From: Tetraselmis striata
Taxonomy: Eukaryota; Chlorophyta; Chlorodendrophyceae; Chlorodendrales; Chlorodendraceae
Direction of reading: 5' to 3'
DNA length: 64,000 bases
Assembly (NCBI GenBank): GCA_006384855.1
Contig: VCJN01001890.1
Location: 1 to 64,000, forward strand
The translations under genes and the position numbers were made by a program. Every line of letters starts with the position of its first letter. Position 1 is the first letter of the stretch. The notes under the pieces are model-generated. The model made no database searches. It was given only the letters and a program-made list of their open reading frames with translations, and was not told where the DNA came from. Positions 1 to 64,000 of the stretch are shown piece after piece.

Positions 1-1020
1 TGGTGTTGGGCCACTAGATCGGCGAACAGTGGGGCCACATGGGTGGCATCGTCCGTGCCGGCGGGGAGGCCGGTTAGAAGTAGGTGAGACGGGCGTTGTA
101 ACACGCGTATGTGGCGGCGGGTTGCTGGTGGGAGTTGGGTGCTTGCGAAATTTTTTGAAGTTACGACCTTGCGGATCGCTGGCTGTTGCACGCTGCCGCC
201 TCGTAGCGCGGCCAGGAAGGTGCCGACCCCGGCGTCCTGTTGCTCCTCAGATCTGTCTGTGTCCATGCTGGCTGTGGTGGTGTCCTCCTGGAGGGCCTGC
301 TCTTCACGCCACTGTGGGCGCAGGCCGGCAGTTGGCCTGGTGGTGGGTCGTCCGGTCGTCGGACGGTCCACCGTTTCGCAGGAGGATCACGCTACCAATA
401 CCAGTAGCCGCGCCGGCTCGCCCGGATTTAGTACATACGCAGTAATTCGCCCGGTGTTAAGGGCCGGCTGGAAAGTGAGAAGTCAGCTTTGCCAAGGACC
501 AGCGCACTAAAAGGTTCTTGTGTTTGAAGTCCTTGATATCTCCGAGACGCCCTTCATGCTTGTCACGGCAGTCGTTAGCTTGGTGCCACGGAAGTCGTGC
601 CGGCACTGCCGGGCAATCCGGCGGACGCTGCGGAAACGCAAGTTGAAGAGCGAAAGAGGCATACTGGTGATAGGCAACCATTTCATCTTCTTTACGGCCT
701 CCCAAGATGAGTCTGGTGCCGGGTTGCGACTCTGTTGGGCCACCGCGATAGCAAAGGTGAGCAGGATGTCGGGTGCCGGGCGGCGTCGACAACCAATAAG
801 GCACGCACATGGTGATGTCCAACTCGTCAACTTCGGTGTGGTCATCGGGCAAGCCGTCCAAATCATGGAAGTCTTGTCGGTACCTCGCGTAGGCTAAAAG
901 GTGCTTGTTCTCTCAATCGTCGAGAAGACCCTCCTCGTGGTACGGGTCGGGGTTGTCGGTGTTGTTGTCCATGACAATCAAATTCCCGGGAAGGGCGTCA
1001 AACTCGCGACGGGCAGTGTC
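1..1020 (-). mobile_element. Partial repeat unit E (tail-sharing tandem array)
   Basis: The segment is homologous to the next unit. Positions 109-480 match 2440-2800 in many blocks, including the words around 350-375 and 2665-2690. On the minus strand an open frame at 861-457 ends in the same six residues (HFPAGP) as the frame at 3066-2776 of the next unit. The unit runs off the left edge, and its 5' side is cut where the next unit's tail begins near 1021. I do not recognise the protein. I infer a degenerate member of the family whose tails lie at 1021, 3448, 43158 and 45233. Confidence 0.5.
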
Positions 1021-3445
1021 ATGAAATTTAAATTGAAATTGATTTCAACTGCTGGTCTGTTGCATCCACTGGCTCAGTCTGAGTTGTTCTTAGGACCTGC
1101 TATCTCTAACCACAATTGGGAACACGAAGTGTTATCACAGCTCGAGCTATCGGTCATCCTTCTATGCTTCGTAGCCCCTCCTCCGTCCAGCGGGCTATAG
1201 CTAAGAAAACAGCGCCCCCATGCGGTCCCTACCTAAGTCAGACCCATCCCATCCAGAGCTCAGCATGCACGCTAAGGCAGGCAGAGGCGTCCCCGCCCGC
1301 TGCTACTGAGGTTTGATGGGGGAGGGGAGCTATCCGGAATAGCTGCATGGTGCTCAATATGTATATACCGCTGAGCCGGCTAGCTTGGTGGGGCGAGGGC
1401 TACAATGCCCTCCATCTCTAATGGTGTTGGCATAGTATACTACGTTTAATGGCATGATAACTTTATTGTCTGGTGCTTGTACCAAGCCCGCGGATCGGGC
1501 GATACACTGTCTATAATACTTGCGGGGAAAAGGTGCCGGTAATTCGAAAACATGCAATTCCAGGCGTATCGGCTAAAAATGTCCGTAGTTCTTGGGTTGG
1601 GGCGGTGATAGTCGCGGGCGTGCGCCCGGCTTGGGTTTGGGCGCCTTGCCGGCGGAGAATATCAACAGACGGCCCATCTGCGGCTGCTGCAAGGGGATCA
1701 TCCGGCGCGGGGGGCGACGGAGGCGGTGGGCCTCGGCCGCGAGCCGGGCCAGCCGGGACGCATGGGTTGGTGTGTTGGTTGGAGAGATATGCTCGAGGGG
1801 GGCGGTGGCCTCCGAGACCTCTCCTATCGCGGTGGGGGTTTGGGCTGCGGCCGTTGGAGCCGGCTCGGGCCGCGGGGCTGGATCGACGCTTGTCGCCGAC
1901 TCATCGACTTACCGTGGCAGGTCGTCGTCGTCCATCTCCGTGTCCGGAGGGGCTGCCACGGCCGGGGGGTGGGCCGCTTCTAGCTGGCTAGTTGGTGGTG
2001 GCGGGAGGTCCCGGGGGAGCTGGCCGTGGTGCATCGTCGACTAGTCGGCTATAGTCGGCGCCGGTTGGTGAATAGTCGCCATCCTCTTCCGCCCATGTTG
2101 GTGGAGGGTACTGGCTGCGACGAGTTTCGCGTCGGATAATGTGTTAATGGCGAGTCCAGCTCAGCCCACACCTGCCGGAGCGGCGGCAGCCGGCATAGGG
2201 GCGCGTCGGGTCACCGCCCGGACGTCGTGAGTTGATGTGTGTACTCCGAGCTTGCTTGGGTCCGAGGGTACGGATCGGGTCCAGAAACATACAGCTGCGG
2301 CGAAGGTCGACCCCCGTCACACGGTTGCGGGTCACCATCTCGTTGAATAGCATGGCGACTTGTGTGGCACCGCCGTCAGCACCATGTGGGAGATCGATTG
2401 GGGGCTGGCGGGATTGGCGGATCACAATCCGGAAGGGACGACGGGAAACATGTGGGAGTCGGGTGCCTGCGATTTTTTTTGCAGCGATGGTTGTTCGGAT
2501 CTTAGGGGGTTGGGTCATGCAGCCGCACGGCGCATCGAGAGTGGCGCCGACCGATCACATTGCTCCTCGGGTCTGTTGATGTCCATGGTGGTTGTAGTGA
2601 TGGTCTCCTATGGAGCCGGCTCTTCACGCCTCTGTGGGCGTTGGCCGGCAGTTGGTATGGTGGTGGGTCGTCCGGTCGTCGGTATGTCCACCGTTTCACA
2701 AGAGTATACTATCATCACCAGTAGAGCCGCGCCGGCTCGCCCGGATTTAGAACATACGCAGTACTTCGCCCGGTGTTAAGGGCCGGCTGGAAAGTGAGGA
2801 ACGGGTAGTGTCCTCATTCTCCACCGGGACTGCGAAATCCAGACCCCGTCCTCACGGCCTTCCTGGCAATCGGCTTCGTCCGCGTGCTTTAACGGTGTTG
2901 TTGCCGCTTGCGCCCCCCGTCGGCGCTTCCGGCGTTGAGTGGAGGTGTTGATGGTGATGGGGTTGTACGTCAAGAGCCGAAGCTCCTCCTGAAGGTAGGC
3001 GTACCTGCGCGCCATGCCTTGGCATGTCTGGTCCAACCTAGGCAGGGAACGCATACGTAGTGCCAACGTGGGACCATATCGGCGTCAAGACATCCGCAAG
3101 TATCAAGGCGGCTAGCCAAATGTCACGCTCCATGGTAGACTCAGGCCAAAACGCCGGGAAGGGAGAGCGATCCCTCGTCCTTCTCATCCGGGGAGAAGTG
3201 CCACCTGTCTGCAGCCTTCCAAATCGCTTTCTCCATCTAAACAAAAGCCTTGCCCGAGTCAGCCTTGAAGTGGGAGAGGGGGCGAGAAGCAAGCTACGCC
3301 GGGGTGCCGTCGGGGACGCCGCGACGGATGAACTCGGGCCATGCTCCGCGGTATCAGACCAACGACTAAAAAACAATGCGTTGCGTACACCTCCGACCAC
3401 TACATCCGGCTGCATGATGACGAACTGGGTAGAAGTCACCGTGTT
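1021..3445 (-). mobile_element. Repeat unit D with GAAATT-type tail
   Basis: On the minus strand this unit ends at 1021-1060 in short AATTTC-type repeats preceded by a conserved block of about 150 bases. That block recurs at 3448-3640 and, less closely, at 43158 and 45233. Minus-strand open frames at 3496-3038 and 3066-2776 may be remnants of its protein. The second shares its C-terminus with the frame at 861-457. The stretch 1470-2050 is GC-rich with overlapping frames on both strands and no recognisable domain. Coding capacity is unknown; membership of the family rests on the tail and on the repeat shared with unit E. Confidence 0.5.
1024..1200 (-). repeat. Shared tail repeat, copy 1
   Basis: On the plus strand it starts with imperfect GAAATT repeats, followed by GATTTCAACTGCTGGTCTG and a GGACCTGCTATCTCTAACC block, then a CCCCTCCTCC stretch. 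The same order occurs at 3448. Read on the minus strand the element ends in a microsatellite, as many LINEs and SINEs do. Confidence 0.7.
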
Positions 3446-3447
3446 CA

Positions 3448-3640
3448 GCATTTGAAATTGAAATTGAAATTGATTACAACTGCTAGTCTGCTGCATCCAC
3501 TGGCCCAGACTGAGTTGTTCTTAGGACCTGCTATCTCTAACCATGATAGGGAACACTATGTGTAATTACAGCTCAAGCGAACGGCCTTCCTCTAGTGTGC
3601 CCAAACCCCTCCTCCTTCCAGCTTGAGCATTTGACCTTGT
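3448..3640 (-). repeat. Shared tail repeat, copy 2
   Basis: Three to four GAAATT units at 3453-3473 are followed by the same conserved blocks as copy 1, including TTCTTAGGACCTGCTATCTC, and by CCCCTCCTCCTTCCA near 3605-3620. It forms the 3' end of the unit carrying the transposase-like pseudogene, and it marks the 5' truncation point of unit D. Confidence 0.7.
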
Positions 3641-4640
3641 CATGGAAGACAATTGCCAAGCCTAGTCTTGATGTCGAGCACTCCCTCAAGCTCCATGAAG
3701 TTGCAAGTCGGTGTGAAGGCTTGACGAAGCTCGTGCAAAAGCTGAGCCTCGTGAATAATGCGGCGTGGTCGTCAAGCCACACGGAGAATTTCGAGAAGAC
3801 ATGGTCCACGCGCCCGTGCGTGTGCCTGGAAATTTTTCGTGCAATATTGTAAGTAAGCACCCACATGGCGACTCGTGGACACGTCAACATAGTGTTTAGT
3901 TTGGGGGCCGGGGGGGGGGGGGGGGGGGGGGGGCTTGCCCTACATGAAGGAAAGAAAGACGGACTTCTTTGCAAATCCCATGTGCACCATCCGTTGGCAA
4001 AAGCACATTGCATACTTGTTCTACTTATTGTTCTCCCGGCATGTGTTGTCGAGCTGGAACCACACAGTGATGTCCAATGCCTCGCCACGCGCCTCTCGAT
4101 CCCCTTCTCGACAGTCTTATGCATGACGGTGATGGTGTTGCTACAATCATGCGGGAAGCAGTCGAAAAAGTAATACACATCATCCGGCTGGCTCCCGATG
4201 TACTTGACGCGTGTCAAAAGACATTTCAGGAGGTTCTCTTTCTCCACATCCTTGCTTGCTTGTCCCATGGCACAACAAGATGCAGGAAACGGGTTTCGTC
4301 TTGATCCATGCCATCGATCTCGCAAATAAAGAGGTCTCTGTTTCGGCGGGAGTATTGCAAGGCCACTACTTCGCGGAAACGCCTCTCGTGCAGGACCCTT
4401 TCCAAATGTTGCTCTTGCACGCGCTCAACGACGGCTATATCGACGGTTGCGACATCGATCCCATAGGTTAGTGACCGCATTTAAGGATAGTAATTTCGAG
4501 GTAGAACGTTTGCTTAACCAACACACATGGAATGTATGGGGATTGTCGCCGTGCCGCAAAATCTTGGCGGAAGTAGTAGACACGGTGCATTTCGTGAATA
4601 GCTTGGTCTTCGGAACCTTCACATACGGAAAGAACTGAAG
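3592..4640 (-). pseudogene. Transposase-like pseudogene, RNase-H-fold type (LDN..ENKN / HTH..VD motifs)
   Basis: The minus-strand pieces read, in order: a segment with CEIDGMDQDETRF (near 4310), one with YIGSQPDDVYYFFDCFPHD (about 4200-4140), one with WFQLDNTCREN (about 4055-4020), and after an intron HTHGRVDHVFSKFSVWLDD (from 3825). This order matches a family of uncharacterised transposon-borne proteins with motifs LDN..kENKN.y and GHTHeDiD..FS; I recall Pfam calling it DUF7869, but cannot check. An intron at 3943-3826 (donor GTAGGG, acceptor TTTCCAG) joins the last two pieces in phase and contains a 25-base G tract. An in-frame TAG inside the ENKN motif and at least one frameshift make it a pseudogene. 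Confidence 0.55.
3909..3933. repeat. Poly-G tract
   Basis: An uninterrupted run of about 25 G on the plus strand, inside the predicted intron of the transposase-like pseudogene. Confidence 0.9.
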
Positions 4641-4712
4641 CCACGCTCGGCGGAAGGAGAAAATTCATGCGGGCTTCCCTAAATCAAATGGGTGCTACCG
4701 TGCAATGTTAGT

Positions 4713-4812
4713 CTGTTGCCGACTGAAGCAAAATGCCCACTGCAAGTTACGGGCCCAATGAGAGAGGAAAATTAAGCACTCACTATTTTGCTCCTGCTTG
4801 CAGTCGGCAACA
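4713..4812. repeat. Imperfect inverted repeat between two elements
   Basis: GTTGCCGACTGAAGCAAAAT near 4713 is mirrored by ATTTTGCTCCTGCTTGCAGTCGGCAAC near 4785-4811, with small gaps. It lies exactly between the minus-strand array and the truncated 5' edge of DIRS copy 1. It could be a small foldback element or a scar; no coding potential. Confidence 0.5.
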
Positions 4813-4844
4813 TACAATCAATATGTACTCGGTACTTCCTCATC

Positions 4845-5405
4845 TAGCATGGAAAATGGCATTGCGCTTGGACAGCAACGGCGTACACATCAGTGCCCGC
4901 TACATTCGGTCCGCCGCGAACGCCTGGGCGGATCGATTGAGCCGACACATCGAGAGCGACGACTGGCAACTCGACCTCTGTCCTATTCGTAGAGCTGGAG
5001 GCCATGTGGGGTGCGCACTCCGTCGATCGGTTCGCGTCGGCCCTGAAGGCGATGCTACCACGCTACAACGCTGCGTGGTTGGACCCCGGCTGCGAGGCGG
5101 TGGATTCCCTGCACCTGTCCGATGCGGATTGGTGTCGCGAGAACAACTACTGCAATCCCCCCCCCCCCCCCCCCCCCCAGCCGCTTCTGCCGGACATGGT
5201 GCAGAAAGCTGCGCCAGAGCGGCGCGGCCGCTACCGGGCACTTAGCGACGAGATGGCGGTGGCGGAGCGCGTGGTACTGCCTCGCCGCGATCTTTTCCGG
5301 CCGGGGTGTAGGGCAGGGCGCGATATGTCCGGAGCGCCTCGCTGGGCAGTGAGTATCTTCCCTGTGCCATTCCGCCGTGGCTGCACCTGCGCCGCGGATC
5401 GATGA
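4845..5405 (+). pseudogene. RNase H C-terminus plus methyltransferase-like domain (DIRS copy 1)
   Basis: One frame (about 4860-4970) reads YIRSAANAWADRLSR, the end of a retroelement RNase H and nearly identical to the intact copy at about 12920-12970. A shift to another frame at 5004 continues with WGAHSVDRFASALKAMLPRYN and YCNPP, the DIRS-type N6-adenine-methyltransferase-like domain. The NPPW motif of the intact copy has been destroyed by expansion of its six C bases to about 22 C (5157-5178). The frame shift and the tract make translation impossible. In intact elements this domain lies C-terminal to RNase H in the same polyprotein. Confidence 0.75.
5157..5178. repeat. Poly-C tract inside a coding motif
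   Basis: About 22 consecutive C bases stand where the intact element has the Pro-Pro codons CCCCCC of its NPPW motif (13179-13184). Confidence 0.9.
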
Positions 5406-5539
5406 ATGCAACCTTAGCGCTGTTCCCCGTACGAGGTGCTACGCATGTCGTCAGGCCCGCGCGCGCGCCACGCATGCCATAGGCAAAATATTCGTTGAAC
5501 ATTCCGACGAGCGGCACGAACCCGTGGGCAGCTACTATG

Positions 5540-6630
5540 CGTCCGTACATGCGTTCATTACTAGGCAACGACCAACTCAGCGAAACGGCGCTGCATTTGT
5601 ACGCGTCGGCGTGGGCAGAGACTGCCGCTAGTGCGTACGGCAGTGCCATCCACCCGTTCCTACAGTTCTGCGCTGAGCATACCATGGTGTGCCGGCCATG
5701 GGTGCCACGGCGGCAACTGTCGCGCGCTACATCGCGTGGCAGGGTTTGCGGGGGACTGTCAAGGCAGCCAGTCTGCAGCCTTACCTTTCCGCGATCAACG
5801 GTTTATACCGCGACCACGGCGCGGAGCCGGTGGCGCAGGGCGACCTCATCGGCAAGGTGAGAAAGGGCCTCGCGGCATCGCATGTTGAGCCAGACCCGCC
5901 TGGGGTCCGCACCGACGTGCCCGCCCGGTTGATCACACGGACATTGCGGCTGGCGGAGACCCTGCGTGAGGAGTTGGGACCCGCATGGACCCGCGACCAA
6001 CCTCCTCGCATCCTCTTGCTCCTCGCTGCGAGGGCACTCGTTGCCATGTATGTGTTCTACGCGCATGGTGAGGCCGGCGTAGTTTGCCAAACGGACGATT
6101 TGGCGGTTGCTGCAGATGGTGCAATCCTACTGTACCATCGGGGCCGAGAAGACGAACGAGGGCAACATCGTGACCGCAAGGTACAGTGCCGGATTCCGGC
6201 GCGAGCGCATCCCTGGATTGCGGCCATGCTGCTCTATTTTGATGCCGCACGCGCAGTTTACTGCGGTCAACGCGGACTGCCAACAACCCGTTGGGCAATG
6301 ACCCACGACGAGCCGGCGGCATCGTCGTGGACATCGGCCACCGTTACATACTGGTTGCACCTAGTGGCACATATGTTGGAGGAGCACCCGCCTCCCGGGT
6401 TTTTGTGGACATCACACTCTCTCCGCAAAGGCGCGGCCACTGCGGCGTACGCCATCGGCGTGGTGCTCCAGAAGATCAAGCACTTTGGCGGTTGGGCGCA
6501 ATTGTCCACCGTCGTGCTCGACAACATCAATCCCACGGCGCTACCGTGTGCGGCATCGTGGCAGCTCTTTGGCTGGCTTACCCCTTGGGGTGGGCCGCCA
6601 GCGACATGCTGCCGCCCATGGGCGGCATGA
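5540..6630 (+). pseudogene. Tyrosine recombinase (YR) of DIRS copy 1, inactivated
   Basis: The N-terminal core-binding part (SLLGNDQLSETALHLYAS, from about 5552) is in one frame. Near 5690 it shifts to a second frame that stays open to 6630 and contains the catalytic part, including HSLRKGAATAAYA (H-x-x-R, about 6414) and IKHFGGWA. The residue aligned with the catalytic Tyr (NYI at about 14533 in copy 2) is Asn here (LDNIN, about 6508-6525), and the first catalytic Arg region reads AHGEAG instead of SPRGYQ. The enzyme would normally integrate the circular cDNA by site-specific recombination; this copy cannot. Confidence 0.75.
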
Positions 6631-7006
6631 CGGCAAATGCGGCCCCACAATGGTTAAATGGTCATATTGGTAATACATAGGTTTGATTGTACCGGGCTAT
6701 TATGTCACATGTACTGGTAACGTTAAGATTCTACTTTGAATGTTAGCTACATGTACTCGCAATACGCGTACCGCTTGGACTTCCTGATGTCCATCGGCGC
6801 TAGCGACAGCATGCGACAGCCCCGCTACATGACTCACCCGCACCACGAGGGGAGTCCACCTTCTGCTTTTGCGCCAGCTGACCAGCTACCGCAACCCACC
6901 CACCCGCTATGCTACCCTTTTCAATGCGGACAGTGCGCCACGTGGGCCAACTCACACCCAAAAACATAAGAGATTCACATCTTTGGCAAATGCGGCCCCA
7001 CAATGG

Positions 7007-8370
7007 TTAACTCATCATATATACGCGTTTCCAGTACATTGTGATGTACACCGGCGGCAGCGGCGGCTGCGCCGCCGCCATTTGGACCCAGACTGTTGAC
7101 CGAGGGTTGTTGACACGCTGCTGACGAGAGCGGGGGACTCTAGTCGGGCTTGTCCTTGGGGCTTATCGGCAGGCCTTGTTATCGAACGCCTAATCCGAAC
7201 GGCCTATCCATATAAGCCGTATGGATAAGCGCTTATAAATAAGACTTACATGTGGCTTATGTCTGTAAAGCCGACACCGCCAGCGGCCTCATGTGTGCAA
7301 GTAGACACTCAACATGGGTGTCTACTATCTTGCAATGAAGAGCCACCCATGAATACATGTGTAACAATTTGTCACCAAAATTTGGTTTCGGAGCATCTGC
7401 ATATCACTCACGTCTTCACTTCATGTTTTGGGCTGCATGACAAACAGTATGGCTTCGGAGCTTGTCTAGGAGACTTACTCAATATTCTCCTTACTACATC
7501 GCTTTTATTATCATGATCCATGTTTTGTCGCATGGAATCATTTCAAAGCTAGAACAATTCAATTACATAGCCATAAACCATAGCGCCTACTACTTCAGTA
7601 CCAAGAAATATTCAAGTATCCCTAGAGCACACAAGGTCATAAGAATTCCATTTGGTTTTAAATCAACCTTGAAGGTTAATGACTTATTCACACTCGGCAA
7701 GAAGGCCACAATTATCAAAGTGCCCACGTCTTGCCCCTGGAAACAAGGTTCCTGAGGCCCATATATATCGCTTAACACACCGCAACCGTGCATCTGGTGA
7801 CCAGCTACCATCTGTTTTGAACTTATATTTTCGTAGTGATGTTCGTAAGACGCGCGGCGGCGCTCTGAGACAAGGCTGCACGTGCAGCCTCGCTCCCCAC
7901 AATCGCCCTTCCGTGCATCTTGCTTGGCCGGCCTCCCAAGCCAACTTCACCACCAGACTGATGCTCGCCCGGTCGTGTGTTTCGAGGCAAGATTATTCCC
8001 TATCCGTCGTGATGTGCCCCCGCTTGCCCTTTCATACGCCGGATGTGATGCGGCGCGGGCGTTCCCTATTCGTACGTACGAGTCCCGGTGTTCCGCCGCG
8101 CCGCGTTGCTGCAATGCACGCCACACCGCCGTGCATATTTGCTGGCACCATTATCCGTTCAACCTCAACAGCATCAATACAATACAAGACCTGCGGAGGC
8201 CCTCGCCCCTTGTGACTGCGCTTTGCGTGCCTTCCGCGACCTCGCTCGGCCGGCACTCCGACACGCCTGCTGGCCTATACTTACATCACCCCCCCTGCCG
8301 CTCCGCGGTCCGCGTGTGCCTGCCAAAACCATACGCTTTACCGTTTGAAGTGATCTAATAAACTCGTAAA
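7007..8370. other. No recognised gene
   Basis: About 1.4 kb of mixed composition. It holds a palindromic patch around 7205-7240 (repeats of CCATA/TATGG and GCTTAT). Open frames at 7590-7811 (minus) and 7679-8215 (plus) resemble no family I know. Probably old intergenic or transposon debris. Confidence 0.4.
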
Positions 8371-8372
8371 TA

Positions 8373-9855
8373 CACTCCTCCACATAAGTCCGGGTTTTGA
8401 ATTTTCGATCGCATCAAAGCGCATGCATGGGCGAGGATAACGCCGGCTGCATGTGCATACATGCTAACTACAATGGGAATAGTTCGGGCAAACGCCTATT
8501 GTGCGCTTTATACCCACATCACGACCATTTGTGGGCGCCCCTTTAAAAACGCGAAATCAGTGCATGATGCGTTGGCGCTAGAAAATTGTTGGTTGCGCCA
8601 ACCGTCCAAACCTATGGAAATAACGGCACTCGTCGCACCAAACTCGGTGAATACGGCCCTTGGCATAAGTTGCACACACCGTGCGTGTAGGCCACTGAAA
8701 GATGTCGCTATAGGCACGACGTGACACCCCAACGATAAGTTGGCCACTGTGGCGAGCAGTTTTGGGGTGAAAATGCTGATGTTTCTGTGGCGAACGCACG
8801 TAGGAGAGGCGCTCGATGGCCCCCTTGGCGTAGGGCAATGCTCTACTATGGGGGCGCGTGGTGGGATGCCAGCTGCACCGTTTCGTGGGCGGGGTGGCGC
8901 GGTGGGCAGGGGCGTGGATTTTAATTAATATGAAATTCCTTGAAAAATGCTGTGGAAAATGGCATGTTGCCTGGTAGATGTGTGTATCGCTAGCTAGGAG
9001 GCGGCACATGCCAAGTGTTGATGGTCCGTGGTCATCCACACACATAACGCTCTGGAGCAACTGAGTATGGGGCTCCGACACGCACTTGGCGCAAAGCCAC
9101 GCGCCCGACATGCATGGGTGGGCACATGAGGCAGTGAGGGGCAACTTGAATGATCATCTTTGGGGATTTTTCCCGGGCCCCCGAAAATTGATTTTTTGAT
9201 TTTGAAAGATTGGGTTCAACGCAAATTTGAACGAGGAACTGCGTGGTATTTTTAAAAAGTTTTTCTGAGCAAACCCTGAGAAGTTAGAGCGTTTTAAAGC
9301 CAAGGGGGTGTTGCTGAGCGTGGCCAACATTGATGCCATGTCAGTATCGCAACGCGACATGTACTAGCCGCCGCCCCCACGGCTGCACCCCAACCAAATG
9401 CACCCGCCGAGCCCCTCGCCAATGTGTTTCCTCACGCGTTCATGGCCATCCCGTCATTTGGTTGTATATTTACGCGCGTCGGCGTGTGCGTGCTACCGAC
9501 CCTGATTTTGGTGCAGTTGCAGGCGACGCCCATCCTCGCACTAGCCAAGTGCAACGTGACACCCTAGTCAAAGGTCTTTAAGCTTCGGTTTGAGCCACTC
9601 GTCATGCAGGTCTTATAAACCCTCTGAGATTCCAGGGTTTCATCTCATATACCCTACGTTCAGGTACCCTAGACTTCTGAAGCCTTGAGACCGCCGAAAA
9701 GGGACCCCAAACTTATGTGGAGGTTTAGCCCCGCGGCCCGGCGCTAAGAGGGTTCTGCTTAAATGTAGGCTTTTTCCTTCCCCAGTACTTTCCGTGCATT
9801 CTCTTGACGCTCTCCCTGTAACCAAAAAGATATTACAAACTTATGTGGAGAGGTG
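8373..9855. mobile_element. TA-flanked non-autonomous DNA transposon, copy 1
   Basis: Terminal inverted repeats CACTCCTCCACATAAGT (8373-8389) and its near-perfect complement ACTTATGTGGAGAGGTG (9839-9855) are flanked by TA on both sides (8371-8372, 9856-9857). The interior is highly similar along its whole length to 35332-36674. There is no long coding frame shared by the two copies, so it is probably mobilised by a transposase encoded elsewhere. TA duplication suggests a Tc1/mariner-like enzyme, but the ends match no family I can name. This copy is about 140 bp longer because of an insertion near its right end. Confidence 0.8.
9723..9835. repeat. 113-bp insertion flanked by 15-bp direct repeats
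   Basis: The 15-mer CAAACTTATGTGGAG occurs at 9708-9722 and again at 9836-9850. The sequence between is absent from the sister copy at 36655-36670, where the 15-mer occurs once. That is the footprint of an insertion with a 15-bp target-site duplication, or of a local duplication. Confidence 0.6.
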
Positions 9856-10118
9856 TAGGATTACCTCTTCCCAACGTGCTATAATATAACTGCCCTCTAG
9901 CGCTTCCGTACGGTTTCGCGGTCCCATCATATTCTTGCCGGTACAGGTACCGCTAGGTCGCTGTACAAGTTGCCCCACCGCCCGTGACGCTTCGCTTCTT
10001 GCCGGGAAGCTACTTAAGGCAGCCACCACCACTTTCCTGACCATCCCCCAGCTCGCTGCCTCCGGGAGCGCTCTCCCGTCTCCGTTTCCGTGTTCCAACA
10101 CTCCCGCCTCCGATTTTC

Positions 10119-10369
10119 TCGTTGTTAAGTACTTAACTGAGTTTAGTCAGACGACGGACCGAGTTGTGCGGTCGAACGACTACCACCTGGAAAATATAGC
10201 ACAGTAGCCAGTCATCGGCTCTGTCTAGAATCTTCCAGGATGGGACAGTGAGCAGCGGACTCGCGACCGCACCAGCTCCCGACCTGTTTCCCTGCCTGCC
10301 TGCAGCTACTACTTAGCCAACTGTCTAGACCATAGCGCTCATCCCTTTTGCTGTTGCGCTTCACGCACC
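10119..10369 (+). repeat. Split direct repeat A1
   Basis: Begins TCGTTGTTAAGTACTTAACT, which contains the palindrome AGTACTTAAC/GTTAAGTACT. It matches 14690-14940 almost perfectly and lies upstream of the gag ORF, so it probably holds the promoter and leader. Confidence 0.9.
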
Positions 10370-10456
10370 AGCAATCGCGCGGCACCTGTGCCGCGAGGGG
10401 AAGCGATCCTTGTCGATATTATCCGCCTGCGCTAGCACGACGCCCTGCGCACGGCA

Positions 10457-11425
10457 TTGTCAGGGCTCAGTATGCCTGACAACTCCGGTGACGCCCCTAG
10501 TGGCCTAGCCGAAGACCGCATCGCCGCGCTGGAGGCCGGTTTCGCGGGGCTTACGGAGTTTCTGGAAGCCCTACGAAGTGACCTTCAGCGGCCTAGTGGT
10601 TCTACTCCTACCGAGCCCCGCGCGCCCGCTAGTAGCGCTGCCGCGGCGAGCTCCCAGCACGACGCACCGGCTCGCGCAGAGCAGGTTTCCGTGCCCCAGC
10701 CCCAACGCGGTGGCCCTAGTGCCGCTGCCCCTTCCTTAGTCTGGGAGGAGTGGGCTCATTTAATTGGCCCCGGCTTTTCCGTCCAGCCCAGTCCCGGCCT
10801 CTCTCCGATTCCCCAACTGTACGACATCTCATCTGACGAGACGCACCGCCAGCTCATCGCGCGTCGGCACTGGGCCACTTTGGATCAGTACCGCTCTCTG
10901 TACTGCTTTGGCTTCTACGATGCGGTGGCCCACGCGGCTCTCTGCGAGGCGCTCGCGTCGATTAAGAGAGCGGCAAGCGCGGCGCAGCCCCCTGGTGAGG
11001 AGGACCTTCGCCTCCTTGAAGCGGGCGTGGCGGCCTACGACGCCTCAAATAAACACCGGCGCGACTTCCTGGCGTTTATCCGCCTCAACGCGTCGAACGA
11101 TGCGGATGCGCGGACCAAGACAGTCGCACAGGTGGTTCGCCGCAACCTCCTCAAGCCCGGTTTCGCGGACTATGGTTCGGAAGCAGTGGCGCAGCTCAGC
11201 GACGAGCTTTTGCGCCGCGAGGCCGAGTACAGCGTCACGGCGGCGGCAAAGGCAGCCGTACAACAGCGCTTCGGCGTGGGACCAGACCCCAACGAGGAGG
11301 AGGACAACGACGACGAGCCACCATCCAGAGCGCGACGGCGCCGGCCCTCCGGACGCCGCCCACGCCCAGACTTCCGCCCCACAGCCGACGACGCCGACAA
11401 GGGCAAGGGCAAGGGCAAGGCCTGA
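10457..11425 (+). CDS. Gag-like protein of DIRS copy 2
   Basis: The 322-residue open frame starts with ATG 88 bases after repeat A1. It is rich in Ala, Pro, Ser and Arg. A predicted helical stretch (residues 20-45) comes first, then a low-complexity Pro/Ala linker (45-95), an ordered alpha-helical middle (about 100-275) and a basic tail (RARRRRPSGRRPRP, then KGKGKGKA). No CCHC zinc knuckle is visible, which is usual for DIRS gag. I infer a nucleic-acid-binding capsid-like role. It ends at a TGA followed by C. The RT frame is open in +1 across its last 660 bases, so RT is likely expressed by +1 frameshifting or reinitiation. Confidence 0.75.
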   Translation: MSGLSMPDNSGDAPSGLAEDRIAALEAGFAGLTEFLEALRSDLQRPSGSTPTEPRAPASSAAAASSQHDAPARAEQVSVPQPQRGGPSAAAPSLVWEEWAHLIGPGFSVQPSPGLSPIPQLYDISSDETHRQLIARRHWATLDQYRSLYCFGFYDAVAHAALCEALASIKRAASAAQPPGEEDLRLLEAGVAAYDASNKHRRDFLAFIRLNASNDADARTKTVAQVVRRNLLKPGFADYGSEAVAQLSDELLRREAEYSVTAAAKAAVQQRFGVGPDPNEEEDNDDEPPSRARRRRPSGRRPRPDFRPTADDADKGKGKGKA

Positions 11426-13457
11426 CGGTGCGGCCCGCCGTTCCGCTTCGTTACCACGCCCCTCCACGTTTCTGCGCCATCGCGTGCGGCAGAACTGGCG
11501 GGAGTGGCGGCGAATCGGGGCGAGCGGGCGCGTGCTCCGGTGGGTTCGCGAGGGAGTGCCGCTACCTTTCTCTGGCGCGGCGCCCACGCCTTTCCACCGG
11601 GGCGTCTCTCTACAGGACGCTACGCCTCAGCAGTTCGAGTGGTGGGAGCGGGAGAGCCAGCGACTAGTAACAGTCGGCGCGCTAGAACGTGGCGTGCGCG
11701 AGCACTACGTGTCGCGAGTCTTCCTAGTACCAAAGCCGGGCTGCAACCAGTGGCGCCTTGTAATAGACCTGCGCCATCTAAACTCTTACTGCGCGGTCTA
11801 TTCCATGCGATTCGAAACACTGCGTCGCCTGCGGTACCTGGCGAAACGCGGCGACTGGGCGTTTTCCTTCGACCTGCAGGACGGCTACTACGCCCTGGGC
11901 TTGCGGGAGGACGTCCGCGACTTCTTTACAATCAACGTACGTGGCACCCTGTGGCGCTTCGCGGCCCTCCCCATGGGTTGGTCGCTAAGCCCTTACTACT
12001 TCTGCACTCTGATGGCGGTCATGGTGCGCTACCTGCGTCAACCAGACTTCGCGACCTACACCAGCTACGGCCGGCCCTTCCGTCGACGCTTGCGTCGCCG
12101 CAAGGCGCGCGGCGTTTGCCTCCTACCGTTCATCGACGACTTCCTGTTTCTGGCACCGTCGCGCCAGCTGGCTCTACGCCTACGGGCCGAGGTCGAGCGA
12201 CTCTGGGGGCGCCTGGGCCTGGCCAAGCACCCCACCAAGGCGCACCCCGAGCCCACCCAGCAGCTGCAGCACTTAGGCATGGACTTGGACCTGGTCACTA
12301 TGCAGTTCCGCGCCCCAGCGGCGAAACTGCGTCGGCTCTCCAACCTGGCCCGCGACCTCCTGTGCATCGCTGCGCGCCGCCGCCGCCACGCGCCGGCCAA
12401 ACTCCTTGCGTCTCTCGCCGGGCAGGGCCAGTTCCTCTACCTCGCGATGCCTCCGGCACGTTTCTACCTCCGCGAGGCGCACACCGTCCTGGGCCGATGC
12501 TCCTCTCCGAGCGGCAAGGTCGTTCTGACGCGTCAGCTCATTCGCGATTTGGAGTGGTGGCGCGATGTTCCCACGCGCCACAACGGCGCACCGATTCTGC
12601 GCCCGGTGGAGACAGCCTATCTGCACACGGACTCTAGCCAGTACGGCTGGGGTGCGGTACTGTGCGAAACTACGGAGGCACGCGGATATTGGTACGAGGA
12701 GGATCGTCGACGTCATATAACGTACAAGGAGCTCAAAGCGGTACGTCTCGCCATACAGTCATTTTTGCCACGGCTGATGGGGCGCCGCGTACTTTTGTAC
12801 GAGGACAATCAGGCGGTGGTGCATATCCTGTCCAATTTGACTACTCGGTCACCGGTGCTTATGGCGGAACTTCGCAAGCTATGGTATTTGCTGGATGTAC
12901 ACGATATTCGTTTACGAGTACGGTACATTCGGTCTGCGGCGAACGCATGGGCGGACAAGCTTTCGCGAGAGAAGGACTTTTCCGATTGGATGATCAATCC
13001 TCGTATATTCCGGTACGTCGATCGCATCTGGGGACCTCATACGGTCGACCGATTCGCAACTATGGAGAACGCCTTGTTACCTCGGTACAACTCCCGGTGG
13101 ACGGTCCCAGGTACCGAGGCGGTGGACTCCTTGGCCCAGTCGGACGCCACGTGGCGCGCCGAAGTGAACTGGTGCAATCCCCCCTGGCAGCTGCTGGACG
13201 ATCTGGTGCTAAAGCTGCAGCAATCGGGGGCCGCGGCGACCGTGGTCGCCCCGGCCTGGCACGGCCGCCCTTGGCTCCAGCAGCTACACGAGATGGCTAC
13301 AGAGGTACTGCACTACCCTCCTTCCCGCGATCTGTTCTTTCCCGGGCTGCTCGGGCGCCGCGCGGGCGTCGGGCCGCCGCCCTGGAGCGTGATGCTCTTC
13401 CGCCTTCCCTTCCGTCCTTCTTCTACCGGTCGCGACGCGCCGGTTACGGGGCGTTAA
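10764..13457 (+). CDS. Reverse transcriptase - RNase H - methyltransferase-like polyprotein (DIRS copy 2)
   Basis: The frame is open from 10764, but the first 220 codons overlap gag in a shadow frame; protein similarity starts near 11455. RT motifs: LVIDLRHLNSYC (about 11757), FDLQDGYYALGL (about 11869), ALPMGWSLSPYYF (about 11964) and the catalytic FIDDF (12129-12143, a variant of YxDD). RNase H: LHTDSS, KELKAV, LYEDNQAVV and AWADKLS carry the acidic residues (about 12620-12965). A DIRS-type N6-adenine-methyltransferase-like domain follows, starting near WGPHTVDRFA and including NPPW (13176-13187) and VAPAW. RT and RNase H make cDNA; the role of the methyltransferase-like domain in this class is unknown. 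No in-frame ATG sits at the domain start, which supports frameshift expression from gag. Confidence 0.85.
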   Translation: MAPAFPSSPVPASLRFPNCTTSHLTRRTASSSRVGTGPLWISTALCTALASTMRWPTRLSARRSRRLRERQARRSPLVRRTFASLKRAWRPTTPQINTGATSWRLSASTRRTMRMRGPRQSHRWFAATSSSPVSRTMVRKQWRSSATSFCAARPSTASRRRQRQPYNSASAWDQTPTRRRTTTTSHHPERDGAGPPDAAHAQTSAPQPTTPTRARARARPDGAARRSASLPRPSTFLRHRVRQNWREWRRIGASGRVLRWVREGVPLPFSGAAPTPFHRGVSLQDATPQQFEWWERESQRLVTVGALERGVREHYVSRVFLVPKPGCNQWRLVIDLRHLNSYCAVYSMRFETLRRLRYLAKRGDWAFSFDLQDGYYALGLREDVRDFFTINVRGTLWRFAALPMGWSLSPYYFCTLMAVMVRYLRQPDFATYTSYGRPFRRRLRRRKARGVCLLPFIDDFLFLAPSRQLALRLRAEVERLWGRLGLAKHPTKAHPEPTQQLQHLGMDLDLVTMQFRAPAAKLRRLSNLARDLLCIAARRRRHAPAKLLASLAGQGQFLYLAMPPARFYLREAHTVLGRCSSPSGKVVLTRQLIRDLEWWRDVPTRHNGAPILRPVETAYLHTDSSQYGWGAVLCETTEARGYWYEEDRRRHITYKELKAVRLAIQSFLPRLMGRRVLLYEDNQAVVHILSNLTTRSPVLMAELRKLWYLLDVHDIRLRVRYIRSAANAWADKLSREKDFSDWMINPRIFRYVDRIWGPHTVDRFATMENALLPRYNSRWTVPGTEAVDSLAQSDATWRAEVNWCNPPWQLLDDLVLKLQQSGAAATVVAPAWHGRPWLQQLHEMATEVLHYPPSRDLFFPGLLGRRAGVGPPPWSVMLFRLPFRPSSTGRDAPVTGR

Positions 13458-13591
13458 GTGCTGCGGCTGCTACCTTGGACGTTTCCGCGGACGCTTTTCA
13501 GATCTCCCGTACAGATGCTCACAGCAGACAACACCCGGCTGTGCGGTACGGGTTGAAATCGAACGTACCGTCTGCACCATGGGCAGCGATT

Positions 13592-14624
13592 ATGCGACCT
13601 GGGCTACTGCGGCTACTCGGCGACGACGAGGTTGGGCGCCGTGCCGCGGATTTCTTGATGTCTTCGCGCGCGGAACGTACCGTGCAGTCTTACGGATCTG
13701 AATTCAACCTATTCTGCGAGTTCTGCGCGCAAAATGGGAGACTGCCGGACACGGCGGATCCGCCGCTCATCGTTCGGTACATCTCTTGGGTTGCGGCACG
13801 TGGCCGCAACAAGGCTGGTGCCTTTGGACCCTACCTTTCAGCGATCAACGCCTTTTTCACCGATAATTTCAAGGAGCCGCCGGCGCTTGGGCCTTTCGTC
13901 AACCAGGCGATGCGCGGTTGGGAGCTGGCTCAGCAGGTGCTGGACGCCCCGGACTACCGGGTGCCTCTGCCTGCGGACGTCGCCCTCGCCTGTGTTCGGC
14001 GTGCGCTGCGGCTGGTTTCTCACAGGTCCATCGCGTGCGACCTGCCCACATTCCGTGCCCTTCTCGTTACCGCGGTCAATTTCCTTTTTTTGTCACCGCG
14101 CGGGTACCAGTACGGGGTGCGGCGTGCGCGATTTGGCGGTTGATTCCCGCAGCATTACGCTGTACCGTCGAGTACTTAAGGGCAAGCCTTCCGGGGCGCC
14201 TCGTCCGGTGCTGCAAATTTCCCGCGAGGCGCACCCCGAAATCGCGGAGCTTTTGGAGTTCTTCGTCAGCTGCCGCGATCACGTGCTGCCCGGTGCTACT
14301 CGGTTTTGGCAGCTCCCTGATGATGATCCCGGCACGTGGACCGCTGCTACTGTCTCCGAATGGGTAACTGCCGCTGCCTTGGCAGTTGACGCTACCCCGC
14401 CTGCTGGTTTCTGCTGGTCGTCGCACAGCCTTCGCAGTGGCGGGGCGTCCGCGGCCTCGGCCACGGGCGTCCCTATGCCTACGATTCGCTGGCTTGGCGG
14501 CTGGAAAGTGGGCAGCGGCGTGGTCCTCAATTACATCGTGCCAGGCATCCTGGACTCCGCTGGGGCCCGCTACTTCTTCGGCTCCCTGGCACCGCAGCGT
14601 TCCGCTGCTAATCTTTCACAGTGA
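13592..14624 (+). CDS. Tyrosine recombinase of DIRS copy 2 (one frame change)
   Basis: The most plausible ATG is 13592, 135 bases after the RT stop. The core-binding half (LLRLLGDDEVGRRAADFLMS, YGSEFNLFCEFCA) stays in one frame to about 14115, with the first catalytic Arg in SPRGYQ. The catalytic half is in the +1 frame (RDLAVDSRSITLYRR, then H-x-x-R in SSHSLRSGG at about 14423, GGWKVG, and the likely nucleophile Tyr in NYIVPG at about 14533). The net shift equals one extra or two missing bases near 14110-14130. All catalytic residues are present, so the element may have been active until very recently, or the shift is an assembly error or is programmed. Confidence 0.75.
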
Positions 14625-14661
14625 CTGGTTTTCACCGGTAACTGTGGCCTTCCGGTTTTGC

Positions 14662-14689
14662 CTGGCAACGTGACTCGCACTCTGTCTAA
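14662..14689 (+). repeat. Split direct repeat B1
   Basis: The 28 bases starting CTGGCAACGTGACTCGCACT are identical to 15001-15028. They lie directly after the recombinase ORF and abut A2. Confidence 0.9.
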
Positions 14690-14940
14690 TCGTTGTTAAG
14701 TACTTAACTGAGTTTAGTCAGACGACGGACCGAGTTGTGCGGTCGAACGACTACCACCTGGAAAATATAGCACAGTAGCCAGTCAACGGCTCTGTCTAGA
14801 ATCTTCCAGGATGGGACAGTGAGCAGCGGACTCGCGACCGCACCAGCTCCCGACCTGTTTCCCTGCCTGCCTGCAGCTACTACTTAGCCAACTGTCTAGA
14901 CCATAGCGCTCATCCCTTTTGCTGTTGCGCTTCACGCACC
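14690..14940 (+). repeat. Split direct repeat A2
   Basis: The second copy of the 251-bp A repeat, abutting B1 without spacing. In a circular cDNA the outer A1 and B2 ends would join to recreate the B-A junction present here. Confidence 0.9.
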
Positions 14941-15000
14941 CACCCGTCCCACCCATCTTGTTTGGTGTGGCGAGGGGCTTGTAAGACAAGACACTCGCTT

Positions 15001-15028
15001 CTGGCAACGTGACTCGCACTCTGTCTAA
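15001..15028 (+). repeat. Split direct repeat B2 (element end)
   Basis: Exact copy of B1, 60 bp after A2. I take it as the right end of the element because no further sequence is shared. An AATAAA at 15053 lies just outside. Confidence 0.85.
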
Positions 15029-15287
15029 CCCCGCTTTCATTCGCTGTGCCTTAATAAAAGTGAACTCTTTCTGTGTAATTCTGCCTTTGCACCCTCTTCG
15101 GCAAGATTAGACGCGTGACCGTTTGAACTGCTGATGACGATGGTGACTACCTGGGACCTGTACGCGCGTCATATATGACGTCATTGTGCGCACTGAATCG
15201 CCGCGTGCCCGTCTCAACCGACAACCGCGCCGGCCCGCGCCGGGCGATCGGGCGGGTGGGCAGATGACGAGCAGTGCGTTCTTCATC

Positions 15288-15294
15288 TATATAA
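15288..15294 (+). promoter_or_regulatory. TATA box of the secreted-protein gene
   Basis: TATATAA lies 141 bp upstream of the ATG at 15435, in a region without other coding signals. The spacing fits a transcript with a leader of about 110 bases. Confidence 0.5.
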
Positions 15295-15434
15295 TCTTCA
15301 TATCGACGAGTCGAAGATGCGTCAGTGTCACACACCTAACCTCCATCTCACTATTCTCGGATAAACCTGCCTCGGCCTTTCACGCGTCACCGGGCTCGAC
15401 CTTTCTCTCGAGCTCGCCTTTCCGACGTGTCGAG

Positions 15435-16079
15435 ATGGCCCGTGCTGCTCAGCACCGCTCTCTAGTGGTTCTCCTCGTTCTGTTGGCCACGGTCGTTATT
15501 GCTGAATCGTCGCTGGCGTCCTCCGCCCGCCGGTTGCTTCAGTCCTGTCGCAACACCCCGCGGTGTGGGTACTGGTGCGGCCCTTTCGGGCAGTGCGACC
15601 AGCCGTACCCTGGCAACGGCTACCCGGGCAACGGCGGGGGCTACCCAGGCAACGGCGGTGGCTTCCCTGGACACGGCGGCGCCCCCCCCGGCAGCGGTGG
15701 CGGTCAGCAGCAGTGCGTCGGCGGCTTGGAGTTCGGCCTGGAGAACTGCCTCTGCGATGGCGCCAGGGTCGGTATTCCTGCCGGCGAAGCCGCGTGTGGC
15801 CTCGTGATCTCGGAGTGCGTTGACTTCGCGGCCTTCGCCGCCCAGCAAGACAAAACACTGAACGCCATTCAGGAAGTATGCGACACCTTCGCCAAGGTCG
15901 GGTGCGCGAGCGCTGCCGATCAAGCCCTTGTCAGAAATCCTACGTGCGGCGACGCCGTGACCTTCGGCACAGCCAGGTGCCCCAGGGATCGCAACGGAAA
16001 CAGCAGGGCCAAGTTCATTTTTGAAGAGAATGTAGCGAGAATGTGCAGCCCTCTTTGTCCCAACTGCGTTCGGGGCTGA
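15435..16079 (+). CDS. Secreted Gly/Cys-rich protein with signal peptide and RRLLQ motif
   Basis: Single-exon frame of 214 residues from the ATG at 15435 (the frame is open upstream, but this ATG begins a good signal peptide). Residues 9-23 are hydrophobic (LVVLLVLLATVVIAE) and are followed by SSARRLLQ, a motif seen after signal peptides of many green-algal wall and extracellular proteins. Next come a Cys-rich patch (CRNTPRCGYWCGPFGQC), a flexible Tyr/Pro/Gly-Asn repeat of the type YPGNGGG (about residues 56-85) and a Cys-containing C-terminal domain of about 120 residues with nine cysteines. I know no named domain for the last part. Export to the cell surface or matrix is likely; function unknown. 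It lies 400 bp downstream of the retrotransposon end. Confidence 0.75.
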   Translation: MARAAQHRSLVVLLVLLATVVIAESSLASSARRLLQSCRNTPRCGYWCGPFGQCDQPYPGNGYPGNGGGYPGNGGGFPGHGGAPPGSGGGQQQCVGGLEFGLENCLCDGARVGIPAGEAACGLVISECVDFAAFAAQQDKTLNAIQEVCDTFAKVGCASAADQALVRNPTCGDAVTFGTARCPRDRNGNSRAKFIFEENVARMCSPLCPNCVRG

Positions 16080-16169
16080 GAATAGTTGTCTGGTGAAGCC
16101 AAGCTTGACTGCTTAAATGCCGCCTAGCTTCTTTGCCTACAAAAGAGCACATCTGTTCCTTCTTGGCCA

Positions 16170-16174
16170 TGTAA
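16170..16174 (+). terminator. TGTAA polyadenylation signal
   Basis: TGTAA, the common poly(A) signal of green algae, lies 91 bases after the stop codon of the secreted-protein gene. Confidence 0.4.
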
Positions 16175-17015
16175 ACAACTCACATTAACAATCACCTGCT
16201 GCGGTCTCTACCCTGCTCTGCCTGTTTGAGCATCACTGCCATCGCAAATAGCAATGAGTTTCAAATGCACAATATTGAACAAGTGTGCTTTGATAGCAAT
16301 ACCAGTATGCATCTTTTGCTGTCTTTTTGAAAAAATATTCACTGGCCTGCCCCAGTCTCCAATTCTGCAGTAATTTAAAGACAGGCTCGTTTGACAAAGA
16401 GTGAATGTGGACCAGATGATTTGATGTCAACACATTGGGGGCTTACGAGATAATCACCGCGCTTCCTCCTATCATTGCCTTTTATCCTTCAACATCCAAC
16501 CTCCCAGGCCACATGCTACATGCACATGTAAAAACATACATGTATGCATAAATTGGTGCCTATGAGGCCATGAAAACTCGGTGAATAAAAACCTGCCCTG
16601 CCTGGTAGGGGTCGATTTTGCAGACGGAACTACAGCAAGACTATTGCGGATTGTTATGGGTCTCTAGCAAGCCCAATCTGAAGCTTAAGGCATCATACAC
16701 ACCTGAGTCGGCACGCGTTTTTTCAATACTCAGACGTTCTTCTCGCGAGTCCGCACCCGCATATATTATGTTCTTATATATTCCAGTACCAGTCAGACAG
16801 TCCGTCATTACACACGTCCTATCACGTCCTACCCGGGATTCATCATGCATAATGGGCCATGAGAACATACAGTCTCGGTGAAGTTTTGGCAGAACACTGT
16901 GTTCGATATGATGGTGCTATGTACAGTACATGATAACATCAATACTATGAAATCAAGTAGCGCTATCAGCTCGCCGGGCGCGTCTCTTCTACCGCAATCT
17001 TCCTCGTTTTGTCGG
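16175..17015. other. No recognised gene
   Basis: About 840 bp of lower GC than the flanking genes. Only short open frames are present and none resembles a protein. An AATAAA at 16571 may be a poly(A) signal. Confidence 0.4.
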
Positions 17016-17659
17016 TTAGCTTATTATGCATGATTGCACCATCCCGAGCGGCCACACCGTAGGGTCTGTCACTATTGATTTCCAGCTGTCCTGAATGCTA
17101 AACCTCTCCAGGACTTCACGGATTGCCTGGTGATAGGTAACATTGGGGCTGCCTGTGGGTTGCCTATGAATAATCGATGAAGACAGCGTGCGCATAAGAA
17201 GGCATACATACTCCGTCTGGGTCACATGTTGCGCCAAGCCAGCCAAGCTGCCGGCGGGCAATGTGATGGTCAATTGAGTGGACGCGGAGGTCCCTGCGCA
17301 GTTTCATAATTTCTAGTTAGAGATGTGGCACCTCCAGATGTCATGTCGCGTGACTTGCCGGCTTGCCATGAGTTCATGACTCAAAGTACTCACACCAACC
17401 TACGTATAGTGCATGGGAAAAGCCGGAACCGGGATGATTTAGAGGGACTAACAAACTAACAATGCACGCACCAGTGCAAGTGGTGTGTACCACCCGTTTG
17501 GCACGAGAAGGGATACGGCCAGATACAAACAAACACCTGCGTTGCGGACATGCACTTCCAGGCTCCACAGTGCGAAGTACTGGAGTAGCATATGTGTGAG
17601 TAGCCTGACAAGGTCAGCACGAGGAAAGGGTTGGCCGCCAGTCATCTGCAGCATGTCCT
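17016..17659 (-). CDS. 3' exons of an unidentified spliced gene
   Basis: Two minus-strand exons join in phase. Exon 17659-17537 is preceded by a pyrimidine-rich TCTGTAG acceptor and encodes DMLQMTGGQPFPRADLV and LLTHMLLQYFALWSLEV. It ends in phase 1 at a GTGTTT donor. The last exon is 17293-17016, after GCGCAG; it encodes TSASTQLTITLPAGSLAGLA and WKSIVTDPTVWPL and stops with TAA. The joint gives NAGTSAS without a break. The encoded 130 residues look like ordered, amphipathic protein, but I recognise no family. The exon immediately upstream could not be placed; candidate coding lies within 17700-18830 on the same strand. Confidence 0.5.
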
Positions 17660-19507
17660 CTACAGAGCGGAAAACGCAGGGGGTGTACTCACCATTTCAT
17701 TTTCTTTTGGTGCCTTGGTGGTAGCGGCAGCCGGAAGGTAGCCTGCCATGCCGTCATCACAATTCGTGGACAGATAAAATAATGACAATACAATAACAAA
17801 TGTTTTCTGCAAACTGTAGGGTGCATAGTACGTGGATGGATGGCATCTTGCTGCAAAATTGTGGGACTTTCGGCCTGTCGCCACCACCCCCCGTCGATAT
17901 ATGAAATTCCGCGGACACTTCTTTCCTAATGATGTGGGACCTCAACGGAAAACTCAATTTCGGCACAGTTTGAAGAAGATTGCCGTTAATTTGGAAATTG
18001 CAGAATATATGTATTGACACACAGTTTTGCGCGAGTCATTGTTGCTGTCGGTATATAGTTGCCCGCCAGTAGCGCTATCGACCCCGCGTATCCGTCCCCA
18101 GAATTACAGGCGTTTGGAAAACCCCTGCAGTCCTACAATGAATCCGCAGCGCACACTCACGAGCGCCGCGACGGATGGTAACGACTTCTTATGCACACGG
18201 CCGCTGTCCCCTATTTTGTGCATTCGGGGATTTAATAGACGCCACTAGGCAATTCTCACTGGTACTGGTACCAGTCGCTACCTGGCTGGTAAGGAGCATT
18301 ATTGAGGTTTGGCCATGTTAAGGACGGAACTGCCCCTCTCTAAAAGAGGTTCAGCGTGATGCCCTGTTGACGAACACCGGTCGAAGCAGGTGATCAACTG
18401 GTCCACTGAAGTGGAAGTGAGCCCATCTGGCTTATAGGCAAATTGGCCTGATGATAATATATTCGTAATAGTGCAGTATAAATTACGGCTACTGCAGAAA
18501 TGATGGAATGTACTGGTACTATCAAGTGACATATACTGGACCGGCAGAGCAAGGCAGGTGTGAGGCATGTGAAGACATGCCTCATATAACACTTCATCAA
18601 ACACACCCAGATTTCTGACAGGTGTCCGACTGAACCTGAATAGCCTTTTAGATATTGGAACCAGATCAAGAAGCATGAGAAATGGACAGATGAGCAGATG
18701 GAGCATGCCCCTAGCAAGGGCATCCTGCAGATGAGAATATAATGGGACATTTCTCATCATTTGTAATAACAATATTCTGATCCCACAGACTCTGTCCCAA
18801 CAGCAAGCTAGGAATTCTCCGAACATCTATATGCCCCTCGGGGAATAGGGCTTGGAAAGGTTATCTGCAGTGCTATCTACTGCGTGTCGTACGGCCTGAT
18901 TTGACCACCGGACGGTTATATTCCAGCCGGTCACAGGTGGGTGGGTCGTGCATCGCCAAAAAATCGGTTCGCAGCATTTGGCCACACTTGTATACCGCCG
19001 TCCGCCTCCACAGCAGCACATCGGCGCTCCCGACCTGTCCGACGTATATAGTAATAAATAAATACAAAAAAACATTATTACGCAATAACTTCTTTGGGTA
19101 CGACTGTACGAGGTACGAGTACCTGTACATGTAGCGTGTTGTGTATAATAATAGTGGTATATAGCAGGCGGGCCGTTCATTTACATATTTACATACAGCG
19201 ACCCGCACGCATGTGGTAGTAAGGATTAATAGCTATAGTGTCGAACGCCGTGGATGCCAGCCAGCCGGCAAGCACGCCGAGCGCCTGTGCGCCGCCGAGC
19301 CTCCGGCACGGCATCACCAGTAGCCGGCGGAACCGCCGCCGAGCCTCACCAATCCGCCGCCCGTCTCCGCCAGCTCCTACGCCTTTCCACTCCGAGATAG
19401 TCCGACTTACCATTTTTATCACTAGTCAGCCTCAGGCTACGGCTTTCTTCGTTACTGTGCCGAACGGTCAGTACTCGGCTTGTACTTCACCCCGTCTCGG
19501 CTGCACG
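17660..19507. other. Unresolved region, possible upstream exons of the minus-strand gene
   Basis: Minus-strand open frames at 18826-18299 (with HLLICPFLMLLDLVPISK) and 17887-17660 may include exons of the gene ending at 17016, but I found no set of splice sites that joins them convincingly. An AT-rich stretch at 19020-19200 contains several TATA-like words. The last 250 bp before 19508 would hold the promoter and leader of der. Confidence 0.3.
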
Positions 19508-22500
19508 ATGAGCTTCGCCGCGATGTCGGCACGGGGGATTCCGCCGCCGCCGTCGGCGTCGTCGTCGACCTTGCAGGCTCAGTCGCGGGCGCGCGGCCTC
19601 GCCGCACACGTCCCCCACGGCGGCATAAGACGGGAAATCTTCCGCTGCGAGAGGAGCAGATGGAACCAGGTGTGTGTGCGGGTGCTGCGTGGTCAGAGCA
19701 AAGCGGCGGGCGCCTCGTTCCTGCGTTCCGCGGAGGTTGCTGGACCAGCAGACGCGGGGACACGGGTGGTGCGTCAACTATGCAGAAAGGTTGCACGCAG
19801 TCGTAGGGGTGAAGCAGAGGGCACGTAATCAGGAAGCAAATGGGAGGCGGTGCTGTCGAAAGGTAGTTATGGCTGTCAATAGTTCTGGGAGGTTGGCAGT
19901 AGACTGGTCATCTGGTGCTGACTAAGAGCAATCAGCCATGCCGGAAGGCACTGCAAATGCTTGCATGGAGAGATGGAAGATGCAATATGGGAGTCAGCGT
20001 GGCGGTGTGGTAAAAAGCGCAAGCACGTCTAAATCTCGCGGTTGACAAGATGAAGGGGCCAAGGCGGAGTGGGCCGAAGGTGGGGGTGCAGGTAGGGCGG
20101 ATAAGGAGGGGCACGCGCTGATGAGATTATATTTAGTGCTTTTCTCAGCCGATCTGCCGCCGGAGAAGGCCGGAGCCTTTGGCAGCGGTCGATGAGGACG
20201 CAGCAATGGAATTGAGCGGCGAAGAGCGCGCCGCACTCGATGAGGAGGCGCGGTTGCTGGTGGAGAAGCTGGAGCAGCTGGACCAGGAGTATGCAGAAGA
20301 GGACGAAGATGAAGAGGATGGGGGCCTGCTGGCGGGTGAGTGCGGCGTGGGGAAGGCCTCCAGCTGTGCTGATCGGATTTGCATCTGACTGACGTGGTGT
20401 GCGCTTGGCGCTTTGGCAGGCTTGCTGGCGGAGATGGTCAGCGGCCGCAGCGACAGTGCCGCCACAAAGTCGAAGAACATCCCGATCAGCATGCGTGCGC
20501 GGCGCAAGGCCGGCATCAAGGAGAAGGAACTCCCTGTGGCGGCGCTCCCCAAGGTACGAATGCGCGCCGGATGCCCACCACACACCCGGCCTCTATTCCT
20601 TCGTTGAGGCGGCAAGCTTTGGCGCTCGACAGGTGGCGGTGGTGGGGCGGCCCAACGTGGGCAAGTCCGCCATGTTCAACCGCATCTGCGGCAAGCAGAT
20701 GGCTATCGTGTATGACCAGCCGGGCGTGACGCGCGACCGCATGTACACGCGGGCCTTCTGGGGCGACAAAGAGTTTGTGGTTGTGGATACTGGTGAGCAT
20801 GCCGTGGCCCTGCATATATTCCTCTCGCCCCTCCTCCCCCCCCCGCCCCACACCTCCCGTTGCTTCCCCAATCCTCAGCTGAGTGGGCGCCGCCTCCCTC
20901 TTCTCCTCTTGAACCCAGGCGGTCTACTCAGCCGCGCACAGGACCTGCCAACAGAAGTCATTAAGGTGCAGCCGGACCTGCTCACAGAGAAGGACCTGCC
21001 CGACTCCATCGAGTGGTGAGCCACCCGCTCTAACCTCTCTTTTGGCCCACATTGCCGAGAACGTGAATGTGGTGACACGTGTAGGCCAAGGTTGCTGAGG
21101 ATGTAATGTCATGCGGGCGTCTGCTCTCCCAGGCAGGCGGCGGCGGGCATCTTTGAGGCGGACAGCGTGTTGTTCATGGTGGACGGGCAGCAGGGGCTGA
21201 CGGGCGCGGACCGCGAGGTGCTGGACTGGCTGCGTGTCAAGCAGCCCGGCAAGCCCGTCATCCTTGCGGTCAATAAGTGCGAAAACCCACAAAAAGCCGA
21301 CCTGCAGGTGCGCCCCCCCCCCCCCCCCCCCCCCCCTCTTCTGCCCACACACACGCAAATACCCCCCCACCCCCTCCCCCACAACTGCCTCTCAGCAGTG
21401 ACTGCTTTGCATTCAACGATATAGGAATCCTTTATCTCTCGAGGTAGATGTATATTAAAAGCACATATGTGCCAATTAAGCCATGTATCAGACATTCATG
21501 CAAGTGTACCCACACACACATATGCAGATATATATTCTATATATGTGTATATATGCATGTATACATGCATTTGCGTTCGCATTTGGACTTGCATATACAT
21601 GCGTTTGTGTGTGGGGTTGGGCGCGATCCGATATCGACATGCACGCATATTTCTCAGAGAGTGGTTCGAGCGGTCACGGGCCACCATTGCAACCCTGGCG
21701 CAGGCTGCCGAGTTCTGGGAGCTCGGGGTGCAGCCCTACCCTGTGTCAGCCATCAGCGGCACTGGCACGGGCGAGATGCTGGAGGCGCTGGTGGCCTCGC
21801 TGCCGCCACCCAAGACCAGGTGCGGGGTGGGGGAATCAGGGCGGGGGCTGTGCTGTTGTGGCGTTGGCGGTGGAATGGAGGCTGAGAGGGGTGTTGTTTA
21901 TGTGCGTGGTGGCATGGGCCGTTTGGGTGCGCAGGGAGGAGGTGGACGTGGAGGACGAGCCGTTGGCCATTGCGATCATCGGGCGGCCCAACGTGGGCAA
22001 GAGCAGCCTCATCAACGCCCTGTGCGGGGAGGAGCGCACCATTGTGAGCAGCATTGCCGGTGAGCCCCCATGGCCCCCTCCCCCGCCTCCGCCACGCCCC
22101 ACACAGGCGGCCTCCAGGGCATGCGCTGCGCTGGACTAGAACCTGGCTGAATTACTCTGAATCCCTTCCGAATTTATCGAAGTGTGGTCCATCAAGGGAT
22201 ACTTTACCTGATCCGTCTTGGATTTTGGCCGAGAATCATCAACCCAATCCGATTAAAGACATCAAAGCACACAGAGTGGTGCTGGTGGCTGACCGCGCGC
22301 GATCAACTTTGCTCACCTGTGTGCCCTCCCCCTCGCGGATGCAGGCACCACCCGCGACGCCATCGACACCATCCTCCTGCTCAATGACGGCACCAAGGTG
22401 GGGCCCCATTCTGCCATGTTATATACAGATAGCCCCCCGGGGGGTCAGCCGCTGCCCCTGTATTTCCTGATCTTATCGTGCCCGGCCTTACCGCCTGCAG

Positions 22501-24019
22501 TTGAAGCTCATCGACACTGCCGGCATCCGCAAGCGGACCAAGGTCGCCGCTGAGGGGTGCGAGAACGGACCCCCCCTTTTCTTTCCCCTATCGGGAGCTT
22601 TGGGCTGTGCCTTTGGGGTGTGCCTTGTATCGGACGCCGCCGAGTGCTGGTGCCGGCGGCGTTGGGTGGCGCGCAGGGGCGCGGAGGCGCTGAGCGTGCA
22701 GCGAGCGTTTGCGGCCGTCAAGCGCGCGGACATCGTGGTGATGGTGGTGGACGCCGGGCAGGGCATCACAGAGCAGGACTTCAAGCTGGCGGAGTACGCC
22801 TCGCAGCAGGCAAGTCGCGGTTCCAGCCGCTGGTCGATGCAACACTCGCCTCGTGGCAATGGCCCTCCCGTCCATTCCTGCGGGGCCTGCCACAATCATA
22901 CTCGAATACCTCCTGCTTAACACTCAGTACTACTGATCGTATTACACCATTCATTATTCATCAATATCTTCGAGCTATTCCATCGCCAGTGCGGTCAGTC
23001 GGTACGATGAGTGCTGTAAAGGGTGGTAGCATGTAATCTGCGGCGGCCGCAAACATCACCAGTTTCACGACGCATAGTACCGCAAAGATGTTCTCGATAC
23101 ATCGTCTTAACATTGATATACGCGGAGCAGCAATTAAGGACCATTGACGCGCATAGACCCCCATCAGTGCTGTGTCGGAATTTACAGCATCGGGCGATTT
23201 CAGCTGTGTGTATGTACGCCATTCGTACACACACCATTTTGACGCGATCACCGCTGGTGATATTGTAGTTCTATGCAGAAGATGTTACGGGGAGCGAACT
23301 CTGGTTCTGCTTGCTAGAGCCAACATGAACATGACACGCCTCCACAGCAATGTATAATTATAAATGTATAAATATAAGCATCTGTATATTCTGTAATTAT
23401 ACTGTGATATCATTTCATGACTGCTGTGCCATCATTACGCATCCGGCTGCCTCCTCGTCCGGCTTCCCCCCGCCTTTCCCCACGGTGACGCTCCCGACTG
23501 TGCCGTTGCCCGCAGGGCGTGGGCTGCGTGGTGGTCATCAACAAGTGGGACACCGTCGAGAAAGAGACAAGCACCATGAACGACTACGAGGCGGACTACC
23601 GCTCGCAGCTGCGCGCCGTGCCGTGGGCGCCGTACGTCTTCACCTCCGCGCTGACCGGGCAGCGCGTGAAGAACATCATCGGCGCCGTGCTGGACGTGGG
23701 GGAGCAGTACCAGCGACGCATCACCACCGGCGTGCTCAACGTCGTCCTGCAGGAGGCTGTGGGCTGGCGGACGCCGCCCTCAAAGAAGAACGGGAAGAAA
23801 GGGCGCATCTTTTACGCCACGCAGGCGGGCACCAAGCCGCCCACCTTTGTGCTCTTCGTGAACGACACCGACTGCTTCCAGGAGGACTACCGCAATTACA
23901 TCGAGAAGCAGCTGCGCCAGAACATCGGCTTCCAGGGCACACCCATCCGCCTCTTTTGGCGCGGCAAGGCCAAGGGCAACAGCGAGGAGCGCCGCGCCGC
24001 GGGCTATGGGTACCGTTAG
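19508..24019 (+). CDS. der: GTPase Der/EngA, predicted plastid-targeted, 12 exons
   Basis: Der is a double-GTPase that assists maturation of the large ribosomal subunit. Exons: 19508-19669, 20149-20335, 20420-20553, 20633-20792, 20919-21015, 21133-21307, 21704-21819, 21935-22059, 22345-22397, 22501-22556, 22677-22809, 23516-24019. All phases agree and give 633 residues. Residues 1-54 are Ser/Ala/Arg-rich with few acidic residues, as in a plastid transit peptide. An acidic segment follows ([13 protein letters not shown]). GTPase domain 1 has GRPNVGKS (166-173), DTGG and NKCE (294-297). Domain 2 has GRPNVGKS (360-367), [11 protein letters not shown] and NKWD (475-478). The last exon carries the C-terminal KH-like domain. 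Intron 11 starts with GC (CAG/GCAAGT) rather than GT. Exons 1-2 are the least certain part. Confidence 0.9.
21310..21337. repeat. Poly-C tract in der intron 6
   Basis: About 26 C bases directly after the splice donor GTGCG of intron 6 (21308-21703). Confidence 0.85.
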
Positions 24020-25763
24020 CCGGGCCGCTTGGGTAGATGTGCATGCCCGCGGTGATGCCATGCGCCATTGCATACATGCATGTTTGCGCAACGTGTGCTC
24101 AGCGCCTGGCTAGATGTCAACGTCAAGCGCAAGGCGCATTCGTTACCGGTGCCAGGCGGCCCCGGGCCGGCGATCATGCGCTAAGTTGCCAAAATCGGGC
24201 CACATTCTGGGCACCGGATGCCATGTGAGGAGTGGGTCATGTGCTTCACTGCCGGCCAATTCCGCACTTTTCACCGATATTCTATCTGTAGCACAGATAA
24301 ATCTAAATTGCGAAATGGGGAGAGCGCGAACAAAACATCACGCAGTAAGGCAAAAAAAGGTTCAGTTCTTATCTCCAACGTACCCTCCATTTGTTAACCG
24401 AACCCGTTTCTTCGGGTGTACCGCGGCCTACGCAATGCCCGTAGCATTGCTATTTCTCTGGCACTTCGCTGTTGCTCGAGATTCCCAATCACATAGCCTG
24501 TCTTGCCGCTCCTGAAGCAATGTGGCCTTGGACTCCTTCACGGTAGCTGCGAGTCTAGGAGCCGCCCTTCGAAAAGCGACACGACGCCGTCTTCCACAAA
24601 GGCAAAGAGAGTCAGGCGGGACGGGCCGCCAGTGGGATCCACCTCTGGGGGCACCGCGCAGATGTCTGCCAGCGAGGGCGGCCGCCTGTGTGACATCACC
24701 GCGTCCGCGACTTAGTTTGACATAACACACAGTTGACAGGCCGAATGGAAAAATAACAACGCGCGGTTTCACGTAAAAATATGGGTGCCAACACGGTAAT
24801 AGGAACACTGTGAGTAAGAAGCTGCCTGCCGGAGGTCCGATGTAGACAAAAGTATAGTAAAACTATAGTGAATGTCCATGTAGGGTGCAGGCAAGCCCAA
24901 TTCGAGGCTTGTAACACAGGTTCTCAGAGGTTTTTCAAACCCGTATACAGCTTACATAGATGATGTGTTGGGGTGGTCCTCGAGAGAATGCCACATGTAC
25001 CGACATATCTATGAGACATTGGTATTTAGAGGATGCCTGCTTGCTCTTTCTTTAATAGAAATATGTGGCTTTTTATCTTGGGTTGGTTTTGGTAGGAAAA
25101 GGCAGGTATGTTCGTCGCAAGTCCAGAGTCTATCAGGATGCAAGTTCGGAAATTAGATGAAATAAAAAAGAAAAGAAAATGTGTTGATAGTTAGGATTAT
25201 TTTGAAAGAAAACTGACAGATACATCTTGGTCGTATTGCAAATTGCTTTCGGAAAGCACTGAGTACACTGTTTGAGTGTGTATTGCCCATGTATTCATCA
25301 GAATATGTATACGTGCATTGTTAGAAATTAGACAGCGATACCAGGAATGAAGGCCGGTCCACAGGGATACGAAAATTTCATCGTAATGTCAACGATTACG
25401 ACGCGTTAGTACGGAGACTTGCGCGTTTTGGAATCCTTATACGGCATAACCAAACGCGTAAATGACGCGTATGGATACTGGTATTAAGGATTACATAGCG
25501 CGTTTGGTCAGGATTATAATCGCCGTGTAGGATTGCGGATTACACGGAGGATTACGTAATCGTTACCGTGTCTAAACAGGATAATATTACGATGGAACTT
25601 GGCAATAATTGACAGGAGAATAGACTACCGGTAATAGCGGCATCGACATGGAAAAACCGCTGGAGGGGTTGCAAAACGCGGTCAGGCAACGTCATTTAAA
25701 CTTTTTGCCACTGACGTGCTAGTCTTATTGTGATGCTTTCCTGAAATTGCACCCACACTCGTG
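24020..25763. other. Intergenic region, possible short plus-strand exon
   Basis: A plus-strand frame ending with TAG at 24715 has a Ser/Lys-rich and then ordered-looking end (SASEGGRLCDITASAT). It could be the last exon of a small gene, but I found no upstream exon. From 24800 to 25760 the DNA is AT-richer and contains clustered GGATTA/TAATCC words in both orientations (25430-25590), with CCAAACGCG at 25450 mirrored by CGCGTTTGG at 25498. Confidence 0.3.
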
Positions 25764-28700
25764 TCATAATAGAATGCGGCCAACGTATGTACAAGTGATG
25801 GAGAGCGCGGCATTAGTCGGGGGCCGAGCGCACTCTGCAATGCAAATGTGAGCCATTGGCCGGTCCGGCTGCCGGCGGCTCAGGCGGTTGTTTGGCTTGA
25901 AGACATCAAACACCTGCCAGTTGCGGCGCCGCGAGAGCGGGGGTGGCTGCGCGTCAGGACCGGGCAGTGCGCAGGAGCCTGATGGGCTTGCACAGGAAAG
26001 GGGGGAGGGGGAGGGGGGCTGCACCCGCTGGGACGCTGTGCTCGTGCCGGCGGGGGGCTCGCAGCTGATTGGCGGGAAGGACAAGGCAGCACCCCCGCAA
26101 GCAGGCACCTCACTGACCTCGCACCTGTTCATCAGAGTTTGTCCATTCTTGAGGTTTTTGCTATCAGGTTTCAGAAAAGACAGTCGGCCTTTGTGAACAC
26201 AATAATAAGCACGTACAGTAAACAGTCAGACAGTTCATTAGCGATGGGTGCACATTCACACCCCAAATGAAAGCCTTGCATCTAGGCAGCATGGAACTAC
26301 ATCCATCACCCACAAAGCCAGCCGGCCGCTGCCATGCTCTCTGGCCACGCCGCTTTGACAATACCAAACAGCAACGCACCGCCGGAGGCCCTCCAGGTCT
26401 GCCGGATGCCCCGCGGGTGCCAGCCAGGGGTGAGCTTCGCCCAGGCCGGGCCACCACCCACGTTGCCGCGCCTGCATGCAGCCACCCGCGAGTCACTGCG
26501 GCAGCACCAAGTAGCTATGAAACCCTGACTATTCGCAGGCCTCAAGGCCCAAACGCTGTTCGCCAGCCAGATGGGGAGCATGGGTCTGCAATATTGAAAC
26601 CCTGAATTAAATGAAGCCCTGAGTCCCTTACGCCACTCGGCCAGGGGGAAGCAGAAGCAGCCTGCCCAGTGAGCCGTAGCATGCAAAAGCCTTAAGCCCA
26701 AACGTATTCAGGCAGCCACCAGGAAGATAGGTGGGAGGGGGGGGGGGGGGGGGGGGGTCCTATTACGTCAAACCCTGAAAAACAATTAAGCCATGAGATC
26801 TAAGCCTCAGCCAGGTAGAGGAGAGGGGGGGGGGGGGGGGGGGGGGGGGGTGCCATGAAACCCTAAGCGTGCGCAACACCTAAAGCCCTAACGCAGTCTT
26901 GCGGCAAGGGGGTGCGGTAATCTGATATGAAACCCTCCGCACATTTGAGACCTAAGGCCCAAATTCCAGCCAGCCTGGGTACGCGGAGGGCTCATATTAA
27001 ACCCTAGGCATGCGAAAGCCCTACTACCCTTATAATGTACAGGGGTCTCCGCCTACCTGTACCTGCGCCTGATGAATTGTTAATCCGTGTGCCATCTCGT
27101 CATGCGGCGCTGCGTGCAAGAGGTCAAATGGAGGCGACCCGCTGACGCCCGGATCGGAGGAGGGTGGCCCGGCACTCAGGGCAGAACTGGGGGCAGCACC
27201 GGGCGGCGGGTCTGGAAGCCCTGCGCAGGGCCAAGCAGGGCATAGTGCAGTTCAATTAAGCGCAGCGAGTGAAATGCCATACAGTTGAGGTCAATTTAAT
27301 TTCAATGAGTCCAGCGTTACATAAAATATCATAACGTTTCGCTCCATTTTCAGAGAAAATATTAGCAACTTGGCAAGAATACTTAGAGACAACTCAGCAA
27401 GAGTACCCAGGGCTCTAAAATGCCATGTGCTTGGCTTGGTGCCGCTCCTAAAACATCAATTCTATGCGTTAAATGCCCAACTTGTTTCTATATGCGAAAC
27501 GCAGCTGTTTCCGCATGCAAATAGTCGCTGAGCCGAATCAAGATAAATTCTACAAAGAGTCCTTGGAATGTATTTCAGATATAAAGAAGCGCACTCACAG
27601 CGCACTCACAGCGCAGAGTGGTGTTGGGGGGGGGGGGGGGGGGGGGGGGAACGTTCACCGTCGCTGCCCTCTGCCTGCGCCGGCTCGCAGGTAATGTCAT
27701 ACCTCCATGCGGACGTCGCGCACATACCGGCGATGGCGCTCCCGGCTGTCTGGGGAATTGTCCAGACGGCGGGGTGCCTGGGCAGGACCGTAGGAGCAGC
27801 AGGGCACAAGTTCCTTTTTGTTCAGAGCCATGCGGTCGGCACGCAGGGCTGGTGAGGGTTCCAGGGTTTAGAATTGAGAGGGGCACAGCGGGGGCGCCAC
27901 ACGCTGGGGTGGCCGCCGCACCGTTTAATGTACAGGCCGGAGCGCATGAAGTGGCAGTACACCAGGTAGCGCGGCATGTCGCAACCTGTGGCGCACTTGG
28001 TAGTGCGGCACCGAGGCGGTGACTGTGAGGTGGGTTTGGGTGTGTGTGTGGGGGCAAGGCGGGGCGGCGGGGAAATGCATGGGGATGTATGGGGTTGCCG
28101 GGGGCACCGGGGTATGGTCCCACATCGGAGTTCCCGCGATTCCTTACGAGAGATGATGGAAAGGTGAATTCCCCAATAAATTGGCGGCAAATGGACCCCC
28201 AGCACGTAAGGGGAGATATCACTGCGGCTGGCAAGGTGTTCATGCCTCCGCTCGCGTCGCGGAATCAGTTGGATGACTGCTGCATCGCAATGCCGAGGAG
28301 ATATGGTTGCCTAGCAAGTGCCCTCAAGTGGATGTCATCGATTGCAAGGGACAGCCTTGTGCATCTGTGCTTAGTGCTAGCGGCTGCATTGGCCCTACTC
28401 AACATGGTAGGGGGGAGGAGGAGTGGATGAGAGGGGGGGGGGGGAAGGGGGGGGGGGGGGGGGGGGGGATCCCACCATCAGCCGCACCGCCTCCTCCAGC
28501 GGGATGAGCCGCCCCGTGGCGTCTGACAGCAGCATCGTACCCCGGTCCATAAGGTATCTAATGATTCGTTGCACACCCAGGGTCAGACAAGCAGAAAATC
28601 GAGCCGAGGGCGCATCCAGGCGCGTAGGGGTTTAGTAGGAAATTGGAGGCTGGAGGGGGGAATACACGGCCTCCTCCGGGAAGAGGTGCAGGTCGCTGCG

Positions 28701-29569
28701 CCAGGTGAAGCCTGCAAAACAAGTGACGGACGAAGGAGCGAGGAACACCCGCCAAAGGAAGGGACCCAGGGCGACGAGGGGCGGGAGAGGGGTTAGAACA
28801 GGCGTAGAAGATACTAGCGGGTGAGGTTGGGGACAGGGGGGGGGGGGGGGGGGGGGGAGCTATGGTCCATCGGGCAGTCCGTGACGTTGCCTAGTTGTTC
28901 TTATTTGTACTAGCTTCATGATATACTTTGTTTACTAACAATCCACACCAGGATCTCTTGACCTGAAGGCGGCCTGCGTAGAAATGGCTTTGCATAATTT
29001 ATTTTGTGCTGGAGTTATCATAGAAACGTGCCGGTGGCACTGCAAAGAGAGGGCTGATAGATAACCAAAGGCACCCACCCATGTGCTGCAGCAGCTTGCT
29101 CCGCGCCTGGGCCACGCGCACCACCGCGAGCTCTTGCAGCCACACGCCCAGGGAGGTCTCCTTCTTGGAGCTAGCCAGGGAACACGCGGTGGGGGGAGAG
29201 AGGGGGGGCGTTATCGCTAAGCGCTGGCGCAATGGTCTGGTACTCCCGCGGAGGCTGCCAAGGACCGGGAGAGGAAAAACGAATACAGCGACGAGCGGAG
29301 CTGCCCCGACACGCGGCCCTTACCCGCCCTTCGGCTGGCGCCACAGCTCTTGCAGCTCGCCCAGCTTGGCATTGAGCTCCTGTGCCTCGGCTGACGGTGC
29401 GCGGCGTGTACACGTCAGACGTCCCGATGAAGCAACCCCACATCAGCCAAGCAAATGCTACAGGGTCGGTCGAGACGAGAGGAGGCGGGATAGCACCGTC
29501 TCTGCTCGGCTGCTCATCGCTCGAGAAGAGCTCCCGTTTGGCGCCGCGACGGAAGATGCTGCCCGCCAT
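25764..29569 (-). CDS. tRNA-splicing endonuclease subunit Sen54 (reconstructed, 8 exons)
   Basis: Minus-strand exons 29569-29497, 29390-29324, 29170-29079, 28711-28666, 28557-28476, 28022-27922, 27848-27728 and 25946-25764 join with matching phases and give about 254 residues. Key matches to Sen54: HMGFTWRSDLHLFPEEAVYL with MDRGTMLL (the PEEALyLiErG block), RYLVYCHFMRSGLYIKR (the rYxVYxhLkrxGYivxR block) and NWQVFDVFKPNNRLSRRQPD (the FDVyxPNsxfxkSxPg block). In the endonuclease, Sen54 is a structural subunit that positions pre-tRNA for Sen2 and Sen34. Exon 7 matches no motif, but its length is required by phase. The 1.8-kb intron 7 holds a degenerate tandem repeat and poly-G tracts. The start of the last exon could also be 25913. 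Confidence 0.65.
26495..27040. repeat. Degenerate tandem repeat with AAACCCTRA words
   Basis: Units of roughly 70-120 bp contain, in order, ATGAAACCCTRA, a CATGCGAAAGCC-like block, CTAAGGCCCAAAC and CCAGCCAGG. Examples begin near 26517, 26596, 26770, 26855, 26928 and 26997. Two units have long G tracts (26738-26757, 26825-26850). They lie inside intron 7 of the Sen54 gene. Confidence 0.6.
26825..26850. repeat. Poly-G tract
   Basis: About 26 G bases (preceded by GAGA), one of several in this gene's introns. Others are at 26738-26757, 27626-27649, 28451-28468 and 28838-28857. Confidence 0.9.
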
Positions 29570-30062
29570 AGCGCGCGCTCCGTGCCAGCTGAGCACGACA
29601 CCGGCAGTACTCCTCGGCGAACGCGGTATAGCCCACTGGAGGACAGAAGCGATGTGTTGGGGTTGGCGGCAGCAGCGGGAGGGGGGGAGGGGATCGTCCT
29701 GGGGCGGTCATATGCGCGAAGGCGACGGTGACGCGCATCCCGATCACGCGTTGTATATAGTCGCTGTAATCCTCCCGCCTCTTATTGGGAGTTTTTCTTA
29801 TATCTTGGCGACTCCGTGTTTGGCTCTCCCTTGGTTCTTGGCTCCCTGGCCTCCTGCTCGACCTTGGTTTCAGGCTTATGTCTCTCTGTTGCTGGCAACC
29901 TTTCACAGTTGCTGTTAGTTCAGTTTTTAATGCGCATATGTTCAAGCCCTAATGTAAAAAGAAATCATCAATTTATGTAAGAAAGAAATTCAATCCTTCC
30001 GCCTCCTGCTATATACACTTTGTAATGGATGGTATTTAATATTTTCTTTAATATTGAGATTA
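29570..30062. other. No recognised gene
   Basis: About 490 bp between the Sen54 start and the MULE terminal repeat. It probably holds the Sen54 promoter and leader. Short frames only. Confidence 0.4.
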
Positions 30063-30076
30063 TAATAAGGGACATG

Positions 30077-30097
30077 TTACTTGTATCCAGTGGATAC
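30077..30097 (+). repeat. MULE terminal inverted repeat, left
   Basis: TTACTTGTATCCAGTGGATAC, the exact reverse complement of 35059-35079. It contains the near-palindrome GTATCCAGTGGATAC, so each end could itself fold. Confidence 0.85.
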
Positions 30098-31171
30098 AGC
30101 GTTATTTGTATCCAGGTCCAACTGCAGCTTCTGGACAAGCCATTCTGGACAAGCCGCGGTAGCGCCTCCAGTACCCGTAGCACAGAAACAGAGGCACGAC
30201 TGTACTACGGGTACAGGGTCCGGGCACGGATATAAATTAGGTCGCACTGGACGCCGTTGACTCGCAGTGTCGTCCCGCACCCATCCGGCACGATGCCACA
30301 TCTCCCCAGCCCGCTTGCGCCTGTAAAGGCGGCGCCGGATGTGCCACCCATGATATGTTTGGTAGTCCGCACTCCTTGCCTCCCACTGCACAGACGCCCG
30401 AGGCTTGCACTATCCGTTCCGTTAGCGCCAGTTGAGCCCGCCGCGTACAGTGCGCCGCCTCCAGTCGGAAGCTATGCCCCTGACGCTACAAATCCAGAGT
30501 TTGACCGCTTCTCCGTCGACGACCCACCTCGCGTCGGCCACGTGCTCGCCAGGGGCACGACACCCCACGAGGTCATCGTTCGCTACGCACATGACTACGC
30601 CACGGCTGTTGGGTATACTCAGAAACACCTCGCCGACTACAAGAACGCCGAGGGGATCCCGCGCCGCCTCCGAATTCAGTGTGGGCACTCTGGCAAGGCC
30701 CGCGCCATGTCTCAAGGTGCGTGACCCCTCCATGCACCGCCAACGTTCAAGTAAACGCGTGGGATGCTGCCCCTACCTCCTTACAATATGGCGTACGACT
30801 AATCGCCCAGGCGAGCACACCAGCCAAGCGGCGCGCTGCGACTATCCCGCGTGGGTTGTGACAGCTGTAACAGGTTTGACACACGGTCTGTGCGAGGGCC
30901 TATCTGGGGGGACCCACTCTTGTGGGTCACTGGCGAGCAGAGCAGAGCATGGATTGCTGTGGTGGTTGCTGTGGTGGACCCCGCGATGATCGCTGTGGTG
31001 GCCGATGTATTTCCCCAGGCCTACCACAGATGGTGCATGTACCACCTGATCGTCAACATTTCAAGAACTGCAGCAGTGCAGTGGGCGGCGGCATCGGACA
31101 GCTTTTAGTGGACTTCATCATCACATCCAGAACATAACCCGAGGTTGCCTTTCGTGCCCGGTGTGCCCCTA

Positions 31172-31193
31172 CCCCCCCCCCCCCCCCCCCCCC
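31172..31193. repeat. Poly-C tract before the minisatellite
   Basis: About 22 C bases mark the left edge of the 62-bp minisatellite; a shorter C tract (33500-33514) marks the right edge. Confidence 0.85.
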
Positions 31194-31195
31194 TG

Positions 31196-33500
31196 CCGTA
31201 TGGTGCCGCTCTCCCCCTCCCATACTCTGACTCCCCCAGCCCATACATCCAGCCCCGCGCCGCATTATGCTGCTCGCCCTCCCATACTCTGACTCCCCCA
31301 GCCCATACATCCAGCCCCGCACTGCATTATGCTGCTCGCCCTCCTATACTCTGACTCCCCCAGCCCATACATCCAGCCCCGCGCTGCATTATGCTGCTCG
31401 CCCTCCCATACTGTGACTCCCCCAGCCCATACATCCAGCCCCGCGCTGCATTATGCTGCTCGCCCTCCCATACTCTGACTCCCCCAGCCCATACATCCAG
31501 CCCCGAGCTGCATTATGCTGCTCGCCCTCCCATACTCTGACTCCCCCAACCCATACATCCAGCCCCGCGCTGTATTATGCTGCTCGCCCTCCCATACTCT
31601 GACTCCCCCAGCCATACATCCAGCCACGCGTAGCATTATGCTGCTCGCCCTCCCATACTCTGACTCCCCAGCCCATACATCCAGCCCCGCGCAGCCATTA
31701 TGCTGCTCGCCCTCCCATACTGTAACTCCCCAGCCCATACATCCAGCCCCGAGCCTGCATTATGCTGCTCGCCCTCCCATACTCTGCCTCCCCCAGCCCA
31801 TACATCCAGCCCCGCGCAGCATTATGCTGCTCGCCCTCCCATACTGTGACTCCCCCAGCCCATACATCCAGCCCCGAGCTGCATTATGCTGCTCGCCCTC
31901 CCATACTCTGACTCCCCAGCCCATACATCCAGCCCCGCGCAGCATTATGCTGCTCGCCCTCCCATACTCTGACTCCCCCAGCCCATACATCCTGCCCCGC
32001 GCAGCATTATGCTGCTCGCCCTCCCATACTGTGACTCCCCCAGCCCATACATCCAGCCCCGAGCTGCATTATGCTGCTCGCCCTCCCATACTCTGACTCC
32101 CCCAACCCATACATCCAGCCCCGCGCTGCATTATGCTGCTCGCCCTCCCATACTGTGACTCCCCCAGCCCATACATCCAGCCCCGAGCTGCATTATGCTG
32201 CTCGCCCTCCCATACTCTGACTCCCCCAACCCATACATCCAGCCCCGCGCTGTATTATGCTGCTCGCCCTCCCATACTCTGACTCCCCCAGCCATACATC
32301 CAGCCCCGCGTAGCATTATGCTGCTCGCCCTCCCATACTCTGACTCCCCCAGCCCATACATCCAGCCCCGCGCAGCATTATGCTGCTCGCCCTCCCATAC
32401 TGTAACTCCCCCAGCCCATACATCCAGCCCCGAGCTGCATTATGCTGCTCGCCCTCCCATACTCTGCCTCCCCCAGCCCATACATCCAGCCCCGCGCAGC
32501 ATTATGCTGCTCGCCCTCCCATACTGTGACTCCCCCAGCCCATACATCCAGCCCCGAGCTGCATTATGCTGCTCGCCCTCCCATACTCTGACTCCCCAGC
32601 CCATACATCCAGCCCCGCGCAGCATTATGCTGCTCGCCCTCCCATACTCTGACTCCCCCAGCCCATACATCCTGCCCCGCGCAGCATTATGCTGCTCGCC
32701 CTCCCATACTGTGACTCCCCCAGCCCATACATCCAGCCCCGAGCTGCATTATGCTGCTCGCCCTCCCATACTCTGACTCCCCCAACCCATACATCCAGCC
32801 CCGCGCTGCATTATGCTGCTCGCCCTCCCATACTGTGACTCCCCCAGCCCATACATCCAGCCCCGCGTAGCATTATGCTGCTCGCCCTCCCATACTCTGA
32901 CTCCCCCAACCCATACATCCAGCCCCGCGTAGCATTATGCTGCTCGCCCTCCCATACTCTGACTCCCCCAGCCATACATCCAGCCCCGCGTAGCATTATG
33001 CTGCTCGCCCTCCCATACTCTGACTCCCCAGCCCATACATCCAGCCCCGCGCAGCATTATGCTGCTCGCCCTCCCATACTGTGACTCCCCCAGCCCATAC
33101 ATCCAGCCCCGAGCTGCATTATGCTGCTCGCCCTCCCATACTGTGACTCCCCCAACCCATACATCCAGCCCCGCGCTGCAATATGCTGCTCGCCCTCCCA
33201 TACTGTGACTCCCCCAGCCCATACATCCAGCCCCGCGTAGCATTATGCTGCTCGCCTTCCCATACTCTGACTCCCCCAGCCCATACATCCAGCCCCGCGC
33301 AGCATTATGCTGCTCGCCCTCCCATACTGTGACTCCCCCAGCCCATACATCCAGCCCCGAGCTGCATTATGCTGCTCGCCCTCCCATACTCTGACTCCCC
33401 CAGCCCATACATCCAGCCCCGAGCTGCATTATGCTGCTCGCCCTCCCATACTCTGACTCCCCCAACCCATACATCCAGCCCCGAGCTGCATTATGCTGCC
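31196..33500. repeat. 62-bp minisatellite, about 37 units, with higher-order structure
   Basis: The unit contains CCCATACATCCAGCCCCG, then a variable CGCTGCATTATGCTGCTCG, then CCCTCCCATACTCTGACTCC. Variants are ACTGTGACT or ACTCTGACT and GCGCTGC, GAGCTGC, GCGCAGC or GCGTAGC. The pattern of variants from 31515 to 32096 recurs at 32195-32776, an offset of 680 bases or 11 units. Open frames across it (for example 31515-32096) are by-products of the repeat. Confidence 0.95.
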
Positions 33501-35058
33501 CCCCCCCCCCCCCCTCCACCCCCTCTCCAACACGCCGACTTCCCCAGCCAATTTTTTTTTAACAGTTCCATGTGATTGTGCTATTACAGGTGGGCATTTA
33601 TGCTGGGTAGATATCCCAGTGCTGAAAGCTACATCAAGAAGCAACTTGGCGCGATCTTTCCACGATGGGGGGCACCTTGGTTGCATGGCTTTACTGCAGC
33701 ATCGTTCGCCAGCAGCCGGAGCGAGGGCGCCAACAAGGACTACAAGCATGGTGTCCTCCTGCGAACCCTCACACTGGAGGAGGCATTTGACCGGGTGCGG
33801 GAGGTTCAGGCACGCAAGGCAAAGAAGACGGAAATCCGCGAGATTCATGCTGACACATCACTGGTGGACGCGGACAAGCTGTGCAAGCAGTGGTTCCCAG
33901 ACATCACCGACAAGCTGGCTGAGCACGTCTCAGGCTACGCAACTCAGCTTTGCCATGAGGAGATGGGGAGCAGCGGAAACTACCGTGTGGTGGCTTGCCA
34001 TGAGGCGGCGGCGGTACCTGATGACGAAGACCTGGAGGGCGAGGTCACTCTTCATCCTGTGGCGGAGGTCCCGCAAGTTGATCCTGGGACGCTGGACCTC
34101 AGGCGCTTCACTGAGCACCTGGATCGTGTTCTACGACCCAGTCCGCGTGCAGTGCAACCGGGAGGGGGACAACGTCACGGTTTTCAAGTCGCACTGGTGT
34201 ACCTGTGGGATGTGTATCACAGCCGGCCTACCATGTCGTCACTTCTACGCCTCCCATCGTGACCTAGCCTGGGCGGGCTTCCACGTGCACCTCAACAACA
34301 CCAGATGGCACAAAACTCAGCTCGAGTCGTCCTTGCTATGGACGTATGGCACCAACGCTACTAGGGTTTCCGCGACTGTCGCAGCCCCCCTGTCGGTCAA
34401 GGTATCCCCTGTTCTCTGCGCTGGCCTCCACCAGGTGCTGGACATTCCTGTGGACCAGCAACGCCATGCAAGGCAGTTATACGGCAAGCTGTGGGGGAAG
34501 TCGCGCACCGTCACGTCCCTTATATGCGTAGACTACGGATACGTCGAACAAGATGCGGCGGAAGAGCTCCTCGCCTGCCTGGTGCGCATTGAGGACGGCA
34601 TCCGCAAGCGCAAGGCGCTGGAAGCAGCGGCCCCCGCCGACAGGGCACTCAAGGCCAAGATTCAAGCTGTCGCGAAAGTGCAGGACTACAATCGGCCTGA
34701 CAACAAGGCCAAGGGGCGACGGAAATGCAGCAAGTGCGGATCTGCTGGCCACAACCGTGCCACCTGCCCCAAGAGGGAGCCGGCGCAAGAGAACTTGCCG
34801 CCCTTGGGGCCCACGACTGGCGATGGCGCTCCGGCGACTTCTGCAGCAGCAGGCGCCGCCCCTTGATGCCGCTCGCTTCGCTACTCATACTGCCGCATCG
34901 CGTCCAGCAGCAGGAGCAGCATACTATATATCGGCAGTCGTCATAGTACTCGTGCCCGTACCCGCCATAGCAGTTGTACGAGTATGTGCTGTCCAGACTT
35001 GGACACTCTCGGCGCCCCTGTCTGGACTTGAAAAATTGTAAAAATCGTGGCTGGATAC

Positions 35059-35079
35059 GTATCCACTGGATACAAGTAA
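35059..35079 (-). repeat. MULE terminal inverted repeat, right
   Basis: Exact complement of the left 21-bp repeat at 30077-30097. Confidence 0.85.
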
Positions 35080-35089
35080 GATTTCCCCT

Positions 35090-35145
35090 TTTTTTATTGT
35101 CAGGTATTTTCTTAAAATACCTGTACCTGACAATAAAAAAAGTAC
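35090..35145. repeat. Hairpin just outside the MULE right end
   Basis: TTTTTATTGTCAGGTA is mirrored by TACCTGACAATAAAAA with about 20 bases between, which themselves contain GGTATTTTC/TTAAAATACC. It may be part of the element's end or a separate foldback. Confidence 0.6.
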
Positions 35146-35331
35146 CCGCGCGGGTCCAGCGTATAGTACAGCTACATAGTAGTCGCCACATGCAGGCAGT
35201 CCGAGAACGATAATGTTTATAGCGACTATATGTTACCTGAGCTACAGGTAGCTGCCGATATATTTTAAAATATAATTGGCAGTCGCTACTGGTGTGAATT
35301 ACAAAAAGGGCAGTAACAAATCCACCTACTA

Positions 35332-36674
35332 CACCCCTCCACATAAGTCCGGGTTTCACATTTTCGATCGCAAAGCGCATGCATGGGCGAGGATAACGCC
35401 GGCTGCATGTGCATACATGCTAACTACAGTGGGAATAGTTCGGGCAAACGCCTATTGTGCGCTTTATACCCACCCGCGCGACAACACGACCATTTGTGGG
35501 CGCCCTTTAAAAACGCGAAATCAGTGCATGATGCATTGGCGCTAGAAAATTGTGGGTTGCGCCAACCGTCCAAACCTATGGAAATAGCGGCACTCGTCGC
35601 ACCAAACTCGGTGAATACGGCCCTTGGCATAAGTTGCACACACCGTGCGTGTAGGCCACTGAAAGCATGTCGCTATAGGCACGACGTGACACCCCAACGA
35701 CAAGTTGGCCACTGTGGCGAGCAGTTTTGGGGTGAAAATGCTGCTGTTTCTGTGGCGAACGCACGTAGGAGAGGCGCTCGATGGCCCCCTTGGCGTAGGG
35801 CAATGCTCTACTATGGGGGCGCGTGGTGGAATGCCAGTTGCACCGTTTCGTGGGCGGGGTGGCGCGGTAGGGGCGTGGACTTTAATTAATATGAAATTCC
35901 TTGAAAAATGCTGTGGAAAATGGCATTTTGGCTGGTAGGTGTGTGTATCGCTAGGAGGCGGCACATGCCAAGTGTTGGTGGTCCGTGGTCATTCACACAC
36001 ATAACGCTCTCGCGCAACCGAGTATGGGGCTTAGACACGCACTTGGCGCAAAGCCACGCGCCCGACATGGGTGGGCACATGAGGCAGTGAGGGGCCACTT
36101 GGATGATCATCTTTGGGGATTTTTTCCGGGGCCCCAAAAATCATTTTTTTGATATTGGAAGATTGATTTTGACGCAGATTTGAACGAGCAACTGCGTGGT
36201 ATTTTTAAAACAATTTTCTGAGCAAACCCTGAGAAGTTATAGCGTTTTAAAGCGAAGGGGGTGTTGCTGAGCGTGGCCGACACTGATGCCATGCCAATAT
36301 CGCAACGCGACATGTACTAGCCGCCGCCCACACGGCTGCACCCCAACCAAATGCACCCGAGCCCCCCACCAATGTGTTTCCTCACGCGTTCATGGCCATC
36401 CCGCCGTGTGGTTGTCTATTCACGCGCGTCGGCGTGTGCGCGATACCGACCCTGGTTTTGGTGCAGTTGCAGGCGACGCCCATCCACGCACCAAGTGCAG
36501 CGTGACACCCTAGTCAAAGGTCTTTAAGCTTCGGTTTGAGCCACTCGTTATGCAGGTCTTATAAAACCCTCTGAAATTCCAGGGTTTCATCGCATATACC
36601 CTACGTTTAGGTACCCTAGACTTCCGAAGTCTTGAGACTGCCGAAAAGGGACCCCAAACTTATGTGGAGGGGTG
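35332..36674. mobile_element. TA-flanked non-autonomous DNA transposon, copy 2
   Basis: Inverted ends CACCCCTCCACATAAGT (35332-35348) and ACTTATGTGGAGGGGTG (36658-36674) are perfect complements, flanked by TA at 35330-35331 and 36675-36676. The interior of 1343 bp matches copy 1 (8373-9855) nearly base for base, with small indels. Reading frames are not conserved between the copies. It sits between the MULE and the piggyBac element. Confidence 0.85.
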
Positions 36675-36676
36675 TA

Positions 36677-36990
36677 CAAAGAGTAGGTACATGGTACTTT
36701 TTTACTGGCGAGTGCTGTGCAGGGTACTTGCCTCGGGGATATTTGTTAGATATATCCAACATTTATTGTACATATCATACAACTTTGAGAGGCCCAAATG
36801 GGATCATGCCAAACATAGTTAGAGTTTTTCCACTGACCTACGGGGAGCCCAAAGGGCCTGTCTTAATATCCCCCGGGATACATAAAGCATACCGGCCGCC
36901 AACAAGTTGTCAACACCGTTCTGCCCTTTTCAAACTTTGAAAAAAAATTCAAACTCGCTCACCCACCTGTTCAGCCACCCACCCGCCGCT
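36677..36990. other. Leader region of the piggyBac gene
   Basis: No gene. It contains direct GGTAC words and a TTAA at 36863, the target sequence of piggyBac elements, but I could not pair terminal repeats with the right side. Confidence 0.35.
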
Positions 36991-39431
36991 ATGAGGACCT
37001 CCGTCACCAAAGGCGCTCGTGTATCAGCCCGCCGAGGGCCCATGCTACCCCTGAGTGGCGACCAACGTCGGTGCCAGCGTGCTCGGCTGTTCGGCAACGT
37101 TACCGAGTCCGTCGGCGAGGGCAAATGGATGGTCCGCTGGGACGACGCCCCGGCCGACGTCCAAGAGACCAAGAGTCCACCAGGCACTCCGCTGCGAGCG
37201 AGCTACTGATGGTCGCACCCCTCCCTCGGCATCCTCTACGCCACGAGGTCAAGGGACTGCCGTCGGCCCTTTCGTGCCGCCCCGCCCTGCAGCTGCTGCT
37301 GATGCGAGTGCGAAGGCGCTGGGTGGCAGTCGTGGAACGATCGTTACATGCAGTGTCGTTTCCGACACCGGCACCCCCACCGAGATCCGATCCATCCCTG
37401 CGACCTCTTCCCCAGCCTCTATCCTAGCGACCGAGCCCCTGCCTGCCGACAACCTTGACATGTCTGCCGAGTCGCAAGACAGCCACTCAGGCGTCGAGCT
37501 CGCCGAGGAGCTGGGCGATAGCTCCGGGGACGAGGAGGCGCCAGAGCAAGATGTCGGCGGCGCCTCACCCGACGACGGCCACAAGGATGCCGCCTGGATC
37601 TCCCCCGCTCCTGGCACCACCGTCGTCCTGAAGCAAGGCAGCAAGATTGCAACTTGGTCAGTCTTTAACTTAGATAGCGCTGAGGAGATGGCCAAGATGC
37701 GAGACACTACTGCCCAGCGAGAGGCGGCTCGTACCTTGCCAGTTGGGTTGCGAGATGGGCTGCCCATTGGCGTTGGCAGCGTCGACTTGGTCCAGCTCTG
37801 GGTTATGATGTACCCAGGCGACCTGTCTGCCGACATGGAGAAAGTCAATGCTGCTGGCATGCGCCGTTCATCAACACACAAGCTGATCAGCATGCGTGAG
37901 TATGTGAGGTTCTGGGGGCTGGTCATCGCCGGCGCGCTGTACTCTCAGCAAGGCAGAGATCTGTGGGCTACCAACATCACGTTTGATGACCTTCGTGACC
38001 AGCCTAACTTCCATCGCTACATGCCCCTTTACCGTTTCAAGTATATCCGGTCGCTGATCAAGTACGCTAAGGCTGACCTCGACTCTACTGTGAGGGATCC
38101 TTGGGCGTGGTTCCGCCGTGCTGCAACCGAGTTCAACGCCAACCGCGCGACTATCCTGAACACCGGGATCTTTGCTACTATGGATGAGAGCATGTCCGCC
38201 TACCAGCCCAGGGCAACCAAGCTGGGCGGCCTCCCCAACCTGAGCTTCATCTACCGGAAGCCCAAGCCGCTGGGCACTGAGATGAAGACGGTATGTGACT
38301 GCGACACCGGTGTGATGACCTACATCGAGATCCAGGAGGGGAGGGACTCTATGCATGTGAAGCCGCATGCTGTTGAGCACGGTGTGACTACCGCTTGTGT
38401 GATGCGCATGGCTGAGACCTGCACCAGCACCGACTCTACCCTGCTGGGCGATGCGTGGTTCGGGTCTGTGAAGGTATGACCCTCGTCCTTCTGCCCCGTG
38501 TGTTTATCATGCTGTGATGGGCAAATGCAATTACTAATAATGATTCTTACCTGCTATGCCGTCCCCCAGGCCGCTGTCCAGGTGGGCAAGATGGGCCGCC
38601 ACTTCATCGGCGTCGTCAAGACTGGCCATGGTCTGTTCCCAAAGGCCTTCCTGAAGAGCCACCTGACATCAGCACCGGCAGGCAGCAGGGTTGCTCTCTC
38701 AGCGATAGTGGATGGTGTGGATCTCATGGCAGTGGGCTACAAGTGCAACATGAGGAAGGTGTTGTTCTTTGTGGCCACAGCTGGTGCCGGCGCCCTGGAG
38801 GATCGCAACCCCTACATACAGCGTTGGGCGGACGACTTCGGCAACACCGTCACTCGGAGCATCCCCCGCCCATCTGTGCTGTCCAACTACTTTGAGCGCA
38901 GCCCCCGCGTCGACAACCACAACCAGTCGCGCCAGCATGATCTCGCGCTGGAGGAGGCCTGGAATACCCAGGACTGCTGGTTCCGACTCGCGACTACCCT
39001 CTGTGGCATCGCCACCACCGATTGCTGGAAGATCACCAAGTTCCACGTCCCGTGTGCCCACCCCTACGCCAGCGTGACTATCAAGGACTTCTCAGAGCTG
39101 ATGGCGAAGGCCCTCATTTACAACGGGCTGGAGGGCGCCATCCCGTCCCCCCGGCCACCGCCTCGCCATCGCGCCCAAGCGCTACTTGGACACCACCGAC
39201 CAGCACACCCATGTCAACCACGGGCGATACGCGAACGGCCGCAGCAAGCAGTCGAGGTGCTGCCGTTGCTACCGTGACGAGGGCGAGGAGCACTGGAGCT
39301 CGTTCTACTGCGTGCAGTGCGGCATCACCTTGTGCATGCCCAGCTCGGTGCACAGCCGGGACTGCTGGGAGCACCACCTCCACTGCGACGAGACCGCCAT
39401 CCGCCGCATGAAGCACGCCCGCGCCGGCTAG
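36991..39431 (+). pseudogene. piggyBac-type transposase (one intron, two frame changes)
   Basis: The ATG at 36991 starts an N-terminal part with RLFGNVTESVGEGKWMVRWD, which resembles an agenet/Tudor-like entry domain. A +1 frame change near 37195 (indel or unrecognised short intron) leads to an acidic linker and the DDE core: FATMDESMSAYQPRATKLGG (about 38170), LGTEMKTVCD, IEIQEGRDSM and LLGDAWFGSV (about 38445). The intron 38474-38569 has donor GTATGA, branch-like TTACTAATAA and acceptor CCCCAG. The rest of the core follows (MGRHFIGVVKTGHGLFPKAF, WFRLATTLCGIATTDCWK). A +1 change at the C tract 39145-39150 is needed to reach the C-terminal Cys-rich finger (CCRCYRDEG, FYCVQCGITLC, to 39431). 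Domain content is complete, so it is only lightly damaged. Confidence 0.8.
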
Positions 39432-39742
39432 GGCGGCACACCCCAAGTCCGCCGCCCCGGCTACCGCATGTAGACTCCCATCCCCGTAGTTGACCCGGGC
39501 CACTGGCCGCGGGATGGTGTATGAACCTATATCATGCCAGTTGAGCTGGCTCATGTGGTGGGCGGGTGTGCTCTGTAGGTCCCGCCCGCAGCGCCCTCTT
39601 AGCGGTACCGGTACAGTCGCGTACCTACCTTTAACAGAAAATCCCCTATTTACCGTACCGGCCCCGGAATGACGATACAACAAAACCATGTTGGATTTAT
39701 CCTCACATACAAAAGTCCCCGAGGCACTAGAAAATCAACACA
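39432..39742. other. No recognised gene
   Basis: About 310 bp after the piggyBac stop. It contains AGCGGTACCGGTACAG (39601-39615) and a palindromic GCCGCCTTAAAGCGGC at 39748-39763. Confidence 0.4.
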
Positions 39743-41195
39743 TCAAGCCGCCTTAAAGCGGCCCGCATCCCGCATGAGGCGGGATGGATGAGTGATGCGC
39801 ACACGGTTCAGAGTCCGGGCCACGCGTGCACGTGTGTGTGTGGGTGATCCTCGGACGTGCTGTGCAGCTTCAGCAACGGGATGGCAGACGAATCTGCGCC
39901 GTCTGATGAGGCAGCCAGCGCGCTCTCGAGCGGCCACCAAGCTCAGGACCCCGAGGAAATCTCTTGCGAGCAAGGCCTCCTGGTGAGCCCGGGTGGTGCA
40001 CCGAGTGCCCCGCGATGAGAGGGCACCCCGATCCGCAGCCAAGCATGCCATACTGCGCACTGTGAGGCGCACCCCCTTGCTCACCTCACCCACGCAGTGT
40101 GCCGAAGACCATGCCCGTGTACTCCGACATATCCAGGATGTCTCGAAGAGGACCCTTCTGTCCGGGCTCCGTGTTGTGCCACGCCGCATCCCGCGCTGCC
40201 AACCCCCGTTGTATGTCGCCCAACATGGAGCGCTCAAACTGATCCACAGCCGTGGCCCGGGGCACTGCAGTGTACTTGACCCCGTACCGCATAGTCTTGA
40301 ACTCCAGCAGCGTGGACTTCAAGCTCCGGGGATCAGCATAGCTCCCGGTCACGACGCTGAACGCCGGAAGGGAGAGCTCTGCGTCCGGCACTAGGTCCTT
40401 GAGTTCATCCATGGGTACGGTGTTGCCGAGAGGCACTGCCTGCTGGAACAAGTCATCCACCTCCCACCGTACAGCGATACCTAGGTCGTGAACACAGTGA
40501 TCGCGGAAGGCATATGCGATAGCGTCGTGCTATACACGCCAGTGAGCGTCTCTAGGCGCCGGGAGGTTCATGAGCGCGTCGCCGTATAAGTCAACAGTGA
40601 CGGGGTTGTGCTCCGTCGAGGGCAGAATGATCTGGCTCCGAACCACCGGGGCCAAGCACGGGCTAGGCGGAAAGAAGTACCCGGCAGCGACCCCCCGCAG
40701 CTCATGCGGAGTCATGACCGTCCGCGCGGTGGGGATGGTCACTGTCCACATGCCTGACGCTGCGTCGAGCTGGTTGAACAAGATCCGTTCCCTACATGTG
40801 ACAGGGAGAGCGCACACCTCATTTCGAAGCCGAGAGTTGTTGGCCTGGTCTAGAAATGCCGTCAACTCCTTTTGCGAGCCCGACGCAGCCTCCACTTCCC
40901 GCTCCATCTGGCGCGCATCTGCGTCGCCGAGATGGCCAGCAGTAGCCGTTTGGAGGCGGCCCCACGCCTCGCGCATCTCCGCGGTCAGTGTAGCTGTCCG
41001 ACCCATGAGCATCGTTGAGGAAGTGGTCATACCGGCGGGCGGAAGAAGTTGCATTGAAGCTGCCTCGGCCAAGTACGGACCCGAGCGACGGCTGGGCTTG
41101 GCAGATAGGAGCTTGCTCAGGCTAGCGTCCACCTCCTCTCGTAGCTCCTCCGCCTTGCCGCGCATGTACGCCTGCACATACTCCCGCGACCCTTT
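39743..41195 (-). pseudogene. 3' end of a retroelement ORF with C-terminal PD-(D/E)XK-like nuclease
   Basis: A minus-strand frame from 41177 reads through a post-RT segment (RLRNEVCALPVTCRERILFN, YGDALMNLPAPRDAHWRV), hits an in-frame TAG at 40532-40530, and continues in the same frame with HDAIAYAFRDHCVHDLGIAV. It then enters a nuclease-like block: VPDAELSLP ... LLEFKTMRYGVKYTA (the PD and ExK of a PD-(D/E)XK fold), then RATAVDQFERSM and GPLRDILDMSEYTGMVFG. A frameshift near 40095 continues as GEVSKGVRLTVRSMACLAAD. This order is that of algal and protist retroelements with a restriction-like endonuclease at the C-terminus. The RT is absent: the piece starts at the inverted repeat 41196. It is a dead 5'-truncated copy. 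Confidence 0.6.
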
Positions 41196-41247
41196 CTATG
41201 CGAGGCCCCTACCAGAGGCAGTCGCTATTGGTAGGGGCCTCGCATAG
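41196..41247. repeat. Perfect 19-bp inverted repeat with 14-base loop
   Basis: CTATGCGAGGCCCCTACCA (41196-41214) and TGGTAGGGGCCTCGCATAG (41229-41247) are exact complements. It lies at the truncated 5' edge of the retroelement fragment. Confidence 0.9.
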
Positions 41248-43157
41248 ACACATTAGTTACATGAGCTAGCTGCAAAAGGCGATCAAGAAACCACCCGAAT
41301 AGGCAATAGAAAACGTCCACTACGGCATTTGCGAGGTGGAAGCAGCACCAGAAGAGGGTGCGGAATAATGAGCACGGGCAAACACGCATCATACTTGGCC
41401 GTCTGCACTCCGGCAAGTCTTATAAGTATGTAAGTATGTAAGTCCTTATAGCATGTCGTGGTCATATCATTATATAATACTTTGCATTATTATTGTACTT
41501 TGCGAATGGTACTGTATATCGCGTCTTGTACTTTATTTACACGCCCTGGGGCGGGTCCTTTTCTAATCCGGGCTTGCCCTCTTTCGGCATGCCCTATACT
41601 CTCCCCTTTCCGGTTTATAATAAGGTTCCTTGTGAAACCCGGAAACTTTGCACTAAAATCCCGTAGCCGCCTATGTAGCCTCGTTTAATGCCACAAATTT
41701 CGGATTTGGTGCCCTCTGCAGTCCGGTGACAGGGTATGTGCAGGTGTTGTCCGGACAATTTTCCCCATGCAATCCCCTTATCGTCGGAGATTTAACCGGA
41801 TCTAACCGGAGATTTCCATCATTCCGAACTAAATTTCATTTGTCTCCGATGCTTCTGGCGTGTGCCTTGCCCGCCAAGATTTATCCATGTTTTGAATGAC
41901 ATGGGTTCCGTGTCTTTATTGTAAACATAACTATCTTCTTCCGGCGCCTTTGCGCAGTCTGATAAACCCCGAGTTCTATTTATATTCTCGTCTGTCAATG
42001 TTACCCACGTGGTTCCCGTCTTTGTCATGTGGGATCTGCATTTATTTTGAATGCCGAGCTTGATCTGTTTTCGTCTCCAGACTTAGTTGGTGGTGTTGTC
42101 CCCTCCTAGGGCCATCTCAACATCTGCCTCTCGTCCGCCTAGGTTGCTGCTACGTACCGCCCCATGGCATGATGCAGTGATCTGGCCTATTTTCTTGATG
42201 ATTGATTGTTGCGGGAATGCACATTGATCTTCCCATTTATGCCCCGACTAGGTTTTTAGCCCTTTACGTGTGTATTTCGGCATTTGTGTTGTTTGCTGCA
42301 GTATTCTGCCCTATATTGCCAGTCGCATGCCTTGCCTTATTGTGGCTAAGCTTGCCAGAGTATATACGGACGGGAGGTAACCCTTGTATTTTTTCTGTAG
42401 AGGCTGACCGGATGCCATTGCTGATCCTCTCCGTAAGCCATGATGGTCAAGACTGGACGCATTCACTGCGGGTGATGCAGCACAACGCTTTCTTGGCGCC
42501 CCGGGGCGTGGCACCTGATTGGGGCCGCAGCGCTGGAGGCAGTTCTCCGCTTTCTATGGTGGCGGCTGCCCCTGCTTTCGTGCAGCAATGTGCCATGCGC
42601 TCGGCCGCTGCTATGGCTTCCGCCGCGCGGGTGGCTTCTTGTTGCGAGAGGCACGTGACCACCCAGCGCCCTTGCGGGATGGGAGTTCGAGGCTTGGGCG
42701 CGCCCCGTGCCGCCGCCGTTGACCCCTACCCTGGAGACATGTACCCATCCACCAGTGGGACGACGTGCTAATCTTTTTTTTATGAATATTGGCATCGGCA
42801 TCATTATGAGCGCAAGACGATGCACAAGCCGGCCTGCCTCGACATGATATCTGTGGCATGCCGTGTCGCAACTGGCGACAGCCGTGCGTGAAGTGGGTGT
42901 GCCCAAGCACGCAAGTCATGTGTATGTTGTGAGTGTCGTCAAGTACACGAGTGGTTACAAACGTGACCAGACCGAGCTGGGTTGCTTGGAGATTGGAGCC
43001 ATGCCATTGGACTACGCGACCTTGGCATAGCTGGTTCAGTTTATGGACGTGGACTAATCTTGCGGGAACGCCTGCCGCCAGGCAGTAGCCCACCATGTGC
43101 GGAGGATCTTGGGTGCGGCATGCCCGGCGGCACTAGCCCCACCTCCACGTGGTGGGC
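41248..43157. other. No recognised gene
   Basis: About 1.9 kb. A plus-strand frame at 42202-42771 is open for 189 codons and starts with hydrophobic residues, but its second half looks like GC-driven open frame and I recognise no domain. Other stretches are AT-rich and non-coding in appearance. Confidence 0.35.
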
Positions 43158-45232
43158 GAAATTTGAAATTGGAATCGAAATTGATTTTCAACATGCTGAC
43201 TTGCTGCGCTGCCCAAGCCGACTTGCTCTAAGGACCTGCTTTATCGACGGTGGGTATGCGTGCGGGGTTTGTGAAAGGTTATGTGGTTGGACATGGCAGG
43301 TTTGAGGGACTGTCCGGATATGCGGAGGAGTTTATGTAGCCATCCGATTGAGTGTCTTTGGAGTTTCTACACATGCGGATTGCAGCGGCGCTGGGAGGTG
43401 GAGGGGATTTGTCCGGGTTGCTTCTTGGGGCGGAGGGCCGTACGTGAGGTTATGGATGGCTCCTAGTGTGAGTTTGTGCATGGTGCCGCTGCGGCTGGGG
43501 GTGAAGGGGATGATTTATATTGGACACTGCCAGCCGTGTTGACGTAGGGCGCTCACCGTGTCTTGGTATTTATCGTGGATATGAGCGGATACAGTGCCAT
43601 GATTGAGATCAGTAGTGCAGTATTTGAATTCGATTATCTGTATTTGTTGGACTGATATGGGGTCGCGGTGCCGGGAGATGCGGTTTCGGTTGCCGGGTCC
43701 CGGTCAAATCCGACGACGCGTACTGCGTCCGGCTTGCAATATTTTGGACGGAGGTGGGGGGCTAGCATGGTTATGGGGAGCATGATGGGTGCTTGGGCGG
43801 CGCTTGGACCTTCGGGTGCCCCTTCTTGGGCGTCCGCTAGGCGATCGGGGTTGTTGATGCACGGGATGACTGTGTGTGTGATTTTGTCGGATAGGTCGGA
43901 GATGAGGGTGTCTTTGTTGGGGGAGGAGAATTCGGCCACATGTTTGTTGCCCGCATCCGTTGAAAGTACGTGCCAGCGACCGCCGGTCAGGACGCCATCT
44001 CGTTGAGGAGTTTAAGCGTGTTGTTATTGTGTCGGCCTGTCTTAAGGCTGGCCATGGATGGGCAGTTGCCTGCCATCTTGCCGCTGCTTAGGTGATGGCC
44101 GTGTTTCCCGCATGTGAAGGATGGCTGGCCTTTGCGTCTCATTCGGCTTGAGTGTGTTCCCCGCATGAATTCCAATCTGTGTATTCTTACCGAGGTGGTG
44201 ATGATGTCCGAGGGTGTGACGAGGTCTGGCATTACACATGTGGCCAACCCTTGGTCTATGAGGTGGGAGTGTCGGGTCTCGTCGGAGGCGTCGCAGCCTA
44301 CTGTATGTAGCGTTGGCGTGGTTCCGGAGGGCGGTTTTCAGGGGGGGGGGGGGTGTTGAATGGAGGTCGGCGCGCCTTAGCACGGGGTCAGCCACACATC
44401 ATCAGCCGGTTCGGGAGTCGCGACTATAGTTACGATAGTGTCAGGTGGGATTGTGCCGTAGGCTACTTCGCCGGCGGCGGTGTCGGCTTGTTCGTTGCCT
44501 TCGACCCCAATATGGGCTTTGACTTTCTGGAGGACGGTTCGGAGGCCAGTATCCGCTCGGTGTGAGTTGGCGTACTATGTGTTCGAGCAGTGTTTTGTGA
44601 GCGTGGCGTCGTAAGGTGACCGGCCGGTACAGCATGCGTTCCATTAGGTGGAGGGAGACGGCGCTGTCTGAGAAGATGTGCGTCGGAAGACCAGACTCGA
44701 GTGCCACCGATATGGCGGCCAGTTCGGCTTTGATGATGGTGCGGCGAATTTCGTCTGCTTCCACCCCCACTGCGATGGGTGTATTGTCCGGCGTGTAGAC
44801 CCCGGCGCCGATTCCCACCCCTCCGTCGCGGTGGATACGGGAGGGGTCGGTGTATGTAAAGCGTGTCGGGTCGCGCAGTCGTTCCAAGGGTTGTATGATG
44901 GACGGGATTGGCGTCGTCAACGGGCGGAGTTCCGGTGCGGCGGGTGGTATCTGCCAGTCGCGGGGCGGTCTGGAAAGACGGGGGGGTTGTTATTGCGTCT
45001 TTGGCTGCGTCCGAGCCTAGTGGCCATTGGTTGGTGTTGAGGCGGAAATGCGGAGTGCGGCCAGGGTATACAAGGCCTTGAGGGCAACCGTCATCGTGGT
45101 TGAGACTTCAACTGCGTTGACGTTCTTGAGATAGGGGCGGAAGCCACTAAGTACACTCCCATCGGCCATTTGGTGTCGAGGTCCGTGCTCGGGGCTATCA
45201 CAACATTTCCCGAAGTAACCCGTACGATATTG
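43158..45232 (-). mobile_element. LINE-like element copy A (5'-truncated)
   Basis: On the minus strand it ends in GAAATT-type repeats at 43158-43185 and is nearly identical over long blocks to copy B (for example 43560-44330 versus 45780-46560). It carries an RNase H domain and stops abruptly at 45232, where the tail of copy B begins. It lacks the conserved CCCCTCCTCC part of the tail: about 190 bp missing relative to copy B. Confidence 0.75.
44100..44920 (-). pseudogene. RNase H domain, LINE-like copy A
   Basis: The minus frame 44920-44441 reads FTYTDPSRI (first Asp), GVGIGAGVYTPDNTPIAVGV, KAELAAISVAL (Glu) and HIFSDSAVSLHLMERML (second Asp), the start of an RNase H as found at the C-terminus of some LINEs. 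The end corresponding to KAHIGVEGNEQAD in copy B is in another frame after about 44590. In LINEs this domain removes the RNA strand during reverse transcription. No RT domain is found next to it. Confidence 0.7.
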
Positions 45233-46263
45233 CGAAATTAAAATTGAAATCGATTGACAACATGCTGACTTGCTACTTTCCACAGCCCCAGCTACTTTCG
45301 CTTTTAGGACTTGACTTATCCAACCGCTGTGGGAACCCTAGGGATTACGGATGCAGCTTCCGGCCTTCCTCCTTTTCGCCCGAGCCCCTCCTCCTTCCAT
45401 GCCGCTTGAAGTTGGTCCCCCCTGCTGCAGCGGGGGTATCGTGTATGGTGATCTATGGGAGCGTGCCTGACGGTGGGTGTGCGTGCGGGGCTTGTGAAAG
45501 GTTATGGGGTTGGACATGGCAGGTTTGAGGGACTGTCGGGATATGCGGAGGAGTATATGTAGCCATCCGATTGCGTGTCGTTAGAATTCCCTGCACATGC
45601 GGATTTCAGCGGCGCTAGGAGGTGGAGGGGGCTTGTCCCGGGGTTGCTTCTTGGGGCGGAGGACCGTGAGGCTATGGATGGCTTTCAGTGTGAGTTTGTG
45701 CATGGTGCCGTTGCGGCTGGGGGTGAAGGGGATGATTCATATTGGACATTGCCAGCCTTGTTGGCGTAGGGCGCTCACCATGTGATGATATTTTTCGCGG
45801 ATATGTGCGGATACAGTGGCATGATTGAGATCAGTCGTGCAGTATTTGAATTCGATTATCTGTATTTTTTGAACTGCTATGGGATCGCGGTGCCGGGAGA
45901 TATGGTTTCGGTTGCCGGGTCCCGGTCAAATCCGACGACGCGTACTGCGTCTGGCTTGCAATATTTTGGACGGAGGTGGGGGGCTAGCATGGTTATGGGG
46001 AGCAGGTTGGGTGCTTGGGCGGCGCTTGGACCTTCGGGTGCCCCTTCTTGGGCGTCCGCTAGGCGATCGGGGTTGTTGATGCACGGGATGACTGTGTGTG
46101 TGATTTTGTCGGATAGGTCGGAGACGAGGGTGTCTTTGTTGGGGGAGGAGAAGTCGGCCACATGTTTGTTGCCCGCATCCGTTGAAAGTACGTGCCAGCG
46201 ACCGCCGGTCAGGACGCCAGCTCGTTGAGGAGTTTAAGCGTGTTGTTATTGTGTCGGCATGTC

Positions 46264-47140
46264 TTAAGGCCGGCCATGGATGGGCAGTTGCCTGCCATCT
46301 TGCCGCTGCTTAGATGCTAGCCGCATATTCCGCATGTGAAGGATGGCTGGCCTTTGTGTCTCATTCGGCTTGAGTGTGTTCCCCACATGAATTCCAATCT
46401 GTGGATTCTTTTCGAGGTGGTGATGATGTCCGAGGGTGTGACGAGGTCTGGCATTACACATGTGGCCAACCCTTGGTCTATGAGGTGGGAGTGTCGGGTC
46501 TCGTCGGAGGCGTCGCAGCCTACTGTATGTAGCGTTGGCGTGGTTACGGAGGGCGGCTTTCAAGTTGTGGGGCGTGTGAGTGGTGGTCGGCGCGCCTTGG
46601 CATGGGTTCGGCCACACGTCATCGGTTGGTTTGGGAGTCGCGCCTACGGTTACGATAGTGTCAGGTGGGATTGTGCCGTAGGCTACTTCGCCGGCGGTGG
46701 TGTCGGCTTGTTCGTTGCCTTCGACCCCAATATGGGCTTTGACTTTATTCTGGAGGACGGTTCGGAGTCCCGAATCTGCTCGGTGTCGGAATCGGCGTAC
46801 TATGTGTTCGAGAAGTATTTTGCGAGCGTGGCGTCGTAAGGTGACCGGCTGGTGCATCATGCGTTCTATCAGGTGGAGGGAGACGGTGCTATCTGAGATG
46901 ATGTGCATCGGAAGGTCAGGCTCATCGAGTGCCACCGATATGGCAGCCAGTTCGGCTCAGGTGATGGTGCGGCGAATTTCGTCTGCGTCCACTCGCACTG
47001 CAATGGGTTTAATATTGCCCGGCGTGTAGACCCCGGCGCCGATTCCCATCGCTCCGCCGCCGATCGATCGATAGATCGATACGGGAGCCGTCGGTGTATG
47101 TAAAGCGTTTCGTGTCGCTCCCTCGTTCCAAGGTTTGTAT
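46264..47140 (-). pseudogene. RNase H domain, LINE-like copy B
   Basis: The start (RFTYTD-like words, in a shifted frame near 47110) is separated by frame changes from the main frame 46935-46264. That frame carries HIISDSTVSLHLIERMM, KVKAHIGVEGNEQADTTAGE and a C-terminal tail with Arg/His-rich motifs. The insertion of GATCGATCGATAGATCGAT near 47062-47080 is absent from copy A and disrupts the frame. Homologous over its length to the copy A domain. Confidence 0.75.
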
Positions 47141-47359
47141 GGACGGGATTGGCGTCGTCAACGAGCAGAGTTCTAGTAGTTCGGCGGGTGGTATCTGCCA
47201 GTTGCGAGGCGGTCTGGGAAGACGGGGGCATGTTGTTGCGGCTCTTGCTGCGTCCGAGCCTATATATTGGTCGTTGGTTGGTGTTAAGGTGGAAGTGCGG
47301 CGTGCGGCCGGGGTACAAGACCCTGGGGGCAGCCGACATCTTCCGCTGCCAGTCGAAGC

Positions 47360-48060
47360 TTATGCCGCGTTGACTATTGCGATGAGGTAGGAGGCGGAAG
47401 CCACCAAGTACACTCCCACCGGCCAATTGGTGCCGGGGTCCTTGTTCGGAGCTGTCTGGGTGTCTTTGTCTTGGGACGGGAATTTGGTGAGGTCCGCGTG
47501 GAGCTCGCACATTTTCTGCATGTAGTGGGTGGTTGATATGAGGAGATGCGCTTTCTTGTAGGATGCGTCTATCCACTCGGGGAGGATGAGCACCGTGGCG
47601 GTAGATTCGTGATTCTGCGCGTGCACGCTACGGACAGCGTGTTGCACCGCTTTCAACATACATTTCTCGTCGTATTCGGGGTTGGCGAGGGACGTTTCAG
47701 CCCACAAGTACATGTCGTTGGGGGGTCTAGCGCCGAAAACTGCATCCTCGGGGTACATGCTATGATACCGGGAGATGTAGATCGACTTGTTGAGGGGGTT
47801 GCTGAAGAATTTTGTGCGGGCATGGAGGGCGGTCATGATTGCCGGAGTAAAGCGGTCATCCGTGGCCCATCTGTTTCTTCGGATTTGGTGTTTGGAATTG
47901 TCGTCGGCGCTTGCAAGGTTGCCCACTCAGCCCAAGAGCGCATGAACCTCCTATGCAAACGTCTGGTTGACGCCATCTGGTCCTCGGGTGCGCGCCGCAG
48001 AGATGATGCGGGTCACATCGTTGGCTGGCAGGGAAGTTGCATGGACTGTGAGGGGTTGCG
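47360..48060 (-). pseudogene. Methyltransferase-like (NPEY) segment of LINE-like copy B
   Basis: The minus frame 47926-47360 reads RWATDDRFTPAIMTAL, RYHSMYPEDAVFGARPPNDM, SLANPEYDEKCMLKAVQHAV and ATVLILPEWIDASYKKAHLL. The order of a D..FGA motif, an NPEY-type motif and a V-x-LPEW motif resembles the Dam-like methyltransferase domain of DIRS elements (NPPW ... VAPAW). Upstream, after an in-frame TAG at 47953-47951, the strand also reads SLPANDVTRIISAARTRGPD. Enzymatic activity cannot be inferred. An RT should normally follow but is missing. Confidence 0.5.
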
Positions 48061-48830
48061 TGCGGAATTAAGCCGTGCGGGCCTGGGCCATGGCGCGCTG
48101 GGGATGTAGAACCGGCGGGGTGAGTTGTGTGCGGTGTGCGGTGCGCGGAAGGATAGACAACCGTGTGATATGTATGGGTAGCTGACGCACATCTCGGGAG
48201 GGGTAGCGCGCGGCGGGGGTACGGTATCTCTTGGTACGGCGAGAATTTGCGATAGGGTATGTAATGCCTCCGGGAGGGCGGAATGGATGGCGGCTGGGGT
48301 GTGGATGGGCGGCTATATATGGTAATCTCTACGACCGTTATGAGGCGGTATAAGGGGGTGCCATTTCGTCGTTGGATTGCCAGAGCATCCCCCTATGTAT
48401 CAAGGCCGACTGCCCATAGCGTAGCCAATCTGCGCACATCATTATGGCCGCAGTGTTCGGTTTGGCTTTGTAGTGTTTGTAAGTGGCGGTCCTATCCACG
48501 GGGGTAAGGTGTTCCGAGAGCTTGGTCCGTGCTGCTGCCTCTGCGGCATCGTGCTGGTAGTTGAAGGCATCGCGGATGGAGGTGGCGAGGCGTGTGTCTT
48601 CGGCGAAGGCGTGCGAGTACCCCGTGATGTGGAGGTGCATGTCGCAGTGAACGTGTGTGAGGCTGCGCAGAGCCGGGTAGGAGTGGGAGGATGCTGTGCA
48701 CTCCTCCGGCCACTTGGCTTATTTGGCGACCGTGTCTTTGATGTGAGCCATATACATGTCCCCCCTTTGTCGAGGTACGGTTAGTGTGTTGCGTACGTGT
48801 TATGCTGCGGCGGGCGGCCCACCCTATCAA

Positions 48831-50728
48831 CACATCATACCCCGCCCCAGGCCGCGAGGCCGGGAGGGTCAGGGCCGTAGCCACAACACGACGTAATTGT
48901 GGTTCAACACCCTATCACTCTGACATGCTGCGGCCATTGTCTTATTGCATTCCCATGGGCACTAGCATGATTGCAGAGGAGGCATCGATGCAGCTACATG
49001 CACCATAGTAAGTGAATTAGACCCATCCCAGTACCTTTTTTTGCAGTACTGGAAGGCTTTGACCGACAAAGTGCGGAAACCAGGAAATTTTCTGGTGGTG
49101 GTGGTGGTGGCGGGGGGGGGGGGGGGGGGGGGATTGGCTACACCAAGTAATTTTATTGGTAGCAGAGCCGAAAGCAAGTACGGTACAGCCGAGATTGTAT
49201 GCCATGTAGTTGATCAGTCGCGATTACACATTTACTTCGGTTTATCAAATATCGCTATATACAATATCATTATCGCTAAGAATTACATATTTCTTACGTC
49301 GCTGAACACACACACACACACACACCGCCTTCTGGGTCTGACGCCTGACGGAGAGGGGCTGGGCATGTGTGCGGTGCCGCGCAGCGCAGAGACACGCGTG
49401 GACATCCGCGAGTGGCACAGTCCGTCAAGAAGGGCACACAGCCGCAGCCAGGCGCCAAGGGCGTGTCGCTCACGGAGGAGCCCGGGGGCATCCTAGCGCA
49501 AAGCCCGCGGACGCGCTGATGGAGAACGCCGGCCGGCAATGAGGCCCGCTGCCCGCAACCTCCCGGGACATGCGGTTCTCAAGGAGACCCCTCGCACCCA
49601 GCAACAGAGGGGCGCTCTGAAAACCCTAAAACCCTATATGATCAAGGCGGCCCACCCGAACCTTTAGTTATTCCCCCCTACTCCACTTTCCCTAACTTTC
49701 CATCCTTCTCTTTCACCACTCTTGTCCGCCCTGATTCCGTTTTCTCCCAGCATCCCAACAACCCTAAACCAAAACCCTAATAATTGCAAGTGCCTAGAGG
49801 GGCGGCGCGAACACGCTTAACGCCGCACCCCTCTTCAACTGCCGATAAACGTGCTGATTTAAGGACGCGCAATGCAGCCCTAGCTCCTAACAAACACAAT
49901 TCATTGCTAGACAGTCAGCAGGTAAGTTCCGGGTATGGTCCCAGGTCTGCCGGAGTTAGGTTCCCTCACGGATCCAACTGTCACTTACTAATCCATGTAA
50001 CTAATCATTGTAGCTTTATTTTGAAATAGTTCTTGGTCTTGATGTTCTCTTGCCTCGTCTATCATCTCTGCAGAAAATCAGTGTGGCCCTGGCCCACAGG
50101 CGACCACCAAAATGCAGTTTGCAGTGATCGCGATGTGGTCCTCCGAGCCCGCTTAACCGCATATGATCAGGGTACAAATCTGGAGAGCGCTATGTAACTG
50201 GATATGTTGCTGTGGCTACTGGCTGCCATCATCCAGCTGCTGCCAGGGTTTATTGATGTCGGTACATTTGGCCTGTCATGTGGGCAGATGTAAGGAAAAA
50301 GATATTTGCTCATGCGTCTCGAACATGCCCTCGCTGCTGTCAGGTAGACTGCACATTTCGGAAGCCTGTGGTTCCTGGTACCCATGAGGTGAGGCCAGAG
50401 CAGGCGCCCGGTGTTGCATCCACCCGCCGTTGTATTACCAAAGAACATGATGCTTTACGAATCCCGGCGCAGATGCAACCGGACCGGGAATGAGAACCTG
50501 CTTTCCGTGCCACAGGTCCAGACATTGCTGCAACTATCTTTACCGGCACTATCTGGGTGCCGACGCCCCTATAAGACCCCTTATCATATGCGTCAAATTG
50601 GCCTGGCATGCCACCCGTACGCACATTCGCAATAGTTCCGGTGCTGTTTCTTTTACATTTGATCACTCGCAGGCGGGCAGGTTCTCTTTATTCGCAGTGT
50701 TTTTATCACCGCGCCGGCATCCGTACAG
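48831..50728. other. No firmly recognised gene; may contain upstream exons of the plus-strand gene ending at 51116
   Basis: Holds a 13-base G tract (49119-49131), a CA array (49307-49325) and telomere-like words (49617-49790). Good donor-like sites occur at 49920 (CAGCAG/GTAAGT) and an acceptor-like TCTCTGCAG at 50066-50074, but the exons between them could not be proven. Confidence 0.3.
49617..49790. repeat. Interstitial telomere-like repeats
   Basis: AAAACCCTAAAACCCTA at 49618-49635 and AACCCTAAACCAAAACCCTAA at 49757-49778 resemble plant/algal CCCTAAA or CCCTAAAA telomeric repeats. They are too few and too interrupted for a telomere. Confidence 0.5.
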
Positions 50729-51116
50729 CAAACATGCAGGCTCAGCTTGAGGCTTATAGTACGGAGTTCTTAAAGGTGCGCTGGCATCTGTACGTTGGAG
50801 CTGCCCGGCCATGCTGAAGTGTGCATGGGTGACCATAGGCAACACCTCCGTCCATTGAAATCTGCAATGGGATGACACGCATTCTAGCAGCAGATATGAG
50901 AAATTAGCCATATTGTTGTACTAAGGGGCAGGTGGGGTCGGGTGCGCGTTTCGTCCGTATCAGGCTAGCGTGCCCATGGGCATGTTCCCCGGCATGATGC
51001 CCATGCAGTATGCGGGCCAGCAACCCGCCGTGCCACCCGTCTCGGCGGAGCAGGCGGCTGCGTACATGCAGCCCGGAGTCTCGAACGGCCTGCTCCGGCG
51101 CAACGTGCCCTGTTAA
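50729..51116 (+). CDS. 3' exons of an unidentified gene (Met/Gln/Pro-rich C-terminus)
   Basis: Exon 50729-50775 (after CCGTACAG) encodes NMQAQLEAYSTEFLK and ends at a GTGCGC donor in phase 0. The last exon, 50964-51116 (after GTATCAG), encodes 50 residues beginning ASVPMGMFPGMMPMQYAGQQ, with SAEQAAAYMQPG near the end, and stops with TAA followed by an A-rich run. The joint EFLK/ASVP keeps frame. The composition is like the flexible tails of transcription or RNA-binding factors, but no domain is visible. It converges on ribB, with only 109 bases between stop codons. Upstream exons are not identified. Confidence 0.5.
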
Positions 51117-51225
51117 AAAAAAAAGGCGTTTGGATGCACCGGGACATGGCAGCTGTTGCGGGAGCGGACTAAGTAGCCGACAAAGGGGCTGGCGCCTCTT
51201 GAAGGGGGGAGGGGCCCGGGGGCAG

Positions 51226-52550
51226 CTAGGGCAGCAGCTCCTTCATGATCTGCTTGCCATCCAGGAAGGGCACATCGTTTGCCGCGCACCATGCGGCAGC
51301 CTCGGCGGGCGGCAGCGCGCCAAAGTTCTCCCCCTCGTTGGATAGCATGACGCAGCCCACCATCACTGGGACGACGCCTGCGGCGCGGCCCAGCGCGACC
51401 GCCAACTCGGTGTGCCCCTGCCGGGCCGCCAGGCCGCCCTCCCGCTCAGTGCACATGAATACGTGGCCCGGCACGTGAAACTCGGCGCCGAAACCAGCGG
51501 CGTTTGCTGCCACATCGGATGGGCTGCGCGCCAGCGCCTCCTCGGCCATTTCCGCCAGGCGCCGGCACGTGAAGCTGCGCTCGTTGTCGGGTGCGCCGGT
51601 GTGGGTGGAACTGCGCAAGGGGATGGGGTCATTCAGAAGCCCGCATGGACATGCCTGTACTCTTGCACGTGTTTGAGGCATCTGATTCACGATGACAACA
51701 ATATACATGTATGTATATGTATGTATATAAGGGTGTGTACATTCATTATGTCAACATGTGGCAATTATACATGCAGTAGGTGGCCCAAGATGAGAGGCCG
51801 GGTGATTTCGATGTTGTGAGTGCATGCACGTGCAAAATGTCTGTGTAAGAGGGGGGGAGGTGGTCATGTTTATGCACAGGCGGCGGCGGTGGTGGTGGTG
51901 GTGTATGTATGTGCAGCACCCATACACACGCGCACACAGCAGGCTAGCGCAAGCACTGGTGCCATCATGGGCAGGAGCTCTCACCGGTGGTCCAGCGAGA
52001 GACCCACGCTGCAGGTACCCTGGCACATGTCGCCCGAGTATTTTGCCATCCCCTGGAGCACAGGATACGCCCCACTGGCGGCAGCCAGCGCGTCACCGGC
52101 GAAGGGGAACCCGAAGGCGGCCGCGACGTCGGCACCGACGGCAATGTAGAGCTCGCCTCCCGCGGCGGTGCGCTGCAGGCGTAGACCGGACGGAGTGAGG
52201 CTGATGGCGGGGAAGAACAGGTCTGTCTCGCCCTCGCGATCCGCCGCGTCCAGGATCGCCACCGGCTGGCCGGCGCCCAGAACGCGCAGCGCCTCGGAAA
52301 CGCTGACGCACGCTGGCGGCGACGGTGCGGAGCCGTTGGGGGCCGGCTCGAACACCGCGTGGGGCGGCGGCAGGACCGCAGCGGCGCCCCGCGGGGGCAT
52401 CGGCACGGGCGCCGGTCCAGCGGGGCGGCGAGCGGGACCTGACCGCGGCGCCGGCCGACCGGCGTGGCACCGCGCCACGCCAGGGGCGAACACGCCGGCG
52501 ATGTGGGAGGTGGTGGCTAGCATGATTTTAACGTAGATGCGGGGCTCCAA
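51226..52550 (-). CDS. ribB: 3,4-dihydroxy-2-butanone 4-phosphate synthase, archaeal-type RibB, two exons
   Basis: Converts ribulose 5-phosphate to dihydroxybutanone phosphate and formate in riboflavin synthesis. Exon 1 52550-51985 and exon 2 51610-51226 flank a 374-base intron (GTGAGA ... TTGCGCAG) and give 316 residues. The first 60-90 residues are Ala/Pro/Arg-rich, consistent with a plastid transit peptide; Met10 is an alternative start. Motifs: ILDAADREGETDLFFPA (acidic metal site, with the archaeal REGETD rather than the bacterial/plant RENEGD), RTAAGGELYIAV, DHR/STHTGAPDNER across the splice, HVPGHVFM and RQGHTEL (metal-binding His). The Glu normally found in the following CEM motif is Val (GCVMLSNEG). 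The usual plant fusion to GTP cyclohydrolase II is absent. Archaeal-type origin is inference from motifs. Confidence 0.8.
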
Positions 52551-54869
52551 CAGCTTGGGGACGGGGGTGGTTGCGAAGCGGCGCGGTTGGAGCTAGATGT
52601 TGATCTCGCGTTTCGGCGGAAAAAAATCACGCGATGGTCTGCGATGGCGCGCCCGCCCCGGCAGATCACGTGATATGACGCGACACTCCGCACCGACGCT
52701 GCCCCTGCTTACCAGTACAGGTACCCGGTACGGTTACCTACCTGTACCAGGCGGGGTCAGACCCCGCCTGCCTGTACCCTGTATTCATCCATGCGCCGAA
52801 CCGTGCTCGCCCAATCAACCGCCCGCAATGGTCGCGCGGGTCGTAGCGATCCAGATTCCGCCGCCGGGGAATTGGCGGGCGGGGACGAATTATACTGACA
52901 TAGAATTGAACTGACGCGTAGCCAATTAACTATCTAGCGACTAGTTTATTTTAAAATGATAAACAATGAGGCGGTAGGTAATTTTTACGACTGCTACCCT
53001 ATACCCTATAGAGCAAAGATCCTGGGGTCATGTGACCTCAAAAGAAAGGAGCTTATGGATCTCCTCTATAGAGAACTGCAGCGTTCTCTATAGAGGAGAT
53101 AGAGAACGCTGGAAGGACTGGCACCAGTGAAACCCTTGCAGCGTCTCTACGACGGCCGTTTAGGCAGCGATCCAGTTACGGTCTTACGGAAAGCCCTAGG
53201 TAGGCGACGCTCAGTTATAGTCAACAGCAAATTGCCGAAGCATTATGCAAGACTAATTGGAGGCCAGTGACAAAATTTCCAACACTCTTGGATCACCGTC
53301 TGAACCACTGCCATCATATTACCCGGCACTGACCACGCAAGGTCCGCCCTGCCCGTTTGGGCGTCGGGCCATTCAAATAATGCGAGTTGGGGCAAGCCCC
53401 AACCCGCAGAGCAAAGCATTTCGGAGTGCTGCAATACATGTGCAACAAAGAAGGCAATGTGAGGCAGGGCCCGACGCCAGCATAGCCGGAAAATTTTCCC
53501 ATTCCAAGTAAAATCCAGGGCGCTGTGAAGGGAGGGGGGGGACTTCGCCCAAAATAAAAGCAATTAAGTCCTTAGGTGTTGACGTAAGAACCTGACTAAT
53601 AAAATCCCTAAACTCCGGAACTAACAATTAAAACCCCAAATTATGACGGTGATACCCCCACCGCGGGCACTCCACCAACATATGTTCGATAGTCTCAGAT
53701 TCACCTCCGCCGCGTGAAGGGCACTGTTCAAAGAACCGCTCAGGCATGGCATGAATCTGGGCCAATCGGCGGGCAGTGGGAAATACTCGGGTGCGTAACT
53801 ATATCATCATGTAGTGCAGCCCGGCCACAACCCCCGCGGATACACCACACCGTACTGTAGCAACGGGCTTGACGCATAAGACGCCTCACTGGACATATAT
53901 GCCCTAGGTTTTAGTTTGTGCTAACGATGGCGACGATGCGTAACGCAACGCTTGTTTGCCGGTCTGGTAGGTAGTGAGAAATCGACGGCAACCGGGGTGC
54001 GCGAATTCGACGGAAATTCGGGGTGCGGGCCGACCCGCGGTCATTTATTGTTAATTGATAGGTCCCAATATATCAACGAAGCGTTGCACGCAAATATATA
54101 GAGAACAACATATGTCCTCACTCCTTACATCATTGTCAGACATGGATGGTACTGCCCACGGATAATAATTGTACTACAAACGAAAATATAACGGATTGAC
54201 ATGTTCCTATGCGAAGTGCGATTTTACCGCCAGCGCAAGAAAAAAACGTATGTTGTACTGCGAACATGCTAGTGTGGCATCAATCGCTCTTATACTCACA
54301 AAGTGCAATAAGAATTCGCAAATACACAATGGCAATCGATGTTACATTCGTTACTCTATCTTCGCTTCAAAGTACATGCCCCTGAAGATATTGCATAATG
54401 TCCAATTCTTTAGTCTGTCCACTTTTGAGAGATCGTCGCACGTTCGATATAATGAATTCGGGAATGGGTTCTTTCTAGTCAAAGAAATACCCAATTTTCC
54501 CGCACACGGAATTTTGGAGACATCGAGATTTCATACAAATGAAATGTTCAAAGAATGTCATTTTGAATTCTTCGCAGGCCTTTTGTCCTACACTCAATGC
54601 CCAACACAACGCATTGAGGCATTTGACACAAGGCATTTGGCTTTTGGCTTTTGGCATTTGGGGGGGGAATGCCCATAGTCTTCGCACTATGGCCACAACA
54701 AATATCGGTGAATAACCGGTTATACTTAAAGCGAAAGAAGTCGGTGGGGGCGCTCGGCGAGTGACGTACGCTACACTTCCATTCATGGCGCCGTGCCTTC
54801 GTAGCTCTTGTGGAGGCCGTTGCACATTTCTCTCAAGATTGGACAGAGTGGCGATATATATGGACTGGT
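52551..54869. other. No recognised gene
   Basis: About 2.3 kb. It contains GGTACC/GTACCGGTAC-rich promoter-side sequence upstream of ribB (52715-52790, including AGGCGGGGTCAGACCCCGCCT) and a perfect hairpin at 53059-53100. Open frames at 53243-53627 on both strands resemble nothing known. Confidence 0.4.
53059..53100. repeat. Perfect 18-bp inverted repeat, 6-base loop
   Basis: ATCTCCTCTATAGAGAAC (53059-53076) and GTTCTCTATAGAGGAGAT (53083-53100) are exact complements around TGCAGC. The words TATAGAG and GAGAACGCT recur just before and after (53006-53012, 53101-53110). Confidence 0.9.
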
Positions 54870-54941
54870 TTTCGGCCAACTTAGGAGTTTTTTACTTGGC
54901 GCAATGCCGGAGCAAGCCAGTCCATGCTTTGGAGTGCAGGT

Positions 54942-54993
<52 letters not shown>

Positions 54994-56040
54994 ATTGCAA
55001 ACCGCGCGCAATAATGCGGGATGGCTGGGTGCACGACGTCCAGGTGGTGCGGCCTTTTCACTTGGGCGAGGCATACGGTGTACATCAGACTTCACCGGGC
55101 TGAGACGGCAAAACTGCTAATACTACAAGACTGCGTGCCTTTCCCAAGGGCAAACACAGCTAAGGGCGTTTTACAAGATTTCCCGGTGGCTGTGTCACAC
55201 ATAGCAGCCCTAAGGCAATCCCGGCAATTTTAGCCCGAGTCATTATGTATACTGAATCATTTAAAATTCATACCGATGTCCACTGCTTCAAATGTGCCGT
55301 TTATTATCATTTGCCGCCTTTGCTCATATTCGGTCAAGTATCGGCCAACTTTAGATTTGTTTCTTGGCGCAATGCCGGAGCAAGCCAGTCTAGGCTTCAA
55401 CTTTGGTCAGCTTTGGTTCGCTTAGGATCAACTTCGGATTTTTTGCTGGGCCCTGTGCCATAGCAAGTCAGTCCATGCTTCGGAGTGCATGACACACACA
55501 CACACACACACCGTTGCAAACCGCATGCAATTATGCAGGGGAACTGGGTGCACGGCGTCTAGTTGTTGCGGCCTTTTCACCTGGGCAGGAAAAAGGGTAT
55601 GCAATAACAATGTTTACCGGGCTAGAACGGCAAAAGTGCTAATACTACAATAGACTGCGTGCCTTTTCCAAGGGCAAGCACATCTGAGGGCGATTTACTA
55701 GGGCTTTTCGGTGAATGTGTCACACACAATCCCGGCCACAGCAAGGCAATCTCGGCCTTTCAGTCCGGGTTCATATGTCCACTGAATCATCTAAAGCTCA
55801 CACCGATGTCCAATGCTTCGCATGTGTCGTTTCTTCTCGTTTGTCTTTGCTCACATTTGGTCAGATTTCGGCCAACTTATTTGGACTTTTTGCTTGGCGC
55901 AATGCTGAAGCAAGCCAGTCCAACCTTTGGTCAATCTACTTTGGATCAGCTGTGGATCAAATTTGGATTTTTTGCTTGGTCTTTTGCCATAGCCAGCCAG
56001 TCCAGGTTCTTGCGTGCAGGTGTTTCTCCTTTCTTTTAAT
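54870..56040. repeat. Tandem repeat, period about 520 bp, with CA arrays
   Basis: Matching landmarks: TTGCAAACCGC at 54995 and 55514, GACTGCGTGCCTTT at 55129 and 55648, and CGGCCAACTT near 54873, 55338 and 55868, each followed by GCGCAATGC...AGCAAGCCAGTC. Each unit carries a CA microsatellite (54941-54993 and 55491-55511). A further partial copy is at 57335-57500. Confidence 0.8.
54941..54993. repeat. CA dinucleotide microsatellite
   Basis: About 26 uninterrupted CA units; a shorter array occurs one repeat period later at 55491-55511. Confidence 0.95.
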
Positions 56041-57334
56041 GGAACATGACCACAATCTACACATACATATGCACACATGCATGTTGCATGGTTATAGTGT
56101 TGTACATTGTTTTTTTTGCAAATGGTGATGAGCTGTGTAATATAGCATGATCTCACATACTCACGTAGTTTATGAAGCACAATGCGGACTGGGCTGGTCG
56201 CCCCTGAGATTGATTCTTTAAGTGACACGTCACCAAACGTATCACAACGTACCGTCACGTAATATAGCGCACTACATGCGTCAATAGCACTGAACGGGTA
56301 GGTCTTAATCCGTGCGCATGCGGCACGCCACATGTCGCGAAATCGGTTGTTGTTTTGAGGGCATATATCCTCATCTTTCCCCAAGCTAGCCGGCCCTAGT
56401 CGCACAATGAATGCGATGGCGTATGGTGGACATGTACGCATTTACGTCTAGCATTTGGTGAAATGCCTGATGTAAGTAAATTTTGTTACATCGCGTGTAC
56501 GCGATGTACATCTAGGGTTATCTAGGGTATCTATATGCCCTACTCTGACAACATGCGAGGTGATGTTACGGCAATCTTGCGTCGCGACCCACGCGCCCGC
56601 GCTTAGTTGGCTTATGCGCTTCAAAAATCAGCGATACCCGCCAGTGCGCGCCGATAAAACGACAACATTTTGGTTGTCAGCAGTAAAATGCGCAAAATTC
56701 GCAATATAAGCGCGCAGTTCATAAAGTCACAGTGGGGATGAAAACTGTGTGCGGTACTTAGTCCCACCAGCATCCGCGCCCGCTAAGTCAGCGTAGAGTC
56801 CGCGCACCGTGGTTCGCGCGCGGCGGGCCCGACTCACGAGGAAATCTGCTCACTGCGAGAATCGAACTTGCGCACGGGCGCGCGCGCTTACGGCGAGCAC
56901 CGCTTAAACGTTAAGGCCGCAGCCCGAAAGTAACAATCACGCTGTTGAAACAATATATAACAGCAAAACTATCAATTGTTTGCAGTTACATATACGCGGT
57001 ACCGAACGGCTCGATGTACCGCGTGGGGCACCTACTGCATGGCAAACCCATATTGAAATCGTATGTTTCTGTACGAGGGTCAAAAGTAGATACTACAGCG
57101 GTACCACGGTATGGGGATCTACACATATCTCTGAACAAGGTCTTGTCATAGCACTCCGATGTTGCACTCAAATTATATATATTTGGGTTAATGCTGTGCA
57201 AACCACGTTCTTACCATAATGTGTGTTGTGTCAATCGAGAATATGAACAGAATGGAGGAACATGACGCAAAATGAATTGAATTTTATTACCATCCGTTAG
57301 AAATACACATGCCATATATATATGCTCCAATCAG
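56041..57334. other. No recognised gene
   Basis: About 1.3 kb. A T-arm-like word on the minus strand at 56849-56864 (AGTTCGATTCTCGC) is not part of a foldable tRNA. The region 56760-56930 is GC-rich with CGCG repeats. Confidence 0.4.
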
Positions 57335-57500
57335 TGAATTTATTTCTCATTTGGCTTTTGTCATAGTTGGTAAGCTTTCGGTCAACATTGGACTTTTTGG
57401 CCTAGCGCGATGCCAAAGCGGGCCAGCCCAGACCCCAATTTTTCTCACCTTTGGTCAGCTTCTCGTGAAGTGTGGATTTTTGCTTGGCCCACATGCGACT
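57335..57500. repeat. Partial copy of the 520-bp repeat
   Basis: TTTCGGTCAACATTGGACTTTTTGGCCTAGCGCGATGCC and the following GGTCAGCTT and TTTTTGCTTGGCCC words parallel 55865-55990 at about 75-80 percent by eye. Confidence 0.6.
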
Positions 57501-57570
57501 AGTCACCGACATTTCATACATCATGGCGCATTCTGACTCCCACATTGTGCGCCAGGGTCACTCCACCTTG

Positions 57571-58359
57571 TCATGCTGATGCTGGTGGTACGGTGCAGTC
57601 CATTCTCTCGTACCACCAAACTCCCGATGATGTCATCCATCTCATCTGTCTCAAATACGGTGTCTCGGTCGAATCTGCCCCGTAGGCAAAAAGCCGTCCC
57701 CCTTCTGACCAATAACGGAGTAAGAAATGTTTGACTTCCTGCATTATTGAGCGCATGACATGGGCGCTGTCACTTTTATGCTTCATGAAACGGAGCCATT
57801 CGAATCCGCTATAGTGACAAATCACCCCAATGTAGTATCGGAAACCCCCTGCGGATGGGACTTGAACGGGTCCGAATCCATTCACGGATAGCAGTTCGCA
57901 TGCCCCACCGCCGGGTTTGCGTGCTGGCTGCTTGTTGCATTTCGCAGCCACTGCCTTATTCATGTGACACGATTCGCAATAGATGTTTCTTACAACAGTG
58001 GGGAAATGGGACACATCCTCTCCATGAGAGTGTTGTGTCTGTATCCCTGCCATGTGCAGGTGGCCTAGGCGCCGCCTATGCCAGAACTTAACATTGTCCA
58101 GCTCTGTTAGGCTAAGCATGGCGAATGGGGCATGTGTCTCGGTCGAGGAGGGCTGTCCATCGTCCAGCAGGTAGAGGCCGTTGAGCGACTTCAGCAATAC
58201 CACTCTTGCACCAGTGGCTGGCCATCCATCCCCAGCTAGCGCCGGCATTGAATTTGAAAGCACATTTCCCATGCTGATATGCAGCCAAGACCGGCTGATC
58301 AATCGACCAGCTCCCATTGCGTTCATGGATGGCAAGGATGGTGTACATAGGGCCGGCAT
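57571..58359 (-). pseudogene. Copia integrase N-terminus and core start
   Basis: The frame contains WHRRRLGHLHMAGI (GAG-pre-integrase block) and CESCHMNKA (the second half of the HHCC zinc finger). Next comes the start of the DDE core, NGFGPVQVPSAGGFRYYIGV and CHYSGFEWLRFMKHKSD, where the first catalytic Asp of the usual D-x-x-GP context reads Asn. The second catalytic region is degenerate (YGADSTETPYL). In a live element integrase inserts the linear cDNA; this copy is inactive and its C-terminal end is shifted. Confidence 0.75.
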
Positions 58360-58837
58360 AGTCCGCTAACCTGTGACTGTGGCTTCATGTGGATGGGGCA
58401 AGACTGCGAGGTTACCCTCTAGCACATATTGATTGTGATGTCCACCATACCTTTGCCAGCGACTGTGGTCCGGAACCCCCGACTGATTCGGTGGATGTAA
58501 GTAATTCGAACTCACCCTCGTCGACAAAAGCTTGTAAGCGGTCAATGTCCAGTTATATCCCCCATCCACTATTCACATAACTTCAGTGATGAGCACTGCG
58601 GTGCAGAGTTTCATCACCGACCAAAAATGCAGTCACCACAGGAGAGTGCACCTCCTCGTCTGGATCGTTGGCGTCATCATGCGACGGATCCGACTCTTGC
58701 TCCGGTTCCATCTCGGGCTGAGTCTCTCCGGTGTCTGCCAGAAGGGTAGTCTTGAATTTGGCAAGGCCACCGAATTCAGCTTGCATTGTCTTTTTCTGTG
58801 CCCGAATCTATGCCATCACCAGCTGATCCGATGCCCC

Positions 58838-58882
58838 GCATGCATGAGACTTGTGACCCTCAGTCTACCCGCAAAAGTCACA
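58838..58882 (-). pseudogene. CCHC-like zinc knuckle of copia gag with in-frame stop
   Basis: The minus strand reads C-D-F-C-G-stop-T-E-G-H-K-S-H-A-C. It has one position more than the canonical CX2CX4HX4C spacing, and the extra region holds the TAG. Confidence 0.55.
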
Positions 58883-59112
58883 TACCCGGGTGTATTGTAG
58901 CTTGCCACCACCAGGCTTGCCACTGCCGGACCGGCCTCCCCGTCTAATACTGCTGCCTAGCTTGCCATTGCCAACCAACAATGCGCATGATGTGGCTGTC
59001 CCTGGTCAAGGGGGTTAACATATTCCGTTGGGTTGCTGGAATTGTCGTTTGAAAGATGATCTCGAAGCAGATCTTTTCAGAGTCCAGTGGGCCATTGGAG
59101 TCCATGTTTTTC

Positions 59113-59927
59113 TCAGCAAGGACGATGGAGCGGGCTGTGGCAGCGACTGGGGCGGAGACATATATCCATCAACCCCATGACTAGAACGCCTAATATCATG
59201 TCCCTCAGCTGTAGGATGCCATCCACATAGCCGAGGTGATCATTCATGTTTGCGACGAGTTTGAGTTTTGGTTTAACACACTTCTCCATGCTGTTGCATG
59301 CGGTCTGTTTGATCACCATGTCGGTGAGTAGTCAAACTAGCTTAGGAAAGCTGATGCGATCGAGTTTCTGATTAAGCTTATACCATTATGCCACAGCCCT
59401 TTCGTTGCTGATTTTCTGGTTAGACAGCAATGTCTATTCAGAGAGGGCAACGGTGTGCTTCTGGGTGATCTTGAAAAGCAAGTTGAATAAATGCATACCA
59501 ACGTCTAGACCCGGGTCATTATCATGGCCGGGACCCATCATGGCCTGGGTGATGAGGGCAAGGGCTTTCATGCCAAGATAGGAAAGAAAAGAGCCCTTAA
59601 AGTGCCGGAAAAGTTGCCCATTCGCCAGCGTCGGCGTCTCTTGGAGCCGAACGCTCTTAATCACATCCACTAGGGTCTGCCCCATCTCCCTAGGTTGTGC
59701 GTTTGCCCAGTTAACCTCGACGGGGCTGATGCTCTCCCGGCGGCGATAGCTGCTGGCGGACTGCCCGCGGGGCCATCGTGGTTGTCCAACCCGACGGCCG
59801 TCCCCGAACGCCGTCCTGGCGTCCTCTCGGTGGCCACGCGAGAGGCGGGAGCTGCTACTGCCTCTGCAGTTATCTTTTCAGATGCGCTCCGTTTCTCGTG
59901 GGCTTCCAGCCTAATATGGAGCTCCAT
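59113..59927 (-). pseudogene. Copia gag fragments
   Basis: Frames 59685-59434 and 59319-59113 include KLKLVANMNDHLGYVDGILQ and LRDMILGVLVMGLMD. These are degenerate forms of the copia gag block that precedes the zinc knuckle (MxxHLxxVxxxxxxL ... dDxxVxxLLxSLP). No intact frame remains. Confidence 0.5.
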
Positions 59928-60144
59928 CTGGCACGAGTAGAGCTCGTCATACTGATGGGACAGCTGTCCCTACATCTCCGCCAACTGCGAGGGCAGCTGG
60001 GTCATGAGATGCGCGCCGTGTGAATCGTCGCCTCGCCAGATGTCGGGCTAAGGGTTCGCCTCTTCTGAGCCGGTCCGGTCGTCCTCGGACATCGCAGGTG
60101 GGCTGGTGATGAATCAATATCAGCAAGCCCTTGGCGAGCGCCAC

Positions 60145-61859
60145 TCATCGCGACCGTAGTGCCTAATACGGCAGGTTGAGAAAGGTTGGATCGAGAGACC
60201 CACCACCTCGTCTCGGCTCTGAAGCCTAATAGATGGCCCTAAGCACTCCCTTTTCCGAGTCCTCAACCCAGGTGTGGGGCACTACTGGGACACTAGGATT
60301 GTCCCAGCTGTCCTAGAGGGTATCCGACTGTCGTGCACGTATGCCATGCACCGCTCGCGCCGCTCGCAACTACGCTCCGATACCTGCGGATGTGTCGTGC
60401 AACGCTCGCAACGCTCCGTAACGCTCCGGTTCCTGTACCCCGCTCCGGTACCTGTGTGCTGCTGAAAAGTGCAGCGGATTCAAGGGTTCAGGTTGTCTCG
60501 GGCAGATGCGTGTTGGTGTCTCGAGTGGGTGGGTGTGTGACGCTCGCAGCGAGCTATATAGTCGCCGTAGGCTGAGAGGTTTGCCGAGCCGTGTTCAACA
60601 GCGGGCTCGCTACGCGCAGGAAAAAACGCGGCGGACTTCACAACAGCATGTAGGTCCTAAGAGATCGAGGACCGCCTCACCGTCCCTCACTGTGACGTGC
60701 GGGCTACCATAATAACCTGTAGAGCGCGCAATTTGGCGTCGGCTCTTGTGTGTATGTGAGTGCCGAGGCGGTGGATGAGGCGTTGAGTTGCTGGAAATAA
60801 AGAAGTGATTGCCTAGTGGGGCCTAGTATGTGGGGCCTAGTAAACCGCCCTCGGGCGGCGACCTCTGCCAGGAGAGCCCAGGAGCGCCAGCGGACAGTTG
60901 CAGCGCGTCGAGCGAGCTGGCCCAGTGCGCTGCCGGTGATGGCAGAGCATTTGGCCAGCGGTGCAGGAAGGTTTTTCTCCCGCCTTCACCTCCGAACCCC
61001 CGAGACGTGCCGGGACACCGCTGGCAGCAGCTCAAGGTGGGAGTGTGGGACCTGGTATCGGCAGCGAGACGACCAAGCGGCCTAGCCGCTTCACCGCTGC
61101 CAGCGGAGTACAGCTCTGGAGCAGGTAGCGAAATCCGGGGCCATCAAAACGTTGGGAAACACATGCGGCCAGTCAGGTGGTCACGTGTTTTTCTATATGG
61201 ACGTGCGCCGTGTACACCGGCGGTGCGAATAGCGCGTACGGCGGCGCGGGTTCGCGTCCTTGTACACACGCGACCCTAAACCCACGTATGAATTACGAAA
61301 CACTGAGACTGCTAGTACCGTTGACACACGATTAGAACCGTTGTACTGCAACCCCTACACAGCCACGTGGCCTACAGAGGCCCGCCCAACTCACTTAAAT
61401 GTAGACCCTACGTGACTTGAATGTTGGCCAGGGGCGGGCCCTTCCCCGCCGATGCTGGGTAAAAACAGCTCGTCCGGAGAAAGAGCTGTATTCAGCTGTA
61501 GCAAATTTCAGATTTAAAGGTGCCTCGACACCCGTACCAGCTGTCCGGAAAGCCAACAAGCAGTGGCGCCCCTGAGCAGGGCATGTCAGAGTGTGGTGCA
61601 CGTGCACCGGCCGTGATGTGCGCGGCAATTTCCGTGCTGCCTTGTTAGCAGAGTGCCATTTCCCACGACTTTGAAGTGCTGCAGGAGGCCAAACAGAGAG
61701 CTCCTGCAGCATGTCAAAAGAGCCACGCACGTGACGATAGAAATCATATATTTAGTCTAGAGGCTGGTGAGGGTAGTCGCCATGCCGTGCTGCCCCCCAC
61801 TGGCTACACGCTCAAGCGACACAAAGGCATTAGGCGACTCTTGGCGGGGACGCGCGTGC
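60145..61859. other. No recognised gene
   Basis: About 1.7 kb, GC-rich. Short direct words (GCTCGCAACGCTCCG, CGCTCCGGTACCTG) cluster at 60345-60470. The open frames on both strands are not protein-like. The 3' UTR of the kinase gene should lie just left of 61860. Confidence 0.4.
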
Positions 61860-64000
61860 TCAGGCGGTATCCTGCGAGCCCGGGTGCGCCAACGACTCGG
61901 CGACCATGGTGGCGTGCATGCTCTCCCGGATCTCGCCAAACACCTCCAGCCCGCCGAACACGAGGCAGCGCTTGAACGTCTCCGTGTCGCGGACCTGTGG
62001 GGTTGGGCCCGAGCTCGCGTCGTTCCCCTCCTTTGGGTCAGGTAGGGCCATCAGGCTAGCGCCGTAGGACTTGAAGTTGTTGATGGCGGTGAAGTGCGCG
62101 TTGCGGTACTTGATGTAAGAGGCGAGCGCTTTGACAATCTCGCGCATGTTGATGGGCTTGGTCAACATGCCGTCGAGGCCGCAGCCAAAGTAGCGTGCCA
62201 AGTCGTGCGGGGCGCTGTTGCCGGTAGTGGCAAACACGGGCAGCGGCTGCAGGTTGTTCTTCTTCTCGTGCTTGCGCAGCGCGCGCACCGCGGTGCTGCC
62301 GTTCATGTGCCGCATGTTCTCGTCCACCAGCACCACGTCGAACGTCTTGCCCTCGTTGATGATGAGCCGGATGATGTCTTGCCCGTCCTCGCCCAGCGTC
62401 ACGTTCACGCCGCTGCGGCTGAGCGCGCGGTTCAGAACCTGCAACACGAATGTAAATCTATCAGACAAATATTAACCATTATTATTTTTTGTTACTTTTT
62501 ATTGTTATCACTACTCTTCTCATTATAATCCACCACAAAAAAAATCCCCAATGTCATGCCTTGATATTGCGAAACAGTTCAGTATTGTTTCAACCCAATC
62601 AAATGGTACAGCCGTCCTAGCCCTTGACATCGGCAAACAAACGGGGTGAAAGGCGGTCCAGACTACACGACGCCGCTTGCGCGCGCACCTTCAGATTGAT
62701 GCTGTCGTCGTCGACCACCAGGGCGCTCCGAATGCCCTCCACACCAGGCCCGGCCGCCGCGGGGGCAGGCTTGACCTGTGCGCCCTCCATGGCCTTGGAC
62801 CTCTCCACGGATTTCCTCCGCGCCGGCTTGCCCTTCGCCATTATGCGGTCACTGCCCGCCTCTTGTTGCGCCGCGGGGCCGAATAACTGTGGGCGGCAGC
62901 ACGCGGGGCAATAGTCATGGTGCGGCCAGGAGGGGAATATGGCAGACGGTGCATCAGTGCACAAGGGTGTGATGCATGGCAAGATGGGCGGAGTTCTGCA
63001 GTTTAGTGGAGAGTTTAAGGGTTTACATGAGTTTGGCAGGGTCATGCTAGAATGATCCTAAAGTCTAGTTATGGGGTATCAGGGTTCCCGGTTTGAGGGG
63101 GAGGGGTTGCAGAGGACCTCGGCTGATTTACCTGCTGCTGCCCGGCGGCTGTGTAGTCGGGTAGCAGGGGCGACGACGACGCGCTGGCCATTGGGAGCAT
63201 AACGCCGCCAACGCGGCGCAAGCGGCTCAGGGCGTCTTCCATCGCCTCGGCCAGCGCGGCGCCAATGCCGCCCGGCCCGATCACCGCGCCACCCCAGAAC
63301 TGGCGCGTGAGCGCGCCCGGCGCCGGCGTCACCTCCACGAGCACGCCCACGCTGCCGTTCTCCACCACCTCCCGCACCACCGTCACGCCGCAGCCGCCCG
63401 GAATCCCGGCGCTACAGGACGCGCCCACGGGTACGGCTGGCCAGGCATGTGTGAGGGGTGCTTGCACAGCCAGGGGCGGCTGAGTGTCTCCACTGCCGGC
63501 AGCAGCACGGGATGCCTTTGGTGCTGGCACCTCCGCGGTGCTCTGCTCGACCTCTTCCTCCTGCTCGTCCCCGTCGGCGATTTTGAACGACGTCCTCGAC
63601 TTTGAGCGCTTGATTATGCCCTTGCCAGGAAGGGTGTCGTCGGCGTCAGGATCGGTGTCGAGCTCGAGCTCGAGCTCCAGGATGAAGGTGGACCCTTGGC
63701 CAAGCGTGCTCATGCAGTGGAGGTGGCCGTTCATGAGCTCCGCGAGGCTGCGGCAGATGCTGAGGCCCAGGCCGCTGCCGCCGTACTTACCCACCTTGTG
63801 CTTGCCCATGGCAAAGCGCTCAAACAGGCTCTCCTGCGTCTGCTGCGTCATGCCCTTGCCCGTGTCGATGACCTTCCAGAAGAGGCGCATCAGCCCGGGG
63901 GCCGAGCCCTTCTCCGCCTCCACCTCGATGCGCAGCCCGCCCTCCGCCGTGAACTTGACGCTATTCCAGCAAAAGTTGGCGAGGATCTGCTGGATTCGGA
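61860..64000 (-). CDS. Hybrid histidine kinase, 3' part (HATPase + receiver), open at the right edge
   Basis: Three minus-strand exons: 64000-63133, 62886-62689 and 62438-61860; the introns (GTAAAT...CCCACAG and GTGCGC...GTTGCAG) are both phase 0. The HATPase domain starts at the window edge with an N-box variant (ANFCWNSVKFT), then DTGKGM (G1), LFERFAMG and GGSGLGLSI (G2). A Ser/Ala/Pro/Glu-rich linker of about 190 residues leads to a receiver domain: ALVVDDDSINLK (acidic pocket, split from the rest by intron 2), VLVDENM (phospho-accepting Asp at 62324-62322) and LTKPI (Lys). About 70 residues follow the receiver, to TGA at 61860. The sensor and the His-containing dimerisation domain would lie beyond 64000. 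Role: phosphorelay signalling; the stimulus is unknown. Confidence 0.85.

Follow-up and report, generated by a model that had tools for sequence, protein, structure and literature searches.

A recently inserted PAT retrotransposon whose tyrosine recombinase is probably expressed by readthrough of the gag stop codon

TOC3 and the PAT elements of green algae have split direct repeats, a methyltransferase (MT), a forward tyrosine recombinase (YR) and a Gag without a zinc finger, and the available portions of the reports on them make no mention of a readthrough cassette (PMC4157794, PMC3266345, PMC8226300); the definition of PAT elements used here, by a layout with a methyltransferase, is that of PMC4157794. 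Kangaroo of Volvox, also a green alga, shares the PAT layout but has an inverted YR (PMC4157794), and Ngaro elements share A1-ORFs-B1-A2-B2 repeats and isolated AB repeats with the element described below but lack an MT (PMC8547959, PMC3266345). DIRS1-like elements likewise encode reverse transcriptase (RT), RNase H (RH), MT and YR and are described by a circular cDNA model, although their repeats are inverted and, in the model, the 3-bp target has to be identical; among 28 annotated elements, half have a long ORF overlap (PMC3266345, PMC5633606). Their integration is stated to occur without target-site duplication (PMC3266345). Within the sections of the literature examined we found no explanation for how DIRS or PAT elements make a recombinase whose ORF overlaps RT. 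In type II readthrough, by which viral proteins are extended, UGA is followed by CGG or CUA, in many cases with a stem-loop ~6-12 nt downstream (PMC11166343).

The window analysed here, i.e. the whole stretch of DNA, is 64 kb long with a GC content of ~57%, and searches for tRNA and Rfam matches within it found none. It contains a 4910 bp element on the forward strand with two 251-nt direct repeats, A1 (10119-10369) and A2 (14690-14940), and two 28-nt direct repeats, B1 (14662-14689), which adjoins A2 as an internal copy of the proposed circle junction, and B2 (15001-15028), which is separated from A2 by a 60-bp spacer (14941-15000). The outer ends of A1 and B2 are fixed exactly by an empty site (see below). 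An earlier note on this DNA had described A1-ORFs-B1-A2-B2 termini with A repeats one base apart and identical B repeats, and had named more than a few A-repeat mismatches as grounds for abandoning its reading; the counts are 1 mismatch in 251 (repeat position 97, window 10215/14786) and 0 over 28 nt, and the split repeats with exact ends recur across copies. An imperfect palindrome with a GTAC centre spans the B1-A2 junction (14681-14722; 78% complementary). Five folds of this region did not outperform shuffled sequences (z 0.55 to -0.87), so that an attC-like hairpin of single-stranded DNA at the circle junction was rejected and the palindrome is kept just as a candidate protein-binding site, possibly for YR.

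The first ORF (10472-11425, forward, 317 codons from ATG) is named gag on account of its position only; a Pfam search gave no match, and the product has no CCHC match or zinc knuckle and contains 2 Cys in 317 aa. The second (11427-13457, forward), in the +1 frame relative to gag and in a frame already open from 10764, encodes RT, RNase H and a Dam-type MT, with Pfam matches to RVT_1 (3.1e-13), RT_RNaseH (8e-06) and Dam (2.3e-04, below the Pfam cut-off) and PDB matches to reverse transcriptase. The YR domain (13460-14624, forward) has a broken frame in the window copy, and its profile matches, both weak, are those of copy L054: Phage_int_SAM_1 at 1.7e-04, 0.1 bit under the cut-off, and Cre at 9.7e-04 across the HxxR...Y catalytic part. 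Split direct repeats (A1-B1-A2-B2), RT, RNase H, MT and YR, together with insertion without target duplication, make this almost certainly a PAT element of the DIRS order, the type proposed in the earlier note. The Gag without a zinc finger and the forward YR agree with TOC3-like elements, whereas Kangaroo has its YR inverted and Ngaro has no MT. The inverted terminal repeats of DIRS1-like elements are absent, the terminal repeats being direct and the sole inverted pair near the ends being the 28-nt match of the palindrome in A.

Further copies are numerous. Genome probes gave 107-240 first-look candidates each, with the best 40 scored per probe, and among the 40 scored A matches two A copies lie exactly 4570 bases apart in at least seven other contigs, so that the layout is beyond chance; its absence from all other copies would have spoken against the earlier reading. 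Twenty copies were picked with an internal 5' probe (20 fetched from its best 40), and 17 with both ends were compared. The ends were assessed in these 20 only, since the best 40 of 107 candidates of the other probe are all 100% matches, and recognition allowed at most 3 mismatches in 35. Left ends were recognised in 19 of the 20 (18 start TCGTTG and one CCGTTG; L058 was unrecognised) and right ends in 17, every one ending TCTAA (L042, L048 and L057 were unrecognised). The window copy differs by 0.18-0.96% from 14 other near-full copies, a set without the much shorter L044 and L050, and this, with the near-identity of A1 and A2, upholds the view that the insertion is recent. A1 and A2 change in concert between sublineages: both carry the same lineage variants, at repeat positions 24 and 67 in four copies out of 15 and at 134 in one, in a comparison without L051 and L055, which lack parts of B1/A2 or A2. 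For pN/pS, L052 was excluded from the first figures and included in the second. L031/L070 (C1254), considered as a diverged relative, belongs to the same PAT family with an insertion, and a search for relatives in viral contigs found none. The 63 matches to PF00504 point to a phototrophic host, which we infer to be an alga; a search for the pherophorin domain PF12499, as a mark of a volvocine host, had no hit, but its controls had none either, so it carries no weight.

The window copy itself carries lesions. It is 4910 bp long against 4909 bp in 9 of the 17 copies, its YR frame is split between ORFs at 12638-14143 and 13659-14624, and a TGA at 12635 lies inside the frame leading to YR; stops in the gag-phase frame are also present in L049 and L052. 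The claim that all replication modules are present thus fails for this copy, and that of a founder sits poorly with 7 private substitutions and a broken YR frame. Nor is such completeness rare, as all three long frames are open in 9 of the 17 copies of an element that is common in this genome. Both lesions, the TGA and the one-base YR length difference, could be assembly errors in a complete copy, and the length difference is just one base; however, the 7 private substitutions lead us to expect private mutations in this copy, and we regard assembly error as the less likely source, if a serious one.

The frame that runs from the gag stop to the end of YR (11426-14624, forward) stays free of stops over 1065 codons in 11 of the 17 copies and over 1067 in one more; in the window copy it is interrupted by the TGA at 12635 and the one-base length difference before 14143. 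Stop tests used a single copy, L054, as coordinate frame. Over RT this gag-phase frame has 0 stops versus 13.3 expected, and 0 of 20000 permutations that keep the RT amino acids and codon counts are as low; a stricter null expects 7.4 stops and also gives 0/20000. T is absent before AA/AG/GA codons (0/94 vs 98/581 elsewhere, p 1.5e-7). For UGA alone the count is 0/59 (p 7e-5); the overlap thus avoids UGA as it would any stop, which rules out its reassignment to a sense codon.

The gag stop is UGA followed by CGG (11423-11428, forward), the same as in sister family piece L073, and a stem-loop is predicted 7 nt past it (11433-11529, forward), with a basal 13-bp stem formed by 11433-11445 and 11516-11529; stop and following codon correspond to the viral type II context, as does the spacer of the predicted stem-loop. 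Sister family X, whose RT is 45-49% identical to that of the window family, shares UGA CGG, the reading frames and the 13-bp stem, on the evidence of one copy of one family. Its YR frame is open over RH/MT (0 stops vs 5.5 expected, P 0.001), and in the window's own decayed X copy the depletion is not clear (2 vs 4.1, P 0.16). The two families align ungapped over 126 nt, with the 13-bp stem paired in 26/26 cells. Under a null that keeps the RT amino acids, folds as stable arise in 19/1000 for the window family, 1/1000 for X and 1/1000 jointly; covariation from two sequences is weak, with 2 pairs changed on both sides and 132/500 shuffles matching that. Taken by itself, the stem of the window family has modest scores that vary with the length of sequence folded (z -1.33 for 90 nt, -1.62 for 135 nt, and +0.98 for 72 nt, where the stem is cut), further scores being -2.24 and -2.38. 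Neither L069, judged Ty3-like by eye, nor L071, which is the remnant of a YR, was usable for testing the cassette.

From these sequence features we consider it probable that YR is a readthrough product of Gag, made through the gag UGA CGG. Counting against this are the L065 family, in which a long overlap was looked for and not found, and the stops in the frame of the window copy, L049 and L052. YR might instead be translated from a short mRNA of its own, beginning at an internal AUG (element position 2379 or beyond), in which case the gag stop would be ordinary. In-frame AUGs lie inside RT at 2379, 2763, 2829, 3474 and later, and stop depletion is strongest after 2379 (0 vs 9.1 expected), the stretch before it being less extreme (17/20000, or 367/20000 with the strict null; p 0.013 in the T-avoidance test). 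Yet the sequence from the gag stop to 2379 is also stop-free (P 0.0045-0.009 with local codon use), and UGA CGG and the stem recur in family X, which makes an internal start unlikely. We give still less credence to the idea that the open overlap and stem result from GC-rich codon use and common descent and play no part in translation. The GC content of the window and the common ancestry of the two families would suit this, as would too few stops in both other frames of the YR-only part (9 vs 15.6, P 0.02; 3 vs 8.1, P 0.008) and a slightly low count in the third frame at element 2380-3336 (8 vs 11.8, P 0.04-0.07). However, the overlap is stop-free beyond all permutations that hold amino acids and codon counts constant, the third frame is normal across the whole RT (18 vs 21.5 expected), five control stretches outside the element have normal stop counts in both frames, and the L065 family has no T avoidance in its RT (38/151 vs 126/544). 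Splicing out of the RT region would also give a Gag-YR protein, but the removed region need not stay stop-free, as it does here, and this is very improbable.

With readthrough as the preferred reading, the locus is probably a recent insertion of a TOC3-like PAT retrotransposon that is, or was until recently, active. Its RNA would lack its extreme ends, which the internal B1-A2 copy would restore; B|A would be the point at which the cDNA closes to a circle, which YR would then recombine into the target. Ribosomes reading past UGA CGG, helped by the stem-loop, would make a Gag-spacer-YR protein whose middle part would be without conserved sequence. Viral readthrough extends a viral protein, whereas here it would join Gag and a DNA recombinase by way of an RT gene read in another frame, tying the recombinase to the capsid like Gag-Pol in retroviruses. 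A leaky stop common to two families is a concrete, testable answer to how the recombinase is made. More speculatively, and on present evidence doubtful, UGA CGG may be a hub with three outcomes for the ribosome, namely termination to yield Gag, readthrough to yield Gag-YR, or a +1 slip to yield Gag-RT-RH-MT; if so, a single RNA would supply capsid, reverse transcriptase and recombinase in fixed proportions, each of them tethered to Gag. In the window family and in X alike, RT is in the +1 frame relative to gag, with RT-like sequence reaching the gag stop. Since the open RT frame extends upstream of this stop (element 648-1304, P 0.03-0.055, with no power in X), RT may instead be reached by a frameshift within gag or from an internal start.

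In an empty site at C1590, window base 10118 is joined to 15029 with 0 bases gained or lost, and among 19 insertion sites checked 8 have a match across the site; 6 of these are exact empty sites, the target being neither duplicated nor lost, and 2 are uninformative. The target preference is TTTAN, with T 17, T 17, T 20 and A 18 at -5 to -2 in 24 distinct left flanks, each count being above the 99.9% null maximum; flanks numbered 24 left and 38 right after duplicate removal (26 and 53 before), both copy sources mixed. Together, the exact empty sites and the motif TTTAN specify the recombination closely enough for circle integration to be tested biochemically. At its last three bases the target varies (TAA, TAT, TAC, TTC, CAA and others), whereas the DIRS1 model asks for identity; target-sequence identity as an insertion rule was rejected, the preference covering the TTTA part only.

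The element at 10119-15028 (4910 bp) is an ordinary PAT element, with the parts in the order A1 (251 bp), long overlapping frames, B1 (28 bp), A2 (251 bp) directly adjoining B1, and, beyond a 60-bp spacer, B2 (28 bp). The earlier note had called it recent and complete; its A repeats differ at one base and B1 and B2 are identical. Pfam places RVT_1, RT_RNaseH and, weakly, a Dam methyltransferase in a single frame; a second frame holds a weak match to a phage-integrase N-terminal domain. In L054, a copy with an open tyrosine recombinase (YR) frame, the C-terminal part of YR matches Cre recombinase (E 9.7e-04) across the HxxR...Y region. The A2-B2 spacer contains TGTAA, a green-algal poly(A) signal, at 14980-14984, which in that role would put the RNA end near the start of B2.

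The genome searched comprises 224 Mb in 2903 contigs, and probes for A, the 3' end and the 5' internal region gave 240, 107 and 117 first-look candidates respectively, of which the best 40 of each were scored, so that these counts are partial. Twenty copies were taken for comparison and, with the window included, 17 sequences have both ends. The length is 4909 bp in nine of these 17, all three long frames are open in nine, and the A repeats are identical in ten; the repeats are one base apart in the window and L052, two in L040 and L043, and five in L053, with L051 and L055 outside this count as not comparable in register. L051 is missing ~64 bp over the B1-A2 junction, and L055 ~60 bp inside A2. 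Divergence among 15 near-full copies is 0.06-1.16% (mean 0.49%), and the PAT family here is well preserved.

The gag frame ends in UGA CGG at element positions 1305-1310 (window 11423-11428). Past this UGA the gag-phase frame is open to element position 4502, a span of 1065 codons, in 11 of the 17 copies (1067 codons in one more), and at 1309-3336 it overlies the reverse transcriptase (RT) gene, itself read in +1. Permutation of synonymous codons in the L054 RT predicts 13.3 stops on average, and 7.4 under a stricter null in which the following base is fixed as well; neither gave a stop-free frame in 20000 draws. The third frame over RT has 18 stops against 21.5 expected, and is slightly low at 2380-3336 (8 against 11.8, P 0.04-0.07). 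RT and YR of the DIRS-like family L065, window 5677-6627, the piggyBac and copia frames and the element's own gag are unremarkable for stops, but the YR-only part of the element has a depletion in each of the two frames (P 0.02 and 0.008). Within RT a T-ending codon never precedes an AA, AG or GA codon (0/94; by type 0/28, 0/7 and 0/59), against 98/581 elsewhere. pN/pS is 1.7-2.4 for the gag-phase frame over RT, 0.43-0.50 for RT, 0.50-0.66 for YR and 0.61-0.85 for gag. The amino acids of the gag-phase frame over RT are thus free to change, with RT and YR constrained and gag less so. The frame is kept open, though not for the protein it encodes, and ribosomes apparently need to get through it.

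A similar arrangement is seen in a sister YR family, X, which is abundant (4983 first-look candidates, best 125 scored). The X copy on contig C1619, of which two separate pieces were analyzed, has an RT 45-49% identical to that of the element. Its gag-phase frame terminates in GAC UGA CGG and reopens for at least 94 codons, reaching the end of a 500-base piece; RT is in +1, its similarity reaching the gag stop, where the query began. Over the first 94 RT codons the YR frame carries no stops against 1.9 expected (P 0.08), and over RNase H and methyltransferase none against 5.5 (P 0.001), where the third frame has 6 and 7.4 are expected. This copy is not intact, having stops and a shift within RT itself. 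A decayed X copy also lies in the window at 4853-6630 (RT 43-49% and YR ~34% identical to the element), with its YR at 5677-6630; it is more decayed and has 2 stops against 4.1 expected (P 0.16).

Counted from the stop, 126 nt of the element and X align with no gap, and both can form a predicted stem beginning 7 nt past the stop. All 13 pairs are retained, with ten unchanged, two altered on both sides and one on one side; slid versions of the stem pair at 23-62% of cells, and a shuffle control gave 132/500, two sequences affording little power. Against a null keeping the RT amino acids, the folding energy of the element is better in 981 of 1000 draws and that of X in 999 of 1000. With dinucleotide shuffles the element scores z -1.33 over 90 nt, -1.62 over 135 nt and -2.24 over 120 nt, and a 72-nt stretch in which the stem is truncated scores +0.98; the range for X is -2.99 to -4.37. 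Window stretches before the stop and deeper into RT do not stand out in folding (z -0.07 and -0.67).

Type II readthrough signals, as described in PMC11166343, consist of UGA followed by CGG or CUA, often with a stem-loop ~6-12 nt downstream. Judged from sequence, the simplest account would be that YR is reached from Gag by readthrough, ribosomes passing UGA CGG and then the other frame of the RT gene. Weak stops also allow +1 slippage (PMC9841425), which at the gag stop could possibly reach RT. A long ORF overlap is already known in DIRS1-like elements (PMC3266345); the unhyphened word 'readthrough' is absent from PMC3266345 and PMC4157794, and in the passage of PMC12440569 reached by a full-text search 'read-through' refers to transcripts. 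Against literature that mostly excludes subscription papers, the candidate recoding signal of this element looks new, and testing it would cost little.

The flanks of the window copy join base to base in an empty site on C1590. Joined flanks of 19 distinct sites were compared with all sequence collected in the analysis and eight matched across the junction, six of them exactly (window, L001, L039, L041, L045 and L047). The L041 match is 100% over 400 bp and that of L039 is exact within an 88% match; L045, within a T run, is exact against L014 except for one base past the junction, the run differing in length in L027; and L047 has its match in a repeat at window 39541-39717, with a sole gap ~60 bp from the junction. 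At the other two, L040 and L056, the surrounding repeat is too diverged. Two diverged copies of a repeat also found near the C1590 empty site (L060; 92.7% and 93.6%) lie at window 8224-9723 and 35330-36676.

Left flanks show a preference at -5 to -2 (T 17, T 17, T 20 and A 18; n=24), and right flanks show mild A/T enrichment at +8 to +11, where one column exceeds the 99.9% null and the remaining three exceed the 95% null. The circle junction, TCTAA joined to TCGTTGTTAAG, contains a pair of A/T-rich half-sites resembling those of the target, an arrangement that would fit a Cre-like enzyme with two half-sites flanking a spacer. Among copies picked by internal probe, all 17 recognised right ends are TCTAA (3/20 unrecognised) and 18 of the 19 recognised left ends begin with TCGTTG (one unrecognised), so the exchange point is fixed; this set has no sign of the mixed ends expected from a free 6-8 bp overlap.

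Two A variants define a sublineage of four of the 15 copies and are present in A1 and A2 alike, and L039 has one variant common to both its repeats; each of the remaining ten variable positions is altered in a single repeat of its carrier. Copying of the ends from internal B1-A2 would give such shared variants. A-spacer-B also occurs alone, as a 339-bp unit resembling a solo LTR, with the same flanks on C1222 and C945, and L001 is a 961-bp internal deletion form. Chlorophyll-binding domains have 63 matches in the genome, so the host is phototrophic; several are equal-score pairs on two contigs, and the assembly may possibly hold two haplotypes.

Other elements were also seen. L065 (C2875) has a 696-aa RT-RH-MT (MT, methyltransferase) ORF, 71-bp direct repeats and, by eye, glutamine in place of the HxxR histidine in YR. 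A pol ORF on C976 (L069) is Ty3-like by eye and is accompanied by a Dam-methyltransferase-like stretch. A piggyBac-type transposase (DDE_Tnp_1_7, E 2e-15) lies at window 37055-38476, followed in the same frame by a further ORF at 38480-39277.
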